64,000 bases of DNA from Geothrix sp. (GTDB lineage: Bacteria > Acidobacteriota > Holophagae > Holophagales > Holophagaceae): contig NZ_JAHRYQ010000002.1 of NCBI RefSeq assembly GCF_020622065.1, forward strand, positions 431,905-495,904. Reading direction: 5' to 3'. Of the stretch, positions 1 to 64,000 are shown piece after piece. The stretch's first letter is position 1. Each line of letters begins with the position of its first letter. The notes below the pieces were generated by a model. It saw only the letters and a program-made list of their open reading frames with translations, ran no database searches and was not told where the DNA came from. Both the position numbers and the translations under genes were made by a program.

Positions 1-294
1 GCGCAGTACGAGACCGGGCGCACCCCCTTCATCAGCGTTCTTGAGGCGCTCAACGGCTGGATCTCCGATCGCAGCGGATTCCTCCAGACCTTGGCCCAGG
101 CGCAGGCAGTCCAAATCGCCCAGGAAGAATTCAACCTTTCCGGGACGCCAGGCATCTCGGCTCAGGGCTTGAATTCAGGTGCCATGGGTGCGGGTGGGAG
201 CCCCAGCGGCTCGGCCATGCCTTCCTCCTCCTCCAAATCCGGAGCGGCCTCTGCCAGTGGTGGCGAAGGCAGTTCTGCCGCGAAATCCATGTGA
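1..294 (+). CDS. TolC/CusC-type outer-membrane efflux protein, C-terminal part
   Basis: This is the last 97 codons of a gene that starts left of the window. The reading frame is open from base 1 and ends at TGA 292-294. The first 40 residues look like the last periplasmic helix of a TolC-family channel (YETGRTPFISVLEAL, then an A/Q-rich helix). They are followed by a Ser/Gly/Ala-rich tail with no recognisable fold. The gene lies 15 bases upstream of a CusB-like adaptor and a CusA-like pump, so it is most likely the outer-membrane channel of that tripartite metal exporter. The assignment rests on the short helix plus context. Confidence 0.72.
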   Translation, partial: AQYETGRTPFISVLEALNGWISDRSGFLQTLAQAQAVQIAQEEFNLSGTPGISAQGLNSGAMGAGGSPSGSAMPSSSSKSGAASASGGEGSSAAKSM

Positions 295-309
295 ATCGGA
301 GCCGACCAA

Positions 310-1773
310 ATGTTTAATGACACGACAATTATGCCTCCCCCCAGGCCTTCACGCATCCGGAGCATCGGTCTGGTGGCCCTGGGACTGATCGCTGGCATCA
401 GCGGAACATGGCTCCTGCGCCCAGATGCCAAGGCCGAACATCAGCACGGAGCCGCGACCGCAGCTGCCTCAACACCCAAGAAGCAGATGTTCCAGTGCCC
501 CATGCATCCGCAAATCATCCAGGATCACGCGGGAACCTGCCCCATCTGCGGCATGGATCTGGTGCCCATGGAAAGCGAAGACTCCAAGGACAAAGGGAAG
601 ATCGTCTACTACCGCTCGCCCATGAACCCGAGCCTGACGTCTCAGGTCCCCATGAAGGACGAGATGGGCATGGACTACGTTCCTGTCTACGAGGGTGACC
701 TGAAGGGCGAAGGAGCCGGGCTAGAAACGCACGCGGCTGTGAAAATCGACCATGAGCGCCAGCAGTTGATCGGACTGAGGACAGACAAGGTGACCGAAGG
801 CCCCGTGGGTGGGGAGCTTCGGGCCTTGGGTCGTGTCGCCGTGGACGAAACGCATGTCCGCAAGGTGAATGTGAAAGTAGAGGGCTTCGTGGAGAAGCTC
901 TTTGTGGACTTCGTTGGCAAGCCCGTAGCGAAGGGCCAGCCCCTGTTTAGCCTCTACAGTCCCGAATTCGTCAGCGCCCAACGGGAATACCTGCTGGCCC
1001 TGAAGACCCAAAAGGCTCTCTCGGGAGGCGCCCTGCAGGAGTCCGGCGGGGACCTGCTGGACTCGGCGAAGCGGCGCCTCCTGCTCTGGGATGTCCCTCA
1101 AGAAGTTTTGGACCGCCTGGAGAAATCCGGCGAGGTTCAACGGGCCCTCACCCTTCGCAGCCCCATCTCGGGAATCGTAACGGCCAAGAACGTGGTGGAG
1201 GGTGCACGGATCACGCCTGCAGACATCCCTTTTGAAATTACGGATCTTAGCCGCTTGTGGGTCCTCACGGACATCTACGAGGCCGAACTCGGCCGGGTGA
1301 AGGTGGGTGTACCTGCGGACCTCACCTTGCAGAGTCAGCCCGGCCGGACCTTCAAGGGCCGGGTAGCCTTCGTGGACCCCGTGATGGATCCCAAGACCCG
1401 CACCGCCAAGGCGCGCTTGGAATTTCCCAATCCCAACGGCGATCTGAAGCCCGAAATGTTCGGTGAGGTCCTTCTCAAGGGCCCGGGTCGCAAGGGTCTG
1501 CTGATCCCCCTGGACGCCGTACTGGACGCAGGAACAACCAAGGTGGCCTTCGTCGCCCTGGGTGAAGGCAAGTTCGAGCCGAGAGAGGTAACGACTGGTA
1601 CCACCGTGGGCGAGAAGGTCGAGATTCGTTCAGGCCTGAAGGCCGGGGATGACGTGGTTGTCCGCGCGAATTTCCTGGTGGATTCCGAATCGCGACTCAA
1701 AGCAGCCCTGGCGCACCTGAGCCAGAAATCCACTTCCCCGGCCGCCGCCCCGGCGGGCGGCCACCAGCACTGA
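310..1773 (+). CDS. cusB: CusB-like RND periplasmic adaptor with heavy-metal-binding domains
   Basis: The 487-aa membrane-fusion protein of a heavy-metal RND exporter links the inner-membrane pump to the outer-membrane channel. Residues about 15-36 form a hydrophobic anchor. Residues 60-90 form a heavy-metal-binding domain with CPMHP (C63, H66) and CPICGMDLVPM (C77, C80, M82). A second, Cys-less, Met-rich copy follows at about 99-127 (SPMNP, GMDYVPVYE). The barrel-sandwich and beta-barrel regions follow, and the C-terminus is His-rich (GGHQH). The start has GGAG eight bases upstream. cusA begins 11 bases after the stop, so the genes are one operon. Cu(I)/Ag(I) is the likely substrate by family and neighbours. 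Confidence 0.9.
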   Translation: MFNDTTIMPPPRPSRIRSIGLVALGLIAGISGTWLLRPDAKAEHQHGAATAAASTPKKQMFQCPMHPQIIQDHAGTCPICGMDLVPMESEDSKDKGKIVYYRSPMNPSLTSQVPMKDEMGMDYVPVYEGDLKGEGAGLETHAAVKIDHERQQLIGLRTDKVTEGPVGGELRALGRVAVDETHVRKVNVKVEGFVEKLFVDFVGKPVAKGQPLFSLYSPEFVSAQREYLLALKTQKALSGGALQESGGDLLDSAKRRLLLWDVPQEVLDRLEKSGEVQRALTLRSPISGIVTAKNVVEGARITPADIPFEITDLSRLWVLTDIYEAELGRVKVGVPADLTLQSQPGRTFKGRVAFVDPVMDPKTRTAKARLEFPNPNGDLKPEMFGEVLLKGPGRKGLLIPLDAVLDAGTTKVAFVALGEGKFEPREVTTGTTVGEKVEIRSGLKAGDDVVVRANFLVDSESRLKAALAHLSQKSTSPAAAPAGGHQH

Positions 1774-1784
1774 GGGGGAAAGAG

Positions 1785-4700
1785 ATGAGCGGAAACGTCG
1801 CCTACGATCCCGAACACCCGACCTTCCTCCAGCGGATCATCCGCTTCTCGGCAGAGAACCGCTGGCTGGTGATGGCCGCCTCGGCAGTGCTGCTGGCCAT
1901 GTCGTTCTGGACCATGCGGAACATTCCCTTGGACGCCCTACCGGACCTCAGCGATACGCAGGTCATCGTTTACAGCAAGTGGGATCGGAGTCCTGACATC
2001 GTCGAGGACCAGGTCACATACCCCATCGTCACGAGCCTCCTGGGGGCTCCCAAAGTGAAGGCCGTCCGAGCCCTATCGGACTTCGGCTTCTCCTATGTCT
2101 ACGTGATCTTCGAGGACGGCACGGACATCTACTGGGCTCGATCGCGCACCTTGGAATACCTCAGCAAGATCACCTCAAGCCTACCTCCCGGTGTGCAGAC
2201 CTCCATTGGGCCAGACGCCACTTCCGTGGGCTGGATCTACCAGTACGCCTTGGTGGATCACAGTGGCAAGCACAGCACGGATGAGCTGCGCTCGCTCCAG
2301 GATTGGTTCCTGCGCTACTCCGTCCAAAGCACACCTGGCGTGGCGGAGGTGGCCACCGTGGGTGGCCAGGCCCGGCAGTTCCAGGTGCAGGTCGACCCCA
2401 ATAAGCTCGCAGCCTACAAGATCCCCATCGAGAGCGTCATCGGGGCGGTGAAGGGCGCCAATGCGGAAGTCGGTGGCCGTCTCGTGGAATACAGCGGCCG
2501 AGAGTATATGGTCCGTGGACGCGGCTACGTGAAGACCACCAAGGATCTTGAACAGGCAGTGCTCAAGGCCGAGAACGGCACCCCCGTCCGCCTGAGCGAA
2601 GTGGCCACCGTGAGCCTCGGCCCTGAAATGCGGCGTGGCATTACAGATCTGGACGGACACGGCGACGTAGTGGGCGGCATCGTGGTCATGCGTCAGGGCG
2701 AGAATGCCCTGAATGTCATCGAGCGGGTGAAAACGAAGCTGGGGGAACTGAAAAAGGGCCTCCCGGAAGGGGTGGAGATCGTTCCGGTCTATGACCGTTC
2801 CGAGCTGATCAACCACGCCATCAAGACCGTGAAGCACAAGCTCATCGAGGAGATGATCGTCGTCTCGATCATCATCCTCATCTTCCTATGGCATGTGCCC
2901 TCGGCCCTGGTGCCCATCATCACCATTCCAGTGAGCGTAGCGCTGGCCTTCATTCCGATGTACGCCATTGGCCAGAACGCCAATCTGATGAGCCTCGCCG
3001 GCATCGCCATCTCCATTGGCGTACTGGTGGACGGCGCCATCGTGGAGGTGGAGAACGCTTACAAGAAGATCGAGAAATGGATCGAGGCCGGAAAACCAGG
3101 GAGCTTCTACGAGGTCCGACTCGCCGCCCTCATGGAAGTGGGGCCCTCAGTGTTCTTCTCGCTCCTGGTGGTGGCAGTGAGCTTCATGCCCATCTTCACC
3201 TTGCTGGACCAGGAAGGCCGGCTCTTCAAGCCGCTGGCCTACTCCAAGAACCTGGCCATGGCCATCGCGGCCCTCCTGGCCCTGACGCTGGATCCGGCCA
3301 TGCGCATGATGTTCGCCCGGGTGGAGCCCTTCCGGTTCAAGCCCAAGTGGCTGGCCTGGACCTTTACTCAGGTGGCCGTCGGCAAGTACTACGCCGAGGA
3401 GAAGCACCCCATTAGCGTATTCCTGCATCGGATCTACGAGGGACCCTGCCGCTTCGTGGTGAAACACGCCAAGGCAACCATCGCGGTGGCGGTGCTGCTG
3501 GTGCTGGGCACCATCCCTGCCTTCATGGGCCTGGGCAGCGAGTTCATGCCCCCCCTCAACGAAGGCACGCTGCTCTATATGCCTTCCACCCTGCCGGGCC
3601 TGAGCCAGACCGAGGCCCAGCGCATTCTCCAGGTGCAGGACCGCCTGATCCGCACCGTGCCCGAGGTGGAGCGCGTCTTCGGCAAGGCGGGCCGCGCCGA
3701 CACGGCCACGGACCCGGCGCCCTTTTCCATGATGGAGACAGTCATCATCCTGAAGCCCGAAGAGCAGTGGCGAGAGAAACCCCGCTGGTTCAGCTCTTGG
3801 GCACCGAATTTCATGAAAGCCGTCCTTCGACCCATCTGGCGGGACCGGATCACCCAGGAAGATATCGTTGCGGAGCTCGACCGCGTGGTGAAGCTCCCGG
3901 CTATTCCCAATGCCTGGACCATGCCCATCAAGGCTCGTCTCGACATGCTCAGCACGGGCATCCGCACCCCCGTGGGCCTCAAGATCAACGGCGCTGATCT
4001 GGGGACCATCCAGAAGGTTGCGGTGGACGCAGAGCGAATCCTCGCCGGCGTTCCCGGCACCCGTAGCGCCTTCGCGGAACGCACGGCCCAGGGCTACTTC
4101 CTGGACTTCGTGTTGAAGCGGGACCAGCTGGCCCGTTACGGGCTCAGCGTGGAGCAGGCCAACATGCTGGTGATGACTGCCATCGGCGGCGACAACCAGA
4201 GCACTGTCTACGACGGTCGGGCCAGGTACCCTGTGAATGTTCGCTATGCCCGCGACTACCGGGAAAGCCCCGACGCCCTGAAACGCGTGCTTATCCCCGC
4301 GCCCAACGGCGCCATGATCCCTATGGAAGAAATTGCTGAACTGAAGTGGGCCAATGGGCCCGCCATGATCCGCGACGAAAACGGCCAGATGAACGGCTAT
4401 GTGCTGGTGGACTTTGACACTTCGAAGTTCGATGTGGGCACCTATGTTCAGCACGCCAAGGCGGCCGTGGAGAAGGACCTCAAGCTACCCGCCGGCTACA
4501 GCCTCACCTGGTCGGGTCAGTACGAGAACATGATCCGCGTGAAGGAACGGCTGAAGGTCATCCTGCCCATTACTCTGGTGCTCATCTTCGGCCTGCTCTA
4601 CGCCAACACCAAGAGCGCCTTCAAGGCCTCCGTGGTGATGCTGGCGGTACCCTTCAGCGCCATCGGCGCCTTCTGGCTGCTCTGGGCCCTGGGCTACAAC

Positions 4701-5117
4701 ATGAGCATCGCCGTGTGGGTAGGCCTCATCGCCCTCATGGGCCTGGACGCCGAGACCGGCGTATTCATGTTGCTCTTCCTCGACCTCAGTCACGACGAAG
4801 CGAAGCAGGAGGGTCGCCTGAAGACCACGGGCGACCTGGTGGAGGCCATCATCCACGGTGCGGTGAAGCGCGTGCGGCCCAAGGCCATGACGGTGTTCGC
4901 GGCCTTCATGGGCCTGCTCCCCATCATGTGGAGCACGGGCACGGGCGCCGATGTGATGAAGCGCATCGCCGCGCCCATGGTGGGAGGCCTCGCCACCAGC
5001 TTCCTGCTGGAGCTGCTGGTCTATCCCTCGATCTACTACTTGTGGAAGAGAAAGGAAGTCGTGGAAGGGCCTGTCACTCCAGAAACCAGCCCAACGCTTA
5101 TACCGGATCCTGTCTGA
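1785..5117 (+). CDS. cusA: CusA-like heavy-metal RND efflux pump
   Basis: This 1110-aa proton-driven inner-membrane pump of the HME-RND family is full length for the family, which has 12 membrane helices and two large periplasmic loops. The motif [12 protein letters not shown] near residue 410 is characteristic. The methionines that bind Cu(I)/Ag(I) in E. coli CusA have counterparts here: [10 protein letters not shown] (Met about residue 599), [13 protein letters not shown] and [13 protein letters not shown]. That supports copper or silver export rather than zinc/cobalt (CzcA). It is preceded by the adaptor and followed by small His/Cys-rich secreted proteins. Confidence 0.94.
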
Positions 5118-5151
5118 ACCAATCCGTTGTTTTCTGCCTAAGGGAGATCCC

Positions 5152-5388
5152 ATGAACTTCGTTCTAATGGGCGTGATGATGGCCGCGATGCTGCTGTTCT
5201 TCCATGCCAGGGGCCATCACGAATCACCCCCTGCCCCTGGCCACCATGAAACGACAGAACGCCAATCCCCGCCCCCGGTGAAGAATGGGGGCCAGACAAA
5301 ACCGCCTGGCAAGCCATTGCCTGATTCCAATCCCAATCTCGAACACCACACCGGACAGCCCATGTTTCCTCCCAAATCGGGGGAGTGA
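5152..5388 (+). CDS. small His/Pro-rich single-helix membrane protein
   Basis: This 78-aa protein has one N-terminal hydrophobic helix (about residues 2-18, MGVMMAAMLLFF) followed by a His- and Pro-rich tail (HARGHHE, PGHHETTE, EHHTGQ). AAGGGAGAT lies just upstream of the ATG, and the gene sits 35 bases after cusA in the same direction. It resembles small His-rich proteins that accompany copper exporters, but I recognise no named family. A role in periplasmic metal binding is inferred only from composition and position. Confidence 0.6.
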   Translation: MNFVLMGVMMAAMLLFFHARGHHESPPAPGHHETTERQSPPPVKNGGQTKPPGKPLPDSNPNLEHHTGQPMFPPKSGE

Positions 5389-5459
5389 TGCCCAAGTGGA
5401 TGCAGTCTGAACCGTGGCAATCCCCATTCTCAATCTCGCAACCGCCAAAGGAAACGCAG

Positions 5460-5852
5460 ATGAAAACCTCTCACATCCTCTTCCCTCTCTCCCTGATGTT
5501 TTTCGCGGCCCCGGCCTGGGCACAGCACAGCCATGGCGGGGGCCACTCCGATCACGGATCGAGTCGGGGACAGGCACGGCCACAGGAGAGTGAACCCGAA
5601 AAAATTCATGCCACGAACACGATCTGCCCAGTCATGGGGCGACCCGTAAAACCAGGCCGCGATCGGGAGGTGGTCATCCGGGAGAACTACTACTTGGTCT
5701 GCTGCGATGGCTGCGGTCCGGCCATGTCGGAGCATTACGACAAGTACCTCGACAAGGACGGGAAGCCGCTGAACGATCCGAAGAACGATCCGAAAAAGGA
5801 AGGGGACAACCCCGCCCCTCCTCCGGCCTCCCCGGCGGCCCATCAGCACTGA
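5460..5852 (+). CDS. secreted YHS/TRASH-like metal-binding protein, copy 1
   Basis: This 130-aa protein has a Sec signal peptide ending near APAWAQ, then a His-rich segment (HSHGGGHSDHG). One compact domain follows: TICPVMGRPV, then VVIRENYYLVCCDGCGP, then YDKYLDKDGKPLNDP. The tail is Pro-rich and ends HQH. The Cys pattern (C in CPVMG, then CC..C) matches YHS/TRASH-type metal-binding domains. The ATG at 5460 was chosen because it begins the signal peptide; an upstream ATG at 5385 would prepend 25 unrelated residues. It is one of five related genes between 5.4 and 9.4 kb. Confidence 0.75.
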   Translation: MKTSHILFPLSLMFFAAPAWAQHSHGGGHSDHGSSRGQARPQESEPEKIHATNTICPVMGRPVKPGRDREVVIRENYYLVCCDGCGPAMSEHYDKYLDKDGKPLNDPKNDPKKEGDNPAPPPASPAAHQH

Positions 5853-5910
5853 ATGGCATGGCCTTGAACCCGTCTGGTCGCTGAGACCATGTCTTACCAA
5901 GGAGCATCCA

Positions 5911-6183
5911 ATGATTCGCGCAACCCTTATCTTTCTTACGGTTCTCGCCACCGCATCCATCGGCATGGCCAAGCCCGCCACCAACGGCCGCTGCCCTGTC
6001 CTGGGCAATCCGGTGAGTAACCGGAACCAGGTCGTGACGGTACATGGACCCGACTACTACATTTGCTCTTCGGACTGCGGAGACAGGCTCACTGCAGACC
6101 CGGACAAATACCTCGACAGTGATGGAAAACCGAAAAACATCACTCAAAGCCAGTCGACTACCAAAATTCGCGATCGCTACTGA
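5911..6183 (+). CDS. secreted YHS/TRASH-like metal-binding protein, copy 2
   Basis: This 90-aa protein consists of a signal peptide (cleavage near GMAKP) and one domain: GRCPVLGNPV, VVTVHGPDYYICSSDCG, PDKYLDSDGKPKN. The usual CC..C signature is altered to CSSDC, so one of the adjacent cysteines is a serine. A good Shine-Dalgarno (AAGGAG) precedes the ATG. It has no His-rich tail, unlike copies 1 and 3. Periplasmic metal binding is inferred from family resemblance and from its position after the Cus system. Confidence 0.72.
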   Translation: MIRATLIFLTVLATASIGMAKPATNGRCPVLGNPVSNRNQVVTVHGPDYYICSSDCGDRLTADPDKYLDSDGKPKNITQSQSTTKIRDRY

Positions 6184-6253
6184 ATGAAATCTAGTCGGCC
6201 TCCAGGGGCTGACGAATCGCCCTCGAATCTTTTTCCCCTACTCGGAGTTCCGA

Positions 6254-6664
6254 ATGAAAGCCCAGCTCCTGATTCTTCCAGCGCTTCTGATTCTCGCAGC
6301 AGTTCCAGCCCGGGCACAGTGTGGCTCCAGCCGGGGAGGAAGCCACGCCGGGCACGGGGGCAACCAAAGCCGTGGTGAATACCAGGAAAATGCCCCGAGG
6401 AAGAGTCGGGCCACGAATACGATCTGCCCTGTCATGGGAGAGCCCGTGGACCCCGGGCGCGATCGAGAGGTGGTCATCCGCGGGAACTCGTATCTGGTCT
6501 GCTGTGGCGGGTGTGGACCGGAGATGACCGAGCATTACGACAAGTACTTCGACAAGGAGGGGCGGCCCCTCAATGATCCGCAAAAGAATGGGAGCAGGAC
6601 CCAGAAGGGTTCGGATCAACCCGCTCCGGCAAACCCATCCGGCCACGAAGGCCACCAACACTGA
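6254..6664 (+). CDS. secreted YHS/TRASH-like metal-binding protein, copy 3
   Basis: This 136-aa close paralogue of the gene at 5460 has a signal peptide ending near VPARAQ and a Gly/Ser/His-rich linker. Its domain reads TICPVMGEPV, VVIRGNSYLVCCGGCGP, YDKYFDKEGRPLNDP, and the tail is GHEGHQH. It shares the C..CC..C pattern and the DKEGRPLNDP ending with copy 1, which suggests recent duplication around copy 2. GGAG lies seven bases before the ATG. The next gene starts nine bases after the stop. Confidence 0.75.
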   Translation: MKAQLLILPALLILAAVPARAQCGSSRGGSHAGHGGNQSRGEYQENAPRKSRATNTICPVMGEPVDPGRDREVVIRGNSYLVCCGGCGPEMTEHYDKYFDKEGRPLNDPQKNGSRTQKGSDQPAPANPSGHEGHQH

Positions 6665-6673
6665 GGAGGTTTC

Positions 6674-7132
6674 ATGAAACCAGCTGCCCTGGCAGTCCTG
6701 TCCACCGCGCTCTGGGCGCTTCCAGTCTCCGCCCAAGGTAGCAGTCGAACTCAGGTCGAAACGCTGCTCGAGGTGGATCACCGTGCCCAGGCCGAAGTTT
6801 TGGTCGAGGAGGCCGCTACCGTCCTCCGCGCTTCGGGCTTGGAGAAACTGGTCCATGAGATCAACCATGCCAACGGCCGGTTCGCAAGCAAGGACGCCTC
6901 CAAGCCCCAACTGATTGTGTACGACCTCAAGGGCCAGATTCTCGCCTATGCCGGTGATCCGCGCCACATTGGCATGAACCACGGAAAGGTCATGGCCCCG
7001 TTTCTCGCGCACATCCAGTCGCTTCGCAAGGGCTGGTACACCCTCTCGACACAGGCTGGCATGACGGGTACCCGCATTTATTTCGAGAAGGTCGGAGACG
7101 CCCTGATCACTGCAACCCTTCGCCTCCACTGA
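6674..7132 (+). CDS. secreted single-Cache-like sensory domain protein
   Basis: This 152-aa protein has a signal peptide (cleavage near VSAQ) and then a stand-alone domain with the single-Cache pattern. It contains an N-terminal helix, NGRFASKDASKPQLIVYDLKG, ILAYAGDPRHIGMN, GWYTLSTQ and a strand TRIYFEKVGDALI. Such domains bind small ligands in chemoreceptors and kinases. Here there is no output domain, so it is a free periplasmic form. AGGAGG lies just upstream of the ATG, and the gene is nine bases behind the third YHS-like gene, probably in the same transcript. Its ligand cannot be told from sequence. Confidence 0.7.
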   Translation: MKPAALAVLSTALWALPVSAQGSSRTQVETLLEVDHRAQAEVLVEEAATVLRASGLEKLVHEINHANGRFASKDASKPQLIVYDLKGQILAYAGDPRHIGMNHGKVMAPFLAHIQSLRKGWYTLSTQAGMTGTRIYFEKVGDALITATLRLH

Positions 7133-7538
7133 GGAGTTCAACACCCCCACCCGGCCCTTCGGCCTGATTTTGAACCCTGGGATTCCCAGGCCATCCCCTG
7201 CTGCGCGGGGGCAAGGAGAAGTTGTGTCTTCCATTCGCAGGCATGGTGATGATCCACGCAACCCGGCGTCCCTAGGGAAGGGCACTGGGGCTGGACCGAC
7301 ATGCCTGCGGATCCCCTCCAACTCCCTGGTGGGGGACACCACGCTTTCGTGCGCGGTGTTTCCGGCGGCGCTCTTCCGCTGGACCCAGGGCGGAGGGGGG
7401 CGCCCAGCGGGGCGCCACCGGCAGCGGCGTTGGCCTGTTCTGGAGGGTTCAGGCCACCGCCGCTGTCGGACTTTGGACATGCATGTCCCCACCTCGACCC
7501 CCGGGCCTTCCGCGCCCATTCCTCTCTACAAGGCACCC
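7133..7538 (+). other. 406-base non-coding stretch with strong hairpins
   Basis: I see no convincing gene here. The stretch is rich in inverted repeats. A 7-1-7 palindrome CCTGGGATTCCCAGG sits near 7184. A GGCGCC...GGCGCC palindrome lies near 7409-7426. A long hairpin occupies 7422-7465. It separates the Cache-like gene from the beta-barrel gene at 7539, so it may be a terminator plus a structured leader or a remnant of a repeat element. Confidence 0.45.
7422..7465 (+). repeat. 16-base-arm hairpin (possible attenuator or repeat remnant)
   Basis: The arms at 7422-7437 and 7450-7465 (CAGCGGCG..GGCCTG against CAGGCC..CGCCGCTG) pair over 16 bases with one mismatch. The 12-base loop is at 7438-7449. 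There is no T run after it, so it is not a textbook intrinsic terminator. It lies 74 bases before the outer-membrane protein gene at 7539. Confidence 0.5.
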
Positions 7539-8375
7539 ATGAACAAGGTTTTTCGAATCTTGGCTTCAATCACCTTCGTCCACCTCACAGCGCTGCCTTC
7601 CCGCGCGGAAGGTGCCCACCATCAAGGCGGCGCTGCCACTGTGAGGGGCGGCCAGATCCAGGCCGAAGCATGGGCCGATCCGGCCGGTTCCTGGAGGCTC
7701 CGCCTATTTCTTTCTTCCCTCGATTCAGAGGCGAGTTTCAACGCCGATGGCCAGCATGTCCTGAATCCCGGTGGCGGACGATTCTCGAACAACAGCCTGA
7801 ATGTGTTTGCTGAATACGCTCTGTCCAACCGCTGGAGCGCCTCCCTCTTGACCTCTTTCCAGAGGATTGAGAATCAGACCGATGTCGTTCGGGAATCCTG
7901 GTCGAGCGCTGGGGATACGTATGGATGGGCGAGACGAACCCTGGATGATGTCGCCGGGTTCACGCCGGCCCTCCTGTTCGGCGTCAAAATTCCCGGCAAC
8001 TACCCGGCCGTCAGCGGAGCCGGAGATGCCCAGGTCGATGGCGATGCGCAGGCCCTGCTGACCAGGAAACTGTCGGACAGCAGTTACATCACCGGAAGCC
8101 TCGGATACCGCCTGCGATTGGGCGAGATTTCCGACGAAATCCCTTACGGCTTCCACCTCGGCTGGTCTCCGGCGGAGCGGTGGGCGCTGGTCGCCTCTGC
8201 CAATGGCGCGCGAGGCATTGGTGCTGGCATCCAGAAGGACTTCTTCAACCTGGGAGGAAGCGTCCAGTGGTCCATCAATGCCTCCTGGAGCCTGATCGGG
8301 TCCTACAACCGGATCATTTCCGGCCGAAACACCGTGGATGCAAAAACATGGTCGCTGGGCATCGCCTTCCGGTAG
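7539..8375 (+). CDS. outer-membrane beta-barrel protein
   Basis: This 278-aa protein has a signal peptide (cleavage near SRAEG) followed by alternating amphipathic strands, many aromatic residues, and a C-terminal WSLGIAFR ending in an aromatic-basic pair. These are features of a small outer-membrane barrel, similar in style to proteins annotated as transporter or MetA-pathway phenol-degradation barrels. The ATG at 7539 begins the signal peptide; upstream in-frame codons read through the structured non-coding stretch and look non-protein-like. Its place among secreted metal-binding genes suggests a role in metal or organic solute handling, but no substrate can be assigned. Confidence 0.7.
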   Translation: MNKVFRILASITFVHLTALPSRAEGAHHQGGAATVRGGQIQAEAWADPAGSWRLRLFLSSLDSEASFNADGQHVLNPGGGRFSNNSLNVFAEYALSNRWSASLLTSFQRIENQTDVVRESWSSAGDTYGWARRTLDDVAGFTPALLFGVKIPGNYPAVSGAGDAQVDGDAQALLTRKLSDSSYITGSLGYRLRLGEISDEIPYGFHLGWSPAERWALVASANGARGIGAGIQKDFFNLGGSVQWSINASWSLIGSYNRIISGRNTVDAKTWSLGIAFR

Positions 8376-8505
8376 GGTCCATGCCCACCTCCGCCTTGAT
8401 TCCATTCGAACCCTGGGGCCGTGGCATCTAGGGGCACCGAGAGGTGGTCCCGTTCCGGCCCGGGCCGCCCTCTTATTACCTGGCCGAATTTCTGAAGGAG
8501 ACACC

Positions 8506-8778
8506 ATGTTCAACCTAATGCTCGCGCTCGCCTTGGCGAGTAATCCTGCGGCCAAGCCTGCCGTGAATGCCGTGTGCCCCGTGCAGGGGCTTAAGGTCAC
8601 GGAGAAGTCGAAGACCGTCGTCGTCCGTGGCCAGGAATACCGCATCTGCTGCCCGGGGGACTGCGACGCCAAACTCGCCAAGGACCCAGACAAGTACCTT
8701 CGCGAAGACGGCACGCCGAAGAACGCCGCCAAGGCGGAGAAGAAGCCCGCATCTGGTCATGAAGGCCACATGCACTAG
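8506..8778 (+). CDS. secreted YHS/TRASH-like metal-binding protein, copy 4
   Basis: This 90-aa protein has a short hydrophobic leader (MFNLMLALALASNP) and one domain: NAVCPVQGLKV, VVVRGQEYRICCPGDC, PDKYLREDGTPKN, with a GHEGHMH tail. The CC..C signature has one extra residue (CCPGDC). GAAGGAG lies nine bases before the ATG at 8506; longer in-frame extensions lack such a site and read as non-signal sequence. It is most like copy 5 in its leader and in the REDGTPKN segment. Confidence 0.75.
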   Translation: MFNLMLALALASNPAAKPAVNAVCPVQGLKVTEKSKTVVVRGQEYRICCPGDCDAKLAKDPDKYLREDGTPKNAAKAEKKPASGHEGHMH

Positions 8779-8904
8779 GAACGCCACCTTAGCTCTCTCT
8801 CCCGGAATTCATCAGGAACCACGGCGCGTTTAGAACAACCTTGTAACCCAAAAATCACAACCCAGGGTGCCCAGTCACCGCCCCGGATTCATCAGGAGGA
8901 AAGC

Positions 8905-9333
8905 ATGCTCAACCTACTGCTTGCCCTTGCAGTCACGACCGCACCTCAAACTCGACCGGCCACCAACCAGATCTGCCCGGTTTTCGGTGGAACTGTCAAT
9001 GAGCAGAGCCAGATCGTCTCCGTGCGAGGTCAGGACTACCGCATCTGCTGTGCGGACTGCGAAACCATGCTCAAAGAGAAATCCAACAAATACTTGAAGC
9101 GAGACGGTACGCCCAAGAACAAGGCCGACAACACCATCTGCCCCGTCTTCGGGGGGAAGGTGGACGGAAAGAGTCAGACCGTGGTCGCCGAGGGGCACGA
9201 GTTCCGGATCTGCTGTGCCGACTGCGACGACCTGTTGGCCAAGTACCCGGAAAGGTACCTGGAGCGGGATGGTACACCGAAAAATACCCCGGACCATGCT
9301 CGCCCGGCCAGCGACCACGGGCTGCCCTACTGA
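8905..9333 (+). CDS. secreted tandem YHS/TRASH-like metal-binding protein, copy 5
   Basis: This 142-aa protein has a leader (MLNLLLALAVTTAP) and two head-to-tail domains. Domain 1 has NQICPVFGGTV, VRGQDYRICCADCE and KYLKRDGTPKN. Domain 2 has NTICPVFGGKV, AEGHEFRICCADCD and RYLERDGTPKN. The near identity of the two halves points to internal duplication. An excellent AGGAGG precedes the ATG. The next gene, a histidine-kinase-like protein, starts within about 25 bases, so the two are probably co-transcribed. Confidence 0.77.
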   Translation: MLNLLLALAVTTAPQTRPATNQICPVFGGTVNEQSQIVSVRGQDYRICCADCETMLKEKSNKYLKRDGTPKNKADNTICPVFGGKVDGKSQTVVAEGHEFRICCADCDDLLAKYPERYLERDGTPKNTPDHARPASDHGLPY

Positions 9334-9356
9334 TTCTCATGCCGGAGAGGTGCGCC

Positions 9357-11060
9357 ATGGTTCCTTTGCATCCGATCGTCCCGCGTTCCCGCAGGCTCTG
9401 GATTCTGGGAGCCGTGGCGATGCCTTTCCTGGGGCTCCTGGTCTGGTCGGTGATGCTGATCCAGGCCACACAGCAAGCTTCCAAAGCCTTTGCTCATTGC
9501 AGCACATGGACCCTTGAGACTGCGAGGCACCTCGGCGTCATCGAGGATGTGCATGAAAAAGCCACGCGACTCCCCTACGCCGCCCACCCGGATGTCGAGG
9601 CCGCCGCGCTCGATGCGGCCCTGGACCGGCTGGCCGAGTCGCGTCGAGAACTGGGCCGAAACACCTTGGGAGAACCGGATCGGTACCTGACTGCAGTGGA
9701 CAAAACCTTGTCGGACTACCTGGTGCAGGTTCAGGTAGTGCGTAAGCTCGCCGTCGAGGGGCCCCCCATCCCCAGTGGACCGGGGAAGGCAACCCTCCAG
9801 CTAGAGGCCCTGGCGGCTCATGCCCATCTAGACCATCAGCACCAGACAGTCCTCGGAAGCGTTCAGACCCTGGCCCGCTACCACAAGGACATGCTGGCGC
9901 TTGCGATCCAATCGAGCCAGCGGAACGCCGGACGACTCTCGATGTTCGCCGGGGTGTCGCTCGCCATCGCCCTTGGATTCGGTGTGGCGGGGGGCCTGGC
10001 CCTCTACCAGAGGCATCGCAGCGACCTTCTGGCCCGGTTCTCCAGAACCCTCGTGGATACCATCCCCGACGGCGTTGTGGCCTGGGGCTCCACGGGAGAG
10101 GTAGAGACGCTGAATCCGAGCATGTCCGAGCTTCTTGGCATGCCCTGCCTGCGCCACCAGAATGGCTTGAACATCCACCTCCTGCTCTCCCAGGAGAATT
10201 TGAGGCGCCTGGAGGAATCCACCTCCGGAGAGATTGTTCGCCTCAATCTGTTCCACGCCACGGGCGCCTTGCGCGCCGCGGATGTCCGAGTTGCGAGGAT
10301 CGAACACCCCAACGGTCCGACCCACCTTGCCGTGATGCGTGATGTCTCCCAGCAGGTCGAGCAGGACCGGCGCCTCCTGGAATCGCAATGGCAGGTCCAG
10401 GCTGGGCGAAGGGTCACTTCCATCGCGAAGGACCTGGAATACGCCATGCATCCCATGCTGCTGGCCCAGGACATGCTCAAGCCGGAGGAAGGTGCAAGCG
10501 AGGCGCGCCTGGAGGCCTGGAACACCCTGCATCGAACATCCGAACACGCGGCCCTCCTTCTTCGGCAATTCAATCGGGCCGTGGTTGGAGTTGAGGAGGC
10601 ACCGGACATCCGGGTCTTCGACCTCCAGGTCTGCCTCCTCGAACTCATCGAGTCCTTCCATGTGGATCGCGGAACCATGGCCGGAATCGAGGTGGATCTG
10701 CTTCAGGGCCCCAGTCTGGTGCGTGGCCCAGTGAACCTGGTCCGCCTGAGTTTGGAGTTGGTGATCCAGCGGGCTCTCGATGCCTCGGCAGGCCAGTCTC
10801 CCGTCCGAATCACCAGCGAGCAGGAGTCCGAAGCCATCGTGATTCAGATCTCAGATCGAGGGTATGCCACCTCGGACAAGGAGCTTCGACGGATCTTCGA
10901 CCCGGTGTACTGGGTGCCGGGGAGTCCTCTCGGTGATGCCTTCGGGCTCTTCAATGTGGCGGAAACGCTTCGGAACATGGGCGGCGAAGCCGCGGCCATC
11001 AGGACGGACCTGGGGTGGACAGTCTTCACGCTCAGGGTGCCTCTGGAGGAGTTGCCATGA
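9357..11060 (+). CDS. histidine-kinase-like membrane protein with degenerate H-box
   Basis: This 567-aa protein has a first membrane helix at about residues 15-38, a periplasmic helical sensor region, and a second helix (LSMFAGVSLAIALGFGVAGG). A PAS-like domain (VVAWGSTGEVETLNPSMSELLG) and a C-terminal region laid out like HisKA-HATPase follow. Where relatives have a phosphoacceptor IAHDL this one reads SIAKDLEYAMHPML, so the His is Lys. The ATPase boxes are also weak (SDRGYA, then GDAFGLFNVAE). It may be a catalytically dead sensor or a partner of another kinase. Start 9357 was chosen over 9339 for its GAGAGG site. No response regulator is adjacent. Confidence 0.7.
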   Translation: MVPLHPIVPRSRRLWILGAVAMPFLGLLVWSVMLIQATQQASKAFAHCSTWTLETARHLGVIEDVHEKATRLPYAAHPDVEAAALDAALDRLAESRRELGRNTLGEPDRYLTAVDKTLSDYLVQVQVVRKLAVEGPPIPSGPGKATLQLEALAAHAHLDHQHQTVLGSVQTLARYHKDMLALAIQSSQRNAGRLSMFAGVSLAIALGFGVAGGLALYQRHRSDLLARFSRTLVDTIPDGVVAWGSTGEVETLNPSMSELLGMPCLRHQNGLNIHLLLSQENLRRLEESTSGEIVRLNLFHATGALRAADVRVARIEHPNGPTHLAVMRDVSQQVEQDRRLLESQWQVQAGRRVTSIAKDLEYAMHPMLLAQDMLKPEEGASEARLEAWNTLHRTSEHAALLLRQFNRAVVGVEEAPDIRVFDLQVCLLELIESFHVDRGTMAGIEVDLLQGPSLVRGPVNLVRLSLELVIQRALDASAGQSPVRITSEQESEAIVIQISDRGYATSDKELRRIFDPVYWVPGSPLGDAFGLFNVAETLRNMGGEAAAIRTDLGWTVFTLRVPLEELP

Positions 11061-11311
11061 CCCCCCGAGGCTCCCCGACGCCGACAGGAGGCGAAGCGCA
11101 GGGTCTCCATCCAGATGACGGGGCGAGAAAGTCACCTGCACCGCAACGCGAGGAAATGGTGGACGCTCCCGAGGATCGCCCCTGGTTACGGCAGATCGTC
11201 TACCTCTGTGCCGCCACCGGGTTGGCGCTCGCGATTCTCTATCTCATCAAGCCACCTCCGGTGAATCGCTTGCCTGTCTCCACCCACACCTGTGGCCCTT
11301 GCTGCCGTTAA
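11057..11311 (+). CDS. small single-helix membrane protein ending in a Cys motif
   Basis: This 84-aa protein starts with an ATGA overlap with the preceding kinase-like gene, which implies translational coupling. Its polar N-terminus is followed by one hydrophobic helix (IVYLCAATGLALAILYLI, about residues 47-64) and a short tail ending THTCGPCCR, with CxxCC a possible metal or redox site. I recognise no family. Its coupling to the kinase-like gene suggests a joint function. Confidence 0.5.
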   Translation: MTPRGSPTPTGGEAQGLHPDDGARKSPAPQREEMVDAPEDRPWLRQIVYLCAATGLALAILYLIKPPPVNRLPVSTHTCGPCCR

Positions 11312-11335
11312 TCGCCTCGGACAGGAATTCATGCA

Positions 11336-11665
11336 ATGGCGAACTTCCGTTCACATCCCTCGGGACGGTCCTCTCGGAAGGGCCCCACGAAGCGATTCTT
11401 CAAAGGTCTGGTCATGCCTTCCGTCGCCCACCCGAAGGGTGCCGTGCCCGAAGCGTTCCAGCCCCATACAGATCCGAAGGGTATCCGCTTTGCGGTGGGG
11501 TGCTGCGTGGCGGCCATTCTGCTCTTCAGTGTTTGGCTCGCCTTTATCCAACTTCGAAAGCTGGTCCTGAAAAGCCCGGCACCGACGCACCCTTCGGAGG
11601 CACCCCTCCACCCACCCAGGCGACGCCTCCTTGTCCCAGATCCCCTCTTTAAGTCTTCCAGGTAA
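11336..11665 (+). CDS. small single-helix membrane protein
   Basis: This 109-aa protein has a basic N-terminus, one hydrophobic helix (FAVGCCVAAILLFSVWLAF, about residues 53-71) containing a Cys pair, and a Pro/Arg-rich tail. An internal ATG at 11414 with AAAGGT upstream is an alternative start giving 83 aa that still includes the helix. It resembles the preceding gene in layout but not in sequence. The function is unknown. Confidence 0.45.
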   Translation: MANFRSHPSGRSSRKGPTKRFFKGLVMPSVAHPKGAVPEAFQPHTDPKGIRFAVGCCVAAILLFSVWLAFIQLRKLVLKSPAPTHPSEAPLHPPRRRLLVPDPLFKSSR

Positions 11666-11694
11666 CCGACCACCCACCCCGCCCGAGGATTGCT

Positions 11695-12216
11695 GTGATT
11701 CCAGCCCTGCCACTTCTAATGCTTGCCCAACCCGTTCCCGCCCCCAGTCCCGTTGAAATCCTTCCTGGGCTCTTTGTCCTGGCAGGGAGCCCGGATTCAG
11801 GCACTTTCACCGCCTCGAAATCCCTGGGAATCACCCATGTCATCAATCTGAGGACCCCAGAAGAGGGCGACTTCGGATGGGAGGCCACCGCAGTCCAGAG
11901 CTTTGGCGGAAGCTATGTGAGCTGCCCTGTGCATTCGGAAGCCCTTCCCGATGGTCTGGATCGCTTCCGTGCGCTGATCTCGTCCTTGCCACCGACCGCG
12001 AGGATTCTCATCCATTGCGCTTCGGGCAACCGCGCTGGCGCTGCACTGTTCGCCTTTTGGAGCTTGGACAGGGCTATGGCGGTGGAGAAAGCCATCGCCC
12101 TGGCCAAACGAGCCGGGCTCCGGAATCCCACGATCGAAGCGGTTACCAGACGCTATGTCATGGCCTTGCTGGAGCGATCCGGCCCGGTCCCGACTCACGA
12201 AGCTGACGCTCATTGA
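11695..12216 (+). CDS. DSP-type phosphatase-like protein (BLH/DUF442 family)
   Basis: This 173-aa protein starts at GTG, with CGAGGA just upstream and a short signal-like leader (IPALPLLMLAQPVPAP). The domain matches the beta-lactamase-hydrolase-like phosphatase fold: LGITHVINLRTPEE, then the CX5R active-site loop HCASGNRAG, then a helix. The Cys and Arg of the loop are present, so catalysis is plausible. In other bacteria such domains sit near sulfur or metal genes. The natural substrate is unknown. A possible periplasmic location is inferred from the leader. Confidence 0.72.
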   Translation: MIPALPLLMLAQPVPAPSPVEILPGLFVLAGSPDSGTFTASKSLGITHVINLRTPEEGDFGWEATAVQSFGGSYVSCPVHSEALPDGLDRFRALISSLPPTARILIHCASGNRAGAALFAFWSLDRAMAVEKAIALAKRAGLRNPTIEAVTRRYVMALLERSGPVPTHEADAH

Positions 12217-12345
12217 ACGCTGGCGTTCCCTCGACAGAGTTCCCCGAGTCCAGGATCGATCCTACCCTTCCACCCCTGCTGGCATCCCCGATGTAAAAGG
12301 CCGCCAGCGACCCGTCCCACCCTGACCCCCTCAAGGAGCCATTCA

Positions 12346-12864
12346 ATGTCCGAGCACAAGAACAAAAAGGCGCAGTTCGCCCAGCCCCATAAGAAAAAGC
12401 GCCTTCCGATCATTCTGGGGGCCGCTCTGGGCTTGATCGCCCTGGCCCTCATCGGGTGGAACGCCCTTTCGGGCGGGAGTACCGGCCGATACCCGGTGGT
12501 GAAGGCCTCCCAGGGGCAGATCCTGCTTCCCGCCGCCGAGGTCTCGGATGGGAGCGCCCACTTCTTCACCTACCAGACCGCTGGCACCGATGTGAATTTC
12601 TTCGTGGTGAAGAGCACCGACGGCCAGGTCCGAGCCGCCATCGACACCTGCGTGCAGTGCTATCGCGGTCGGATGGGGTATCGCCAACTCGGGGAGTTCA
12701 TGGTTTGCAACAAGTGCAACCAGAAGTTCCACACCAGCCAGATCAACGAGATCAAGGGTGGTTGCAACCCCGTACCCCTCGGCCGAGTCCTCGCCGGAAC
12801 CAACCTGGCCATTTCCGAAGCGGACCTGATCCAGGGCGCCGCCTACTTCCGAATCAATCCATAG
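12346..12864 (+). CDS. DUF2318 (FtrD-like) membrane-anchored Cys-rich protein
   Basis: This 172-aa protein has a basic N-terminus, one membrane helix (about residues 20-40, LPIILGAALGLIALALIGW), then a soluble domain carrying CVQCY, VCNKCNQKF and GGCNPVPLG. That Cys arrangement is typical of the DUF2318/FtrD-like family, linked to iron uptake or metal-centre electron transfer. It is followed 14 bases later by an FtsX-type permease and then an ABC ATPase, a conserved three-gene arrangement. AAGGAG precedes the ATG. The outer face of the inner membrane is the likely location. Confidence 0.78.
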   Translation: MSEHKNKKAQFAQPHKKKRLPIILGAALGLIALALIGWNALSGGSTGRYPVVKASQGQILLPAAEVSDGSAHFFTYQTAGTDVNFFVVKSTDGQVRAAIDTCVQCYRGRMGYRQLGEFMVCNKCNQKFHTSQINEIKGGCNPVPLGRVLAGTNLAISEADLIQGAAYFRINP

Positions 12865-12877
12865 CGCGGGCAAAACC

Positions 12878-14035
12878 ATGAACCTTCGCACCATCGCGTT
12901 GAACAACCTGCGCCGGCGAAAGTCGCGCATGGCCTTCCTAGTGACCGGACTGCTCATCGGTGTCGCCACGGTGGTTACACTCCTGTCGCTGACCCAATCC
13001 CTGACCATGGAGGCGGAACACAAGCTCGAGAATTTCGGCGCGAACATCCTGATCACTCCCAAGAGCGATGATCTCTCCCTGTCCTACGGGGGCATCGTTC
13101 TGGGTGGGCTGTCGCTGGATCCCAAGGAGATTCGCGAAGCAGACCTCCTTCACCTCAAGGAGATCCCCAACAGCCGCAACATCGCTGCGGTAGCCCCGAA
13201 GGTGCTCGGCGCGGTGTCGGTGGGATCCTCGCGGGTGATGCTGATGGGCGTCGAGCCCAAGGCCGAATTCCATGTCAAGGGCTGGTGGAGCCTGGAGGGC
13301 CGGCGCCTGGCGGAAGCGAACGAACTGGTGGCCGGCAGCCGTGCGGCCCAACGGCTCTCGTTGAAACCAGGATCCACGGTCGTTCTGGATGGGCAGGCCT
13401 TCCAGGTCACGGGAACTCTCAAGGAAACGGGCTCCCAGGACGACGACCTGCTTATCTCGACCCTGGCCACGGCCCAGCGGCTTCTTCGCAAAGAGGGGAC
13501 CCTCTCGCTGGTGGAGGTGGCGGCGCTCTGCGGCGATTGCCCGGTGTCCGATATGGTCGACCAGATCTCCACCGCGCTTCCGGATGCGAAGGTCAGCGCC
13601 CTCCAGCAGGTCGTCAAGACGCGCCTGCACGCCCTCGACCAGTTCCGTGCCTTCTCCTTCGCCGTGGCAGTGGTGGTCCTCCTCATCGGGGCCTTGGTGG
13701 TCTTCGTGACCATGATGGGATCCGTAAATGAACGGACGCGGGAGATCGGTATCTTCCGCGCGCTGGGATTCCGGCGCAGCCATGTGGTCGGCCTGATCCT
13801 CATGGAAGCCGTCGGCGTCAGCTTTCTGGCCGGCATCCTCGGATTCCTGTCGGGGATGGGCGCGACTCGCCTGCTGCTCCCCTGGCTGGCCCAGAGCCAC
13901 CCACACCTGGTGTGGAGCCCGGCCCTGGCTGGAGGCTCCGTGCTCCTGGCCATCGCGGTCGGGGCGGCTGCTTCCTACTACCCGGCCCTGCACGCGAGCC
14001 GGATGGATCCAACCGAGGCGCTCCGCTCGATCTGA
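12878..14035 (+). CDS. MacB/FtsX-type ABC transporter permease
   Basis: This 385-aa permease has an N-terminal membrane helix (MAFLVTGLLIGVATVVTLL), a MacB-like periplasmic core, and three C-terminal helices of the FtsX domain (with the cytoplasmic NERTREIGIFRALGFRR motif). Proteins of this class move or release substrates at the membrane surface rather than through a channel. It sits between the DUF2318 gene and the ATPase at 14096, its evident partners. The periplasmic core contains a C-G-D-C pair (near residue 222), unusual for the class and perhaps interacting with the Cys-rich neighbour. Confidence 0.86.
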   Translation: MNLRTIALNNLRRRKSRMAFLVTGLLIGVATVVTLLSLTQSLTMEAEHKLENFGANILITPKSDDLSLSYGGIVLGGLSLDPKEIREADLLHLKEIPNSRNIAAVAPKVLGAVSVGSSRVMLMGVEPKAEFHVKGWWSLEGRRLAEANELVAGSRAAQRLSLKPGSTVVLDGQAFQVTGTLKETGSQDDDLLISTLATAQRLLRKEGTLSLVEVAALCGDCPVSDMVDQISTALPDAKVSALQQVVKTRLHALDQFRAFSFAVAVVVLLIGALVVFVTMMGSVNERTREIGIFRALGFRRSHVVGLILMEAVGVSFLAGILGFLSGMGATRLLLPWLAQSHPHLVWSPALAGGSVLLAIAVGAAASYYPALHASRMDPTEALRSI

Positions 14036-14095
14036 TTTCTGGAGGCCTCGTCCTTCCACCCCCATTCAACGCCGATTCCAATAAGGAAATGAGTC

Positions 14096-14791
14096 ATGGC
14101 ATTCATCGACATCAAGGAGCTGAGAAAGGCCTATTCAGGCGTCTCCGAACATCAGGTCGAGGCCCTCAAGGGCATCGATCTGGAAGTGGCCGAAGGCACC
14201 TTTCTAGGCGTCATGGGACAGTCCGGATCAGGCAAGAGCACTTTCCTTTCGTTGCTGGGCGGCCTCTGCCATCCCACCTCGGGCAGCGTCCAAGTCGACG
14301 GCATTGACCTGTTCCGCCTCGGGACCGAGCGGTTGGCGGATTTCAGGCGAGAGTATCTCGGCTTCGTGTTCCAGAGCTTCAACCTCGTCCCCTACTTGAC
14401 GGCTCTGGAGAATGTGATGCTTCCCCTGGCGGTCAAGCGCATGCCCGCCTCGGAGAAGCGCGCCCAGGCCATACGGGTATTGGAGCGGGTGGGCCTGGCC
14501 CATCGAGGCGGGCACCTCCCCAGCCAGCTCTCCGGAGGTGAACAGGAGCGCGTGGCCATCGCCCGGGCCCTCGTCAACCGCCCCCCCCTGCTCCTGGCCG
14601 ATGAACCGACCGGGAGCCTGGACACAGCCACCTCCGCCGAGATCATGGCCCTGCTCAAGGAACTGCATCGCGATGGGCAGACCATCGTGATGGTCACCCA
14701 CAATGCCGAGAATCAAGCCTATTTCGACCGAGTGTTGGTGCTACGAGATGGCCTGGTCGATTTTGGGAAGCTCGAAACTGTGGCCCATTGA
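14096..14791 (+). CDS. LolD/MacB-type ABC transporter ATPase
   Basis: This 231-aa nucleotide-binding subunit shows Walker [11 protein letters not shown]-loop [10 protein letters not shown], signature [15 protein letters not shown], Walker [13 protein letters not shown] and H-loop VTHN, all intact. The length and the [11 protein letters not shown] segment fit the LolD/MacB/FtsE group that drives FtsX-type permeases. It completes the operon 12346-14791 with the DUF2318 protein and permease. AAGGAA lies a few bases before the ATG. Confidence 0.9.
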
Positions 14792-15199
14792 TCATCTGGA
14801 CCGGCGCGACCTTCGACTTCCACAGAGGCGCGTTCGGCAGCCGGGAGAATGCCTCAATGTCCCAGGATCATCCCGCCACCATGCTCGCTCACCGCCCATG
14901 CGGGCGGCCGTGGGCCCTGAAACCGGATGCCCTTCGTGAGTCGCTTTTTTCAAGGCACCCCACAGACCTTCAGCAGAAAGGGGAGCCATGCATTGGCGAT
15001 TCCACGCGTGGTCCTCCGTAAGCGCCGTGATGTCCCTGCTCGACCTACGATCTCCCCTCTGGGGGTCCGGCCCTTACCGTTTGTAGGACAAGGACCCTCG
15101 GTTTCCCGTTCGAGAATCGCCTGACCGAAAATGGCTGACCTCTTTTGGGATCAGTTCCTTTTCGGTGGGGAGGGCTTTGCCCTATTTCATGGAGGAATC
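14792..15199 (+). other. 408-base intergenic stretch upstream of the porin
   Basis: There is no confident gene. Bases 15125-15165 form an imperfect inverted repeat (CCGAAAA at 15125-15131 against TTTTCGG at 15159-15165) just before the porin ribosome site, possibly an operator or leader hairpin. One short reading frame with a good ribosome site is listed separately (14988-15086). Confidence 0.4.
14988..15086 (+). CDS. possible 32-aa peptide
   Basis: An ATG preceded by AAAGGGGAGCC opens a 32-codon frame (MHWRFHAWSSVS...) ending at TAG 15084-15086. The ribosome site is good, but the peptide has no recognisable motif, and the Trp/Arg/Ser content is not clearly protein-like. It could be a leader peptide or chance. 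Confidence 0.2.
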   Translation: MHWRFHAWSSVSAVMSLLDLRSPLWGSGPYRL

Positions 15200-16390
15200 A
15201 TGAAATCCAAATATCTTTCAGTGGTCCCAGCCGCCCTCGCTTGCAGCATGCTGGCTGCCCAATCCGGGCCCACCCTCTACGGGGTGGCTGACCTGTCCGT
15301 AGAATCCGTCAAGGCCGAAGGCGCCACGGCTCCCGGAAGCGACATCTCAAGCCGCACCCGCCTGAACGCCAACAGCTCCCTGCTCGGCATCAAGGGCAAG
15401 GTCGCCATGGACAACGGCGCCACGGTCATCTACCAGTTTGAAACTTACATCGACCTTGGGAACAACGAAGTCGGCTCGGCGAACACGCCGATCATCAACA
15501 ACGGACAAACCACGAAGGTGGGTGGCCTAAACGGACCGGGAACGGGCACCGTGTTCGGCGCTCGCAGGGACACCTTCCTAGGTCTGATGGGCAGCTGGGG
15601 AACGCTGAAGGCCGGCTACCTCTCCACCCCCTTCCGCGCCACCACCGCGAGCTTCGACCTGGCGCCCGGAGCCACGGGTGTGGCGACTTCCTACAACATC
15701 TTCGGTAAAGCCACAGACAGCAACACCTTCTTCTTCCGCGCGCCCGAGGTGGAATACACGACTCCCATCTGGGAAGGGCTCTATGGAACCGTTGCCTACC
15801 TGGTGAATTCGGCCAAGAGTGCGGACGGGAATGTGGATCCTTATGGCTGGGCGGCTTCGGTCAACTACAAGATCCAGGCGTTTCGGATCGCCTTGGTCCA
15901 CACGAATTTAAAGGATGTGGGATTCGGCGGTGCCGTCAGCGAGTCCAACAAGTCCGACGCGGGCTTTGTTTCCTACACCTTCCCCACCGACACCACCCTG
16001 ACCGGCATGTTCCAGCAGTACCGGGGCACGATCACCACGGGCACTCCAACCGCCCCTGTGGACAGGGACATCAAGCAGAAATCCTTCTACTTCGGAATCA
16101 AGCAGGTGTGGGGACGCCACGAGATCTTCGGTGTCTACGCTTCCGCTCCGGACCGCGAAGGCTCCTACCTGTCCACCCAGGATTCAGGCGCTACCCAGGT
16201 TTCATTGAGGTACGCCTACAACATGTTCAAGAACACCCAGGCCTACGCGGTCTACTCGCGGATCTCCAACGACGCGAATGTGGCCTACAACTTTGATGTG
16301 GGCGGCATCGGAAACGCCTCCTCAGGCGCGAAGGTCGCCCTCGGCTCGGACCCGACCTCTATCGGAATCGGCCTCCGGCACACATTCTGA
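15200..16390 (+). CDS. Gram-negative trimeric porin
   Basis: This 396-aa protein has a signal peptide (cleavage near SMLAAQ) followed by the N-terminal porin signature (TLYGVADLSVES, then NSSLLGIKGKV). The mid region contains RRDTFLGLMGSWGTLKAGYLSTP, and the terminal strand IGIGLRHTF ends in Phe. This matches the beta-proteobacterial-style OmpC-like porin family: a 16-stranded trimeric channel for small hydrophilic solutes. The ATG at 15200 follows GGAGGAATC; an earlier in-frame ATG at 15131 would add non-signal residues. A long GC hairpin follows the gene. Confidence 0.88.
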   Translation: MKSKYLSVVPAALACSMLAAQSGPTLYGVADLSVESVKAEGATAPGSDISSRTRLNANSSLLGIKGKVAMDNGATVIYQFETYIDLGNNEVGSANTPIINNGQTTKVGGLNGPGTGTVFGARRDTFLGLMGSWGTLKAGYLSTPFRATTASFDLAPGATGVATSYNIFGKATDSNTFFFRAPEVEYTTPIWEGLYGTVAYLVNSAKSADGNVDPYGWAASVNYKIQAFRIALVHTNLKDVGFGGAVSESNKSDAGFVSYTFPTDTTLTGMFQQYRGTITTGTPTAPVDRDIKQKSFYFGIKQVWGRHEIFGVYASAPDREGSYLSTQDSGATQVSLRYAYNMFKNTQAYAVYSRISNDANVAYNFDVGGIGNASSGAKVALGSDPTSIGIGLRHTF

Positions 16391-16401
16391 CGGCGTTTAG
16401 A

Positions 16402-16437
16402 ATGGGAGGAGGCCCGGGGGCACCCGCCTCCTCCCAT
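16402..16437 (+). terminator. hairpin after the porin gene
   Basis: The arms ATGGGAGGAGG (16402-16412) and CCTCCTCCCAT (16427-16437) are perfectly complementary around a 14-base loop. They start 12 bases after the porin stop. The T run is absent, so termination efficiency is uncertain. Confidence 0.6.
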
Positions 16438-16457
16438 CTCGATCTCCCCTTGAAGCC

Positions 16458-17024
16458 ATGTCCCATTCCAAGCCAGACCCTGTGCTATCGACCCTCCTGG
16501 GCGCCCGGGAGCAGTTCGTCCGCTTCCTGACCGCGCGGACCCGTGATCGGGCCGAGGCGGAGGATCTCGTCCAGGCCTCCCTCCTGAAAGTCATCCAGAC
16601 CTCCGCCAAGCCAGACATTGCCGAGAGCGCGGTAGCCTGGTTCTATCAGGTGCTTCGGAACGCCCTGGCAGACCACCACCGGGCCAGCCAGTCCCGACTC
16701 CGCGCCACGGAACGGCACGCCCGCGACCTGGTGGAGGCCGAGGAGCCGGAACTGGAAAGGGTGGCCTGCCAGTGCATCCAGGCGCTGCTCCCCACCCTGA
16801 AGCCGGCCGAAGCCGAGGCGCTCGAAGCCATTGACCTGGGCGGCCGGACGCCCGCGGAAGCCGCAGCCCTCCTGGGTGTCACCCCGAACGCGATGTCGGT
16901 GCGTCTGCATCGGGCCCGGAGGGCCCTCCGGGAGAAGGTGGAGCGGACCTGCCGGACCTGTGCGGCCCATGGGTGCCTCGACTGCCGATGCCGGCCGGCC
17001 CAGGCGAAACCAAAAAACCTGTAA
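16458..17024 (+). CDS. ECF sigma factor, CorE-like, with Cys-rich tail
   Basis: This 188-aa RNA polymerase sigma factor has a region 2 (RDRAEAEDLVQASLLKV) and a region 4 helix-turn-helix (TPAEAAALLGVTPNAMSVRLHRARRAL). Two features match copper-responsive CorE-type factors: a CQC motif in the linker (C104, C106) and a C-terminal Cys cluster, CRTCAAHGCLDCRC (C165, C168, C173, C176, C178). In that group the factor senses metal directly, without an anti-sigma protein. No anti-sigma gene is adjacent here. An HMA chaperone and a Cu+ ATPase follow in the same direction, the expected targets. Confidence 0.86.
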   Translation: MSHSKPDPVLSTLLGAREQFVRFLTARTRDRAEAEDLVQASLLKVIQTSAKPDIAESAVAWFYQVLRNALADHHRASQSRLRATERHARDLVEAEEPELERVACQCIQALLPTLKPAEAEALEAIDLGGRTPAEAAALLGVTPNAMSVRLHRARRALREKVERTCRTCAAHGCLDCRCRPAQAKPKNL

Positions 17025-17091
17025 GGAGGTCGGAGCTCGCCCGTCTTCCTCTGTGAAGGCCGTCATCCCGGCCCCTTCCAGAGGAGGCACC

Positions 17092-17298
17092 ATGTCCAGC
17101 TCCATCACCCTAAGCGTCCCCACCATGACCTGTGGGCACTGCGTTTCGACCATCCGGAAAGCCCTCCTGGGGCTGGGGCTTGCCGAAGCCAGAATCGACC
17201 TGAAAGCCAAGGAAGTCCGCATCGCAGCTCCGGCCAGCGCGGTACCCGGCGTCCTCGCCGCCCTGTCGGCCGAAGGCTATCCCGCCACCACCCTTTGA
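17092..17298 (+). CDS. HMA-domain metallochaperone
   Basis: This 68-aa single heavy-metal-associated domain has MTCGHC near residues 12-17 and a beta-alpha-beta-beta-alpha-beta length. It would carry Cu(I) to the ATPase encoded next. GAGGAGG precedes the ATG at 17092. It sits between the CorE-like sigma gene and copA, separated from copA by a hairpin at 17311-17340. Confidence 0.84.
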
Positions 17299-17310
17299 TC
17301 ACAGGTCGTT

Positions 17311-17340
17311 GGCCGCGACCGGACCCGTCCAGTCGCGGTC
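17311..17340 (+). terminator. hairpin between HMA gene and copA
   Basis: The arms at 17311-17319 (GGCCGCGAC) and 17332-17340 (GTCGCGGTC) pair with one G-T wobble around a 12-base loop, followed by ATCCTTCTATCCC. It may partly terminate or set mRNA levels between the chaperone and the ATPase. Confidence 0.4.
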
Positions 17341-17404
17341 ATCCTTCTATCCCGTCCCCAGATGTGCCCGCAGCAGAGTGGCCCCGAGCTACCCAGGAGA
17401 ACCC

Positions 17405-19516
17405 ATGGAATCCCGAACCTTTCCCGTCGAGGGCATGACCTGCGCCACCTGCGTGTTCCGGGTCGAGAAGGCCCTGAAGACCGTGCCGGGGGTGGAGGCC
17501 GTCACGGTGAACCTCGCCCTGAATGAGGCCACCGTGGCTTTCGGCCCCTCGGTCACGCCCCAGGCTCTAGCCCAGGTCGTGACCGACAAGGGCTACACGC
17601 TCGTGCTCGACCGCTCGAATCTGTCTGAAGGCGCGGAAGCCCGGACCCTCGCTCGGAAAGCCGCCGTCGCCTGGATTCTGTCTATCCCCCTGCTTCTCAC
17701 GATGATCCCCGGTCTGGCCTTCCACCTCGCCTGGCAGGTCCAGGCTCTGATCTCCGCCGCAGTGGTGTTCGGTGCCGGCCAGTCCTTCTTCCTGCGCGCC
17801 TTCAAGCTGCTGCGCCAGGGCGAGTCCAGCATGGACACCCTGATCGCGCTCGGTTCGGGCACCGCCTGGGCCTTCGGCATCTCGGAGGGCCTCGCCGGTC
17901 GCCATCACCTGCCCTTTGAAACCGCGGGGCTGCTGGTGGCCTTCCTGCTGCTCGGGAAGTGGCTAGAAGCCAAGGCCAAGGGCAAGTCTGCCGACAGCTT
18001 GAAGGCCTTGCTGAAACTGGCTCCGAGCACGGCCATGCTCCTTGAGGCGGATGGATCGGAGCGAGAGATTCCCGTGGCCGAGCTCCACCCAGGCGACCGC
18101 ATCCGCGTCCGCCCTGGTGCGAAAATCCCCGCCGACGGGTCTGTCCTCACCGGTGAGGCCGATGTAGAGGAGGCCCAGTTGACTGGTGAACCGCTTCCCG
18201 TTTCCAAGCGTGCAGGGGACCGAGTCCTCGCCGGCGCCCTAGTGCATGGAGGCGCCCTGGAAGTGGAAGTCCAAGCCGTGGGTGCCCAGAGCTGGCTGGC
18301 CCAGCTGGCCGCCCAGGTGGCCGAAGCCCAAACCTCCAAGGCCAGCGTCCAAGCTCTGGCGGATCGCATCTCGGGCCGGTTCGTCCCCGCGATCCTGCTC
18401 CTCGCCGCCCTGACCTTCCTCGGCTGGTACCTCTATACCAGTTCCGTGGCGGAGGCCTGGCGCCCGGCCGTCACCCTCCTCGTAATCGCCTGCCCCTGCG
18501 CCCTGGGTCTGGCCACCCCCGTGGCCATGACCACGGCCCTGGGTACCGCCGCCCGGCACGGACTGCTGATCCGGGAAGCTGATGCCTTCGAACGCCTGGC
18601 GAACCTCACGGACCTGGCCTTCGATAAGACCGGCACCCTCACCGAGGGACGGCCTGCCTTGCAGGAAGTGCGCGCCTTCGGCGGGTGGGCGAAGGACGAC
18701 CTGGTGCGCCTGGCCGCTTCCCTGGAGCGGGATTCCGAGCACCCGCTCGCCAAGGGCCTCCGCGAGGCCGCACAGGGGCAAGCGCTGGAATCGGTGGAAG
18801 GTTTCCGGGCCTTCCCGGGAGGCGGAGTCTCGGGCACCCTCCGGGGTCGCGCGTACCGCCTGGGCAACGCCAGCTTCCTCGGCACGGACCTCTCTTGGGT
18901 CGATGCCGAGGGCACTCTGGTCGGGCTGCAGGAGGAAAACCGCCTCATCGGCATCTTCCGCCTGGCGGATGCGGTCCGCCCTGCCTCGATGGGCCTGATT
19001 CGGGAATTGAACGCCCAGGGGCTGAAAGTACACCTCTGGAGCGGAGACCGTCCCGAGGCCGCGAAACGCATGGCGGAGTCCCTCGGCCTGTCCGAAGGCC
19101 TGGGTGGATGCACTCCCGAGGGAAAGCGTGCCAAGGTATCCAATCTCCAGGCTAGCGGACGGGTGGTCGGATTCGTGGGCGACGGGGTCAACGACACGGC
19201 GGCCCTCGCCCAGGCCGATGCAGGCATTGCCATGGCGGGCCTTGAGGCCGCGCAGGCCGCCGCCCCCATCAACCTGCTTCGCCCAGGCTTGGAGCCGCTC
19301 CGCATGGGCCTCCGCCTCGCCAAGAAAACCCAAGTCATCGTCCGGCAGAACCTGGTCTGGGCCTTCGCCTACAACCTCGTGCTCATCCCCCTCGCGGCCA
19401 CGGGCACCCTGGAGCACTTCGGGGGTGCCATGCTCGCCGGTGCGGCCATGGGCCTCAGCAGCGTGACGGTGGTCCTCAATGCGCTCCGTCTCAGGTCCAT
19501 TCCCGGAGGGCACTGA
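17405..19516 (+). CDS. copA: Cu+-exporting P1B-type ATPase
   Basis: This 703-aa ATPase pumps cytosolic Cu(I) outward at ATP cost. It shows an N-terminal HMA domain with GMTCATC (C13, C16), the membrane metal site ACPCALG (CPC at about 363-365), phosphorylation site DKTGT (D407), SEHPLA in the nucleotide domain, GDGVND (about 592-597), and the last two helices with YN and MGLSS typical of Cu(I) pumps. The ATG at 17405 gives the usual HMA start; the longer frame from 17309 reads through the upstream hairpin and is rejected. The length is slightly short for CopA because there is only one HMA domain. Confidence 0.94.
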
Positions 19517-19552
19517 TGTCCTTTGGAGCGGGAATCGGCGAACGAAAGGCCC

Positions 19553-20293
19553 CTAGCGGGCCCGCCTTCTCAGCTTGCGCCAAGCCATGACAGTTCCCGT
19601 GATTCCAAGGGCGAACCACAGTCCACTGACCGCGAAGATCACGCTACGCTTCGCACCATCGCCAGTGATGTCCAGGCTGTGAAGCCTGAAGCACCAGTCG
19701 TAGAACCGCCACACACCGGTGCGTCGGGCCTTCACCTCCCCCGTGAGCCCATCCACATAAAGGTGCATCGAGGGGCCCTGACTCAAATGGAAGGCATAAG
19801 CAGGAAAGGGGCCTGGGTATTCCGTGGGCGCGGTTCTGGCGTTTCCCCCGCCTCCCGTGAGGGCCACGCCCTTCTCATCCGCGTCGTAGAAGAGAACTGC
19901 GCTCGGCAGGAAGTCTCCCTTGAAGTCCCGCTTCGCGGCGGCCTCTGCCCAGGTCACCGGAATGGCCGAGCCCAGGGAACACCGCTCCTCCAGGTCCCAG
20001 ACGGATGTTCCCTCTTCCTTGTGGACCACCGCGACGGGATGCCCTTCGATGACCTGGATGGAGACCTTCCTCGCCCGCTCGACCAAGTCGGGAGGCGGAA
20101 TCATCCCCGCCTTTAGCAAGCTCGGAGCCTCCTTGGGCCCGGTACTCAGGGTCCGCCCCCGAACCTGGTCGAGGGGCCAGATCACAAAGGCGATGGCCGT
20201 CCCCATCCACCAGAGCAGGGGCAGCAGGAGGCCGATTCCCAGCCAGAGATGCCCGTTCCAAAGCCTTCGCCAACCCAGAGGACCCATGTTCAA
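19553..20293 (-). CDS. PepSY-associated membrane protein
   Basis: This 246-aa protein has an N-terminal helix with the HLWLGIGLLLPLLWWMGTA pattern, two PepSY-like stretches (IEGHPVAVVHKEEG; MHLYVDGLTGEVKARRT), an RFYDWCFRLHSLD motif and a C-terminal helix (FAVSGLWFALGITGTVMAW). This is the layout of short PepSY_TM proteins, found near iron and copper uptake or reduction systems. It is convergent with copA. The ATG on the minus strand is at 20293. The precise role, perhaps flavin- or heme-linked metal reduction, is unproven. Confidence 0.78.
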   Translation of the reverse strand: MNMGPLGWRRLWNGHLWLGIGLLLPLLWWMGTAIAFVIWPLDQVRGRTLSTGPKEAPSLLKAGMIPPPDLVERARKVSIQVIEGHPVAVVHKEEGTSVWDLEERCSLGSAIPVTWAEAAAKRDFKGDFLPSAVLFYDADEKGVALTGGGGNARTAPTEYPGPFPAYAFHLSQGPSMHLYVDGLTGEVKARRTGVWRFYDWCFRLHSLDITGDGAKRSVIFAVSGLWFALGITGTVMAWRKLRRRAR

Positions 20294-20420
20294 AGCCTAC
20301 CGGAACCAGGCCCGACTTGGATTCCGGTTTCCATCCTTGAAGCGTTCTGGCGAGGAAAGTTGGGTCTTGGTGGAAGCCACTCGCCAACCATCGCCCATCT
20401 GTTCGAAGGCGCTTCCTTGC

Positions 20421-20642
20421 TTGGACGAAGTGCTGCTCACCCTGCTGGCCGAACGCTACGATCGGCGCAGCGTCGTCATCACCTCGAACCTCGTGTTCTC
20501 TCTATGGGACTGGATTTTCAGGGACCCCATGACCACGGTGGCGGCCATCGGCTGCATCGTCCACCACGCCATGATCCTCGAACTCACCGGCCCCAGTTAC
20601 CCTGCCGAAGCAGCAAAGGCTCGCCTTCCGAAAGATGCGTAG
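20421..20642 (+). pseudogene. IS21 IstB-type transposition helper, C-terminal remnant
   Basis: The frame from 20421 reads LDEVLLTLLAERYDRR, SVVITSNLVFSLWD, IFRDPMTT, HHAMILELTGPSYP. It aligns with the last 70 or so residues of IstB-family ATPases, including the sensor-like ITSN motif. Walker A and Walker B are absent, and the sequence upstream of 20421 does not resemble IstB. No istA gene or terminal repeats are seen nearby, so this is an inactive fragment of an old insertion. Confidence 0.7.
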
Positions 20643-20723
20643 GTGACCCGATGCCCGATGCTGGAGACCCAAAGGTGATGGCCCTTTTCATTGCATGGTG
20701 ATCCGCGGTAGCAGGGCATTCCC

Positions 20724-21431
20724 TTATCGGGGAGCGGGGGCGATCTCCCGCCGGACTTCCTTGCCATCGAAGCCCAGTTCCCTTTTCCACTGGACCAGAG
20801 TCGTGTCGATCGATGCACCTGGCTGGAACACGATTTGGGTCTCACGCCTGTCAAAATCGATCTGGACAGAGCCCACGCCAGGGGTCGCCGCCATGGTCTT
20901 CTGAAGGGTGCCGACGCAAGGTGGGCACTCGAACTGAGGAGTGGAGATTACTAGGAGGGTGCCCCCATTTGGCCTGGGCGGCGTCAGGGCCGTGAGAGGC
21001 GAATCCTTCTCTGCGTGGAGAAGGTGGGGTGAGGCCCAAGCAACCACATAGGAGGCCACCAGGATCGTCACCGCCAGGGTTGGGAACCTGGGGACCGTTG
21101 CGCAGCAGTCTTCCGCAGGCCTAATCGAAGTGAAACGCTTGCGCATCCACCACCCGATCACTCCCAGAAGCAGGGTCAGAAGGCCGCCTAAAGCCCACGG
21201 GCGAATCCAGGCGATCTTGGCTCCCAGGGTTCCTGTGGCCACGCCGAGACCCGCCAGCGTCAGGGGCACCCAGCAGCAGGCCGAGGCCAGCACTCCCAAA
21301 CCAACGGAGGCCCACACCGTGTGCCTGACACTGTCCTCGCCATTGAGTGGAGGGGGAGTGCAGTTCCCCGGTCTACTCACGGACTCATCCACCTCGGAGG
21401 GAGGGCAGGTATCGTGGTGTTCAGAGGCCAT
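20724..21431 (-). CDS. MerT-MerP fusion-like mercury/metal transporter
   Basis: This 235-aa inner-membrane protein starts with a polar, Cys-containing N-terminus. The first MerT-type helix carries the Cys pair in LASACCWVP. Two more helices and a loop pair (EDCCATV) follow. The C-terminal HMA-like domain has its CxxC as FECPPCVG. This is the MerTP layout, which hands Hg(II) from a periplasmic or fused MerP domain across the membrane. It starts 11 bases inside the end of the CopZ-like gene, so translation is coupled. No merA reductase lies in the window, so the cargo may be another soft metal. Confidence 0.83.
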   Translation of the reverse strand: MASEHHDTCPPSEVDESVSRPGNCTPPPLNGEDSVRHTVWASVGLGVLASACCWVPLTLAGLGVATGTLGAKIAWIRPWALGGLLTLLLGVIGWWMRKRFTSIRPAEDCCATVPRFPTLAVTILVASYVVAWASPHLLHAEKDSPLTALTPPRPNGGTLLVISTPQFECPPCVGTLQKTMAATPGVGSVQIDFDRRETQIVFQPGASIDTTLVQWKRELGFDGKEVRREIAPAPR

Positions 21432-21933
21432 TGGAAGGCCCCCTTTCAGCAGCCGCTATCGCTTTCATTTTCTTGATCACATCCCCCAGGCAGCAGCCAC
21501 CGCTTGGATTGGTCACCTCGCAACGGCAGTTTCCCGCTTTCACCTCAGCCTTGATGGACTCCAGTATCGTGCTCTTCCCATTCAGGACCCAGTCCTCACG
21601 GAGGCTCTCCGCACTGTGATCGAAGCAGTAGCAAAGCGGTCGCGGTGCGCCAACCTCCTTCACTCCCACCCGCAGGGTCAGGTCGCCACGCGAAAAAGTC
21701 TGAGCCCCATCCGTGCTGAAGTACACAAGCTGGCACTCCGGGCTGGCGCAAAAGCGGTACCCCTCATCCTGGACTTGCTGAAGGAGGTGTGGCTGGAGCA
21801 GGGATCGTAGCGTGATCGACTTCACGGGTTCTCCAACCGCTCCACACGCCGGGCAGGAGGCTGTTTTTTGGGGATTGGCCATAGGGCTGCAACAGGCATG
21901 GATCGCGCATCCCTTGTCTTGTTCAATCGTCAT
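21421..21933 (-). CDS. copZ: CopZ-like iron-sulfur/zinc metallochaperone
   Basis: This 170-aa protein has an N-terminal Cys-rich zinc-ribbon region (CCSPM, then SCPACGAVGEPV) and LQPHLLQQV. FCASPECQLVYF is followed by LCYCFDHS and CRCEVTNPSGGCCLGDV, the [2Fe-2S]/zinc-binding pattern of the Archaeoglobus-type CopZ N-terminal domain. No classical HMA copper-binding domain is attached. GAGGAG lies a few bases before the ATG at 21933, preferred over 21948. It lies between the MerR-type regulator and MerTP in one minus-strand operon. Electron or metal delivery to the transporter is inferred. Confidence 0.8.
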   Translation of the reverse strand: MTIEQDKGCAIHACCSPMANPQKTASCPACGAVGEPVKSITLRSLLQPHLLQQVQDEGYRFCASPECQLVYFSTDGAQTFSRGDLTLRVGVKEVGAPRPLCYCFDHSAESLREDWVLNGKSTILESIKAEVKAGNCRCEVTNPSGGCCLGDVIKKMKAIAAAERGPSNGL

Positions 21934-22405
21934 GTCTCTCCTCTTCATGAATGGGCCCGGAGGAACGCACCCCCTGGGGATTTGAGACGGTGCAATTCGG
22001 AACGCAGAGCCTTAGGAATGCCGGGCACAGGGGCCCCGGCTCCCCCTCGCAGGCCTTCCGCAGGCTCTGGAGGACATCCTTCGTGGCTTGGAGTTCCACC
22101 AGACGCTCCGTCAAGGCGTGGATCTTCTGATCCAACAACCCCTTCATGGACGCACAGGCCTGATCATCCTGGATGTCTGTGTGAAGAAGCGCTCTGATTT
22201 CTTCCAGGTTGAAGCCGCTTCGCTGAGCCTGCTTGATGAAACGCAAGGTGTCCACGGACCCGGTGTCGTATATCCGGTAACCCTTGGAGGTCTTGCCCAC
22301 TGGTTTCAGGAGGCCCATGCGCTCGTAGAGCCGCACCGCCTGATCGCTCACCCCGCAGGCTTTGGTGAGGTCGCCCATCTTCAGCAACTTCTGCCCCACG
22401 GCCAC
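21923..22405 (-). CDS. MerR-family metal-responsive regulator
   Basis: This 160-aa regulator has an N-terminal winged helix (MGDLTKACGVSDQAVRLYERMGLL, then GYRIYD), a coiled-coil dimer helix and a C-terminal Cys loop. The cysteines in QACASMKG and in KACEGEPGPLCP sit where the Hg(II) ligands C82, C117 and C126 lie in MerR, so thiophilic-metal sensing is likely. The gene heads the operon with the CopZ-like and MerTP genes and would control its own promoter at 22419-22449. There is a small overlap with the next gene. Confidence 0.86.
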   Translation of the reverse strand: MAVGQKLLKMGDLTKACGVSDQAVRLYERMGLLKPVGKTSKGYRIYDTGSVDTLRFIKQAQRSGFNLEEIRALLHTDIQDDQACASMKGLLDQKIHALTERLVELQATKDVLQSLRKACEGEPGPLCPAFLRLCVPNCTVSNPQGVRSSGPIHEEERHDD

Positions 22406-22418
22406 CTCCCATAAAGAA

Positions 22419-22449
22419 GGTTAAGGTCTGTACTTGGGTATAGAGTCAA
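22419..22449 (-). promoter_or_regulatory. MerR-type promoter with 19-base spacer
   Basis: On the minus strand TTGACT (22444-22449) is followed by a 19-base spacer and TTAACC (22419-22424). The over-long spacer contains an imperfect dyad (CTATAC..GTACAG), the hallmark of promoters that MerR-family activators untwist. It lies 14 bases before the regulator start codon. Confidence 0.72.
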
Positions 22450-22904
22450 GGGACTGTCGGCAATTTTCTCGGTGGCTCTCCAAGGGTTCAAGAAACCCGT
22501 ACTACCTCAACTCCTGTGACAAGAAAGCTGGGCTTGCGGCCCGAGGGGAGTGCCCTCCGCTACGGCCTGCTTCCTTCATGGGGAATCCTAATTGTCGCTG
22601 GCGAGCAAAAGAAGTTGACCTCGGGGATCGGGCAGTGATGCCGGTCAAGGTGCACAGCATCGGTGTCGTGGGAAGGGAAATCCTGTATCATGGACAGGTT
22701 CGGAGGAGTCCATGTCCCAGATGTGTTGAAGCGCAACGCCTACCAGGCCCAGCCTTCGTACATCTCAAGGAACTCACATGCGACATCTTTCCAAGCCCGC
22801 CCAGTACCTGTCCGGTTTCCTTGCGGGATCCGCCGGTTGTCGCTGTTGTCCGTGCCTGTCCCTCATGACAGCTAGCACTCGATACGCCACGACTGGAGTG
22901 GAGC
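22450..22904 (+). other. 455-base intergenic stretch
   Basis: There is no confident gene. Base composition and reading frames look non-coding apart from one short Cys-rich frame at 22778-22963, listed separately. It probably holds the promoter of the methyltransferase gene. Confidence 0.35.
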
Positions 22905-22963
22905 ATGGATTCAACGACGACACACCGAACCCCAGAGACCCTCAGCAGATCGCCATGGCTTGA
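22778..22963 (+). CDS. possible 61-aa Cys-rich small protein
   Basis: An ATG with AAGGA six bases upstream opens a 61-codon frame containing GCRCCPCLS. The frame runs 59 bases into the methyltransferase gene in another frame. A CRCCPC cluster is suggestive in a metal-resistance region, but there is no family match and the overlap argues for caution. Confidence 0.22.
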   Translation: MRHLSKPAQYLSGFLAGSAGCRCCPCLSLMTASTRYATTGVEHGFNDDTPNPRDPQQIAMA

Positions 22964-23507
22964 TCCCGTTCTCTTCGCCGGGAAGGCCCTTTACCGGCCT
23001 CGAAGAATCGGAGCGGTATTGCCGAGTGGCCGATCCCTGGCCAAGGTCATGGCACGGCTGGCGCCCGGGAGGACCATCGTTGAGTTGGGTCCTGGATCAG
23101 GAAGCATCACAAGGCAGCTTCTGACCCACCTCCCGATGGAAGGTCGGCTTCTCGCGTTGGAGCTTGATCCGGATTTGGCCTATCGCCTCCGAAGCCAGGT
23201 CAGGGATCCCCGCCTGGCCATTTGCATGGGAGATGCGGCGGATCTCGGGCAGTGCCTCCACACCCTAGGTGGGCGCCCGGTAGATGCCATCGTTTCAGGC
23301 CTTCCCTTCCAGTCGCTTCCGGCCCTGTCGAGGGACCGCATCCTGGCGGCCGCACGGGCCGAGCTTGCGCCGAAAGGCCGATTCATCGCCTTCCAGTACG
23401 GCCTGAGGTTGCTCCCGGTGTTCCGGAGGCATTTCCGACGGGTTCACGTCCTGGGCCCGGTTTGGCGAAACCTACCACCGGCCTATGTGATCGTCGGCCT
23501 TCCCTGA
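22905..23507 (+). CDS. SAM-dependent methyltransferase (PmtA-like)
   Basis: This 200-aa Rossmann methyltransferase has motif I VELGPGSGSITRQLL, the acidic LLALELDPD at the end of strand 2, and the catalytic-face motif IVSGLPFQSLP, as in COG3963 phospholipid N-methyltransferases and relatives of rRNA adenine dimethylases. A phosphatidylethanolamine methyltransferase role is the best guess. It is followed 17 bases later by a cystathionine beta-synthase-like gene, a link through S-adenosylhomocysteine and homocysteine disposal. Confidence 0.76.
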   Translation: MDSTTTHRTPETLSRSPWLDPVLFAGKALYRPRRIGAVLPSGRSLAKVMARLAPGRTIVELGPGSGSITRQLLTHLPMEGRLLALELDPDLAYRLRSQVRDPRLAICMGDAADLGQCLHTLGGRPVDAIVSGLPFQSLPALSRDRILAAARAELAPKGRFIAFQYGLRLLPVFRRHFRRVHVLGPVWRNLPPAYVIVGLP

Positions 23508-23524
23508 TTTCTCGAGGACCTGCC

Positions 23525-24892
23525 ATGGCCCCATGCCCCGCCCAATCGGTACTGGATCTGATCGGCCACACCCCACTCCTGAGAATCGGCCGGATTGACA
23601 CAGGTCCCTGCGAGTTGTTTCTCAAACTGGAATCCCAGAACCCAGGTGGATCCATCAAGGACCGTGTCGCTCTGGCCATGACCCGCGAGGCCGAACGAGA
23701 GGGACGGCTGAGGCCCGGCGGTGTTCTCGTAGAAGCTACCGCGGGGAACACTGGGCTCGGACTCGCCTTGGTAGGACGTGCCAAAGGCTACCGCGTGCTG
23801 CTGGTGGTCCCTGACAAAATGGCGGAAGAGAAGATGATCCAACTGCGGGCCCTGGGCGCGGAGATCTACCTGACTCGCTCCGATGTGGGCAATGAGCACC
23901 CAGACTACTACCAGAATGTAGCGGCTCGCCTGGCTGCCGACATCCCAGGTGCGTTCTACACCGACCAGTTCACCAACCCCGCGAATCCGAAGGCCCATGA
24001 GGAAAGCACGGGACCCGAGATCCTGGCCCAGATGGGCGACAATGTGGATGCAGTTGTCTGCGGCGTCGGTTCGGGGGGAACCCTCACAGGCCTTACCCGA
24101 TGCTTCCAAAAGCACAATCGATCGGTGGACATGGTGCTCGCGGACCCTGAGGGATCGGTCCTAGTGCCCTGGCTTCAACACGGGGTGATGGAGCAGGCTG
24201 GGAGTTGGGCTGTGGAGGGGATCGGAGAGGACTACCTTCCGCCCCAGGCTGATTTCACGGCGGTGCGACGGGCCTACATCATTTCTGATGAGGAGAGTTT
24301 CAAGGCGGCTCGCGGGCTGCTGGAGGCCGAGGGTATCCTCGCGGGATCATCCACAGGCACGCTTCTGGCAGCCGCCCTGAGGTATTGCCGAGAACAGAAG
24401 GCACCCAAGCGGGTGGTGACATTCGTGTGCGACACCGGGGCCCGTTACCTATCCAAAGTCTTCAACCCATCTTGGACTCGCCGACGAGGCTGGGGCGGTC
24501 CTTCCCGCCTTGGCGACCTGAGGGACTGGGTGGTGCGGCGGTTCGAGGACGGAACTGCGGCATCGGTGAGTCCCGGCGATTCCACAAGGAGTGCCTTGAA
24601 GCGCATGGAAGCCGCTGGATTGACCGTGATTCCCGTTCTGGACGGGTCGGGCCTGGTTGGGGCGGTGGAGATTCGCACCCTGCTCGCTGGGGGAATCTCC
24701 GATCCCGCGGCACGAACCCTTCCGGTCAGCCACTGGGTCTCGGGCGAACTGCCATGGCTAGATTCGGGCGCGGATCTAGAGCTGCTCCACGACTTGGCTC
24801 TCCGGAACCCCATGGTTTTCGTCATCCACGAAGGTAGACCCTATGGGTTCGTGACCCCCCTCGATCTCGCGTTCATTCCAGAGGCACCATGA
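23525..24892 (+). CDS. cbs: cystathionine beta-synthase (PLP domain plus CBS pair)
   Basis: This 455-aa enzyme condenses serine and homocysteine to cystathionine, or releases H2S. It has the PLP lysine in NPGGSIKDRVA, substrate loop EATAGNTGLGLA, phosphate-binding GVGSGGTLTG and GSSTGTLL. A C-terminal CBS-domain pair lies at about residues 330-455 (AASVSPGDSTRSALKRM; PMVFVIHEGRPYGFVTPLDL). The length fits bacterial CBS rather than CysK/CysM (about 310 aa). The ATG at 23525 was chosen because the PLP fold begins there; a longer frame from 23222 only overlaps the methyltransferase gene. Confidence 0.88.
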   Translation: MAPCPAQSVLDLIGHTPLLRIGRIDTGPCELFLKLESQNPGGSIKDRVALAMTREAEREGRLRPGGVLVEATAGNTGLGLALVGRAKGYRVLLVVPDKMAEEKMIQLRALGAEIYLTRSDVGNEHPDYYQNVAARLAADIPGAFYTDQFTNPANPKAHEESTGPEILAQMGDNVDAVVCGVGSGGTLTGLTRCFQKHNRSVDMVLADPEGSVLVPWLQHGVMEQAGSWAVEGIGEDYLPPQADFTAVRRAYIISDEESFKAARGLLEAEGILAGSSTGTLLAAALRYCREQKAPKRVVTFVCDTGARYLSKVFNPSWTRRRGWGGPSRLGDLRDWVVRRFEDGTAASVSPGDSTRSALKRMEAAGLTVIPVLDGSGLVGAVEIRTLLAGGISDPAARTLPVSHWVSGELPWLDSGADLELLHDLALRNPMVFVIHEGRPYGFVTPLDLAFIPEAP

Positions 24893-25124
24893 CCCTGCGA
24901 ATGCCCGCTTAGATCATCGTCGTCAGAGTGCCCAGGCGTTCTCACCACTTCTATACCCAGGGCCCTCCTTCTCCTTCGTAGGTTTTATAGGGAGGATGTC
25001 AATACCTCCTGAAGGGCTCAAAGTACTGCCGCGAATTTTCGGCAAGAACGAGACGGAACAAACGGACCAATGGTGCATCCCTTCTATGAGCCGCCGAACT
25101 GGCTGACCTCACAAAGGAGATTTC

Positions 25125-25694
25125 ATGAAGATCACTCGAAACCTGCTCATCATCCTTGCCCTTTCTCCCTCCAGCATTGGTTTTGCCGGGAACACTGGGG
25201 CTCAGGCTGTGCCAGCCAAGAGCACTGAAGGCCACTGCTCGATGAGCAAGGTCATCAATGAAGACAAGGATGATGGTGTGCTCACCGTCGATCCCTGGTA
25301 CTTGCAAACTGCGGATGACCTCCGCGCGAAAGCACAATCGTCTATAACTTGCAGTGATAGGCCTAGCTGCATGAATAGTACAGAGAAGGAGACAATCGCC
25401 TCAGCCACGATGACCGTCAATTCGTGGTATTTGCAGACGGATAGCGACTTGAACCCGAACGCGCGCCGAACCATGACTTGCGAGGAATCACAAGGTCATA
25501 GGAATAGCGCGAGGAATGGCATCAAGGCGGATAGAGCAACCCAGGACTCCTGGTACCTGCAAACCGCGGATGACATTCGCGCGGCCTCTAAGCAGCCCTT
25601 GCGTTGCAATGCTGTACAAAACTGTATGACCAGCACCGGTTCCGATTCAGAGGGCACCGAACCCACCTCCATGTTGCTCGGGGCCCAGCCCTGA
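25125..25694 (+). CDS. secreted protein with three WYLQT repeats
   Basis: This 189-aa protein has a signal peptide (about residues 1-21) and a mature part built from three units spaced 42-43 residues, at W58, W101 and W143. The consensus is WYLQTxxDL/I, then about a dozen residues, a Cys and C/H-M/R-x-S. Units 1 and 3 end SCMNST and NCMTST; unit 2 ends GHRNSA. An extra Cys lies at 38. AAAGGAG precedes the ATG. I know no family with this repeat. It sits alone between the cbs gene and an ECF sigma factor. Confidence 0.7.
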   Translation: MKITRNLLIILALSPSSIGFAGNTGAQAVPAKSTEGHCSMSKVINEDKDDGVLTVDPWYLQTADDLRAKAQSSITCSDRPSCMNSTEKETIASATMTVNSWYLQTDSDLNPNARRTMTCEESQGHRNSARNGIKADRATQDSWYLQTADDIRAASKQPLRCNAVQNCMTSTGSDSEGTEPTSMLLGAQP

Positions 25695-25886
25695 ACGCAT
25701 TCTCTTTAATCAGTAGGAGCCAGGATCACTGGAACCTCCAGATCCTTCTGAGAAGCCGCGTATGGTCATCGACCGAATCTGAGACAAGGGGTTGAGTCCG
25801 AAGGTGCCCGACACACCTCTCCAATATTTATCCCTGCGTCTCGTTCTGGCTAAGGCACACTGGGGGTCTACCTGGACTCGGCCAGA

Positions 25887-26408
25887 ATGAACGGTGTGAA
25901 CCTAACTTGCGAATCGTTGGTTGAGGGGCATCTCGATGCCATCTACGCCTACGCCCGGGCAAAGGTTCGCCAAGAAGACCTCGCTCGGGATATCGTTCAA
26001 CGAACCTTTCTAAAGGCCTTCGAAAAGCGCGGCCAGTTGCGAGATGTGTTGGCGGTACGCGGCTGGTTGTTGTCCATCCTCCGCAACGAGATCGCCATGG
26101 AGTTCAGGGCTAGCGCCAAGTTCGAGGTTTGGGACGATCAGGCCTTCGAGAACATCCCCAGCCCGGAGGGCGAGGAACCCGTTGACCCTGTTCTGCTCGC
26201 TACGCTACCCGAAGCCATGGCCGATCTCTCTGAAGCCGCGCGATCGCTTCTTTATCTCCGGTACCAGCAGGATCTTTCCTATGAAGAGATGGCTGACATT
26301 TTGGGCATACCCATGGGCACCGTGCAAAGTCGCCTTCATCGGGCAAAAGCTTCTTTGAAGTCGGCAATGGCTAAGGCAGGGAACCGACTGAAAGGGGGTG
26401 CGACATGA
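25887..26408 (+). CDS. ECF-type RNA polymerase sigma factor
   Basis: This 173-aa sigma-70-family factor has a region 2 segment (VRQEDLARDIVQRTFLKAFEK, then RGWLLSILRN) and a region 4 helix-turn-helix (LSYEEMADILGIPMGTVQSRLHRAKASL). It is normal in length and without Cys extensions. It ends in an ATGA overlap with the anti-sigma-like gene, the usual regulator pair. Its targets probably include neighbouring secreted genes, but I found no duplicated promoter motif to prove this. Confidence 0.88.
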   Translation: MNGVNLTCESLVEGHLDAIYAYARAKVRQEDLARDIVQRTFLKAFEKRGQLRDVLAVRGWLLSILRNEIAMEFRASAKFEVWDDQAFENIPSPEGEEPVDPVLLATLPEAMADLSEAARSLLYLRYQQDLSYEEMADILGIPMGTVQSRLHRAKASLKSAMAKAGNRLKGGAT

Positions 26409-27013
26409 ATGAAAAACCCACCTCCGCAACGGCATTCGAAAAGGATCTTCGCTTGGTGCTCCATCCGACCACTGCCCCGGATGACCTCCGAGTGAGCTTG
26501 TTGCGTGCCGCTAGGCGACAGGATTCGCCCTGGAGTTGGCGTGCAATTGGCCTCGCGGCAACACTGTTGATCCTTCTCGGAGGAGGTTCATGGGGCTGGC
26601 TGGTTCGCTGGCGAAGCCTAGAGGCTGAACGAATCAGTCGGGCTGCGATCCAGAGCTACATGGAAGTCCAGCGAGTGGATTTCAAGGTGGATCCCACTCT
26701 ACCCAACCCTGAAGAGCACTACAGCCAGTGGTCTTCCCGAGCGGTCGGTTTCGACAGCAGGCTTCCGGTGTGCTTGACAGGACAATCACTGAAGGGGGTA
26801 TGTGCCTGCACCATGGCCTCCTGCCGCGCGGCCTGCTACCGCCTAGAGGATGGGCGAGCCATCTATGTCTTCGAACGCCCCCTTGGAGGCCTGGAGGATG
26901 ATTCTGGAAAAGCTCGAACAATCTTTGCAGCCAACCACCGGGCTCTTGCCTGGAATGAAGGTGGCCATGGATATGTCCTCATAGAACCCCCAGGATGGAA
27001 CCCTGTGGGTTGA
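26405..27013 (+). CDS. putative membrane anti-sigma factor with Cys cluster
   Basis: This 202-aa protein has an N-terminal cytoplasmic helix (the usual sigma-binding part), one membrane helix (about residues 46-68, IGLAATLLILLGGGSWGWLV) and an exported domain. That domain carries PVCLTGQSLKGVCACTMASCRAACY, five cysteines within about 20 residues. It overlaps the sigma gene by four bases, which supports the pairing. The Cys cluster suggests metal or thiol sensing on the outer side, an inference from position in this region. Confidence 0.72.
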   Translation: MNEKPTSATAFEKDLRLVLHPTTAPDDLRVSLLRAARRQDSPWSWRAIGLAATLLILLGGGSWGWLVRWRSLEAERISRAAIQSYMEVQRVDFKVDPTLPNPEEHYSQWSSRAVGFDSRLPVCLTGQSLKGVCACTMASCRAACYRLEDGRAIYVFERPLGGLEDDSGKARTIFAANHRALAWNEGGHGYVLIEPPGWNPVG

Positions 27014-27033
27014 TCCATCCCCGAGGTAATCGG

Positions 27034-27339
27034 CTATTTCAAGGATTTCGCCGTGGGAATCCTGATGGTCTCGGCAGTGCGGTCATCCTCCGCAAGGACC
27101 ACCACAACGCGCAAGCCTAGTTTCACCTGATCGGCGCTCACCATCTCGCTGCCGCGCATGATCATGGTGCTCTTGGCGAGCGGAATGGTCTGCGCCTTTC
27201 CGTTCTTTAGGGTCAGTTGGATCTTGCTGCCATCCATGGCCTTCACGGTTCCCATGAGGGTCTTGTGGGTGTGGGCCTGGACAATGGCGGCGCTGCCAAG
27301 CAGGGCGGTGGTGCAGAGCAGGTGTGAGGATCTTGTCAT
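27034..27339 (-). CDS. small secreted DUF5666-like beta protein
   Basis: This 101-aa protein has a signal peptide (cleavage near VQAH) and a small beta domain (LMGTVKAMDGSKIQLTLKNGK, MVSADQVKLGLRVVVVLAEDD) like OB-fold-type DUF5666 domains. It overlaps the end of the cytochrome gene by four bases and so belongs to the same minus-strand transcript. The function is unknown. Confidence 0.62.
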   Translation of the reverse strand: MTRSSHLLCTTALLGSAAIVQAHTHKTLMGTVKAMDGSKIQLTLKNGKAQTIPLAKSTMIMRGSEMVSADQVKLGLRVVVVLAEDDRTAETIRIPTAKSLK

Positions 27340-28001
27340 CGGGGTTCCTTTCTGTGGGTGGACGGGGCGCTTTCCCCGGCCGAGGAGAGGGCGTCCGTCC
27401 CGTTGAGAAAATCGTCTTCGGCCTTGGTTTCGCGCTGCTTCATGGGCGAGGTTGGGTTCATGCTTCTCATGTGGTCGAGTTCATCGGCAGTGGTCCTGGG
27501 GAGGTGCCGGATGAAGTGGACGAGTTTCCAGGTCTGGTCATCCTCGGCGTGGGATGAGGCACCCCAGGCGGGCATGCCCGTCAGCCGCACACCGTTCTTG
27601 ATGATGGAGAACAGTTCCCCATCGCTCAGGTTCTGAGTGACCGAAGTCGTCATATCAGGGGCCTTGGGGAAGAGGTTTCGGCCAATCTCGGTGTTTCCCT
27701 TCCCATCGTTGCCGTGACACAGCGCGCAGTGATCCGCCCAGTGCATCCGGCCCCCCTCCAGGGCAGCCTCGTTGAAGGGCACGGGATTGACCAGGGCGCG
27801 GTCTGATCGGGGAATGGCCGCGTGCCGGAGAGATCGAGCCAGCAGGGCCTCGACGGCCGTCGGCTGGTCACGAGCACTGACACCGTGGACGATGATCCAG
27901 GCGATGAAGGACACAGCGGATATCACCAGCAACAATAAGAGGCCCAGGACCTCAGCGTGTCGACGCATGAAAGCGCGCCCTCGATTCATCACCAAGTCCA
28001 T
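27336..28001 (-). CDS. membrane-anchored c-type cytochrome
   Basis: This 221-aa protein has an N-terminal membrane helix (LGLLLLLVISAVSFIAWIIV) and one cytochrome c domain with heme-binding CALCHG and distal Met in TGMPAWG. A charged tail follows. GAGGAG eight bases before the ATG at 28001 fixes the start; a longer frame from 28100 would add unrelated residues. It is a monoheme electron carrier or the subunit of an oxidase or reductase. The neighbours do not decide which. Confidence 0.83.
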   Translation of the reverse strand: MDLVMNRGRAFMRRHAEVLGLLLLLVISAVSFIAWIIVHGVSARDQPTAVEALLARSLRHAAIPRSDRALVNPVPFNEAALEGGRMHWADHCALCHGNDGKGNTEIGRNLFPKAPDMTTSVTQNLSDGELFSIIKNGVRLTGMPAWGASSHAEDDQTWKLVHFIRHLPRTTADELDHMRSMNPTSPMKQRETKAEDDFLNGTDALSSAGESAPSTHRKEPR

Positions 28002-28124
28002 GAACGAACTCCTCGATTGAGAGGGTAGGCTCCGCCAGAGCTCTGACGGAATGTCAGTATCGTCCAGTAGGATTAGGGGAAGATTAAAGTTCAGCCCCAA
28101 TGGGAAGCCATTCGTCCAGGGGGT

Positions 28125-29393
28125 TCAGAAGGGGCGTGCAATGCGTTTGAGGGCCTTCTGGTCGTTTCCAAAGCGGCACAGGGCCTCACAATGCGCTTCG
28201 AGATCGGTGAAGGTGATCAAGGACGGCCGATTGGCCAACTGGCGGAAGGCCGGACGAAGGAGTTGCGCCCGCACTTCGCCCTCCCGCTCATCTGGCGCGA
28301 TGAGGAACAGATCAGGGTCGAGCCCGGAGAGTGACAGGCTCAAATCCTGTAACCGGAGAATGCCCGAATAGATGGAGGTGCTTTTCTCCACCTCGAAGGC
28401 GCAGGCCACGCTGTTTCCCTGGAGCCAGAGAACATCGATCAGCTCGACGGTGTTGGTCACCTCAGCCCCCAGGTCCAAAGGCGGGAGGACCGCCAAGGCC
28501 GTTTCCCCGAGCCTTCCGCCGCCATGGCAATTCGGCGCGGATCGGTCATTGCGCGCAATCCAAACCTGGTAGCCGAGGGCTTGGCCGACCTTCAACAGGT
28601 GGGCCTGCATCCGAGCGTGCAGTGAAGACTCCTTGGCGTCATCCAAGACCTCCTGATGGCGTTTATCCAGGGTTTTTCGAATCTTCTTCTCTTCAAAAGC
28701 CAGGGCAGTTTCGACATTGGAATCCATGGCGATCTTGCCGATACCGACATCGAAGAGAAAACCTGAGACGGCACCGAGATCCCGGGAGAACCGGGTGGCG
28801 AATCGATCATTGAGGGCCTGGATGCCCTTCCGCATGACCAGGTAGTCTCGCCAGGATCCGAGCTTCAAGGCGCTTCCCGTGAGGGCGTTGAACCCGCCCA
28901 GAATGGCCGTGTTAAAGGGGGGCATCAGGGTGGGGTGGAGGAAGTAGAGGATGTTCGCGGAGGCCGGTCCCATCCCCTTGATCTTCAGCCCATCCAGTCG
29001 ATGGATCGCATCGAGGATCTGGTCTTCCCGGGCGGCCTTGAAGGCCTCCTCCAGGAACCGGGCGAATCCGAGTTGGTTCTCCCGGTGCTCGTAGATGTCG
29101 GGAATCCGAAGTTTCGGCTTCCAATAGAAGGCATGAGCCGCCCCCTGGAAGACCTGCTTCTGCTCGGTCACGGCGGCCATCAGGAACTCGAGGCTGGACC
29201 CGCGGTAGTCGCGGGGAAAAGTGCCCTTGACCATGTCCTGGATGACCGTTTGCACACCGCGGCGGATGTTCCGGAAGGCCTTCAATCGATCTTCGCCGAG
29301 GAACCACGTGTGATAGACGGATTCGGGATCTGCGAAATACCTGTCCACAGCCGCGTCGAGAACGCCGACTGCCTCAGTGGGGGCGGATTCCAT
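28125..29393 (-). CDS. HhH-containing protein with nuclease-like C-terminus
   Basis: This 422-aa protein has an all-helical N-terminal half. A helix-hairpin-helix-like segment ([19 protein letters not shown], about 136-153) resembles those of HhH DNA glycosylases. The C-terminal part has a possible PD-(D/E)XK core (ELIDVLW with D320, then [14 protein letters not shown] with E334/E336 and K337, then [10 protein letters not shown]). Together they suggest a DNA-lesion or restriction-type nuclease. No methyltransferase is adjacent. It is a lone gene between the cytochrome and the histidine kinase. Confidence 0.6.
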
Positions 29394-29452
29394 GTTGGAC
29401 CTCGATGGACAAGCGGATGTTGCCTTGGTGGGAATGGAAAATCATACGGCCT

Positions 29453-30856
29453 TCATGCCGAGTGGGGGTGGAATCGAACCGTGAACCTGGCTCCGCCTTT
29501 CGCTCGGTTTGACGCGCGGATTTCCGCGCCATGGACGCTCGATACCCATGCGGCAATCGCCAGGCCCAGTCCCGTACCAGGAGCAGTGGCTTGGGATCGG
29601 GCAGGGTCGGATCGATAGAAACGATCGAAGATCTTCTCAAGGTCTTCTGGGGGAATCCCTGGGCCGGAATCCTCGATGATCAGATAGATGGATCCGTCGG
29701 CTTGATGGGTCTGGGCGATCACCTCACCGGGAGCGGGTGTGAACTTCAAAGCGTTCCCGATCAGGTTGCCGATCATCAGGTGGAGCCACCGTTCATTCCC
29801 CAGGATGATCGCCGCCTCTGAATAGCGGAGGCTCAAGTGAAGGCCTGAGGATTCGGCCTGCTCCAGGAAAGCATCCACCTGGGCTTCCAGAATCTGGTCC
29901 AGCCTGACCGGCTCCAGATGAACGACCAACCTTCCGGAGTCCGCACGAGCCAGCAGGAGGAGGTCTTCAACAGTGCTGCTCAGGCGATCGACCTCCGCTC
30001 CGATGGTTTTGAGCGTTGCCTCGTGTTCCTCTGGTGTGTGGTGCCGCTTGAGGGTGATATCGATGGCGTTTCTGACGGTCGCCAACGGGCTTCTGAGTTC
30101 ATGGGAAGCATCCGCCGTGAATCGCTTCATGGACTCGAAAGATGAGTCCAGGCGGCTGAACATCCGGTTGAGGGTTTCTACCAAGCGTCCGATCTCCGAG
30201 TCCTTGCCTGGATGAGTCAGACGTCGATGGAGGCTGCTGGCCTCGATTTCTTGGGCCATGATTGTGATCCGCTCCATGGGGGCGAGGGCCTTTCCGGCAA
30301 GCCAATACCCTCCCAGGCTGGAGACGAGCACGCCGAGGGGCGCCAGGATCAGCAGGCCCAGACGCAAGGCTTCCAGCGTCTCCCTGATGTCGCCCATGTC
30401 TTCTACGACGCGAATGATACCCTTCCTCCCCGATCGGACCTGATAAGGAAGGGAGAGGACACGCCAGAAGGCGCCATCCTTTTCCAAGGCTTCGAACTGA
30501 GCAGTGGAGGGGTTTTTGAGCGGGAGGGTGGTCAGGACCGGCTCGAGTGGGCTGCCGCTCAGTTCGGGTGAATCGAAAAAGACCCGCCGCTCCCCCTGGG
30601 TCTCATGGATGAGGGCCAGCTTTCCGATTTTCCCGAGTTGCTCGACCTGGCGATCAGTCAGGATGTGGCAGTCTTCGGTCTCATCAATGATTTTCAGGAT
30701 GGCGTAGGCGCTGGCACGAAGCGGCTCATCATGGTGGTGCAGCAGGTGGTGGTGGACCACCGCATAGAGCATGGCCCCGAACACGGTCAGAACCGCCAAC
30801 AAGGTGAGGCTGTACCAGGCCGTCAGTCGAAAGCGAAGGGTGCCAGTCGTCTTCAT
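29453..30856 (-). CDS. OmpR-partner sensor histidine kinase
   Basis: This 467-aa kinase has membrane helix 1 (about 12-35), a periplasmic sensor, helix 2 (about 165-185) and a HAMP linker. The HisKA phosphoacceptor is in DASHELRSPLA (H252). The HATPase boxes are NLIGNALKFTP, DSGPGIPPEDL and GTGLGLAI. The CusS/QseC-like layout and setting suggest a metal-responsive kinase. A HHHLLHHHDEP cluster sits just outside the first helix and could bind metal. Its start overlaps the end of the regulator gene by four bases. Confidence 0.9.
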   Translation of the reverse strand: MKTTGTLRFRLTAWYSLTLLAVLTVFGAMLYAVVHHHLLHHHDEPLRASAYAILKIIDETEDCHILTDRQVEQLGKIGKLALIHETQGERRVFFDSPELSGSPLEPVLTTLPLKNPSTAQFEALEKDGAFWRVLSLPYQVRSGRKGIIRVVEDMGDIRETLEALRLGLLILAPLGVLVSSLGGYWLAGKALAPMERITIMAQEIEASSLHRRLTHPGKDSEIGRLVETLNRMFSRLDSSFESMKRFTADASHELRSPLATVRNAIDITLKRHHTPEEHEATLKTIGAEVDRLSSTVEDLLLLARADSGRLVVHLEPVRLDQILEAQVDAFLEQAESSGLHLSLRYSEAAIILGNERWLHLMIGNLIGNALKFTPAPGEVIAQTHQADGSIYLIIEDSGPGIPPEDLEKIFDRFYRSDPARSQATAPGTGLGLAIAAWVSSVHGAEIRASNRAKGGARFTVRFHPHSA

Positions 30857-31536
30857 GAGCTGGGCTCCCGGAGCACATACCCCGCCCCACGGACGGTATG
30901 AATGAGCTTGATTGGGTTTCCGTGGTCAACCTTCTTGCGCAGATAGTTGATGTAGACATCTACCAAATTCGAACCGCCGTCATAGTCGTAATCAGAAGCC
31001 CATACGTGGTCCAGGATCATGGATCGTGTCAGAACCAGCCCCTTTCTCCGGACCAGGAATTCGAGCAGGGCGAATTCGCGAGAGGAAAGGTCGATGAGCT
31101 TCCCCCCGCGACGGACTTCCCGGCTTCCGAGTTGGATTTCCAAATCCGCAATCAGAAGCCGGTTCTGGGGTTCTACTGCTGGTCGGCGACTGATCGCTCT
31201 TAGCCGAGCCATCAGTTCTTTGAAGGCGAAAGGCTTCGGAAGGTAGTCATCCGCGCCCAGGTCCAAGCCCCGGACCCGGTCATCCAGTCCGCTTCTGGCG
31301 GTGAGGATGAGGACGGGAACCTTGGATCCCTTGGCTCGAATTCTTCGTAGGACATCGAACCCATTCAGGCCCGGAAGCATGACATCGAGAACCACGGCAT
31401 CGTAATGGGCCGACATGATCATTTCTTCGCCACGAAGGCCGTTGGCGGCGTGTTCGACAGCAAAGCCCTCCTCCCGAAGCCCGCGGCGGAGCACTTCCGC
31501 CAGCCTTGATTCATCTTCCACGATGAGGATCTTCAA
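30853..31536 (-). CDS. OmpR/PhoB-family response regulator
   Basis: This 227-aa regulator has a receiver domain with phosphoacceptor D51 (VVLDVMLPG) and acidic pocket EDE, plus a C-terminal winged helix (LSSREFALLEFLVRRKGLV; GGSNLVDVYINYLRKK). The start is taken as TTG at 31536, nine bases after GGAGG. That gives the canonical KILIVEDE N-terminus, whereas an ATG 13 codons earlier adds residues and lacks a site. It pairs with the kinase that overlaps its stop. Confidence 0.9.
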   Translation of the reverse strand: MKILIVEDESRLAEVLRRGLREEGFAVEHAANGLRGEEMIMSAHYDAVVLDVMLPGLNGFDVLRRIRAKGSKVPVLILTARSGLDDRVRGLDLGADDYLPKPFAFKELMARLRAISRRPAVEPQNRLLIADLEIQLGSREVRRGGKLIDLSSREFALLEFLVRRKGLVLTRSMILDHVWASDYDYDGGSNLVDVYINYLRKKVDHGNPIKLIHTVRGAGYVLREPSS

Positions 31537-31821
31537 CAGGGTACCTCCATTGATTTTTCCCAGCTTCCTGCCCAATTGAAGGCACTACATCTGAGGCGAT
31601 GACCTGGGTTCGGATAGATTCTGCGGGAATTGGGAACCATTTCCGGAGGGCTTTAGGGTGAGAGGACGACAGTCTTCGCCAGGGATACATGAATGTACCG
31701 CACGCACAGGAAATCGAGAGCACACGCCTCTCGAAACAGTTCTGGAAGCACCTCGGTTCGATTTTGAATCAGGGGGATTTTCATATAATTGTAATTCTCA
31801 TTACCTGATCTGTATTCTAGC
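31537..31821. other. intergenic stretch before the response regulator
   Basis: There is no gene. It contains the likely promoter of the two-component operon (minus strand) and a short AT-rich patch at 31778-31805. Confidence 0.4.
31784..31803. promoter_or_regulatory. weak Fur-box-like AT-rich palindrome
   Basis: The minus strand reads TAATGAGAATTACAATTATA, resembling the Fur consensus in its left half (AATGAGAAT) more than in its right half. No start codon follows within a normal distance on either strand, so it may be a relic. Confidence 0.2.
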
Positions 31822-32115
31822 TCAGCGCCTCCCCGGCAGTTTCCATCTTAGAGGTCGGTAGATCTCAACCTCGACATCAGGTTTCATCTGCCCGACCCTC
31901 TTTTTGTGCTCCCAGGCATCGCCTTCCTCTGGGGTTTCGAAACGAGGCCCCAAGGTGGGTAGGACTGGCGGCACCTCTGGAACATCCAGCATCTCGGGAG
32001 TGAGGATGTGGGGCTTCACCTCGACATCTGGGTCGGGCACGGATGGTTTGGAAACGACACTAGACCTCCCCGGACCCGGAAGAGAAATCCCCAACTTCCG
32101 CCCAAGCCAGGCCAC
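31822..32115 (-). pseudogene. C-terminal coding remnant of unknown gene
   Basis: The frame ending at 31822 reads as plausible protein over its last 90 or so residues. It is Pro/Val-rich (DVPEVPPVLPTLGP), then RFETPEEGDAWEHKKRVG, with a basic end. It has no start of its own because the frame upstream runs through the broken recombinase. It looks like a gene end fused to recombinase DNA by a deletion. There is no family match. Confidence 0.28.
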
Positions 32116-32117
32116 TG

Positions 32118-32752
32118 CTAGATTCGGCGGACCACAGCGCGCTCTTCGGCAGGTCCAGGCACCAGCACCACTCGGTCGGTTTGGAGACTTTTCTGCTCTC
32201 CTGGTTGTAGCTCGGTCTTGGGTTTTCCGGCCTGGTCGATGAGCAACCGCCGCAGCCCATAGCAGCCCCACCCTGCCGGAAGCCGAGCTCAATGAGTCGG
32301 CACTGGCCCTTGAAGACCTTCGCTGACAGTTCCCGGCTGTACTCCCCCGCCATGGCCCGCTTGACGCCCTTCACGATCGTGGAGACCGGGCTGCCGTCGT
32401 TCTCAAACTGCTCGGCACAATACTGAACGGTGATTCCAGCTCGCTTGCAGATGTATTCGTAATAAGCGCTTTCATCGGCGTCCTGGAACCGCCCCCAGCG
32501 GCTCACGTCATACACGAGAATCATGGCGAAATCGGCCTGCCCGGTTTGGACCACCTGAATCAGTTCCTTCAATCCATCCCGGCCATCGATCCGAAGGCCA
32601 CTTTTTTTCGCATCACTGAAGGTTCGGACAATCTGAAGGCCCCGCCTGCTGGCGTACTCCCGGAGCACATCTGACTGGTTTTCCGTTGAGTATTGCTGAT
32701 GTTCCGTGGACATCCGGACGTATTGGGCTGCGCAGATAAAGTCGTCGCTCAT
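32118..32752 (-). pseudogene. serine site-specific recombinase, frameshifted and truncated
   Basis: The N-terminal resolvase domain is well preserved: CAAQYVRMSTEHQQYSTENQ with the catalytic Ser, LVYDVSRWGR, and VKGVKRAMAGEYSRELSAK. After GFRQGG the family sequence continues in another frame (YGLRRLLIDQAGKPK, VVLVPGPAEERAVVRRI). This fits loss of one base near 32263. That frame stops at TAG 32118-32120, and homology ends, so the recombinase and zinc-beta-ribbon regions are gone. It is a relic of a large serine recombinase element. Confidence 0.82.
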
Positions 32753-32845
32753 GCTGCGCCTTGCCTCCCGTGGCGATGGCTTCGGCTCCACAAAACTGCC
32801 GTTGCCCAGGCAGACGACCCTATCCGTCTCCCTGGTGGCGCACCA

Positions 32846-32923
32846 TGACCTGAGAGGTCAAGTTCGCTGCAAAACCATGACCTGGTAGGTTAAGTCCACA
32901 GGGGAATCTGACCTCGCGAGTCA
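32846..32923 (+). promoter_or_regulatory. three evenly spaced TGACCT-N3-AGGTCA operators
   Basis: There are three sites: 32846-32860 (TGACCTGAGAGGTCA, a perfect 6-3-6 palindrome), 32878-32892 (TGACCTGGTAGGTTA) and 32909-32923 (TGACCTCGCGAGTCA). Their starts are 32 and 31 bases apart, three helical turns, so bound dimers would line up on one face. The last site ends 29 bases before the Xre gene, the likely binder. Confidence 0.66.
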
Positions 32924-32952
32924 GCGCGGCCGCCTCGACTGGGGCTCCTCGC

Positions 32953-33300
32953 ATGCAAACCTTTGCAGAAAAACTTGGCCGACGAATCGCCAAACAACGT
33001 CGGGCCGTCGGGCTGACTCAGGCAGACCTGGCCGAAAAGGTCGGTGTCCAGCCGGAAACCATCAGTCGCGTCGAAACAGGAAGAAGGGTGATCTCGCTTA
33101 GACTGGTCATCCTTCTATCAGAATCCCTCGATATTGAGTTGCATGAACTCTTCCGGCTGCCGAAAACGGACAGCCTTAAAGATCGGGCGGTCGAAAAGCT
33201 CTTGTGGTTCGTCTCGCGCTTGTCGCCAGCCGAAATCGAGCTCGTTATGGATGTTGGCTCGGCATTACTTGGGCATGCTCGACGTGCCCAATTGGGGTAG
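32953..33300 (+). CDS. Xre-family transcriptional regulator
   Basis: This 115-aa protein has an N-terminal HTH (LGRRIAKQRRAVGLTQADLAEKVGVQPETISRVETGRR) and a helical tail (about 75-115) likely for dimerisation. It is the probable ligand of the three palindromes upstream and so autoregulated. It is convergent with the Fic gene, whose stop lies 23 bases away, so the pair may be a regulatory module. Confidence 0.82.
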   Translation: MQTFAEKLGRRIAKQRRAVGLTQADLAEKVGVQPETISRVETGRRVISLRLVILLSESLDIELHELFRLPKTDSLKDRAVEKLLWFVSRLSPAEIELVMDVGSALLGHARRAQLG

Positions 33301-33322
33301 ACGAGATCCAGCGAAGACCTAG

Positions 33323-34594
33323 TTACTTTGAGGGAATGAGGGAATCCCAGGGGATGATGTAGCTCGTGCTGCGGCCAGCACCCACCACGATAAGACATCC
33401 ACTGCTTGCGAGATCTGCGAGGTCGCGGGAGGCGGTGATGGGGCTGCAGCTTGTCAGCGCTGCGAATTTCCGGGTAGTCATACCACCCTCAAAGCCGCCG
33501 GGCCCGGCATCCAGGAGTCGGTTGAGGGCCTTCCGCTGGCGCTCGTTGATCTGCTTGTCGTTGTAACGGGCCCAGAAGGTTCCCTTGGCGAGTGAGCGCT
33601 GGATGATCTGCTCGGGCTGCGTGCAGGCCTCCGCTACCTGGGTGAGGAACCATTGCAGCCATGGAGTAATGTCCAGCCCCTGGCGGAACGCCTGGGCGGA
33701 TTCCAAGGCCGCGTAGTAGTCCGGACGAACTTGGAGAATCCGGCTAGACATGCGGACGATTGGATCGCTGTCGTGAGCTTGTGAGAGGGCCAGGTCTGTG
33801 AGTGCCCTCGTGATGCGGCCGTTGCCATCGTCAAAGGGATGGATGGTGACGAACCAGAGGTGAGCCACGCCAGCACGCACCAATCCATCCGTGGATGAAC
33901 TCGAGTTGAACCACTCTAGGAAGCGGTCAAGCTCCGGTTCCAGTTGAGCACGGGGCACCGCCATGAAATGGACAATGGACTCCTCCTCCGACACGCGGGT
34001 CTCTACATGGACCAGTCCCGGGCGGAGCATCCCGATGGCAATGTCAGGGCGACTCTTAGGGAAGAGCGCTCGATGCCAGCGGCAGAGACGATCCAGTGAG
34101 AGCGGGGTGCTTGGGTTCTGCATGGCATCCGAAAGGACTGCACCCACCCCTTCCGCCTTGCGATCGAATGGAGCGTTGCTGTCCACCGGAAGCCCGAGGT
34201 GGCGGGCGACGGAGGCAGCCATGGAGGCAGGATTGATGTGCTCTCCTTCGATGGCGCTGGTGCTCACCCCCTCCTGGGTGAGGACTTCAGCCAGCACTTC
34301 CTGAAAGGCTTTGGGGGAGAGAACACGGCCTGCCATCTGGAGGCGCCCCAGGGCCTGGTGTGCTGTTCCAAGCGGCCCCACCAGCTGATCCCACTGCCAG
34401 GTAAAAGCAGGCCAGTCTGCGTGCTGCCAAATCCAGCGATCCTGAATCTGTTCCTTGGGGATAAGAATGCCGGAGGCGCGACAGAGGACCTTCGGCGATG
34501 GGGAATCCAAGAGATTTTGGTCCAGGCCCTCCCCTGAGTGGTGGACAGCTACGGGCTTTGAAGGTGAAAGGCGCGTGCGCTTCACGGTAATCAC
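33323..34594 (-). CDS. Fic-domain protein (AMPylase-type) with C-terminal wHTH
   Basis: This 423-aa protein has an N-terminal DUF4172-like region carrying an inhibitory motif TSAIEG (T112, E116, G117), so autoinhibited. The Fic motif HPFDDGNGRITR (H252-R263) has every catalytic residue. A C-terminal winged helix (MTTRKFAALTSCSPITASRDLADL) may bind DNA. It would transfer AMP or another nucleotide to a protein. The start is GTG 34594 (minus strand); GTG 34585 is an alternative. Two large palindromes just upstream suggest self-control. Confidence 0.88.
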   Translation of the reverse strand: MITVKRTRLSPSKPVAVHHSGEGLDQNLLDSPSPKVLCRASGILIPKEQIQDRWIWQHADWPAFTWQWDQLVGPLGTAHQALGRLQMAGRVLSPKAFQEVLAEVLTQEGVSTSAIEGEHINPASMAASVARHLGLPVDSNAPFDRKAEGVGAVLSDAMQNPSTPLSLDRLCRWHRALFPKSRPDIAIGMLRPGLVHVETRVSEEESIVHFMAVPRAQLEPELDRFLEWFNSSSSTDGLVRAGVAHLWFVTIHPFDDGNGRITRALTDLALSQAHDSDPIVRMSSRILQVRPDYYAALESAQAFRQGLDITPWLQWFLTQVAEACTQPEQIIQRSLAKGTFWARYNDKQINERQRKALNRLLDAGPGGFEGGMTTRKFAALTSCSPITASRDLADLASSGCLIVVGAGRSTSYIIPWDSLIPSK

Positions 34595-34599
34595 ATCTC

Positions 34600-34636
34600 C
34601 ACATGATGTGATTTTGGGTTCTAATCACATCATGTG
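34600..34636. promoter_or_regulatory. 14-base perfect palindrome at the fic start
   Basis: The arms CACATGATGTGATT (34600-34613) and AATCACATCATGTG (34623-34636) are perfectly complementary around a 9-base centre. They lie 6-42 bases upstream of the Fic start, over the ribosome-binding region. This is a strong candidate operator or RNA hairpin. Confidence 0.7.
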
Positions 34637-34695
34637 CAAGGGGGCGAGGCCTGAATGACCAGGTGACGCAAGCAGTAGGGCATCCCTAATAGCGT

Positions 34696-34738
34696 CCCCA
34701 GATGATGCGATTAGGCGTTGTAATCGCATCATCTGGGG
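34696..34738. promoter_or_regulatory. 18-base perfect palindrome upstream of fic
   Basis: The arms at 34696-34713 and 34721-34738 (CCCCAGATGATGCGATTA and its complement) are perfect over 18 bases with a 7-base centre. The shared core GATGXGATTA with the palindrome at 34600 suggests one protein binds both. Confidence 0.7.
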
Positions 34739-34959
34739 TAACCCTATGCCGGGGTGACCAGCTCCAATTAACCGCATTCGAAATCAGCAATAAATAATAC
34801 TACAATTAGGCACTTATCCGTTCTCTCCAGGAGGATCCCTAGGCATAGAGGAGGGGTGATCGCAGCAGGTAGCGCCTGATTGATTTTCGGCTTCAATGGA
34901 AGCCCTTTCGGGTAGGGGGGAGAACCGGAGCTGCGTAGGAGCACCTGCCCCACGCTCAG

Positions 34960-35125
34960 CCGCCCGGCGGGGCTATGCCCCCTGCCGGACGAGCGCAGCG
35001 GGGAGCGACCGGAGGCGAGTTGGGACCCGACTTGAGGCATCAAGTTGGGCGAGCCGAAGGGAGCGGGGCAGGAGCGGACGAAGCGGCGTAGGCTCGGACC
35101 CACGGACCGGAAGGTCGTTGTTCGA
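34960..35125. other. GC-rich repeat region, possible second oriT-like site
   Basis: A GGGGC-TAT-GCCCC hairpin (34969-34981) is followed by CTGCCGGACGAGCGCAGCG. Downstream come GGCGAG, ACCCGA and a CTTGA-GGCA-TCAAG hairpin. The order matches the oriT-like stretch at 39016-39110. No gene occupies it. It may be a duplicated transfer origin or a replication-related site. Confidence 0.32.
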
Positions 35126-35151
35126 CAGCCTGAGGTAATGAATTGCCTCAG

Positions 35152-35391
35152 CTACTCCCCGTCCATCGGGGACAGTAGATCCCGAAGCTCCCACCCAACC
35201 GCCTTGGCCAACCGTTCCATGTTATCGATGGATACGTTTCGTTCGCCGCGTTCGACGGAGCCCACATAGGTGCGATGGAGTTCCGAGAGCTCGGCCAAGC
35301 CTTCCTGAGAAAGTCGGCACTGAAGTCGAGCCCTTCGTAGATTGGAGGCGAAGAGCAAGCGTGCTGTGGAGTGGCTGCGCTTTGTTGGCAC
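35152..35391 (-). CDS. small Xre-family regulator
   Basis: This 79-aa protein is nearly all HTH (LRRARLQCRLSQEGLAELSELHRTYVGSVERGER) with a short tail (LAKAVGWELRDLL), like controller proteins of mobile elements or restriction systems. It is divergent from the secreted-protein gene at 35721. No toxin or restriction gene is adjacent. Confidence 0.78.
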   Translation of the reverse strand: MPTKRSHSTARLLFASNLRRARLQCRLSQEGLAELSELHRTYVGSVERGERNVSIDNMERLAKAVGWELRDLLSPMDGE

Positions 35392-35720
35392 CAGCCATCG
35401 TTTGCCTTATGATGACTTTGGATCTACAGACTTAAAGTAGCATTTCCCAAATGAGGGCAATCTCGGCAATGAAATAAGGGAATCCATCCAGGTTCAGCAG
35501 AGAAGGACAGCGTGAAAGGACAAACCAGAAGGATGGTTGCCAACCTAGGCTGCCGGCTTCCCCCTCTCATGTTCCGACTTTCTACGCTTCGTTCATCACC
35601 CGGCCGCAGGCTGGAGCAGGTCAACTCCATTCGTCAGTTACCAAACCCATGCAGAGCAACCTTCTCAAGAGCATGACAACCCCGCTGTGATTACCGTCCT
35701 TGTTTCCAATAGGAGATGCG
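35392..35720. other. intergenic stretch between divergent genes
   Basis: I see no gene, only likely promoters for the divergent 35152 and 35721 genes and a few short inverted repeats. Confidence 0.35.
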
Positions 35721-36479
35721 ATGAACCTTCGTTGTTTTTTGGCTACTTGCTTGGTGGCCCTTTCCGTTTTTGGGCAAGAAGTGCAACCGGCTTTTGACTA
35801 CCACCAAGTAATCAAGCTCGACCTGTCCAAATTTGAGGTTCCTGGTCCTTCGCGCCCAACCAAGGGGCGACGAGTAGGTGTGGGGTCGGTGGTCATCAAT
35901 GTGGAAGGGCTCAATGACGAACTTCTGCGTGGCCACTGGGTGAAATATTATTTCCGGGAAATCACAGATCACCCTGATGTCTTTCAACCTGGCCTTCAGC
36001 GTGTTTTATCAGGCCTGCTTACAAAATTAGGCATGGAAGTTGTGCCGAAGGAAGATGCACCGGTGATTGTTGACCTCTATTTTCACCTCTACTTAGGTCG
36101 AAAAGGTGTACAACCCGAGGGCCATCGTTCCGAAAATGGTTCTACTTGGTTGTTTCCAACTGCCAAAAAAGTAAGCTATGACGCGACCATGGCCATTAAA
36201 GCAAAGACGGCACTAGCCTCTTATCTCCAAGCGGATAATGCTCAAATAGGTGCGGTTGATGTTTATATTTCACAATCAATCGAGCCATCCATTGGAGGTG
36301 GATTCACTTCACTTTATAAGGCCTACCCAGGAACAGAATTGATGAAATTCCCTCAATTCATATCAGCAGTGAATGCCTCTCTGGAAAATCTTGTACGAAA
36401 GGGCACGACCAAATTGGTGGAGCGAATGGATGAGGAGCGAGTCGACGATATGTGGCGGGGGCTTGCCAATCGAAAATAA
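35721..36479 (+). CDS. secreted protein of unknown function
   Basis: This 252-aa protein has a signal peptide (MNLRCFLATCLVALSVFGQ), then a mixed alpha/beta mature part with no recognised domain. AGGAG precedes the ATG at 35721; an earlier in-frame ATG at 35700 lacks one. GC content is lower than in the core genes, as in the rest of the element. A symmetric terminator follows. It is a cargo gene of the mobile element. Confidence 0.62.
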   Translation: MNLRCFLATCLVALSVFGQEVQPAFDYHQVIKLDLSKFEVPGPSRPTKGRRVGVGSVVINVEGLNDELLRGHWVKYYFREITDHPDVFQPGLQRVLSGLLTKLGMEVVPKEDAPVIVDLYFHLYLGRKGVQPEGHRSENGSTWLFPTAKKVSYDATMAIKAKTALASYLQADNAQIGAVDVYISQSIEPSIGGGFTSLYKAYPGTELMKFPQFISAVNASLENLVRKGTTKLVERMDEERVDDMWRGLANRK

Positions 36480-36530
36480 GGCAACGGCCTAAAGATTTCG
36501 TCAACTCGCACCTCGGCATCCCCTCTGTTG

Positions 36531-36562
36531 CCACGAGAAGAATGTAGACATTCTTCTCGTGG
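36531..36562. terminator. bidirectional terminator hairpin
   Basis: The arms at 36531-36544 and 36549-36562 are perfect over 14 bases with TAGA as loop (CCACGAGAAGAATG and its complement). ATTTTG follows on the plus strand. It lies between the convergent secreted-protein and relaxase genes and can serve both. Confidence 0.75.
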
Positions 36563-36640
36563 ATTTTGTTTGTCGTTACTGCATCAAAGGACGCCCTCCC
36601 TAAAGCTTGTTGGAACTGGTATGGGCCTGAGGCAAGCCCA

Positions 36641-38638
36641 TCAACGGGAGAAGCCCTTTGGTCCAGCAGGAGGCTGGCGTGGCTGATTCTCGATGGAATC
36701 ACGCACACGGTTGTCTTCCAGTTCCGGTTCAAGACTGCTGGCCCGGCGCCAACGATCGCCGAAGGGTGCTCGGCTTTTGGCCCGATCTTCTCTCTCAATG
36801 TCTGCGTGGGGGTCGCCAATTTTTTGGGCCAGAGCCTCTGACAACTCGACCAGTCTTTTCCACCCACTGCGAACCAGGCTCAGTCGGTTATCCAACCATC
36901 CAGCAAACCCCTGCTCCTGAGGCAAAGGATCACTATTTTCATGTAGGTTATAGGCTTCGCGAATCGCATCATCGGCGGCCCAATAGGCCTCACCCCGATC
37001 CTCGTGACTTCCATGGGCCAGACTCGTCTCAGCCAACCTCTCGACCCGAGCAGGTAGTTCATCTGGAAGGCATGGGGTGAGACGCATGGACCATGAGTCA
37101 TCGTTAGCATGTATCAGAGACTTTTCAGGCTCGGGAGAGAGCTTCAGCCGTGTACGAAGGGTGAACCATCTCGTTAGCTTTGGCAGATATACAAGGGCTA
37201 AGGCTCGCAAGGATCTGGAGGCCAAAGGCGGTAGAGACACTGGTGATATAGAGCCCCCCAACCCCAGAGCCTGGCTTGCTTCGGATGCAATGGATCGCTG
37301 TCTCCTAACAACGTGATGGTCGAAAGAGGAAGTGGATGCATCCCGTCCAGGTCCACCATGTAGGCCGGGATTAGGGCCATCGGGTTCTCCAGGTATGTGA
37401 GTAACGCTTCCGGAACTGCCTCGATCAAGATGGGCCCCATCCGAGTTCCCAACACAAAGATCCGGCGTTCGTCCAGGTATGGCAGCGGCCTCGGCACTCC
37501 CGGGAACTCCAAGCCTTTGGGCATTAGGCCAGGCAGATGAACCCATTTGGGGATCTTCCCGTGGGCCTCGCCAGTCTCCCAGATCTTCCTCCTTGCCTCG
37601 CGCATTAAATCCGCGACCGTGCCCTTCCAGGTTTCCCACGCCGGGAGATGGTTCCATCTCCCTGGAGGAGGGAGCCCCAGCCACTCTTCCTCCCAGCTCG
37701 GGACTTGGCTCGGTGATTCGAGTCGCTCGAGACGACCATGGGGCGATTGAATTTCCAGCGCCTTCATCCTTGATTCTCCGTATGTGCTGATTGGCCCGAT
37801 CAAGGGCGGTATCCGGACTGATCGCTGTCAGATCAAGGGCCGGGTCATATTTAAGAACCTTCGCGAGGTTGGCAAAGCCGTACGGTTTGCCGAGGTCTGA
37901 ACCCTTCATGAGTTCTCCTTCAAATTCGAATGTAATACCTGTGATGCGTGCGCCCCGGATGTTTAGAGAGGCACTGCCGCCACGTGCTCGAAATTCCTCT
38001 AAGAATCGAGGGAAAGGACGAACGCCCCAACATTCGTTTGCGGCTTCAATGGATTGGTCCACAACCAACCGAATCTTCTGTTTGATTGTCGGTAGTCCGG
38101 TCCGTTCGGCGAGGGCACGTTCCTTCCCGCGGGGACGTGTTGAGTTCAAGCGTTCCTTCTGGTGGATTCGGCCCGACCGGGTGGGACTGGCCACGGGCTC
38201 CAATCCGAATTGTTCTTCGAGAACCCTTAATGCACCTTCGATCTTGCGGAAATCCCGTAGGACTTCCCTCGCGAGGGATCCGTCGGCACGAATGCGACTG
38301 GCGACGATATGGATATGCTCGTGGGGCTGATCATGGTGTTGGATCACACAATAGCTATCCCACCCCATTTCCTGAACAACTCGCTGAGCCACTAGCAACC
38401 ACTCTTCCATCGAAAGATGCTCGCCCGGTCGAAGCGAGATCGAGAGGTGGCGGACAGGCTTTTGGATGGCCCTACGGAGTCTTGATATGGCTTCCAGCTC
38501 TCGCCGTAGGTCGGCAATTGACTCGCCAGCCAACGTGCCACCAAGAAGTGTGGCTCGTTCCATCCCGGAGGCTGTTTTTCGGAACAGGTAACTCAGCAGA
38601 GGGCCAAACCCATTACCTTTCGTGAGTTTTCCGATCAT
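36641..38638 (-). CDS. MOBP-type relaxase/mobilization nuclease
   Basis: This 665-aa protein nicks the transfer origin and leads the strand to the recipient. The N-terminal 260 residues form the relaxase domain. The nucleophilic Tyr is likely Y17 (LLSYLFRK), and the metal-binding histidines are in PHEHIH (H106, H108, H110) with VASRIRADG after. Residues about 290-480 are a Gly/Ser/Pro-rich linker, whose DNA also encodes another plausible protein in a different frame (37198-37767). The C-terminal part is helical. Its start overlaps the MobC-like gene by 26 bases. Confidence 0.86.
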   Translation of the reverse strand: MIGKLTKGNGFGPLLSYLFRKTASGMERATLLGGTLAGESIADLRRELEAISRLRRAIQKPVRHLSISLRPGEHLSMEEWLLVAQRVVQEMGWDSYCVIQHHDQPHEHIHIVASRIRADGSLAREVLRDFRKIEGALRVLEEQFGLEPVASPTRSGRIHQKERLNSTRPRGKERALAERTGLPTIKQKIRLVVDQSIEAANECWGVRPFPRFLEEFRARGGSASLNIRGARITGITFEFEGELMKGSDLGKPYGFANLAKVLKYDPALDLTAISPDTALDRANQHIRRIKDEGAGNSIAPWSSRATRITEPSPELGGRVAGAPSSREMEPSPGVGNLEGHGRGFNARGKEEDLGDWRGPREDPQMGSSAWPNAQRLGVPGSAEAAAIPGRTPDLCVGNSDGAHLDRGSSGSVTHIPGEPDGPNPGLHGGPGRDASTSSFDHHVVRRQRSIASEASQALGLGGSISPVSLPPLASRSLRALALVYLPKLTRWFTLRTRLKLSPEPEKSLIHANDDSWSMRLTPCLPDELPARVERLAETSLAHGSHEDRGEAYWAADDAIREAYNLHENSDPLPQEQGFAGWLDNRLSLVRSGWKRLVELSEALAQKIGDPHADIEREDRAKSRAPFGDRWRRASSLEPELEDNRVRDSIENQPRQPPAGPKGFSR
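37198..37767 (-). CDS. possible gene embedded in the relaxase (MobB-like arrangement)
   Basis: An ATG at 37767, with GGAG eight bases upstream, opens a 189-aa frame inside the relaxase gene. The product has a globular, hydrophobic look (ERRIFVLGTRMGPILIEAVPEALLTYL, AYMVDLDGMHPLPLSTITLLG), while the relaxase frame in the same stretch is low-complexity. RSF1010-type mobilization genes carry mobB inside mobA in a similar way. No family match; it could also be a chance open frame. Confidence 0.42.
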   Translation of the reverse strand: MKALEIQSPHGRLERLESPSQVPSWEEEWLGLPPPGRWNHLPAWETWKGTVADLMREARRKIWETGEAHGKIPKWVHLPGLMPKGLEFPGVPRPLPYLDERRIFVLGTRMGPILIEAVPEALLTYLENPMALIPAYMVDLDGMHPLPLSTITLLGDSDPLHPKQARLWGWGALYHQCLYRLWPPDPCEP

Positions 38639-38981
38639 GTCGAAGTTCCTCCTGTACCCGAAGGAGGAGCTCCCTAATATTCCAGAGCTCTACCAGGATT
38701 CCGTCCGATGATGACGACTCCCCGGAATTGAGATTTCGGGCGATCTGGTTGAGGTTGTTACCGACTCGGCCAAGTTCTTGAGCGAATTCCCGGTCGATCA
38801 TTGGTGGGGGAATCTGCCCAAGTAACAGATTTCGGCCAAGGGAAGACAGGCTGGTGTTGTGATTCTTGGCGGCGTTCCTGAGTTGGACATGTTCAGCGCC
38901 GGTCAGACGAACCGTGAGTATCACAGCCCGGCGTCGAGCCTCCTCGACGCGCTGCTTTCGATGATTACTGGCGGCACACAT
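38613..38981 (-). CDS. MobC-like relaxosome accessory protein
   Basis: This 122-aa protein has a ribbon-helix-helix-like N-terminus (VILTVRLTGAEHVQLRNAAKNHNTSLSSLGRNLLLG) and the MobC motif LGRVGNNLNQIARNLN. It helps the relaxase open the transfer origin, which lies just upstream at about 38990-39125. It is coupled to the relaxase gene by overlap. Confidence 0.85.
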   Translation of the reverse strand: MCAASNHRKQRVEEARRRAVILTVRLTGAEHVQLRNAAKNHNTSLSSLGRNLLLGQIPPPMIDREFAQELGRVGNNLNQIARNLNSGESSSSDGILVELWNIRELLLRVQEELRHDRKTHER

Positions 38982-38989
38982 TAGAGAGT

Positions 38990-39125
38990 TCCTTTCCTGG
39001 CGGTAGCCACAAGGGGGTTCAGGGGCAAAGCCCCTGGCGAGCAGCGAATCGGATACAGAGGCGAGCGAAGCGACCCGATGTATTCGGTTTGCCTTGCTCG
39101 CTCCACACCATTGACGGGAGCGCTA
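38990..39125. other. probable transfer origin (oriT) region
   Basis: This lies directly upstream of mobC, where oriT is usual. It contains a perfect hairpin CAGGGGC-AAA-GCCCCTG (39020-39036) followed by GCGAGCAGCG. GAGGCGAGCGAAGCG comes next, then a CTTGCTCGCTCC complement at about 39092-39103. The nic position cannot be set by eye. Confidence 0.52.
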
Positions 39126-39134
39126 TCCCTGGGT

Positions 39135-39803
39135 CTACGGCTTTCCTCGTAGACGCCGATCACGGCTGCCCCTTGGAAACTCGATCCACATGCTCATATG
39201 TTGGAGGCGACTGAAGAATGGCGCGCCGTATCGCATAATCAGCGCTTCGGCAGTGCAATTGGTCGTGCAGCTGGTGGAACGGTAGTGGTCATACCGAGCC
39301 CGGATTAACCGGTCAATGAATGCAATGCCCCGGTCATATTCTCGCCCCCCACGCTCCTTGATCTCCCCGCCGAGGTCATCCAAGAACAGAAAATCTGCCT
39401 GTGCGAGTCGACGAAAGAGGCGCTCCTGATCAGCAGGATGGAGAGCCATGCTGCGCCACTCGGTGACAAGATCTAGGACACTCCTCCAAATGGCTGGTGA
39501 ATTAGCAGGATCGAATTGGTTCGGAATTCCATATGCGTACTTCTTAAGGAGTTGATGCTTTGCAAGTGCAGCCATAGCGTAGGTTTTACCCACACCTGTT
39601 GTGCCCGCCAACACCACTCCATTGGGTCGAACCTTTGGCGGCGCCTGGAAGGGTATCTGCTCCAAAGTATTTCGGAGAGGTTCTTCAATTTGGCTAATGT
39701 CGGCAGCCAACTCTGCCGGCATTACACCTGCATTTTCTAGAAGCATCCGAATAGAAGATGCATTGCAACGCGGAGCTGTATCGAATGAAAGCTCTTCAGG
39801 CAT
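39135..39803 (-). CDS. DnaC/IstB-type AAA+ helicase loader
   Basis: This 222-aa ATPase has Walker A LAGTTGVGKTYA (about residues 65-76) and Walker B FLFLDDLGG, and later a TTNC polar segment like the sensor of DnaC/IstB proteins. With the DUF1376-like gene three bases away, it would load the host replicative helicase at the element's origin. It is distinct in sequence from the IstB remnant at 20421. Confidence 0.82.
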   Translation of the reverse strand: MPEELSFDTAPRCNASSIRMLLENAGVMPAELAADISQIEEPLRNTLEQIPFQAPPKVRPNGVVLAGTTGVGKTYAMAALAKHQLLKKYAYGIPNQFDPANSPAIWRSVLDLVTEWRSMALHPADQERLFRRLAQADFLFLDDLGGEIKERGGREYDRGIAFIDRLIRARYDHYRSTSCTTNCTAEALIMRYGAPFFSRLQHMSMWIEFPRGSRDRRLRGKP

Positions 39804-39806
39804 GGA

Positions 39807-40670
39807 TCACACCTCCGTGCCATGAGAGTCGCCCTCTCGAAACTGATCAATGAGTGCTCGGTCCGAATCTGTAAGGTCGTCCCTCGATCGAATCGGGGGC
39901 TTCGTATCCAGCGTCTGTGCGAGAAGATTCGCAATGCTTTTCTTCTGAAATAGCCACGGCAAACTTGCCCGCCATCCATGAGGACCCGAACCAAGGTAAA
40001 ACGGCAACTTTGGGATGCGTCGGATGGCCTCAAGGATCTGTTCCAGGCCTCCAATTTCCTCGACGATTGCATCAATTCCACCAGGGAGATCCCTCGCCGT
40101 TCCCTGAGAGATCACGCCACTAGTGCCATTTGCCATTGAATTCCAAACGGATAGGATCTCCATAGCTATTGGATGGTTGGATAGGTCGATCGCCTGGTGT
40201 TGCTTCCTCCGATGTTTTGAGTACGGATTCCTTGGTTTTTCGCATGGTAGTTCCGCTTCCAATGTCGTTGGAGCACCTTCGGGATCTGTGTCTGGGTTCC
40301 ATCTTCCGTAGGCAGACCGACGTCGCTTTTCCGAAAGTGTCATTGCCTCTTGCCGCTCCGCCTCGATGCGAGGATGGACATAGTGCGTCTCTCCAATCGG
40401 TTCAAATTCGAAGCGAATGAAAGGCCACGATCGGACAACAGTTTTTTCAGTTACTCGCAACAGGCGAGCAAGAATGCATAGGTCCTGTGGAATCTTTTCT
40501 GAAATCATGCAATGCACAGAGCACAAAATCAGAACACCGATAGCTTCCGCAAGGAATTCTGGAGGAGCTTGAATTAATACAGGATTGTACAGAATATCTT
40601 TTATATATATTCTTATGTATTCACTTATGATTCTCGATTGAAATGCGTTTGAACCGTAGCCGCTATGCAT
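39807..40670 (-). CDS. DUF1376-like replication protein
   Basis: This 287-aa protein has an N-terminal winged-helix-like section of DUF1376 type (EKIPQDLCILARLLRVTEKTVVRSWPFI, then VHPRIEAERQEAMTLSEKRRRSAYGRW), a charged linker and a helical C-terminal domain. Such proteins, together with a DnaC-like loader, form the replication module of phages and mobilizable elements. The start is preceded by AT-rich DNA that could be the origin. Confidence 0.68.
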   Translation of the reverse strand: MHSGYGSNAFQSRIISEYIRIYIKDILYNPVLIQAPPEFLAEAIGVLILCSVHCMISEKIPQDLCILARLLRVTEKTVVRSWPFIRFEFEPIGETHYVHPRIEAERQEAMTLSEKRRRSAYGRWNPDTDPEGAPTTLEAELPCEKPRNPYSKHRRKQHQAIDLSNHPIAMEILSVWNSMANGTSGVISQGTARDLPGGIDAIVEEIGGLEQILEAIRRIPKLPFYLGSGPHGWRASLPWLFQKKSIANLLAQTLDTKPPIRSRDDLTDSDRALIDQFREGDSHGTEV

Positions 40671-40772
40671 GTGCTCTCCAAGCGCACACCTGCGGATTGC
40701 GGTTTTGGTCGTGGTCTCCCTTCGGCCAGCTACAAATTTGACGGGTGCCCGCCCCCGACAGCAGAGTGCTCA

Positions 40773-40973
40773 TCACTTCCCCTCTCCCTCAGAGGTCTCA
40801 AGAGAGTCGAGCCATCTCTGCAAGTCCGAGACTCTGATCAACCGGACTTTCCCCCGTTTCAGGTAGGCCAGCTTTTTATCTTTCATGGCTAGGTAGAGGG
40901 AAGTCCGATCTACCCCGCTGTACTGAACAGCCTGCGCGACGCGCAGTGTATATGGTGGTATCGCTGCATGCAT
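40773..40973 (-). CDS. AlpA/excisionase-type HTH protein
   Basis: This 66-aa protein is a MerR-like HTH of the excisionase family (LRVAQAVQYSGVDRTSLYLAMKDKKLAYLKRGKVRLIRVSDLQRWLDSL). It probably directs integrase toward excision or activates replication genes. It lies between the AT-rich cargo gene and the replication genes. Confidence 0.8.
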   Translation of the reverse strand: MHAAIPPYTLRVAQAVQYSGVDRTSLYLAMKDKKLAYLKRGKVRLIRVSDLQRWLDSLETSEGEGK

Positions 40974-41071
40974 TGGTGCCTCCTCGCACGGTCCGGAGCA
41001 CGGCCGGATGCAAGGAGGATCTGATTTTCGTCCAACGCCAACCTGTAGATATGTTTAGTGAGGTAGGTGAA

Positions 41072-42241
41072 TCAAATATGTGCTAGGCCGACCCTTTCCC
41101 AACCTGGACCATTCAGGAGCTCCGCTGACTTGGGGTGGCTGGGAAAGGGCATCTCCGGGTAGGGCGGATCATTGTCGTCCTGTATTCGAGGGCAGCGAGA
41201 AAGGGTTGGGGTTAAAAATGTCGGAAATTGGTCAATAGACGGGAATACGCACTTAATTCTTTCCCCATTTGGCCCAGTACGTATGCAACTACCAACATAT
41301 GGTTTTATTTCATTTAACCAATCTTCGATTTCTTTTTTATGATTTTTTCCCCAACTACTAATGCTGCCTTTTGTTGAACAAACATATAATAATTTTGATT
41401 GCGCATGGATTAATTTGGCTAATTCAAAATGGTTTTCAATATTGCAACCATTAATAGCCAAAAGTAATCCACATTCTCTCATCAAAAAAATCTGGGGGGA
41501 AGGCCATATTAATTCTGCTAGTGAGTGCTCACCTGGCCTACCACCATTTAAAAACCTTGTCCGTTCAGCTTCCAGTTGGCCATGCCGAATGTGTGCCGTT
41601 GATGAAATCGCGGCAAGATTTTCAATAAATTCCCTATCAATAAATGGCATTACATAATTTCGCCCTCTCTTCATATGCTTTGTTAAATAAATATTCCAAA
41701 GAATCGCATACCAATACTCTTTGAATTGCTTCTTGGAATGTAGGCCCTCTACGACATGTCCAATTGGCCTCACAATGCGACGTTTTTTAAATTTCATTTC
41801 CTTATACTGTTCTCTATAGTCACACCTATACAGCTTATGAGGTGGTCGCAGCCAATTACTTGCAAAAATTCGTTCGTTCTTATTTTTATGGGTTTTTAAA
41901 ATATATTTCGAAACTTCATTCAAATTACTGAATTTTACGAGTAGTTCATCAATTAAATTTTCGACATCTCTCATTTCTTTTAATATTTGTTTTGCTTTTG
42001 GAAATTCGTTAAATCTTTTTAAATAAAACATATACCAAGACAATATTGTAATAAATGCATCGACAAGTTCTAATTTATTTATTTTTTTATTTTTTAAATC
42101 AAATAAATCTAACATTTTTTGTTTTAACTCATTCTTGATTATTATTTTTTTATTATTTAAACGCGAATATTCCATAAATACTACATCATTATTAACAGTA
42201 AATTTTTTAATTATTTCTTTTATTTTTTTGTTTTTAAGCAT
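41072..42241 (-). CDS. very AT-rich orphan cargo gene
   Basis: This 389-aa predicted cytosolic protein is unlike all its neighbours in base composition. The first 250 codons are dominated by A/T (Lys, Asn, Ile, Phe), and GC rises toward the C-terminus. It has helical stretches, a middle segment with RIVRPIGHVVEGLH, and a Pro-rich tail (NDPPYPEMPFPS). No domain is recognised. It occupies the slot next to integrase where mobile elements carry defence or other accessory genes. The reverse strand of a GC-rich genome would not give a 389-codon AT-rich frame by chance, so the gene is real. Confidence 0.7.
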   Translation of the reverse strand: MLKNKKIKEIIKKFTVNNDVVFMEYSRLNNKKIIIKNELKQKMLDLFDLKNKKINKLELVDAFITILSWYMFYLKRFNEFPKAKQILKEMRDVENLIDELLVKFSNLNEVSKYILKTHKNKNERIFASNWLRPPHKLYRCDYREQYKEMKFKKRRIVRPIGHVVEGLHSKKQFKEYWYAILWNIYLTKHMKRGRNYVMPFIDREFIENLAAISSTAHIRHGQLEAERTRFLNGGRPGEHSLAELIWPSPQIFLMRECGLLLAINGCNIENHFELAKLIHAQSKLLYVCSTKGSISSWGKNHKKEIEDWLNEIKPYVGSCIRTGPNGERIKCVFPSIDQFPTFLTPTLSRCPRIQDDNDPPYPEMPFPSHPKSAELLNGPGWERVGLAHI

Positions 42242-42285
42242 GTTTATCCTTATTTTTTACGCGATCCAAAAAGATAAAACTCCGA

Positions 42286-43689
42286 TTAGGACGACTGTAT
42301 TTTGAGACTTACCACTCGTTCAGAGCCCTCCAGGCCCAGTGCTGGGGCGATCGAGCGGAACCGCGCTGCCGCAGCGTCTGGACAGAGGTGTCCATAGTGT
42401 CTTTCAACCATGCGTGTGTCGCTGTGACCCAGCTGACGTGCGACCAGGATGAGGTCCATCCCTGCGGCGATCCAAGTGGACGCAGCAGTGTGCCGGAGTT
42501 CGTGGAATGTAAGTTTTGCGATCCCGGCAGCCTTGCATGCTACTTCCATGCTTGGTCTTTGATCTCCATGCAGCCAGACCTGCCCACCCTCCCGTGTCCG
42601 TCGTTTTACCTCTCCATCTCGAAGGAACATCGTCTCGTCGGCTCTCCGCCCAGCCGTGACGGCCTCGAAGAACACCGTGCCTTCTTCAGTCAGGAAGATG
42701 TGCCGATCCTTCCCACTCTTGGCTATGTGGCCAGGTATGAAAATGGTTTTCGCTTCCCGGTTGAATTCGGCGACCGTGATCTTGGTGAGTTCGCCGTAAC
42801 GAGCGCCCGTATAGAGGGCACCCTTCGACAGTCGTTGAAAGTCGGGTTGGCATGCCCGGACAAAACGAACCTGATCCTCGATTGCCAAAAAGCGCACACG
42901 TGCCGTGGAGGTGTTTCGGTATGGCTTTACTTCCTGCCAGATCGGATCCCCCCTGTAGGCACCCGACGTGTGTGCGTAGTTGAGAGCAGCTTTCAGGATG
43001 GTAAGGATGCGATTGGCGGTGTCCTTTCGAGCCCGCCTTTCTTTGTCGGTGGATGGAGGAGCTGGGGGTGGAAGGGGTTCAGGGGGCTTACGGGGGTGTT
43101 TGAACTTGCGCGGCTTGGGCCCTAGAACATCCGGAGTGGGAACCTTCTTGGCCCTGACACGACGTGGGGAGGTCGCCAAGACCTCCAGCCATTTCTCAAT
43201 CTTCTTCCGTGTCAGTTTCCCGACTTCAATATCCCCCAAGGCTGGGCGAATGTGTGCTTCCACTTGATAGGTCTGAGTCTGGGTTCCCTTGACACCCCGC
43301 CGTTCGCAGTCCTTTTTATAGTCAGCCAGCGCAGCGGCCACGGTGAACGGTCCTTCGTGAACCGTTCCCCCATCGACCTTTCGGCGGGCCTCTCTCGCCA
43401 CCTCAGCAAACCAGTCCCGAGCCCTGGACTGCGCCTGAGCCCAATTCATGATTCGGATGCCGTCCGCGTCCTCATAGTCATCAGCGGTACCGAGGGCTTT
43501 GGCCCTGCGTTCGCCGGTGGTCTTGTCACGCCACTTTGCCTGCCAGGTACCCGCAGATCGGGACATTGGCCGGTAGTAGCCGATTTGCTCCCCCTCGGCG
43601 AGAGAGGTCCAGTACGGCGCCTTCCGGGGCGCGACCTTCAAACGGTTTGTCCGATTGTCGAGTGTTGCGTCCTTCTTGGCTCGTGCCAT
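42286..43689 (-). CDS. tyrosine-type integrase
   Basis: This 467-aa recombinase has an N-terminal DUF4102/SAM-like arm-binding part and a core-binding segment (VAAALADYKKDCERR). The catalytic residues are in TGARYGELTK (Arg), HELRHTAAS (H-x-x-R), LGHSDTRM (His) and nucleophile Y432 in VERHYGHL. It is full length with all catalytic residues. It is the last gene before the tRNA-like attachment site at 43850-43899, as expected for an integrase using a tRNA 3' end. Confidence 0.93.
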   Translation of the reverse strand: MARAKKDATLDNRTNRLKVAPRKAPYWTSLAEGEQIGYYRPMSRSAGTWQAKWRDKTTGERRAKALGTADDYEDADGIRIMNWAQAQSRARDWFAEVAREARRKVDGGTVHEGPFTVAAALADYKKDCERRGVKGTQTQTYQVEAHIRPALGDIEVGKLTRKKIEKWLEVLATSPRRVRAKKVPTPDVLGPKPRKFKHPRKPPEPLPPPAPPSTDKERRARKDTANRILTILKAALNYAHTSGAYRGDPIWQEVKPYRNTSTARVRFLAIEDQVRFVRACQPDFQRLSKGALYTGARYGELTKITVAEFNREAKTIFIPGHIAKSGKDRHIFLTEEGTVFFEAVTAGRRADETMFLRDGEVKRRTREGGQVWLHGDQRPSMEVACKAAGIAKLTFHELRHTAASTWIAAGMDLILVARQLGHSDTRMVERHYGHLCPDAAAARFRSIAPALGLEGSERVVSLKIQSS

Positions 43690-43849
43690 CAGGCATCTCC
43701 CAGACGAAAGAACGGATCAGAGTTCTGTCTTGCATATATCTTGCACAGATGTTTCGGGACGACGCGGAACAAACCGGGCCAACAAACCCTGTTTTTCATG
43801 TATTTCAAGGCAAAATTGTACCATGAAACACCGCATCAGACTCATCTAT

Positions 43850-43899
43850 CTACCTTGACACGGTAGGGGTCGGCGGTTCGAGACCGCCCGCGCCAACCA
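43850..43899 (+). other. attR: 3' half of a tRNA-Val(GAC)-like gene
   Basis: The bases fold as the 3' half of a tRNA. The anticodon stem is CTACC (43850-43854) with GGTAG (43862-43866) around loop TTGACAC, anticodon GAC (Val). The variable loop is GGGTC. The T arm is GGCGG-TTCGAGA-CCGCC (43872-43888). The acceptor strand is CGCGCCA, then A and CCA (to 43899). The D arm and 5' acceptor strand are missing. A terminator follows directly. It is the core of an integration site at the element's right end. Confidence 0.78.
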
Positions 43900-43902
43900 G
43901 CC

Positions 43903-43927
43903 AAAGGCCGCTTTTGCGGCCTTTTTT
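43903..43927 (+). terminator. Rho-independent terminator of the tRNA
   Basis: AAAGGCCGC-TTTT-GCGGCC followed by six T residues, with stem 43906-43911 with 43916-43921 extended by A-T pairs. It would have ended transcription of the original tRNA gene. Confidence 0.85.
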
Positions 43928-43994
43928 CATGTCCCAAAAATCGGACGGTCCCGGACCACCCGGCAAGTCCGGCGGGCAGGTAGGGGCCCTTTGG

Positions 43995-46900
43995 TCAGAA
44001 CTGGAATCCCGCCGAGATCAGCAGGCTCTTCAGCTGAGTGTCCCGCTCGTTCTGAGTCCGGGGGCGGCCCATGATGCGTTTCCAGTCGGCGGCGTACTCG
44101 AGCTTGAGGGGAAAACCCAGCTTCAGGATCAGGCCTGCGCCCAGCGTGGTGCGGAGGGCCGGGAAGGATGGGCGGATGCTCTTTTGGGGGTCGGTCGGGT
44201 CGGTCTCGGTGGTCAGGCTGCGGTAGACCTGGCCGCTGTCCACGAAGATCTCCGCCCACACGCTCTGCATGCCGAAGAGGGGGAAGCGGTACTCGAGGTT
44301 CATGACCACCAAGGCCTGGCCGCCCAGGGGGATGGGCTGGGCCAGCTCGTGGCCCAGCGAATCCGTCCGCTGGATGTCACCCAGCATGTCCGGTTCCACG
44401 CCGCGGACGGTGAAGGAGCCGCCCCCGAAGAAGCGCTCCGACAGGGGAAGGTCCTTGGCGGATTGGGCCGTGGGGCGCGCGAGCCCCAGGCGGGCGCTGG
44501 CCATGACCACTCCGTTTTCCGCATGGAAGCCCACGGGCCAGTTCCACTGGTGCCGCAGGTCCAACTTCACGAAGCTGCTGTTGGTGGAGGTGCCGAAGAC
44601 CTGGTTGGCCAGTTCCAGCTTGCCGAGGAAGAAGGTGCCCTGGGTGGGATCGTAGGGCCGATCCCGGCGGTCCACCGCCACCTGGAGATACGGGGCGGAG
44701 ATGATGCTCCGGTCGGGCGTCCGCGCGATGAGGACGAGATCCTCCTTGCGGTAGAGCGGATGCCCGTCACTGTCGGTGTTGGCGGCCACCTCCACCCGCT
44801 CGAAGCGGTAGCCCAGCTGCACCACCTGCACCGGACTGATCTTCCACTCCAGGCTCGGCGTGAAACGCCGGCGGCGGGCGAAGAAGGCGGCCCGGGCCTC
44901 CTCGATGTAGGCGCCTTCGACCCGGAACCGCGTCTTCGGCGCCAGCAGCGCATCCAGGGAGCCGGGCAGGAACCAGGGGTCGGTGTAGCCGAGGCTGTAG
45001 CTGTCCACAGACCGCTTGATCTCGCCGGTGGGGAAGGCCCGCCGCAGGAAGGGGCTGTCCAGGGTCTGGTCGCCGGCCCGCAGGCCGGCATCCAGGGTGC
45101 GCCCCATGCCGCCCACATTCAGCCGCTGCGCGTTCAGGCCGAAGTGATAGCCCTGGGTCTTGTCGTAGCCGAAGGATTCCGAGAACACCCAGGGGCTGCG
45201 CTCCTGCAGGCGCACCGCCAGGTCCCCCCGCTGCCAGGGCTGCTGTTCCTGGTCGGGCAGATCCTTCAAGGTGAGCAGATCCACGCGCTGGAACGCGCCC
45301 AGGCCGCCCAGCTGGATCTGGCCCTGATCGAGTTTCGCGGGATCCAGCGGGCTGCCGGGAGCCAGCTCTGTTTCGCGCAGTACGGCCTCCGCGCGGGTGC
45401 GATCGGCGCCCTGGACAACCAGGCGGCGGACGCGGTCCAGGGGCTGGGCCGGCACCTGCACCCGCACCACCGGCTGGGTCTCGTCATCCTCGAAAGCCAG
45501 CCTCACCTGAGGGTTGGCAGCCCCGGCTGAAGCGAGTCGCCGACGGAGGTCGGAGACCACCAGGGCCAGGTCGTTCCGCACCAGGGGCAGCGCAGGCTTG
45601 AACGCCAGCCGGGCTCCGTCGGCGGTCGCTTCCAGGTGCCCCTCGAAGCCCTGGAGATGCCGGCGATCGGAATGGTAGTCCCTCGTACCGCGCACCGGAG
45701 CGGGCTGGTCCGACAGCGCCAACAGCAGGCTCTTGGCCAGCTGATCCCGGGGGAAGGCGGGATCAGCCGGGAGTTCCAGCACCAGCGCATCGAGGAAGCG
45801 GCGCTGGCCCTCGCGGATGATGAGGCGCACATCCACGGAGCCATCCTTGCCGACCTCCACGCGCCGCCGCACCCGCACCTCCGGAAAGCCGCGCTGAAGG
45901 TAGTGGGCGGTGAGGCGATCCTCCAGGGCCTTCATGGCCTCGGTCTTGGCGTGCGGGGGGAGAAGCAGGAAGCGCTTCGGCAGGCGGACGGCCGCCTGCA
46001 GCTCGTCGTCGGAGAGTTCCCGATTCCCTTCAAAGGTGACCCGACCGAGAATCTTGCGGGGTCCGGGCACCACGGTGAAGGTGATCACCACGGCCTCGGG
46101 GCGCTCCAGCGTCCCGGCCGTGACCTCGCGGACATAGGTCACCTGGGCCTCGGGGTGGCCCTGGTCGCGGTAGTAGCCCGTGATCCGCCCGGCGCCTTCG
46201 TCCAGCAGGCTCGGCGAATAGCGTTCGGCGCGGGCCATGGGCACGAATTCCGACAGCCGGGGACGGCCGCCCCACAAGGGACCCAGGAGGCTGAGCCCCT
46301 TCGCCTTCAGCGTGACCTTGGGCCCGGGCTTGATCTCCAGGATCATCACGCCGTCTTCGTTTTCCACCGGCAGCAGACGGACCGAGCCCTCCAGCCGCTT
46401 GTCCTTCACCAGTCGCTGGCGCAGGCGGCGCTGAGCTTCCCGCTGGACGGCGGGGGTCCAGTGGGTCCGCCCCGGCGCGATCCCCGCGATCTTCAGCAGA
46501 GCCTCCCGCGCGTAGGGCGCGGGGTCGCCTTCCAGCCGCACCTCCTGGATGACCCGGGGCGCCCCGAGGCTCAGGATCAGCCGGAGCTTCCGCCCCCCGG
46601 CCTCCAGCGCGGTGCTGACTTTGGCGCGGCGATACCCCGCCTCCCGCAGCCGTTGCTCGGAGTCTCTTTCCAGGGCCTCCAGCCGCTGGGCACCCAGCCG
46701 CTGACCCTTCCGCAGGTCCGCCGGGAGGGTCTTCCGCAGGTCCGCCGGAAGCGGGTCGCCCTCCCAGCGCCACTCGGCGACCGGGACCAGGGGATCAAGG
46801 CGCAGGATGACCTCCCCGCCAGCCCCGAGACTGCCCTCCACGGTGCGGTAGCGATCCACCAGACGCACTGCCGCCAGGGCCCGCTGAAAGCCCTCGGGAT

Positions 46901-47069
46901 CGACCTTCTGACCCGGCTGCAGACCAAGGGCCGCCCGGGCGAACCGGCGATCATCCTCATCGCCACCTTCGATCCGGATGGAGGCCACGGGAGACGACAC
47001 TGCAGCCTCCTGACCCGCGGCTGGTGCCAGGATCAGGAGGCTGCAACCCAGGGCGGCGCGGACGCGCAC
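43995..47069 (-). CDS. Omp85/BamA-TamA family outer-membrane assembly protein
   Basis: This 1024-aa protein has a signal peptide (cleavage near AAGQ), several POTRA-like repeats over about residues 30-600, then a 16-strand surface-antigen barrel ending LLISAGFQF with C-terminal Phe. It inserts or moves proteins across the outer membrane. The length is above canonical BamA (about 800) or TamA (about 580), with extra POTRA units. It is the first core-chromosome gene beside the element, convergent with the old tRNA terminator. Which subfamily it belongs to is not clear. Confidence 0.85.
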   Translation of the reverse strand: MRVRAALGCSLLILAPAAGQEAAVSSPVASIRIEGGDEDDRRFARAALGLQPGQKVDPEGFQRALAAVRLVDRYRTVEGSLGAGGEVILRLDPLVPVAEWRWEGDPLPADLRKTLPADLRKGQRLGAQRLEALERDSEQRLREAGYRRAKVSTALEAGGRKLRLILSLGAPRVIQEVRLEGDPAPYAREALLKIAGIAPGRTHWTPAVQREAQRRLRQRLVKDKRLEGSVRLLPVENEDGVMILEIKPGPKVTLKAKGLSLLGPLWGGRPRLSEFVPMARAERYSPSLLDEGAGRITGYYRDQGHPEAQVTYVREVTAGTLERPEAVVITFTVVPGPRKILGRVTFEGNRELSDDELQAAVRLPKRFLLLPPHAKTEAMKALEDRLTAHYLQRGFPEVRVRRRVEVGKDGSVDVRLIIREGQRRFLDALVLELPADPAFPRDQLAKSLLLALSDQPAPVRGTRDYHSDRRHLQGFEGHLEATADGARLAFKPALPLVRNDLALVVSDLRRRLASAGAANPQVRLAFEDDETQPVVRVQVPAQPLDRVRRLVVQGADRTRAEAVLRETELAPGSPLDPAKLDQGQIQLGGLGAFQRVDLLTLKDLPDQEQQPWQRGDLAVRLQERSPWVFSESFGYDKTQGYHFGLNAQRLNVGGMGRTLDAGLRAGDQTLDSPFLRRAFPTGEIKRSVDSYSLGYTDPWFLPGSLDALLAPKTRFRVEGAYIEEARAAFFARRRRFTPSLEWKISPVQVVQLGYRFERVEVAANTDSDGHPLYRKEDLVLIARTPDRSIISAPYLQVAVDRRDRPYDPTQGTFFLGKLELANQVFGTSTNSSFVKLDLRHQWNWPVGFHAENGVVMASARLGLARPTAQSAKDLPLSERFFGGGSFTVRGVEPDMLGDIQRTDSLGHELAQPIPLGGQALVVMNLEYRFPLFGMQSVWAEIFVDSGQVYRSLTTETDPTDPQKSIRPSFPALRTTLGAGLILKLGFPLKLEYAADWKRIMGRPRTQNERDTQLKSLLISAGFQF

Positions 47070-47073
47070 CGGC

Positions 47074-47409
47074 TCAGAATCCGGCCAGGGCTTCGTCCTC
47101 GGTGTCCTTCACTTCGAAAACCGAGTGCAGGCTGGTCATCTTGATGAGGCTGAAGATCTTGGAGCTCATGCCGCAGATGCGCAGCTCACCGCCCTTACCC
47201 TTGATGGAGGTGAAACAGCCCACCAGCTCGCCCACGCCTGAAGAATCCAGGTAGCTTACTTTGCTGAAGTTAATCACGATCTTGCGGGCGCCGTTCGTCA
47301 GGGAGGTGCGAACGGCCTCCCCCAGTTCCTGGTCGCCATCACCCAGGGTGATCTTGCCTTCGGGGTAGAGGATCAGCACGTCGTTGTGCTTGCGCGTGTT
47401 CATGATCAT
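47074..47409 (-). CDS. STAS-domain anti-sigma factor antagonist
   Basis: This 111-aa SpoIIAA-like protein has the phosphorylatable serine in SYLDSSGVGEL and a typical beta-alpha fold. It would act in partner switching with a serine kinase/anti-sigma factor, none of which is nearby. The start is at 47409, with GAGG five bases upstream; an ATG two codons later is an alternative. It is divergent from flgB and four bases from the Omp85 gene. Confidence 0.86.
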   Translation of the reverse strand: MIMNTRKHNDVLILYPEGKITLGDGDQELGEAVRTSLTNGARKIVINFSKVSYLDSSGVGELVGCFTSIKGKGGELRICGMSSKIFSLIKMTSLHSVFEVKDTEDEALAGF

Positions 47410-47492
47410 GGGGGCCTCGAGGTGAGCGGTAAGTGTAGCAAAGGTGCCAAGGTGCGGCGCAAGCCCATCCCCAGGGGCACCCGGAAAGGTTC

Positions 47493-47508
47493 CGGCACGG
47501 GGTCTGCA
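47493..47508 (+). promoter_or_regulatory. sigma-54-type promoter for the flagellar operon
   Basis: CGGCACGGGGTCTGCA has GG (47494-47495) and GC (47506-47507) with the required ten bases between, close to the TGGCAC-N5-TTGCA consensus. It lies about 50 bases before flgB. Flagellar middle and late operons are commonly sigma-54 dependent. Confidence 0.65.
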
Positions 47509-47558
47509 TCCTCCTCCTCGGAAGCCGGGTCCGCCCGGCCCATTCTGCAGGGTGCGCC

Positions 47559-47978
47559 ATGTTCGATCTCATCAGCGGTAACGGCATGATCCAGACCATG
47601 GATCGAGGCCTGACGCTGGCTTCCAAGCGCCAGACGCTCATCGCCTCCAACCTGGCGAACCTGGATACCCCCGGGTACCGGACCCGGGATTTTAGCTTTG
47701 AAGGTGCCATGAAGGCTGCTCTTGATGGGCAATCTTCGCCCAACACCATGGCGACCACCCACCCCATGCACCTCCAGGGCAGCGGGAGCGAGTCCCTGCC
47801 GCCCAGCACCGACCCCCTGCGGCCCAGTTCTGAGCGCAACGACTGCAACGATGTGAGTCTGGACCGGGAGAACATGCTGCTTTCCCGCACCCAGACCACC
47901 TACCAGAGCGCCTCCACCTTCATGCAGGTCGAGCTTCGGAAGCTCTATTCCCTCATCCGAGAAGCGAGCGCGCACTGA
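47559..47978 (+). CDS. flgB: flagellar basal-body rod protein FlgB
   Basis: This 139-aa proximal-rod subunit carries the rod-protein N-terminal motif (ASKRQTLIASNLANLDTPGYRTRDF) and a C-terminal rod helix (NMLLSRTQTTYQSASTFMQVELRKLYSLI). It forms the MS ring-rod junction with FlgC and FliE. It is the first gene of a tightly packed operon; the stop overlaps the flgC start by one base. Confidence 0.92.
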   Translation: MFDLISGNGMIQTMDRGLTLASKRQTLIASNLANLDTPGYRTRDFSFEGAMKAALDGQSSPNTMATTHPMHLQGSGSESLPPSTDPLRPSSERNDCNDVSLDRENMLLSRTQTTYQSASTFMQVELRKLYSLIREASAH

Positions 47979-48397
47979 TGAGCATCCCGCAGATTCTCGA
48001 CATCGCCAGCACCGGCATGGCCGCCCAGCGGCTCCGCGTGCAGCTCATCGCCTCGAACATCGCCAACAGCGAGACCACCCGCACGAAGGAGGGCGGACCC
48101 TACCGCCGGAAGGACGCGGTCTTCCAGTCCGAGAACCTCGGCTTCTCAGGCGCCCTGGCCGCGGCTGGCGTGAAGGTCGCCTCCATCCAGACCAGCCAGG
48201 AGCCCTTTCTGACCCGCCTGGAGCCCGGACACCCGGATGCCGACGCCGACGGCGTGGTGAGCTACCCCAATGTCAACCCCGTGGAGGAGATGGTGAACCT
48301 CACCGAGGCCAGCCGGGCCTATGAGGCCAACATCGCCGTGGTCCGCGCCGCCAAGACCATGGCCACCTCCGCCCTGGAGATCCTCCGCGTGCAGTAG
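47978..48397 (+). CDS. flgC: flagellar basal-body rod protein FlgC
   Basis: This 139-aa proximal-rod protein has the N-terminal signature STGMAAQRLRVQLIASNIANSETTRTKEGGPYRRKD and a C-terminal NPVEEMVNLTEASRAYEANIAV segment typical of FlgC. Its start overlaps flgB and it is followed by fliE. Confidence 0.94.
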   Translation: MSIPQILDIASTGMAAQRLRVQLIASNIANSETTRTKEGGPYRRKDAVFQSENLGFSGALAAAGVKVASIQTSQEPFLTRLEPGHPDADADGVVSYPNVNPVEEMVNLTEASRAYEANIAVVRAAKTMATSALEILRVQ

Positions 48398-48474
48398 CCT
48401 GTCGGATTTTCGACTTGCCCCTTTCCAGCCCCCGACCGATCGTGTGAATGGCCTTATCTCTCTGAGCCGACCCC

Positions 48475-48792
48475 ATGGACCCACTCCAGAACCTCCCCCA
48501 GCTGTCCCCCCTCAGCCCCGTCTCCGGAACCACGAAGCCCGGCCAGGGCGGCGTGGGCGGAACGGAAGAGAACCTGAACTTCGGCGACCTCCTCAAGCAG
48601 GCCATGCAGGAGGTGAACCAGGTTTCAGCCCAGGCTGAAGGTGAGGCACGGAACTTGATGACAGGGGAGAGTGCAGACATGCACACGGCCATGCTGGCAG
48701 TCCAGAAGGCCGATTTAAGCTTCCAGATGATGATGGCCGTGCGATCCAAGCTGATCGACGCCTACCGCGAGGTCATGCGCATGCAGATGTAG
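48475..48792 (+). CDS. fliE: flagellar hook-basal body protein FliE
   Basis: This 105-aa adaptor joins the MS ring to the rod. The C-terminal half (NFGDLLKQAMQEVNQVSAQA, MHTAMLAVQKADLSFQMMMAVRSKLIDAYREVMRMQM) is the FliE signature. Start ATG 48475; a 77-base gap separates it from flgC. Confidence 0.92.
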   Translation: MDPLQNLPQLSPLSPVSGTTKPGQGGVGGTEENLNFGDLLKQAMQEVNQVSAQAEGEARNLMTGESADMHTAMLAVQKADLSFQMMMAVRSKLIDAYREVMRMQM

Positions 48793-48841
48793 CGCTGGCC
48801 GAGCTTTCCGGCGCGGCCTCACCCCTGACTGAGGAACGCCT

Positions 48842-50518
48842 ATGGCCGGGGAAACGAACCTCGCGGAACAACTGACCAGCGCCTTCAAGGGCATGAGCGC
48901 CACCCAGCGCGTCATGGTGGCCGCCATTTCCCTGACAGTGCTCATGGCCCTCGGCGGCCTGGGGATCTGGGCGGGCCAGGAATCCAAGAGCATCCTGGCG
49001 GCCAACATTTCGCCCCAGGAGGCCAGCTCCATCGTGGCCCAGCTCGACAAGATGCAGGTCCCCTACGAGCTCAGCTCCGATCAGCGGACCATCCTCGTGC
49101 CGGAGAGCAAGGTCGGCCAGCTGCGCTTGAAATTTGCCGGCGATGGCCTGCTGTCGGGCGACAAGCTGGGCTTCGAGAAGCTCGAGAACGCCGGCCTTGG
49201 CACCACGGATTTCTCCCAGAAGGTGATCCACCGGCGGGCCATGGAAGCCCAGCTGGCCAAGACGATCATGAGCCTCCAACAGGTCTCCGAGGCCACCGTC
49301 CACATCACCCCTTCCAATGACAGCCCCTTCCTGACCGACAAGGAGGACGCCAAGGCCAGCGTGCTGCTCAAGCTGCGCGGCGCCCGCATCCTTCCCGACG
49401 AGAACACCCAGGCCATCGTGAACCTTGTGGCGGCCAGCGTGGAGGGCCTCAAGCCCGAACAGGTCGTGATCATCGATCAGTACAGCCGCATCCTCTCCCG
49501 CACCGGCCGCGATCCCATGGTGGGCGCCAGCGATGCCCAGAAGAAAGTTGCCCGCGAGGAGGAGGACCACCTCGTGCGCCGGGTCACCGACATGCTCGAA
49601 CCCGTGGTGGGCATCGGCAAGGTCCGCGCCACCGCCCATGTGGACCTAGATTTCGACAAGGTGAAGATCAACGAGGAGAAATTCGACCCTCAGGGCCAGG
49701 TGGAACGCAGCGTCCAGCAGAAGGACGAGAAGGTCCAGAAGCGCGATTCCGGTGCCGGCGTCCCCGGAACCGCCAGCAATGTGGCCCCGGCCAACGCCAC
49801 CGCCACGGCCGGCGTGGTGGAGAGCTCCGAGAAGAAGGAGACCACCACCAACTACGAGATCACCAAGACCGTGTCTGCCACCGAGCGGGCCACGGGCTCC
49901 GTGAAGCGCGTAACCCTGGCCGTGATCGTGGATCACATCGGCACCTGGGAGAAGGATCCCAAGGGCGAACCCGTGCTCAAGCAGACGCCGCGGTCCGCGG
50001 ACGAGCTCAAGAAGATCCGCGACCAGGTGGCCGCCGCCGTGGGCATCCAACCCAAGCGCGGCGACGAGCTCACCGTGGAGAACATGGCCTTCGCCACCTT
50101 GCAGGTGAATCCCAAGGAGGAGGCCGAGGCGAAGAAGCAGTTCTGGGTCGACCTGGTCCGCCAATTCGCCCCCAGCATCATCTACGCCGTGCTTGGGCTG
50201 GCGGTGTTCTTCATGATCATCCTGCCCATGCTCAAGCGCATGTCCGCGGCCATCAACCGGCCCACCCCCCTGCGGGTCGCCAGTGCCGAGGGCGAAGGCG
50301 CCACGGGCAGCAGCTCCCCCCGCAAGCCCGTCCAGGTGAAGTCCATGTCGGAAATCGAAGCCGAGATCGAGGCTGAGCTGAATGCCGATGCGGCCTTCAG
50401 CGCCCCCGAGGCCCGGCGCCGCGAGCTCATCCGGAAGCGGCTCCAGGAGGGCTCCCACGAAGATCCGGAAACCATGGCCTCGCTGGTGCGGTCCTGGCTT
50501 CTCGAAGAAGGAAGGTAG
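48842..50518 (+). CDS. fliF: flagellar MS-ring protein FliF
   Basis: This 558-aa protein has membrane helices at about 24-44 (VMVAAISLTVLMALGGLGIW) and about 447-467 (IIYAVLGLAVFFMIILPML). Between them is a periplasmic ring-building domain (PYELSSDQRTILVPESKVGQLRLKFAGDGL). The C-terminal cytoplasmic tail binds FliG. It forms the base on which export apparatus and rotor assemble. Confidence 0.95.
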   Translation: MAGETNLAEQLTSAFKGMSATQRVMVAAISLTVLMALGGLGIWAGQESKSILAANISPQEASSIVAQLDKMQVPYELSSDQRTILVPESKVGQLRLKFAGDGLLSGDKLGFEKLENAGLGTTDFSQKVIHRRAMEAQLAKTIMSLQQVSEATVHITPSNDSPFLTDKEDAKASVLLKLRGARILPDENTQAIVNLVAASVEGLKPEQVVIIDQYSRILSRTGRDPMVGASDAQKKVAREEEDHLVRRVTDMLEPVVGIGKVRATAHVDLDFDKVKINEEKFDPQGQVERSVQQKDEKVQKRDSGAGVPGTASNVAPANATATAGVVESSEKKETTTNYEITKTVSATERATGSVKRVTLAVIVDHIGTWEKDPKGEPVLKQTPRSADELKKIRDQVAAAVGIQPKRGDELTVENMAFATLQVNPKEEAEAKKQFWVDLVRQFAPSIIYAVLGLAVFFMIILPMLKRMSAAINRPTPLRVASAEGEGATGSSSPRKPVQVKSMSEIEAEIEAELNADAAFSAPEARRRELIRKRLQEGSHEDPETMASLVRSWLLEEGR

Positions 50519-50521
50519 GCC

Positions 50522-51526
50522 ATGGCGAAGCTGACCGGCATGCAGAAGGCCGCCGTGCTCATGGTTTCCCTGGGCGACGAGACCGCCGCGAGCATCTTCA
50601 AATACCTCGAAGAAGATGAAATCCAGACGATCTCCCGCGAGATCGCCATCACCAAGCATGTGCAACCCGAAGTCGCGGAAGAGGTCATGGAGGAGTTCCA
50701 CACCATGACCCAGGCCCGCAGCTACATCAGCCAGGGCGGTATCGAGTACGCCAAGAAGCTGCTCATCAAGTCCGTGGGTCCGGAAGTGGCGCGCAAGATC
50801 ATCGACCGCCTCGTGAAGGCCCTGGAATCCAGCGCGGGCTTCACCAGCCTGGAACGCGCCAATCCCCAGCAGCTCTCCAAGTTCATCCAGAACGAGCACC
50901 CGCAGACCATCGCCCTCATCCTGGCCCACCTGAACGCCTCGCAGGCCGCGGAGCTCATCTCGAGCCTGCCTGAAGCCCTGCGCAGCGATGTGGCCATGCG
51001 CATGGCCAGCCTCCAGGAAATCAGCCCCGAGGTGGTGCGCCGCATCAGCCTCATCCTCGAGCAGAAGCTGGAGGCCCTGGGCTCGTTCGCAACGGAAGCC
51101 TACGGCGGCGTCCGAGCCGTGGCGGAGCTCTTCAACCGCATGGATCGCAATACCGGCCGCGCCGTGCTGGAGAAGATCGAGACCGAGAATCCCCAGCTGG
51201 CCGCCAGCATCCGCGACCTCATGTTCGTCTTCGACGACATCCTGCTCATCGACGACAACGGCATCACCGAGATCCTCAAGCGGGCGGACAAGAAGACCCT
51301 CACCATCGCCCTCAAGGGCACCAGCGAGGAACTGCAGAACCAGTTCTTCCGCAACATGTCCAGCCGCGCCGTGGAACTCATGAAGGAAGAGATGGAGTTC
51401 ATGGGCCCCGTGAAGCTGAAGGATGTGGAAAAGTCCCAGCACGAGGTCGTGGAGATCGTCCGCCAGCTGGAAGAGGAAGGCGTCATCAGCATCGGCGGTG
51501 GCGGGGGCGAGGACTATGTCACATAA
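50522..51526 (+). CDS. fliG: flagellar motor switch protein FliG
   Basis: This 334-aa rotor protein contacts FliF, FliM and the stator. The N-terminal region reads TGMQKAAVLMVSLGDETAASIFKYL. The middle has the EHPQTIALILAHL motif. The C-terminal torque helix has the conserved charged residues (LLIDDNGITEILKRADKKTL). Three bases separate it from fliF. Confidence 0.96.
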   Translation: MAKLTGMQKAAVLMVSLGDETAASIFKYLEEDEIQTISREIAITKHVQPEVAEEVMEEFHTMTQARSYISQGGIEYAKKLLIKSVGPEVARKIIDRLVKALESSAGFTSLERANPQQLSKFIQNEHPQTIALILAHLNASQAAELISSLPEALRSDVAMRMASLQEISPEVVRRISLILEQKLEALGSFATEAYGGVRAVAELFNRMDRNTGRAVLEKIETENPQLAASIRDLMFVFDDILLIDDNGITEILKRADKKTLTIALKGTSEELQNQFFRNMSSRAVELMKEEMEFMGPVKLKDVEKSQHEVVEIVRQLEEEGVISIGGGGGEDYVT

Positions 51527-52247
51527 GGGGTTCATCCGGTCCGAGGACATCCAGGGCACGCGCCTGGAGGCCTTCCCCTACTTCCCCGTGGACGCGACGC
51601 TTAGCCATGGCGGACTCGACGAGGGTGGCAGCTCCGTCGCCTCGGACCTGGGCGACGAAGCCGCCTCTCAGGTGCCCGTGGAGCAGCGCCTCGTGGACCG
51701 CCTCCAAGAAGCGGAGCGCCAGGCCCAAGACATCGCCCGCCGGGCCTACGAGGAGGGCTTCGCCTCGGGCGAGGCCGAGGGCCGCACCTTCGGCGAAAGC
51801 CAGTACAAGGGCTACATCCAGCGCCTGGTGGAGCACCTGGACGAGCTGTCCCAGGTGACCCTCGCCCTCCGCGAAGCCCTGAACGAGGAGATGGTGGCCC
51901 TGGCCCTGGCCGTGGGCGAACACCTGGCTGTCCAGCAGATCGACCGTTCCCCCGGGGCGGTGAAGGCGCTCATGGAAGGGGTGCTGGAGGAACTTCCCTT
52001 TCCGCTGCCCCACGGCCGCCGGGAGGGGGAAGCGCCCTTGCTGGTCTTCCTCAACCCTCAGGACCTCAGCCAGGTCGGCGATCAATTCGTCGGTCACGGG
52101 GGCCTGAATCTGACGGCCGATGCCAGCCTGTCGCGTGGCAGCTTGCGGGCCGAGACCCCCCAGGGTGTTCTCAACGGCAGCCTGGAGGGTCGCCGTGAGC
52201 GCCTCCTCCAGCTCATCGCCCGCATGCGCGAGGGCCAGGCTCCATGA
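51516..52247 (+). CDS. fliH: flagellar export regulator FliH
   Basis: This 243-aa protein has a disordered N-terminus, a central coiled coil (EAERQAQDIARRAYEEGFASGEAEGRTFGESQ with GxxxG-like spacing) and a C-terminal domain. It binds and regulates the ATPase FliI. Start ATG 51516, overlapping fliG by 11 bases. Confidence 0.82.
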   Translation: MSHKGFIRSEDIQGTRLEAFPYFPVDATLSHGGLDEGGSSVASDLGDEAASQVPVEQRLVDRLQEAERQAQDIARRAYEEGFASGEAEGRTFGESQYKGYIQRLVEHLDELSQVTLALREALNEEMVALALAVGEHLAVQQIDRSPGAVKALMEGVLEELPFPLPHGRREGEAPLLVFLNPQDLSQVGDQFVGHGGLNLTADASLSRGSLRAETPQGVLNGSLEGRRERLLQLIARMREGQAP

Positions 52248-53608
52248 GCCCCGTCCTCCTGGATCCCGGGGCCCTCGCGGCCCGCATGCGGGGACTCCCG
52301 AAGGCCGACTGGATGGGCCGGGTCACCAAGGTGGTGGGCCTGGTGGTCGAATCCACGGGCCCCGAGTGCTCCGTGGGCGAGCAGATGCTCATCCACGGCC
52401 TGGATCAGGCGGGGCGCCCGCGGCTTATCCATGCGGAAGTGGTGGGATTCTCCGGTCAGCGCGTGCTGCTCATGCCCATCGAAGAGACCGAAGGCATCCG
52501 CCCGGGCCTTTGGGTGGAGGGCACGGGCCACCAATCGGAACTGCCCTTGTCCGAGGACCTGCTGGGCCGCGTGATCGATCCCCTGGGCCGGCCCCTGGAT
52601 GGGGGACCGCCCATCGAAGCCACGGCCCATCTGCCCCTCCAGGGCCCACCGCCCAACCCCATGCGCCGCAAGCGGATCGACCAGGTCCTGTCCACGGGCG
52701 TAAGGGCCATCGACGGCCTGCTCACCCTGGGCAAGGGCCAGCGGGTGGGCATTTTCTCGGGATCGGGCGTGGGCAAGTCCACCCTGCTCGGCATGGTGGC
52801 CCGCAACACCTCGGCCGAGGTGAATGTGATCACGCTGGTGGGTGAGCGGGGCCGCGAGCTGCGCGAGTTCATCGAGAACGACCTGGGCGAGGAGGGCCTC
52901 CGCCGCAGCGTGGTGGTGGTCTCCACCAGCGACCAGACGCCCCTGCTCCGCCTCCGTTGCGCCATGGCCGGCACCACGGTGGCCGAGTATTTCATGCGTC
53001 AGGGCAAGGATGTGCTGCTGATGATGGACAGCGTCACCCGCTTCGCCATGGCCCAGCGGGAAGTGGGCCTCAGTGCCGGAGAACCGCCCAGCTCCCGGGG
53101 CTACACGCCCTCAGTCTTCGCCCTGCTGCCGCGTCTCATGGAGCGGGCCGGCACCTTCGAGGGCATGGGCTCCATCACCGGCATCTACACGGTGCTGGTG
53201 GAGGGCGACGACATGAACGAGCCCATCAGCGACGCCGTGCGCGGCATCCTGGACGGCCATGTGGTGCTTTCGCGCAAACTCGGCTCGAAGAACCACTTCC
53301 CTGCCATTGATGTGCTGGCCAGCCTCTCGCGCCTCTTCAGCGCCCTGGCGCCCCCGGAGCAGAAGCAGCTGGCCAGCAAGCTGCGCGACCTCATGGCCAC
53401 CTACCAGGATGCCGAGGATCTCATCCAGATCGGCGCCTACACCAAGGGCTCCAGCTCCGCCATCGACCAGGCCATCCAGTTCCAGCCCGCCATCCAGGCC
53501 TTCCTCCGCCAGGCCACCGCCGAGGCCTCCGATCATCACCAGGCCATGCTCGCCATGGGCCAGATCTTCGGCATCGACCTCGCGCCGTTCCTGAAGGGAC
53601 GCGCCTGA
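52244..53608 (+). CDS. fliI: flagellum-specific ATPase FliI
   Basis: This 454-aa F1-beta-like ATPase of the flagellar export machine has Walker A GSGVGKST (about 170-177), Walker B VLLMMDSVTRFAMAQREVGL, and the C-terminal YTKGSSSAIDQAI typical of FliI. Its start overlaps fliH (ATGA). Confidence 0.96.
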   Translation: MSPVLLDPGALAARMRGLPKADWMGRVTKVVGLVVESTGPECSVGEQMLIHGLDQAGRPRLIHAEVVGFSGQRVLLMPIEETEGIRPGLWVEGTGHQSELPLSEDLLGRVIDPLGRPLDGGPPIEATAHLPLQGPPPNPMRRKRIDQVLSTGVRAIDGLLTLGKGQRVGIFSGSGVGKSTLLGMVARNTSAEVNVITLVGERGRELREFIENDLGEEGLRRSVVVVSTSDQTPLLRLRCAMAGTTVAEYFMRQGKDVLLMMDSVTRFAMAQREVGLSAGEPPSSRGYTPSVFALLPRLMERAGTFEGMGSITGIYTVLVEGDDMNEPISDAVRGILDGHVVLSRKLGSKNHFPAIDVLASLSRLFSALAPPEQKQLASKLRDLMATYQDAEDLIQIGAYTKGSSSAIDQAIQFQPAIQAFLRQATAEASDHHQAMLAMGQIFGIDLAPFLKGRA

Positions 53609-54057
53609 TGGCCGCCCGGTTCCACTTCCGTCTTGAGCCGCTGCGCAAGCTGCGGGAGGCTCTGGAACGCGAGGCCGAACGCAGTCTGGCCCGGGCCCTC
53701 CAGGCAGAGCGCGAGGTGCGCGAGCACCTTGAGGACCTGGCCCGGCAGCACCGCGCCATCTTCGAATCCCGCCGCACCGCCTCGGGCCAGGCCCTCGACC
53801 TGGAGTTGTGGCGGGCCGGAGAGCGCTTCCTGGTCGTGTTGGAGCGCCGCCAGCTCGAAGGTTACGAACGCCTGCGGGAGGCCGTGGCCCAGGTGGCCGC
53901 CGCCCGGGCGGCCCTGGTGCTGGCCCACCGCAATCACCTCATGCTGGTGCGCCTCAAGGAGCGCAGGGCCCTCCTGCATGCCCGGGAGCAGCAGCTCCGC
54001 GAGATCCTCGACATGGACGAGCTGGCCGTCCTCCGCCACCACCGCCAGAGCGCCTAG
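53608..54057 (+). CDS. fliJ: flagellar export chaperone FliJ
   Basis: This 149-aa protein is almost wholly coiled coil (Arg/Glu/Leu-rich) with the FliJ-like FRLEPLRKLREALEREAER N-terminus. It sits in the FliI ring as a central stalk. Its first base is the last base of the fliI stop. Confidence 0.85.
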   Translation: MAARFHFRLEPLRKLREALEREAERSLARALQAEREVREHLEDLARQHRAIFESRRTASGQALDLELWRAGERFLVVLERRQLEGYERLREAVAQVAAARAALVLAHRNHLMLVRLKERRALLHAREQQLREILDMDELAVLRHHRQSA

Positions 54058-54073
54058 ACCCCAGGAGTCCCCC

Positions 54074-54619
54074 ATGAACGCCCGCTACCTTCTCTGGATC
54101 TCGGCGCCCGTCGTCTTGTCCGCGGGCGTGATCTGGCTGTCCGCCCAGGAACCCAAGGGCGACCCGAAAGGGGCCGCCGCCGAGGGGGTGAAGGTGGCCG
54201 AATTGGCCTCCCAGCTCCAGGCCCGGGAGAAATCCATCGCCCAGAAGGAGGCGGACCTGCGCCAGCTGGAGCAGCGGCTCAACACCCTGCAGACCACCCT
54301 CGACAAGGACCGCGGCGAGCTCGCCACCCGGGAGAAGGCCGTCCAGGATGCCCTGGCGAAGCTGGAACAGCTTAAAGTCCGCCCGGTCATCGATACCCAG
54401 ATCATCCGCACCTACGAGGCCATGGAACCCGCCGCCGGAGCCCAGGCCATGAAGGAGCTGGCCGGCCAGAACATGGATGTGGCCGTGGCCCTCCTCGCGG
54501 GCATGACCCCCAAGAAGGCCGCCAGGCTCATGGATCAGCTGGCCCCCCTGGATGCGAAGCTGGCGGGCCGCCTGTCCGAGCGGGTCGGCCTGAGCAAGCC
54601 GAAGGATCCTGCCGCCTGA
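54074..54619 (+). CDS. MotE/MgtE-N-like flagellar protein
   Basis: This 181-aa protein has a signal-anchor helix (LLWISAPVVLSAGVIWLSA), a coiled coil (about 45-110) and a C-terminal MgtE-N-like domain (TYEAMEPAAGAQAMKELAGQ, LAGMTPKKAARLMDQLAPLDAKLAGRL). This is the MotE architecture found between fliJ and fliK in many flagellar operons; it is implicated in stator or export assembly. Start ATG 54074. Confidence 0.78.
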   Translation: MNARYLLWISAPVVLSAGVIWLSAQEPKGDPKGAAAEGVKVAELASQLQAREKSIAQKEADLRQLEQRLNTLQTTLDKDRGELATREKAVQDALAKLEQLKVRPVIDTQIIRTYEAMEPAAGAQAMKELAGQNMDVAVALLAGMTPKKAARLMDQLAPLDAKLAGRLSERVGLSKPKDPAA

Positions 54620-54733
54620 GAGGGTTGGCGGGGCATGCGGGTCCCCGCGGAGCATTAGTCATTTTCTGCCCGATGGTCACGGCACGGTCCTCGCGCTGGA
54701 AGCCTACCCGGAAGGTCCGGGTGCGGAGTTTCC

Positions 54734-56437
54734 ATGCTTCCAGCCGGTGCGACAGCAGTCCTTGCAGTCCCCGAACGCTCCCTGGCGGAGCGCCCGGAAG
54801 CCAAGGAACTCGAGGCTTCCGACGGCCAGTTTGCCGGGCTGATGGCCCAATTCGTCCAGACGCCCTCCCAGAGGTCGCCCCAAACCTCTGGCCAGGCTTC
54901 AGGCCAGGCAGACCGGACGGAGGCCACCGCCAACGAGGGCGGCCAGGCACGGCCTGAGCCTGCGGGGCCCGAGGCGTCGCGTCGCGAGGCCGCGGCTCGA
55001 GCCCAAGCCCCCCAGGCCCAGGACACCAAACCCGAAGCCCCGACCACCCCCCCCACCAAGGCCCCGGCGGCGCGCGAAAAGGCCGAGGGCACTCAGGACG
55101 CAGCTGCTCCCGCGGCGGTGACGCCCGCAGCTACCGCCCCGCCCGCGCTTCCCCCAGCGACGCTGGCCGCCGCCGTGGCGCCCCAACCGGCCCCCTCCGT
55201 AGCGGCCACCACCGAGCCCACCAAGGGCCTGGGAACGCCCGCTCAAGTGCCGGCGGCCACCCCCCCGACCTCCGCCCCGACCCCCGTCCCAGCCGCCCTT
55301 CCGGCGGACTCCGTCCTTCCCGTTCCCGCCCCCTCGAAGGGTGAGGCGGCCCCGGAAGCCCCGGCCTCTGCTTCGACCACGCAGACGCCCCCGACCCCGG
55401 TTCCCACCGGCTCTCCCATCACCACCAACCTCCCCAGCCAGCTTGACCCGACCACCTCCACCACCCAGACCGCCTTGCCGATCCAGGTGATTCAAGGCCC
55501 CTCGGTGCCGGACCCTGCCGCCAAGGGTGCCGGGGCCCCGGCAGTCCTTGCCGTGACTCCGCCCCCAACGCCTCAGGCCTCAGCCCAACCGGCCCCGCCC
55601 GATCCCAAGGAGGCCAGCCCGGCCTCCAAGAAGACCGCCGGCCCCCAACCCCTCGCCCCTCAGAAGTCAGTTGTTGAGTCGGCGGTCCCCTTGGTGACGC
55701 CTGAACCCAGCGCCCCGCCCACGCCGGGACTGCGCACCGCGGATCTGCGCCAGGACCGGATCAAGGCTTCAGGCACCACCCCGGGCCCTGCCGTTTCCGA
55801 GACCGCCATCGACCCTCCCGTGGCCGCAGCATCTTCAGCCGTTCAAGCGGCGGAGCCCTCGCCCCTGAAACCGGAAGCGGGCCTTCTGCCGCCCGAGACG
55901 GTGATGCCGCGGGCGGCGACGCATGCCGAAACCTCGGCCCTGACCGCCGCCGGAGCTCCGATCTCACCGTCGAATCGAGCCTCTGCGCCAGCCCCGGTCG
56001 TTCCGGCCGCGCCCCCCAGTGCCCCCCCGCCGCCCCCCGCCGGCCCCATCGCCCAGATCGATGGGAGCCTCCGCTGGATGCTCAAGGGCGGGGCTCAGGA
56101 AGCCCGCCTCCAGCTGCACCCGGAGTCCCTGGGCCAGGTGACCATCCATCTCCGCGTCGAAGGCGGCGAGGTCCATGCCCGTCTGTGGGTCACCGAGCCC
56201 GCCTCGGTCCAGGCCGTCCAGGAAGGTCGTCCCCACCTGGAGCAGTCCCTCCGGGAACAAGGTCTACAACTGGGCAGTTTCGATCTCCAGCAGGGCCACC
56301 GCCCCTTCCAGGAGGCGCCCCCGCCGCCCGCCTTCCGGGACCGTTCCCCGCTCGCGGGGCTGGCAGCCCGGCAAGAAGCACCCGCAGCCGCCGCCCCGTC
56401 CATCCTGAACCCGCACCATGTCGAGCTCTACGCCTGA
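54734..56437 (+). CDS. fliK: flagellar hook-length control protein FliK
   Basis: This 567-aa protein is low-complexity Pro/Ala/Thr-rich over about residues 40-430, acting as a molecular ruler. The C-terminal FliK hook-length domain reads LQLHPESLGQVTIHLRVEGGEVHARLWV, then HLEQSLREQGLQLGSFDLQQG. It switches export from hook to filament proteins. A 114-base gap separates it from the preceding gene. Confidence 0.86.
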   Translation: MLPAGATAVLAVPERSLAERPEAKELEASDGQFAGLMAQFVQTPSQRSPQTSGQASGQADRTEATANEGGQARPEPAGPEASRREAAARAQAPQAQDTKPEAPTTPPTKAPAAREKAEGTQDAAAPAAVTPAATAPPALPPATLAAAVAPQPAPSVAATTEPTKGLGTPAQVPAATPPTSAPTPVPAALPADSVLPVPAPSKGEAAPEAPASASTTQTPPTPVPTGSPITTNLPSQLDPTTSTTQTALPIQVIQGPSVPDPAAKGAGAPAVLAVTPPPTPQASAQPAPPDPKEASPASKKTAGPQPLAPQKSVVESAVPLVTPEPSAPPTPGLRTADLRQDRIKASGTTPGPAVSETAIDPPVAAASSAVQAAEPSPLKPEAGLLPPETVMPRAATHAETSALTAAGAPISPSNRASAPAPVVPAAPPSAPPPPPAGPIAQIDGSLRWMLKGGAQEARLQLHPESLGQVTIHLRVEGGEVHARLWVTEPASVQAVQEGRPHLEQSLREQGLQLGSFDLQQGHRPFQEAPPPPAFRDRSPLAGLAARQEAPAAAAPSILNPHHVELYA

Positions 56438-56475
56438 TCGGCACGCTTCCTGTTCTCACCCCCCTGGAGGTCCCT

Positions 56476-57138
56476 ATGGAAACCGGCATGATCAGCGCGA
56501 CCACCGCCGCCACCACGACGACCAATAAGACGGCTACGGCCAAGAACGCCCTGGACAAGGACGGATTCCTCAAGCTGCTGGTCGCCCAGCTGAAGAACCA
56601 GGACCCCACGGGGGCCGGCCAGGATCCCAACCAGATGGTCCAGCAGCTCACCAGCTTCTCGAGCCTGGAGCAGAGCCAGCAGACCAACACCCTGCTGACC
56701 GGCCTCCAGACCCAGACCGCCGGCCTCTTCCAGGCCCAGACTGCGGGCCTGGTGGGCAAGACTGTGAAGGTGGACGGCTCCGGCTTCAACCTGAAGTCCG
56801 GCCAGGCCGCCATGAACCTGGAGCTCGCCTCCGCGGCCAATGTGACCGTGACCGTGCGCGACGCCACCGGCAATGTGGTGGCCACCCTGCCCCAGGGCCA
56901 CCTCAACCGGGGCGCCTCGACCCTCGCCTGGGACGGCAAGGATGCCTCGGGCACGCCGCTGCCGGACGGTGCCTACAAGGTGGAGGTCTCGGCCACCGGC
57001 GACGATGGCAAAGCCGTGAGTTTCCGCACCAGCCTGACCCTGAAGGTGGACGCCGTGACCTTCAAGGACAACGGCATCTACCTGGCTTCGGGAGGCAACA
57101 TCTTCTCCCTCGCCGATGTCCTCGAAATCACCGCCTGA
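56476..57138 (+). CDS. flgD: flagellar hook assembly protein FlgD
   Basis: This 220-aa hook-capping scaffold has the N-terminal FlgD motif KDGFLKLLVAQLKNQDPTGAGQDPNQMVQQLTSFSSLEQ, then a Tudor/Fn3-like part (NVTVTVRDATGNVVATLPQGHLNRGASTLAWDGKDASGTPLPDGAYKV). The ATG at 56476 follows GGAGG. It lies between fliK and flgE, its usual neighbours. Confidence 0.94.
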   Translation: METGMISATTAATTTTNKTATAKNALDKDGFLKLLVAQLKNQDPTGAGQDPNQMVQQLTSFSSLEQSQQTNTLLTGLQTQTAGLFQAQTAGLVGKTVKVDGSGFNLKSGQAAMNLELASAANVTVTVRDATGNVVATLPQGHLNRGASTLAWDGKDASGTPLPDGAYKVEVSATGDDGKAVSFRTSLTLKVDAVTFKDNGIYLASGGNIFSLADVLEITA

Positions 57139-57166
57139 ACCCGACCCCAGACCCCAGGAGAACCCC

Positions 57167-58465
57167 ATGAGCCTCTACTCCGCCTTCTACTCCGGCCTTT
57201 CGGGCCTGTCCACCAACGCCAGTGCCCTGAATGTGATCGGCAACAACCTGTCGAACATCAACACGGTCGGGTTCAAGGGCTCCAGCACGACCTTCCGCGA
57301 CATCTTCAGCACGAGCCTGGGCGGCGTGTCCACGCAGGGGAACGGCAACCCCATCCAGTTCGGCCTGGGCGTGCAGACCAACAGCGTCAGCCAGGACTTC
57401 TCCCAGTCCTCCTTCCAGAGCACGGGCAACGCCCTCGACATGGCCATCCAGGGCAACGGGTTCTTCACCCTCCAGACCTCTGACGGCCGCCAGGTCTTCA
57501 GCCGGGCCGGGAACTTCACCCGCAACAACGCCGGCTTCCTGGTGGCCAGCGATGGTGCCAATGTCATGGGCTGGAACCGGGACACGGCCACGGGCCTGGT
57601 GAACACCTCCGCCTCCCTGGCCCCCATCCGCATCGACGCCAGCACCACCGCTAGCGCCTTCGCCACCCAGAATGTGCGCCTGGGCATCAACCTGAACGCC
57701 TCCACCTTCGACCCGACCTCGACGGTCCCCCCCAGCGCCCCCGTGTCCTCGCTCACGACCCCCATCCAGGTCTACGACAGCCAGGGCAATGCGCAGAACA
57801 TCATCGTCACCTACACAAAGACGGGGCCCAACACCTGGGACTACGCGGCCTCTGTCGCCGCCCCGGCCACCATCGGCGGCGGCGCCACCGGCACGCTGAC
57901 CTTCAGCGCGGCCGGCACCCTGCTGACCATCAATGGCGCGGCCCCAACCGCCGGGAACAATCCCAAGCTGACCGCCATCAACTGGAACAACGGGACCGCC
58001 TCCCAGGACATCACCTGGAACATCGTCAACCCCGACAACTCCGTCAACCTGACCCAGTATTCCGCGGCCAGCACCACCAGCAGCAGCTTCCAGGACGGCT
58101 ACGCGGCCGGCACCCTGCGCGACCTGACCGTGGACCAGAACGGCATCATCAGCGGCACCTTCACCAACGGCCAGGTCATCTCCCTTGCCCAGGTGGCCCT
58201 CTCCAGCTTCAACAATGTGAACGGCCTCGTGCAGACCGGCAACAACCACTGGGGCCAGAGCCTCGCCTCGGGTTCCCCCACCGTCGGCCTGGCCAACCAG
58301 GGCGGTCGCGGCGGCGTGCTGGGCTCCAACCTCGAGCTCTCCAATGTGGATGTGGCCGGCGAATTCACCAAGCTCATCCTCAGCCAGCGCGGCTACCAGG
58401 CCAATTCCCGCATCGTGACCACCACCGACGAGCTGCTTCAGGAAACCCTGAACCTCAAGCGGTAA
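57167..58465 (+). CDS. flgE: flagellar hook protein FlgE
   Basis: This 432-aa hook subunit has the N-terminal motif FYSGLSGLSTNASALNVIGNNLSNINTVGFKGSSTTF and the C-terminal NVDVAGEFTKLILSQRGYQANSRIVTTTDELLQETLNLKR, both diagnostic. The ATG at 57167 follows CAGGAG. It is the last flagellar gene in the window. Confidence 0.95.
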   Translation: MSLYSAFYSGLSGLSTNASALNVIGNNLSNINTVGFKGSSTTFRDIFSTSLGGVSTQGNGNPIQFGLGVQTNSVSQDFSQSSFQSTGNALDMAIQGNGFFTLQTSDGRQVFSRAGNFTRNNAGFLVASDGANVMGWNRDTATGLVNTSASLAPIRIDASTTASAFATQNVRLGINLNASTFDPTSTVPPSAPVSSLTTPIQVYDSQGNAQNIIVTYTKTGPNTWDYAASVAAPATIGGGATGTLTFSAAGTLLTINGAAPTAGNNPKLTAINWNNGTASQDITWNIVNPDNSVNLTQYSAASTTSSSFQDGYAAGTLRDLTVDQNGIISGTFTNGQVISLAQVALSSFNNVNGLVQTGNNHWGQSLASGSPTVGLANQGGRGGVLGSNLELSNVDVAGEFTKLILSQRGYQANSRIVTTTDELLQETLNLKR

Positions 58466-58558
58466 CAGGACTTCCCGTTCGTCGCGCGGCCCACCCGGGC
58501 CGCGCGCTGCGTACAGCCATCCATAGGCGGGTAAACTGGATTCTTTGACCGAGGCCCC

Positions 58559-59665
58559 ATGTCCGATCAGGAACTCCAGCCCCTCGCCCCCCGTCGGAAG
58601 ACCCGCCAGATCCTGGTGGGCAAGGTGCCGGTGGGCGGGGACGCCCCCATCAGCGTCCAGAGCATGACCAAGACGGACACCCGGGATGTGGAGGCCACGG
58701 TCAACCAGATCTACGGCTACGCCAACGCCGGCTGCGAGATCGTCCGCGTGAGCGTGCCCACCAAGAAAGCCGGCGAAGTCTTCCATGAGATCTGCGACCG
58801 CAGCCCCATCCCCGTGGTGGCCGACATCCACTTCGACTACCGCCTGGCCCTCGTGGCCGCCGACGGGGGCGCCGCCTGCCTGCGCATCAATCCGGGCAAC
58901 ATCGGCGGCCAGGACCGAGTCAAGGCCGTGGTGGACAAGGCCGGCGCGAAAGGCATTCCCATCCGCATCGGCGTGAACGGCGGCAGCCTCGAGAAGGACC
59001 TGCTGGAGAAGTTCGGCACCGCCACCCCCGAGGCCATGGTGGAGAGCGCCCTGCGCCACATCGAGGTCCTCGAGCGCGAGGGCTTCCGCGACATCAAGAT
59101 CAGCCTCAAGGCCAGCGATGTGGTCCGCACCGTGCAGGCCTACCGGCTGCTGGCGAAGCAGGTGGACTACCCCTTCCACCTGGGCATCACCGAGGCGGGC
59201 ACGCCCTTCGGTGGCACCATCCGCTCCAGTGTGGGCATGGGCATCCTCCTGGCCGAGGGTCTGGGCGACACCATCCGCGTGTCCCTGACGGGTGACGGGG
59301 AGGACGAGTGCCGCGTGGGCCACGAGATGCTGCGGTCGCTCGCCCTGCGCACCGGTGGTTTCCGCATGGTGAGCTGCCCCAGCTGCGGGCGCGTGCAGAT
59401 CGACCTCAACCGGGTGGCCCATGAGATCGAAGAAGGCCTCAAGGCCATCAACCACGAGAACATCACCTACGCCGTCATGGGCTGCGTGGTGAACGGCCCC
59501 GGCGAGGCCAAGGACGCCGACCTCGGCGTGGCCGGCGGCGCGGGCGAGGGTCTCATCTACCGCAAGGGCGAGCTCATCCGGAAGGTGAAGGAGGAGGATC
59601 TGGTCCCCGCTTTCCTTGAGGAAGCCCGGAAAGTGAAGGCCGAGGCGGATGCGGCGAAGGCCTAG
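58559..59665 (+). CDS. ispG: 4-hydroxy-3-methylbut-2-enyl diphosphate synthase IspG
   Basis: This 368-aa [4Fe-4S] enzyme of the MEP isoprenoid pathway has the N-terminal TIM-barrel signature PISVQSMTKTDTRDVEATVNQI and the cluster cysteines in CPSCGRVQIDL and MGCVVNGPGEA. It is the typical single-module bacterial form. The next gene overlaps its end by 17 bases. Confidence 0.96.
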   Translation: MSDQELQPLAPRRKTRQILVGKVPVGGDAPISVQSMTKTDTRDVEATVNQIYGYANAGCEIVRVSVPTKKAGEVFHEICDRSPIPVVADIHFDYRLALVAADGGAACLRINPGNIGGQDRVKAVVDKAGAKGIPIRIGVNGGSLEKDLLEKFGTATPEAMVESALRHIEVLEREGFRDIKISLKASDVVRTVQAYRLLAKQVDYPFHLGITEAGTPFGGTIRSSVGMGILLAEGLGDTIRVSLTGDGEDECRVGHEMLRSLALRTGGFRMVSCPSCGRVQIDLNRVAHEIEEGLKAINHENITYAVMGCVVNGPGEAKDADLGVAGGAGEGLIYRKGELIRKVKEEDLVPAFLEEARKVKAEADAAKA

Positions 59666-59963
59666 GGTGGTGGCCTGGCTGGCGGCCCACCCCCTGGCGG
59701 CCCTCGGGCTCTACTTGGTGCTGGAAGCCTGCCTGCCCGTGCGCTTCCAGCCCACCGCCTGGGTCTGCCGCGGTCTGATCCGCACCTACCAGGCGACCCT
59801 GTCCAGCCACCTCCCCACCCAGTGCAAGTTCACCCCCACCTGCAGCCACTACGGCCTGGGCTGCATCCAGCGGTACGGCACCCTTCGCGGCGGCCTGCTC
59901 ACCACCTGGCGCCTGCTCCGCTGTTCACCCCTGACCCAGGGCGGGATCGACCCGGTTCCATAA
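59649..59963 (+). CDS. yidD: YidD membrane insertion efficiency factor
   Basis: This 104-aa protein has an N-terminal amphipathic helix and the YidD motif CKFTPTCSHYGLGCIQRYG (family pattern CRFxPTCSxYA). It aids YidC-dependent membrane-protein insertion. It is longer than the usual 70-85 aa because of an N-terminal extension. It overlaps ispG by 17 bases. Confidence 0.88.
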   Translation: MRRRPRVVAWLAAHPLAALGLYLVLEACLPVRFQPTAWVCRGLIRTYQATLSSHLPTQCKFTPTCSHYGLGCIQRYGTLRGGLLTTWRLLRCSPLTQGGIDPVP

Positions 59964-59964
59964 A

Positions 59965-59993
59965 CCACCCTTCTATCCCAGGATGGAGGGTGG
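59965..59993 (+). terminator. hairpin after yidD
   Basis: CCACCC (59965-59970) pairs with GGGTGG (59988-59993), with inner ATCC/GGAT pairs. CTTT follows. It is a plausible weak intrinsic terminator closing the ispG-yidD unit before glmS. Confidence 0.6.
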
Positions 59994-60040
59994 CTTTGGC
60001 CTGTGATGAATGCTGATGAAGGCTTTGGGGAGGTCCGGCG

Positions 60041-62500
60041 GTGTGCGGAATCGTGTCGTTGTGCTATGGATCCGAGGTTTCCGCCATGGGGCGGGAGGCC
60101 GGTGAGCTGCTGAAGCGCCTGGAATACCGCGGGTACGACTCCACCGGAGCCTCCTTCATCGGGGACGACGGGGCCATCAAGCTCCTGAAGAAGGTCGGCG
60201 CCCCCAGCCGCGTGGTGCCCGAGCTGGGCATCGACCGGCAGGCCGGCCAGCGATTCATCGGCCAGGTGCGCTGGGCCACCTACGGCGCCGTCACGGATGT
60301 GAACAGCCAGCCCCACCTCGTGCGCTGCAAGGTCGAGATGGTGGGGGCCCACAACGGCAACATCTCGAACACGGATGCGCTCAAGCCCGCCCTGACCATT
60401 CAGGGCCACACCGTGGTCTCCGACAACGACGGCGAGATGATCACGCACCTCACCGAGGATGCCTACGCCGCCAACCTGGCTGACCCCAGTTCGGCCCTGG
60501 CGGCCTGCCGGGCCGCCTACGCGGCCGCCGGGCTGAAGGCTGCCATTCCCGACGGCGCCTTCCTCCTGATGGATGCGGCCCGCAAGGCCGATGCCCGCGC
60601 CGAGGGCTCCTATGCCGCGGCCTTCGCGGATCCGAAGGTGCCCGGCGTGGTGGCCGTGAAATCCGGCTCCTCGCTCTATGCGGGCATCGGCACCGACGCC
60701 CACGGCGACTTCGTGGTGGTGTCCAGCGACCTCACATCCGTGCTCTCCAAGACCCGCATGCTCATCCCCCTCTCCGAGGGCGAGGGGCTCTGGTTCACGG
60801 AGCGTGACTACCTGGTCTTCACCCTGGGCAAGGACTTCGCGTTCTCGGTGCCGCGGCCCAAACGCTCCAAGCTCAATGTGCGCGACACGGGGTTGCGGGC
60901 CCCCTTCCGCTACTTCATGGAGCAGGAGATCGCCTCGGCGCCCGACAACCTGGACGAGGTGCTCCGCTACTACTTCCGCTCGCCCGAAACCGAGGGCCTG
61001 TTCGCCGCCTTCGAGGACCGGAAGGACCTCTGCAAGGCCCTGCTGGGCAAGGTTCTCGCGCTCTACGAGGCCCCCCACGAACCCGCCCTGGTGGCGGCCT
61101 TCAAGGGGCTCCTGGCGGATCCCGTCCATCGGGAGCTGACCACCCGGGTGAAGCCCCACGCCGATGTCCTGCGGGCCCACGGCGGGCGCCCCCTGTCGGA
61201 CGAGCGTCAGCTGCTTGCAGACCTGGAACGCCTCGATCCCCAGGCCTCCGAGGCTCTGGCCCTCTTCGACCTGCTCTTCATCTGGAAGAAGCGCCGCCGG
61301 GTCACGCGCCATCTCATGGAGCTGGTGCAGGCGATCCGGGAGACGCAAAAGGAGGGCGGGCGCGTCTTCCTGGTCGCCTCGGGCACCTCGTACCACGCGG
61401 CCCTGGTGGCGGCCACCTTCTTCAACAACCTCTCAGGCGTGGCCGTCTTCCCGTGCAATCCGGGCATGTTCCGGTCCATGTACCTGAACGCACTCCAGCC
61501 CCGCGACCTCCTCCTCGGCATCACCCAGTCCGGCGAGACGAAGGACCTGGTGGACATCTTCCAGGATGTGCGCGCCCGGGTGCCGGGGCTGCGGCGGATC
61601 TCCCTGGTGAACAACGAGAACAGCCGCATCCCGCAGGAGTTGTCCGAGTTCTACCTGCCCATCCTCTGCGGTCCCGAGATCGCCGTGGCCGCCACCAAGA
61701 GCTTCCTCAACCAGGTGGCCATCCTGTATGTGCTGGCCGCCTCCTTCTCGCTCACCGAGCGGAAGATCGCCGCCAACCTGGAGCGCGCCAAGGAACTCAT
61801 CGCCGAAACCCTCCGGATGTGCGAGCGCGATGTGGAGGAGGCCGCGAAGCGCCTCTACCTGGAGCCCTCCCTGCACATCCTTGGCACGGGCCTCATCGGC
61901 CTGGCCCGCGAGGGCGCCCTCAAGATCCGGGAAGTCGTGCTCAACCACGCCGAAGGCTACGATGCGGCCGAGTTCAAGCACGGCCCCAACACCATCCTCG
62001 GCAAGAACACCCTGTTCTCCATCCAGGACCTGGCGGGCCTGCTGGAAGTCTACGAGCAGCACCGTGACGGGCGCCCCTTCGCCGGGGGGATCGAGGCCCT
62101 CCAGGCCTGGCCGGAGCTGGTGGAGACCCGGTTCTCCAACTACCCCCTGCTCTTCGTATGCCCCAGCGAGGAGCGCGACATCCGCATCACCATCAGCCAG
62201 ATCCACACCCACAAGATCCGCGGTGCCGACATCATGCTCATCGCGGAAAAGCAGCCCGAGCTGGCCCTGGCCGTGGCGGGCAAGCCCATGGGACAGGACC
62301 GCTACTGGTCGAAGTACATCGAGGTCCCCTTCAGCGGCGATCCCAACCTCTTCGTCTTCGCCGCGACCGTGGCCCTCCAGCGCCTGGCCTTCCGCATGTC
62401 CGTGCTGAAGATGGAATACCTGGACCGACTGACCGTGGCCGACCATGGGGTCCATCCAGACGCCCCCAAGAATGTATCGAAGTCCATTACCGTAGATTAA
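60041..62500 (+). CDS. glmS: GlmS-like glutamine amidotransferase/SIS protein, long form
   Basis: This 819-aa homologue of glucosamine-6-phosphate synthase is about 200 aa longer than standard GlmS (about 610). It starts at GTG with GGGGAGG upstream, giving Met-Cys2 as the class II amidotransferase nucleophile (MCGIVSLCYG). It shows GYDSTGAS, VRWATYG, HNGNISN and FMEQEIASAP (near 292), then an insertion of roughly 80-140 residues. SIS domains follow with ASGTSYHAALVA (447-) and VAATKSFLNQ. Other extra segments lie in the SIS half. It probably still makes glucosamine-6-phosphate, but the insertion may change control. Confidence 0.85.
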   Translation: MCGIVSLCYGSEVSAMGREAGELLKRLEYRGYDSTGASFIGDDGAIKLLKKVGAPSRVVPELGIDRQAGQRFIGQVRWATYGAVTDVNSQPHLVRCKVEMVGAHNGNISNTDALKPALTIQGHTVVSDNDGEMITHLTEDAYAANLADPSSALAACRAAYAAAGLKAAIPDGAFLLMDAARKADARAEGSYAAAFADPKVPGVVAVKSGSSLYAGIGTDAHGDFVVVSSDLTSVLSKTRMLIPLSEGEGLWFTERDYLVFTLGKDFAFSVPRPKRSKLNVRDTGLRAPFRYFMEQEIASAPDNLDEVLRYYFRSPETEGLFAAFEDRKDLCKALLGKVLALYEAPHEPALVAAFKGLLADPVHRELTTRVKPHADVLRAHGGRPLSDERQLLADLERLDPQASEALALFDLLFIWKKRRRVTRHLMELVQAIRETQKEGGRVFLVASGTSYHAALVAATFFNNLSGVAVFPCNPGMFRSMYLNALQPRDLLLGITQSGETKDLVDIFQDVRARVPGLRRISLVNNENSRIPQELSEFYLPILCGPEIAVAATKSFLNQVAILYVLAASFSLTERKIAANLERAKELIAETLRMCERDVEEAAKRLYLEPSLHILGTGLIGLAREGALKIREVVLNHAEGYDAAEFKHGPNTILGKNTLFSIQDLAGLLEVYEQHRDGRPFAGGIEALQAWPELVETRFSNYPLLFVCPSEERDIRITISQIHTHKIRGADIMLIAEKQPELALAVAGKPMGQDRYWSKYIEVPFSGDPNLFVFAATVALQRLAFRMSVLKMEYLDRLTVADHGVHPDAPKNVSKSITVD

Positions 62501-62569
62501 AAATCGTGAAATCAAGTAGATAGGTTTTCATCGAAAGAATTAAAGAAAATATGACCTTTTTAGTCAAGA

Positions 62570-62585
62570 TGTGATGCCCTTCACG
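62570..62585. promoter_or_regulatory. CRP/FNR-family-like site before ric
   Basis: TGTGA-TGCCCT-TCACG matches the TGTGA-N6-TCACA consensus at nine of ten positions. It lies 54 bases before the ric ATG, within an AT-rich promoter-like stretch (62500-62575). Redox or NO-responsive control is plausible. Confidence 0.5.
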
Positions 62586-62638
62586 GCCCGACCACCTCAT
62601 CCTGGGTGCCGGGGGACCGTCCCCACCGAGGAGCCGAC

Positions 62639-63355
62639 ATGAACACGGAACTGGACACGAAGGTGGGCGAGCTGGTGATGGCGCGGCCCGAAACCATGCG
62701 CTACTTCGAGCGCCTGGGCATCGACTACTGCTGCGGTGGCCACCGCAGCCTGGCAGAAGCCTGTCAGCTCGCCCACCAGGATCCTGAAGAAGTCCTGAAG
62801 GGCCTGGCCACCGTGGAGATTCCCACCGCAGGCGTCCCCTCGCTCCGCGACTGGACTCACGCCCCGCTCGGAGACCTCATCCAGCACATCGTGGTCACCC
62901 ACCACGACTACCTCCGCGAGGAGATGCCCCGTCTCGAGATGCTCCTCGAGAAGGTTCTCCGGGCCCACGGCGAGCGGCACCCTGAACTGGAGCGCGTGGG
63001 CCAGCTCTACCGGGCCCTGGTGGCCGACCTCATGCCGCACATGATGAAGGAAGAGCAGATTCTCTTCCCCTTCATCCGGCAGATGGAACAGGGGCAGACG
63101 GGTTCCTCCTGCTTCGGCTCGGTGCAGAGCCCCATCCGCGTCATGGAAATGGAACACGAGGCCGTCGGGGCCCTACTGACGGAGCTTCGGGACCTCACCG
63201 GTGCCTACACCACGCCGGCGGACGGCTGCGCCACCTTCCGGGCCCTCTACGACGGCCTGGAGACCATGGAGCGCGACCTGCACCTGCACATCTACCTGGA
63301 AAACCAGATTCTCCACCCCCGTGCCACGGCGATGGAGGCGGGTGTCCGCGTCTGA
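62639..63355 (+). CDS. ric: Ric/YtfE-type di-iron iron-sulfur repair protein
   Basis: This 238-aa protein has the ScdA/RIC N-terminal domain with GIDYCCGGHRSL (C31, C32) and then a hemerythrin-like di-iron domain with conserved His/Glu residues (HIVVTHHDYLREE, MPHMMKEEQILFPF, EMEHEAVG, LHLHIYLENQILHP). It repairs Fe-S clusters after NO or oxidative damage. The ATG is at 62639, after CCGAGGAGC. Confidence 0.93.
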   Translation: MNTELDTKVGELVMARPETMRYFERLGIDYCCGGHRSLAEACQLAHQDPEEVLKGLATVEIPTAGVPSLRDWTHAPLGDLIQHIVVTHHDYLREEMPRLEMLLEKVLRAHGERHPELERVGQLYRALVADLMPHMMKEEQILFPFIRQMEQGQTGSSCFGSVQSPIRVMEMEHEAVGALLTELRDLTGAYTTPADGCATFRALYDGLETMERDLHLHIYLENQILHPRATAMEAGVRV

Positions 63356-63364
63356 CCCTTCGGG

Positions 63365-63583
63365 TCAGTGGGCGTCCTGCACGCTCCAGCGATCCGTGCA
63401 GCCGTGGCTTTCGACGATCTGGCGCGCCCTCCGCATGCGGAGGGTGTGCTGGACGGTCTGCATCACGGTGAACAGCGCGTCCCGGATGCCCAGCCGCGCC
63501 AGATCGGCGGCCGTGAACCAGGTGACGCCCTCCCCGTCTTTTCGCGTGGCGTGGTCGGTCAGGATCTGCTCAGTGATGCCCAC
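63365..63583 (-). CDS. small conserved-looking protein of unknown function
   Basis: This 72-aa protein starts at GTG 63583, with GGAGG six bases upstream on the minus strand. Predicted helical and soluble, it has VTWFTAADLARLGIRDALFTVMQTVQHTLRMRR and a single Cys near the end. It is convergent with ric and divergent from plsC. No family is recognised. Confidence 0.6.
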   Translation of the reverse strand: MGITEQILTDHATRKDGEGVTWFTAADLARLGIRDALFTVMQTVQHTLRMRRARQIVESHGCTDRWSVQDAH

Positions 63584-63628
63584 GGGAGACCTCCAGAACT
63601 GCTAGCTTGAATAGCACGAGGAGGCGTC

Positions 63629-64000
63629 GTGGCCAACTGGCGGGACACGGGATTCGGCGGAGTTGTGATGGTGGCCTGGGCCCTGGCGACGGTACCCCTG
63701 ACCGTCCTGGGCATCCTGCTGGCCGTGCCTGTCCTCGGTCGGCAGCGGGCCTTCTTCACGGTCGGGCCGATGTTCGCCCGCGGCATGGCCTGGTTCTGCC
63801 ACATCCCCTACACCCTCCATGGCTGGGAGCAGATGCCGGATGCCATCCGCGAAGGCCGCCAGTCCGTGATCTTCATGTCGAACCACGAAAGCCAGATGGA
63901 CCCCCCCATCCTGGTGGCCGCCCTTCCGCTTCCCGCGGTCTACATCGCCAAGAAGGAGCTGAAGTATGTGCCCTTCATCGGCTGGGCCGGGTGGGCCGCA
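63629..64000 (+). CDS. plsC: 1-acylglycerol-3-phosphate acyltransferase PlsC, N-terminal part
   Basis: This GTG-started frame with GAGGAGG upstream runs off the window end after 124 codons. It has an N-terminal membrane helix (VVMVAWALATVPLTVLGILL), then the acyltransferase block I motif NHESQMD (NHxxxxD) and block II-like AKKELKYVPFIGW. It makes phosphatidic acid in lipid synthesis. The C-terminus is outside the window. Confidence 0.86.
   Translation, partial: MANWRDTGFGGVVMVAWALATVPLTVLGILLAVPVLGRQRAFFTVGPMFARGMAWFCHIPYTLHGWEQMPDAIREGRQSVIFMSNHESQMDPPILVAALPLPAVYIAKKELKYVPFIGWAGWAA

Follow-up and report, generated by a model that had tools for sequence, protein, structure and literature searches.

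A relaxase gene of Geothrix sp. with a probable small accessory gene nested in its +1 frame

The window analyzed in this study is a stretch of 64,000 nucleotides from Geothrix sp. (contig NZ_JAHRYQ010000002.1, positions 431,905 to 495,904). It contains a gene for a MobA/VirD2-like relaxase, and within that gene lies a second open reading frame (ORF) on the same strand, whose putative product is designated P0001 (Table 1). A NikA/MobC-like gene and an AAA ATPase gene are located upstream of the relaxase. The tyrosine integrase probably belongs to the same element as the relaxase, and the genes seen suggest that this element is probably integrated and mobilizable. We did not locate the ends of the element; between 43685-44010 and 19000-42000, there were no exact repeats of at least 14 bases as attachment-site candidates, and a search for tRNA genes in the window was negative. 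An AT-rich ORF of 389 residues between the integrase and an excisionase-like gene matched nothing in Pfam at E ≤ 0.001 or in PADLOC at E ≤ 0.01, and is possibly cargo of the element. The window also encodes a Fic-domain protein with DUF4172 and a protein-like ORF convergent with the relaxase. Elsewhere in the same genome (G000:C2:399857-400114, our locus L002), there is a second, fragmentary relaxase match within a 127-aa open frame, which perhaps represents the remains of another element.

Table 1. Features of the relaxase region and other features of the window mentioned in the text.
Feature	Position	Strand	Remarks
Probable nested accessory gene, P0001, 189 aa	37198..37767	-	189 codons; ATG at 37767, stop ending at 37198; +1 frame of relaxase, starting at relaxase codon 291
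GGAG, ribosome-binding-site-like motif	37776..37779	-	8 nt 5' of the ATG
Relaxase, MobA/VirD2-like, 665 aa	36641..38638	-	Pfam Relaxase PF03432, E = 1e-20, residues 28-146; codons 1-290, relaxase part; 291-480, putatively overprinted linker; 481-665, C-terminal tail
NikA/MobC-like relaxosome protein, 122 aa	38613..38981	-	Pfam NikA-like, E = 2.2e-13; MobC, E = 1.1e-6
AAA ATPase gene	39135-39803		Resembles DnaC/IstB below curated cut-offs
Tyrosine integrase	42286..43689	-	Pfam Phage_integrase, E = 3.3e-18
AT-rich ORF, 389 aa	41072-42241	-	Between integrase and excisionase-like gene
Fic-domain protein with DUF4172	33323-34594	-	Best PADLOC model SoFic, E = 3.1e-44
Protein-like ORF, 259 aa	35700-36479	+	No credible Pfam match

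A sequence-only reading of this DNA had proposed a gene hidden in the relaxase linker, and the features on which it was based are present: an ORF of 189 codons on the minus strand that has an ATG and a GGAG motif, and a relaxase frame of low complexity across it. Within the overlap (codons 291-480), the relaxase frame has a hydrophobic fraction of 0.18, compared with 0.30 before and 0.25 after it, and a G/P/S/D/R share of 0.54, compared with 0.34 before and 0.40 after.

The three codon positions of the overlap have GC contents of 0.68/0.63/0.47 when read in the relaxase frame, compared with 0.63/0.47/0.68 when read in that of the ORF. Because five other genes of the region have values of 0.57-0.65/0.41-0.48/0.47-0.71, the ORF frame looks gene-like, whereas the relaxase frame in the overlap does not. 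The training set of a codon model consisted of 33 further ORFs from the window, picked by length and individually unchecked. The scores of frames 0/+1/+2 were 0.013/-0.212/-0.420 bits per codon for relaxase codons 1-270, -0.272/-0.094/-0.356 for codons 291-480, and -0.045/-0.163/-0.423 for codons 506-665, and the relaxase frame scored best in codons 1-270, 271-290, 481-505, and 506-665. A difference as large as the lead of the +1 frame in the overlap (0.178) occurred in 2 of the 849 overlapping windows into which the training ORFs were divided. In windows of 40 codons, the picture is mixed: the +1 frame is clearly ahead at codons 361-440, from which the phase signal mainly comes, and slightly ahead at 281-320, whereas the relaxase frame is ahead at 321-360 and the +2 frame at 441-480. 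The +1 frame is also favoured in a non-overlapping stretch of the relaxase (codons 201-240).

According to a criterion established for viruses, the older of two overprinted frames keeps the usual codon signature and the newer one departs from it (PMC3744397). This pattern was observed over the whole overlap of the window and was mixed in the 40-codon windows. Because the codon signature of the accessory frame is the usual one, this virus-derived criterion would make it the older frame; the low-complexity linker of the relaxase would then be a later product of overprinting. Two nested pairs on plasmids (loci L015 and L016) bear the same mark as the window, with relaxase-frame GC contents of 0.84-0.87/0.63-0.65/0.43-0.48. 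In contrast, a +1 run of 220 codons without signs of a gene, located in L049, is without that mark (ORF-frame GC, 0.67/0.82/0.79). In L003 and L006, the ORF-frame GC is atypical within the short overlap (0.53/0.62/0.75 and 0.62/0.67/0.67, respectively), whereas the part beyond the relaxase is typical; in these two loci, the overlapped 5' end of the accessory gene may be its younger part.

The whole +1 open run around the P0001 ORF comprises 209 codons. A +1 run of at least 209 codons appeared in 528 of 20,000 permutations of the relaxase's own synonymous codons, and the run was still open in 748 of 20,000 trials when the overlap alone was redrawn. Because chance openness by length thus amounts to 2.6-3.7% of synonymous recodings, ORF length was dropped as proof of a gene, and, being weakly significant, it leaves the case to rest on coding phase and relatives. 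In the reverse test, in which the P0001 protein was kept and its codons were permuted, the relaxase frame was open in 31 of 20,000 trials when counted from the ATG and in 40 of 20,000 when counted from the upstream stop, with 5.0-5.2 stops expected. When the codons used to recode P0001 were sampled from the remainder of the relaxase, the relaxase frame was open once in 20,000 trials. The reverse test was weaker for two other nested pairs (L008, 720 of 20,000; L040, 167 of 20,000). Because P0001-keeping recodings so rarely leave the relaxase frame open, this frame is held open too if the P0001 protein is real, and both frames in the overlap seem to be maintained.

Relaxase searches gave matches in 10 of 100 related genomes, in 12 of 93 genomes of the class at E ≤ 1e-10, and in 9 of 396 genomes of the phylum at E ≤ 1e-25, with the own genome included in each number. 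Besides the window, the host family supplied 13 usable relaxase loci that are distinct from one another (L003, L005-L010, L012-L014, L038, L040, and L044). The counts leave out L011, which has the same relaxase as L013; the relaxase fragments L002/L045 and L052; L001, L021, and L030, which are the window itself; L022-L026, noise-level P0001 matches that served only as decoys; and L027-L029, L031-L037, L039, L041-L043, and L046, which repeat loci already counted.

All 13 relatives have an ORF in the accessory slot. In 12 of them, it overlaps the relaxase in the +1 frame, and in L005 it is non-overlapping and begins 12 nt after the last relaxase codon. The ORF starts at relaxase codons 256-333 in nine of the overlapping relatives, and the shift is also +1 in L038, L040, and L044. 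The overlap measures 119-161 nt in eight loci (L003, L006, L007, L009, L012, L013, L038, and L044) and 236-311 nt in L014 and L010, whereas the ORFs of L008 and L040 are fully nested like that of the window. In the 11 relatives without full nesting, the ORF runs past the relaxase stop (10 loci) or lies after it (one locus), and there it is therefore not a by-product of the relaxase code. A comparable +1 ORF is absent from L004, which belongs to another family of the class, and from L017, a Crinalium plasmid without a +1 run of 80 codons; L051 has no +1 ORF resembling the group at the end of its relaxase.

A GGAG motif is found 5-18 nt 5' of the start in 13 of 14 loci, the window included, compared with 8 of the 143 remaining out-of-frame ATGs in these relaxase frames. 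For L010, this count takes the second ATG as the start, which has GGAG and resembles the start of L014; with the first ATG, which is without GGAG, it becomes 12 of 14. In the part beyond the relaxase, six pairs of relatives within groups share 32-45% identity, and inside the overlap conservation does not consistently favour either frame. For the window and L008, which are both nested, identity is equal in the two frames (28% in the relaxase frame and 26% in the ORF frame). The claim of an overlapping accessory gene is supported as a claim about a gene, because relatives have an ORF in the same position and frame, usually with a ribosome-binding site. The sequence-only reading had named beforehand a lack of frame conservation in relatives as one observation that would speak against the gene; on checking, the +1 frame was found to be retained. 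In L003 (rc 3035-3418), L006 (3004-3396), and L044 (rc 741-1340), a small ORF with a CPFC/CPGC/CCAC motif lies 3' of the accessory gene.

At the protein level, the similarity of P0001 to its counterparts is remote. A blastp comparison with the L003 protein gave 24% identity over 94 aa (E = 3e-4 in a set of 11). With a profile of L003, L005, and L006, the window ORF ranked first among 584 six-frame ORFs of the window (E = 5.1e-4; next, 0.27) and, when other loci were added, first among 1042 (E = 9.1e-4; next, 0.22). A profile of ten relatives, built with the window excluded, also placed it first among 1042 (E = 4.6e-6; next, 0.28), and hhalign aligned it with the L003/L005/L006 group at E = 5.1e-6 over 102 columns. 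The score with the ten-member profile was 23.2 bits and was reached by none of 2000 shuffles (best shuffle, 7.9; reversed sequence, -2.7); with each of three profiles, none of 2000 P0001 shuffles reached the score and the reversed protein was below zero. The matched span is approximately 33 C-terminal residues in the ten-member profile and approximately 88 residues in a four-member profile. Among 11 relative-only profiles, six ranked the window ORF first, and five did not (L003+L005, L005+L006, L007+L009+L012, L010+L014, and L013). The profile of L008 by itself ranked it first, yet with an E-value of only 0.081. The groups L007/L009/L012, L010/L014, and L013 are not demonstrably homologous to L003/L005/L006 (hhalign E = 0.3-0.5), so that the slot may hold more than one family and may predate any one of them.

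Wider searches returned little, and such relatives as they yielded are distant. P0001 matched itself and otherwise only noise in 100 genomes (best other E = 0.007), and no plasmid matched at E ≤ 10. The L003/L005/L006 profile retrieved its own three members alone at E ≤ 0.01 from 47 genomes of the genus. Neither the relaxase nor the pair alignment A4 found relatives in viral contigs, and the relaxase search of genome contigs found none; A4 gave two loci in genome contigs, L048 (Geothrix sp. SG200) and L047 (uncultured Holophagaceae), which are the same places as L006 and L003. P0001 has no Pfam family at E ≤ 1, the accessory proteins of seven relatives have no credible match in Pfam or NCBIfam (one Pfam match had E = 0.007, below its cut-off), and five accessory proteins, including that of the window, matched nothing in PHROGs at E ≤ 0.1. 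With mean pLDDT values of 35.7 and 40.4, two AlphaFold2 models were unusable as structural evidence; both of these low-confidence models have two strands followed by a helix, plus a late helix, in the C-terminal region, from which we drew no inference.

MobB of IncQ plasmids is a membrane protein, and the transport signals of the R1162 relaxase reportedly need it, according to the title of one study. ColE1-type plasmids have the mobilization genes mbeB and mbeD nested in their relaxase gene mbeA. In RSF1010, whose mobB within mobA the sequence-only reading had already named, mobB lies inside mobA/repB in a different frame, and the MobA, MobB, and MobC activities are essential for mobilization (PMC2200642). 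Like mobB of this IncQ plasmid, the window ORF is inside the relaxase gene, in another frame, and directly after the relaxase part. The likeness to ColE1 is one of gene layout. MbeA is classed as MOBP(HEN) and RSF1010 MobA as MOBQ (PMC12857230).

We searched plasmids with the relaxase and obtained 363 matching records, all with less than 60% identity; those listed include IncQ2-type and cyanobacterial plasmids, and six loci were read. In L015, L016, L018, and L020 (IncQ-like, Pseudomonas, and cyanobacterial plasmids), a +1 ORF begins at relaxase codon 248-260, comparable to codon 291 in the window, and the codon phase of their relaxase linkers is marked in the same way. L019 is near-identical to L016 and has nearly the same +1 ORF. 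The relaxase-nested +1 ORFs of L018 (3764-4201, Pseudomonas juntendi) and L020 (3746-4240, Leptolyngbya) are absent from the listed, incomplete annotation. Among phylum relaxases, L049 and L050 (rc about 2915-3361) have a MobB-like nested +1 ORF with a hydrophobic stretch, starting from codons 472-473, and both relaxases contain what reads as a repeated middle domain; a third phylum relaxase, L051, has no such nested ORF.

Unlike MobB, the window protein has no match to PF17511 (Mobilization_B), and it shows no similarity to a profile of five proteins from the MobB slot. The positive control P0002 (L015, annotated as an IncQ-type MobB) matched PF17511 with E = 3.7e-13, alone among the plasmid proteins tested; for P0004, from the same slot of the IncQ2 plasmid L016, PF17511 was not among the matches listed (25 of 29 families). 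Because the L016 slot protein likewise shows no such match among those listed, the lack of one does not separate the window protein sharply from MobB. The strong hydrophobic segment near the C-terminus that is characteristic of MobB was not found in the window protein, whose best 19-residue hydropathy in a simple scan is 1.15, compared with 1.89-2.21 in L015, L016, and L018; this contrast is blurred by the L020 ORF (0.33) and the L005 accessory protein (2.01). Because profile and hydropathy were negative, even if the contrast is not sharp, we do not claim membership of the MobB family: the window protein resembles MobB by position and frame only.

The window ORF also resembles the accessory genes of Geothrix/Holophagaceae loci L003, L005, L006, L008, and L044, which occupy the same slot with a ribosome-binding site and, except for the non-overlapping L005, in the +1 frame. 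The profiles of L003, L005, L006, and L008 match it, and it shares with this relaxase-accessory group profile similarity, a +1 start after the relaxase part, and a ribosome-binding site. The window, L008, and L040 differ by full nesting from L003, L006, and L044, with their overlaps of 119-161 nt, and from L005, which has none. Among the papers listed in searches of open-licence literature on relaxases and mobilizable elements of Geothrix/Acidobacteriota and on mobA/mobB overlap, none was seen to describe this accessory family.

Based on the coding signature in the +1 frame, the presence of a slot ORF in all 13 relatives, and the match to profiles made from relatives alone, the P0001 ORF is probably the gene of a separate small protein nested in the relaxase gene. 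We assign a probability of roughly 0.78 to the whole reading, namely, that a real +1 gene derived from the accessory gene of sister elements is nested in the relaxase gene and that the shared DNA codes for two proteins. The ancestor would have been an accessory gene located after the relaxase gene, or slightly overlapping it, as in sister elements. The relaxase frame would then have been extended through the accessory gene, probably by loss of the old relaxase stop. Loss of a stop is one known route to gene overlap (PMC2268670). The overlap would now encode the accessory protein in the older frame, and the low-complexity linker and tail of the relaxase in the newer frame, with translation of the former presumably initiated internally on the relaxase mRNA at the ATG behind GGAG. 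A relaxosome or transfer accessory role, as that of MobB for IncQ plasmids, is the most likely one, judging from position and co-occurrence and not from sequence; the product would most likely work alongside the relaxase at the origin of transfer, or else hand the relaxase-DNA complex to the secretion system of a helper.

A reading in which the relaxase alone is translated, and its linker codons happen to avoid stops in the +1 frame, agrees with the 2.6-3.7% of synonymous recodings that are equally open, with the lack of a family-library match or close homologue for P0001, and with the subgroup profiles that miss it. We nevertheless consider it quite improbable, because the coding signature over the whole overlap is in the +1 frame and not in the relaxase frame, the same-slot ORF of relatives runs past the relaxase stop, and the profile match ranks first among 1042 with E = 4.6e-6. 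It is likewise unlikely, though to a lesser degree, that the accessory frame alone is functional, with the relaxase ending at approximately codon 290 and the open frame beyond it either accidental or, at codons 506-665, a separate gene in the same frame. The unusual composition and codon phase of the linker would fit this case, as would the eight relatives in which the relaxase stops 119-161 nt into the accessory gene and the relaxase tail, which found no match among 852 ORFs of the loci (best E = 0.32). However, recodings that keep P0001 left the relaxase frame open in only 31 of 20,000 trials despite 5.2 expected stops, and in one of 20,000 with relaxase codons, and L008 and L040 are nested likewise, albeit with weaker figures (720 and 167 of 20,000).

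Because the P0001 ORF comes after the relaxase part and is shifted by +1 from it, a ribosomal frameshift would fuse the two, producing an alternative C-terminus of the relaxase and no separate protein. We regard this as very improbable: P0001 has its own ATG and GGAG, as most relatives do, and the accessory gene of L005 starts after the relaxase stop.

Under the preferred reading of a nested accessory gene, the loci have a wider bearing. There is, in our estimate, an even chance that one family provides a natural series of this gene pair, in which the two genes are adjacent in L005, overlap briefly in L003, L006, and L044, and are completely nested in the window, L008, and L040. Such a series would show the origin of mobA/mobB-type nesting and would involve an otherwise undescribed accessory family in the MobB slot. 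If this is true, loss of its stop lets the relaxase frame run on through the accessory gene, by which the relaxase acquires a linker and an additional C-terminal tail. Because the overlap is seen at several stages in one family, the direction of overprinting becomes readable and testable. Annotation usually omits long overlaps on the same strand. The present results suggest that the mobB slot in relaxase genes often holds proteins unnamed by Pfam, NCBIfam, and PHROGs, and mobilization accessory genes are therefore probably undercounted.
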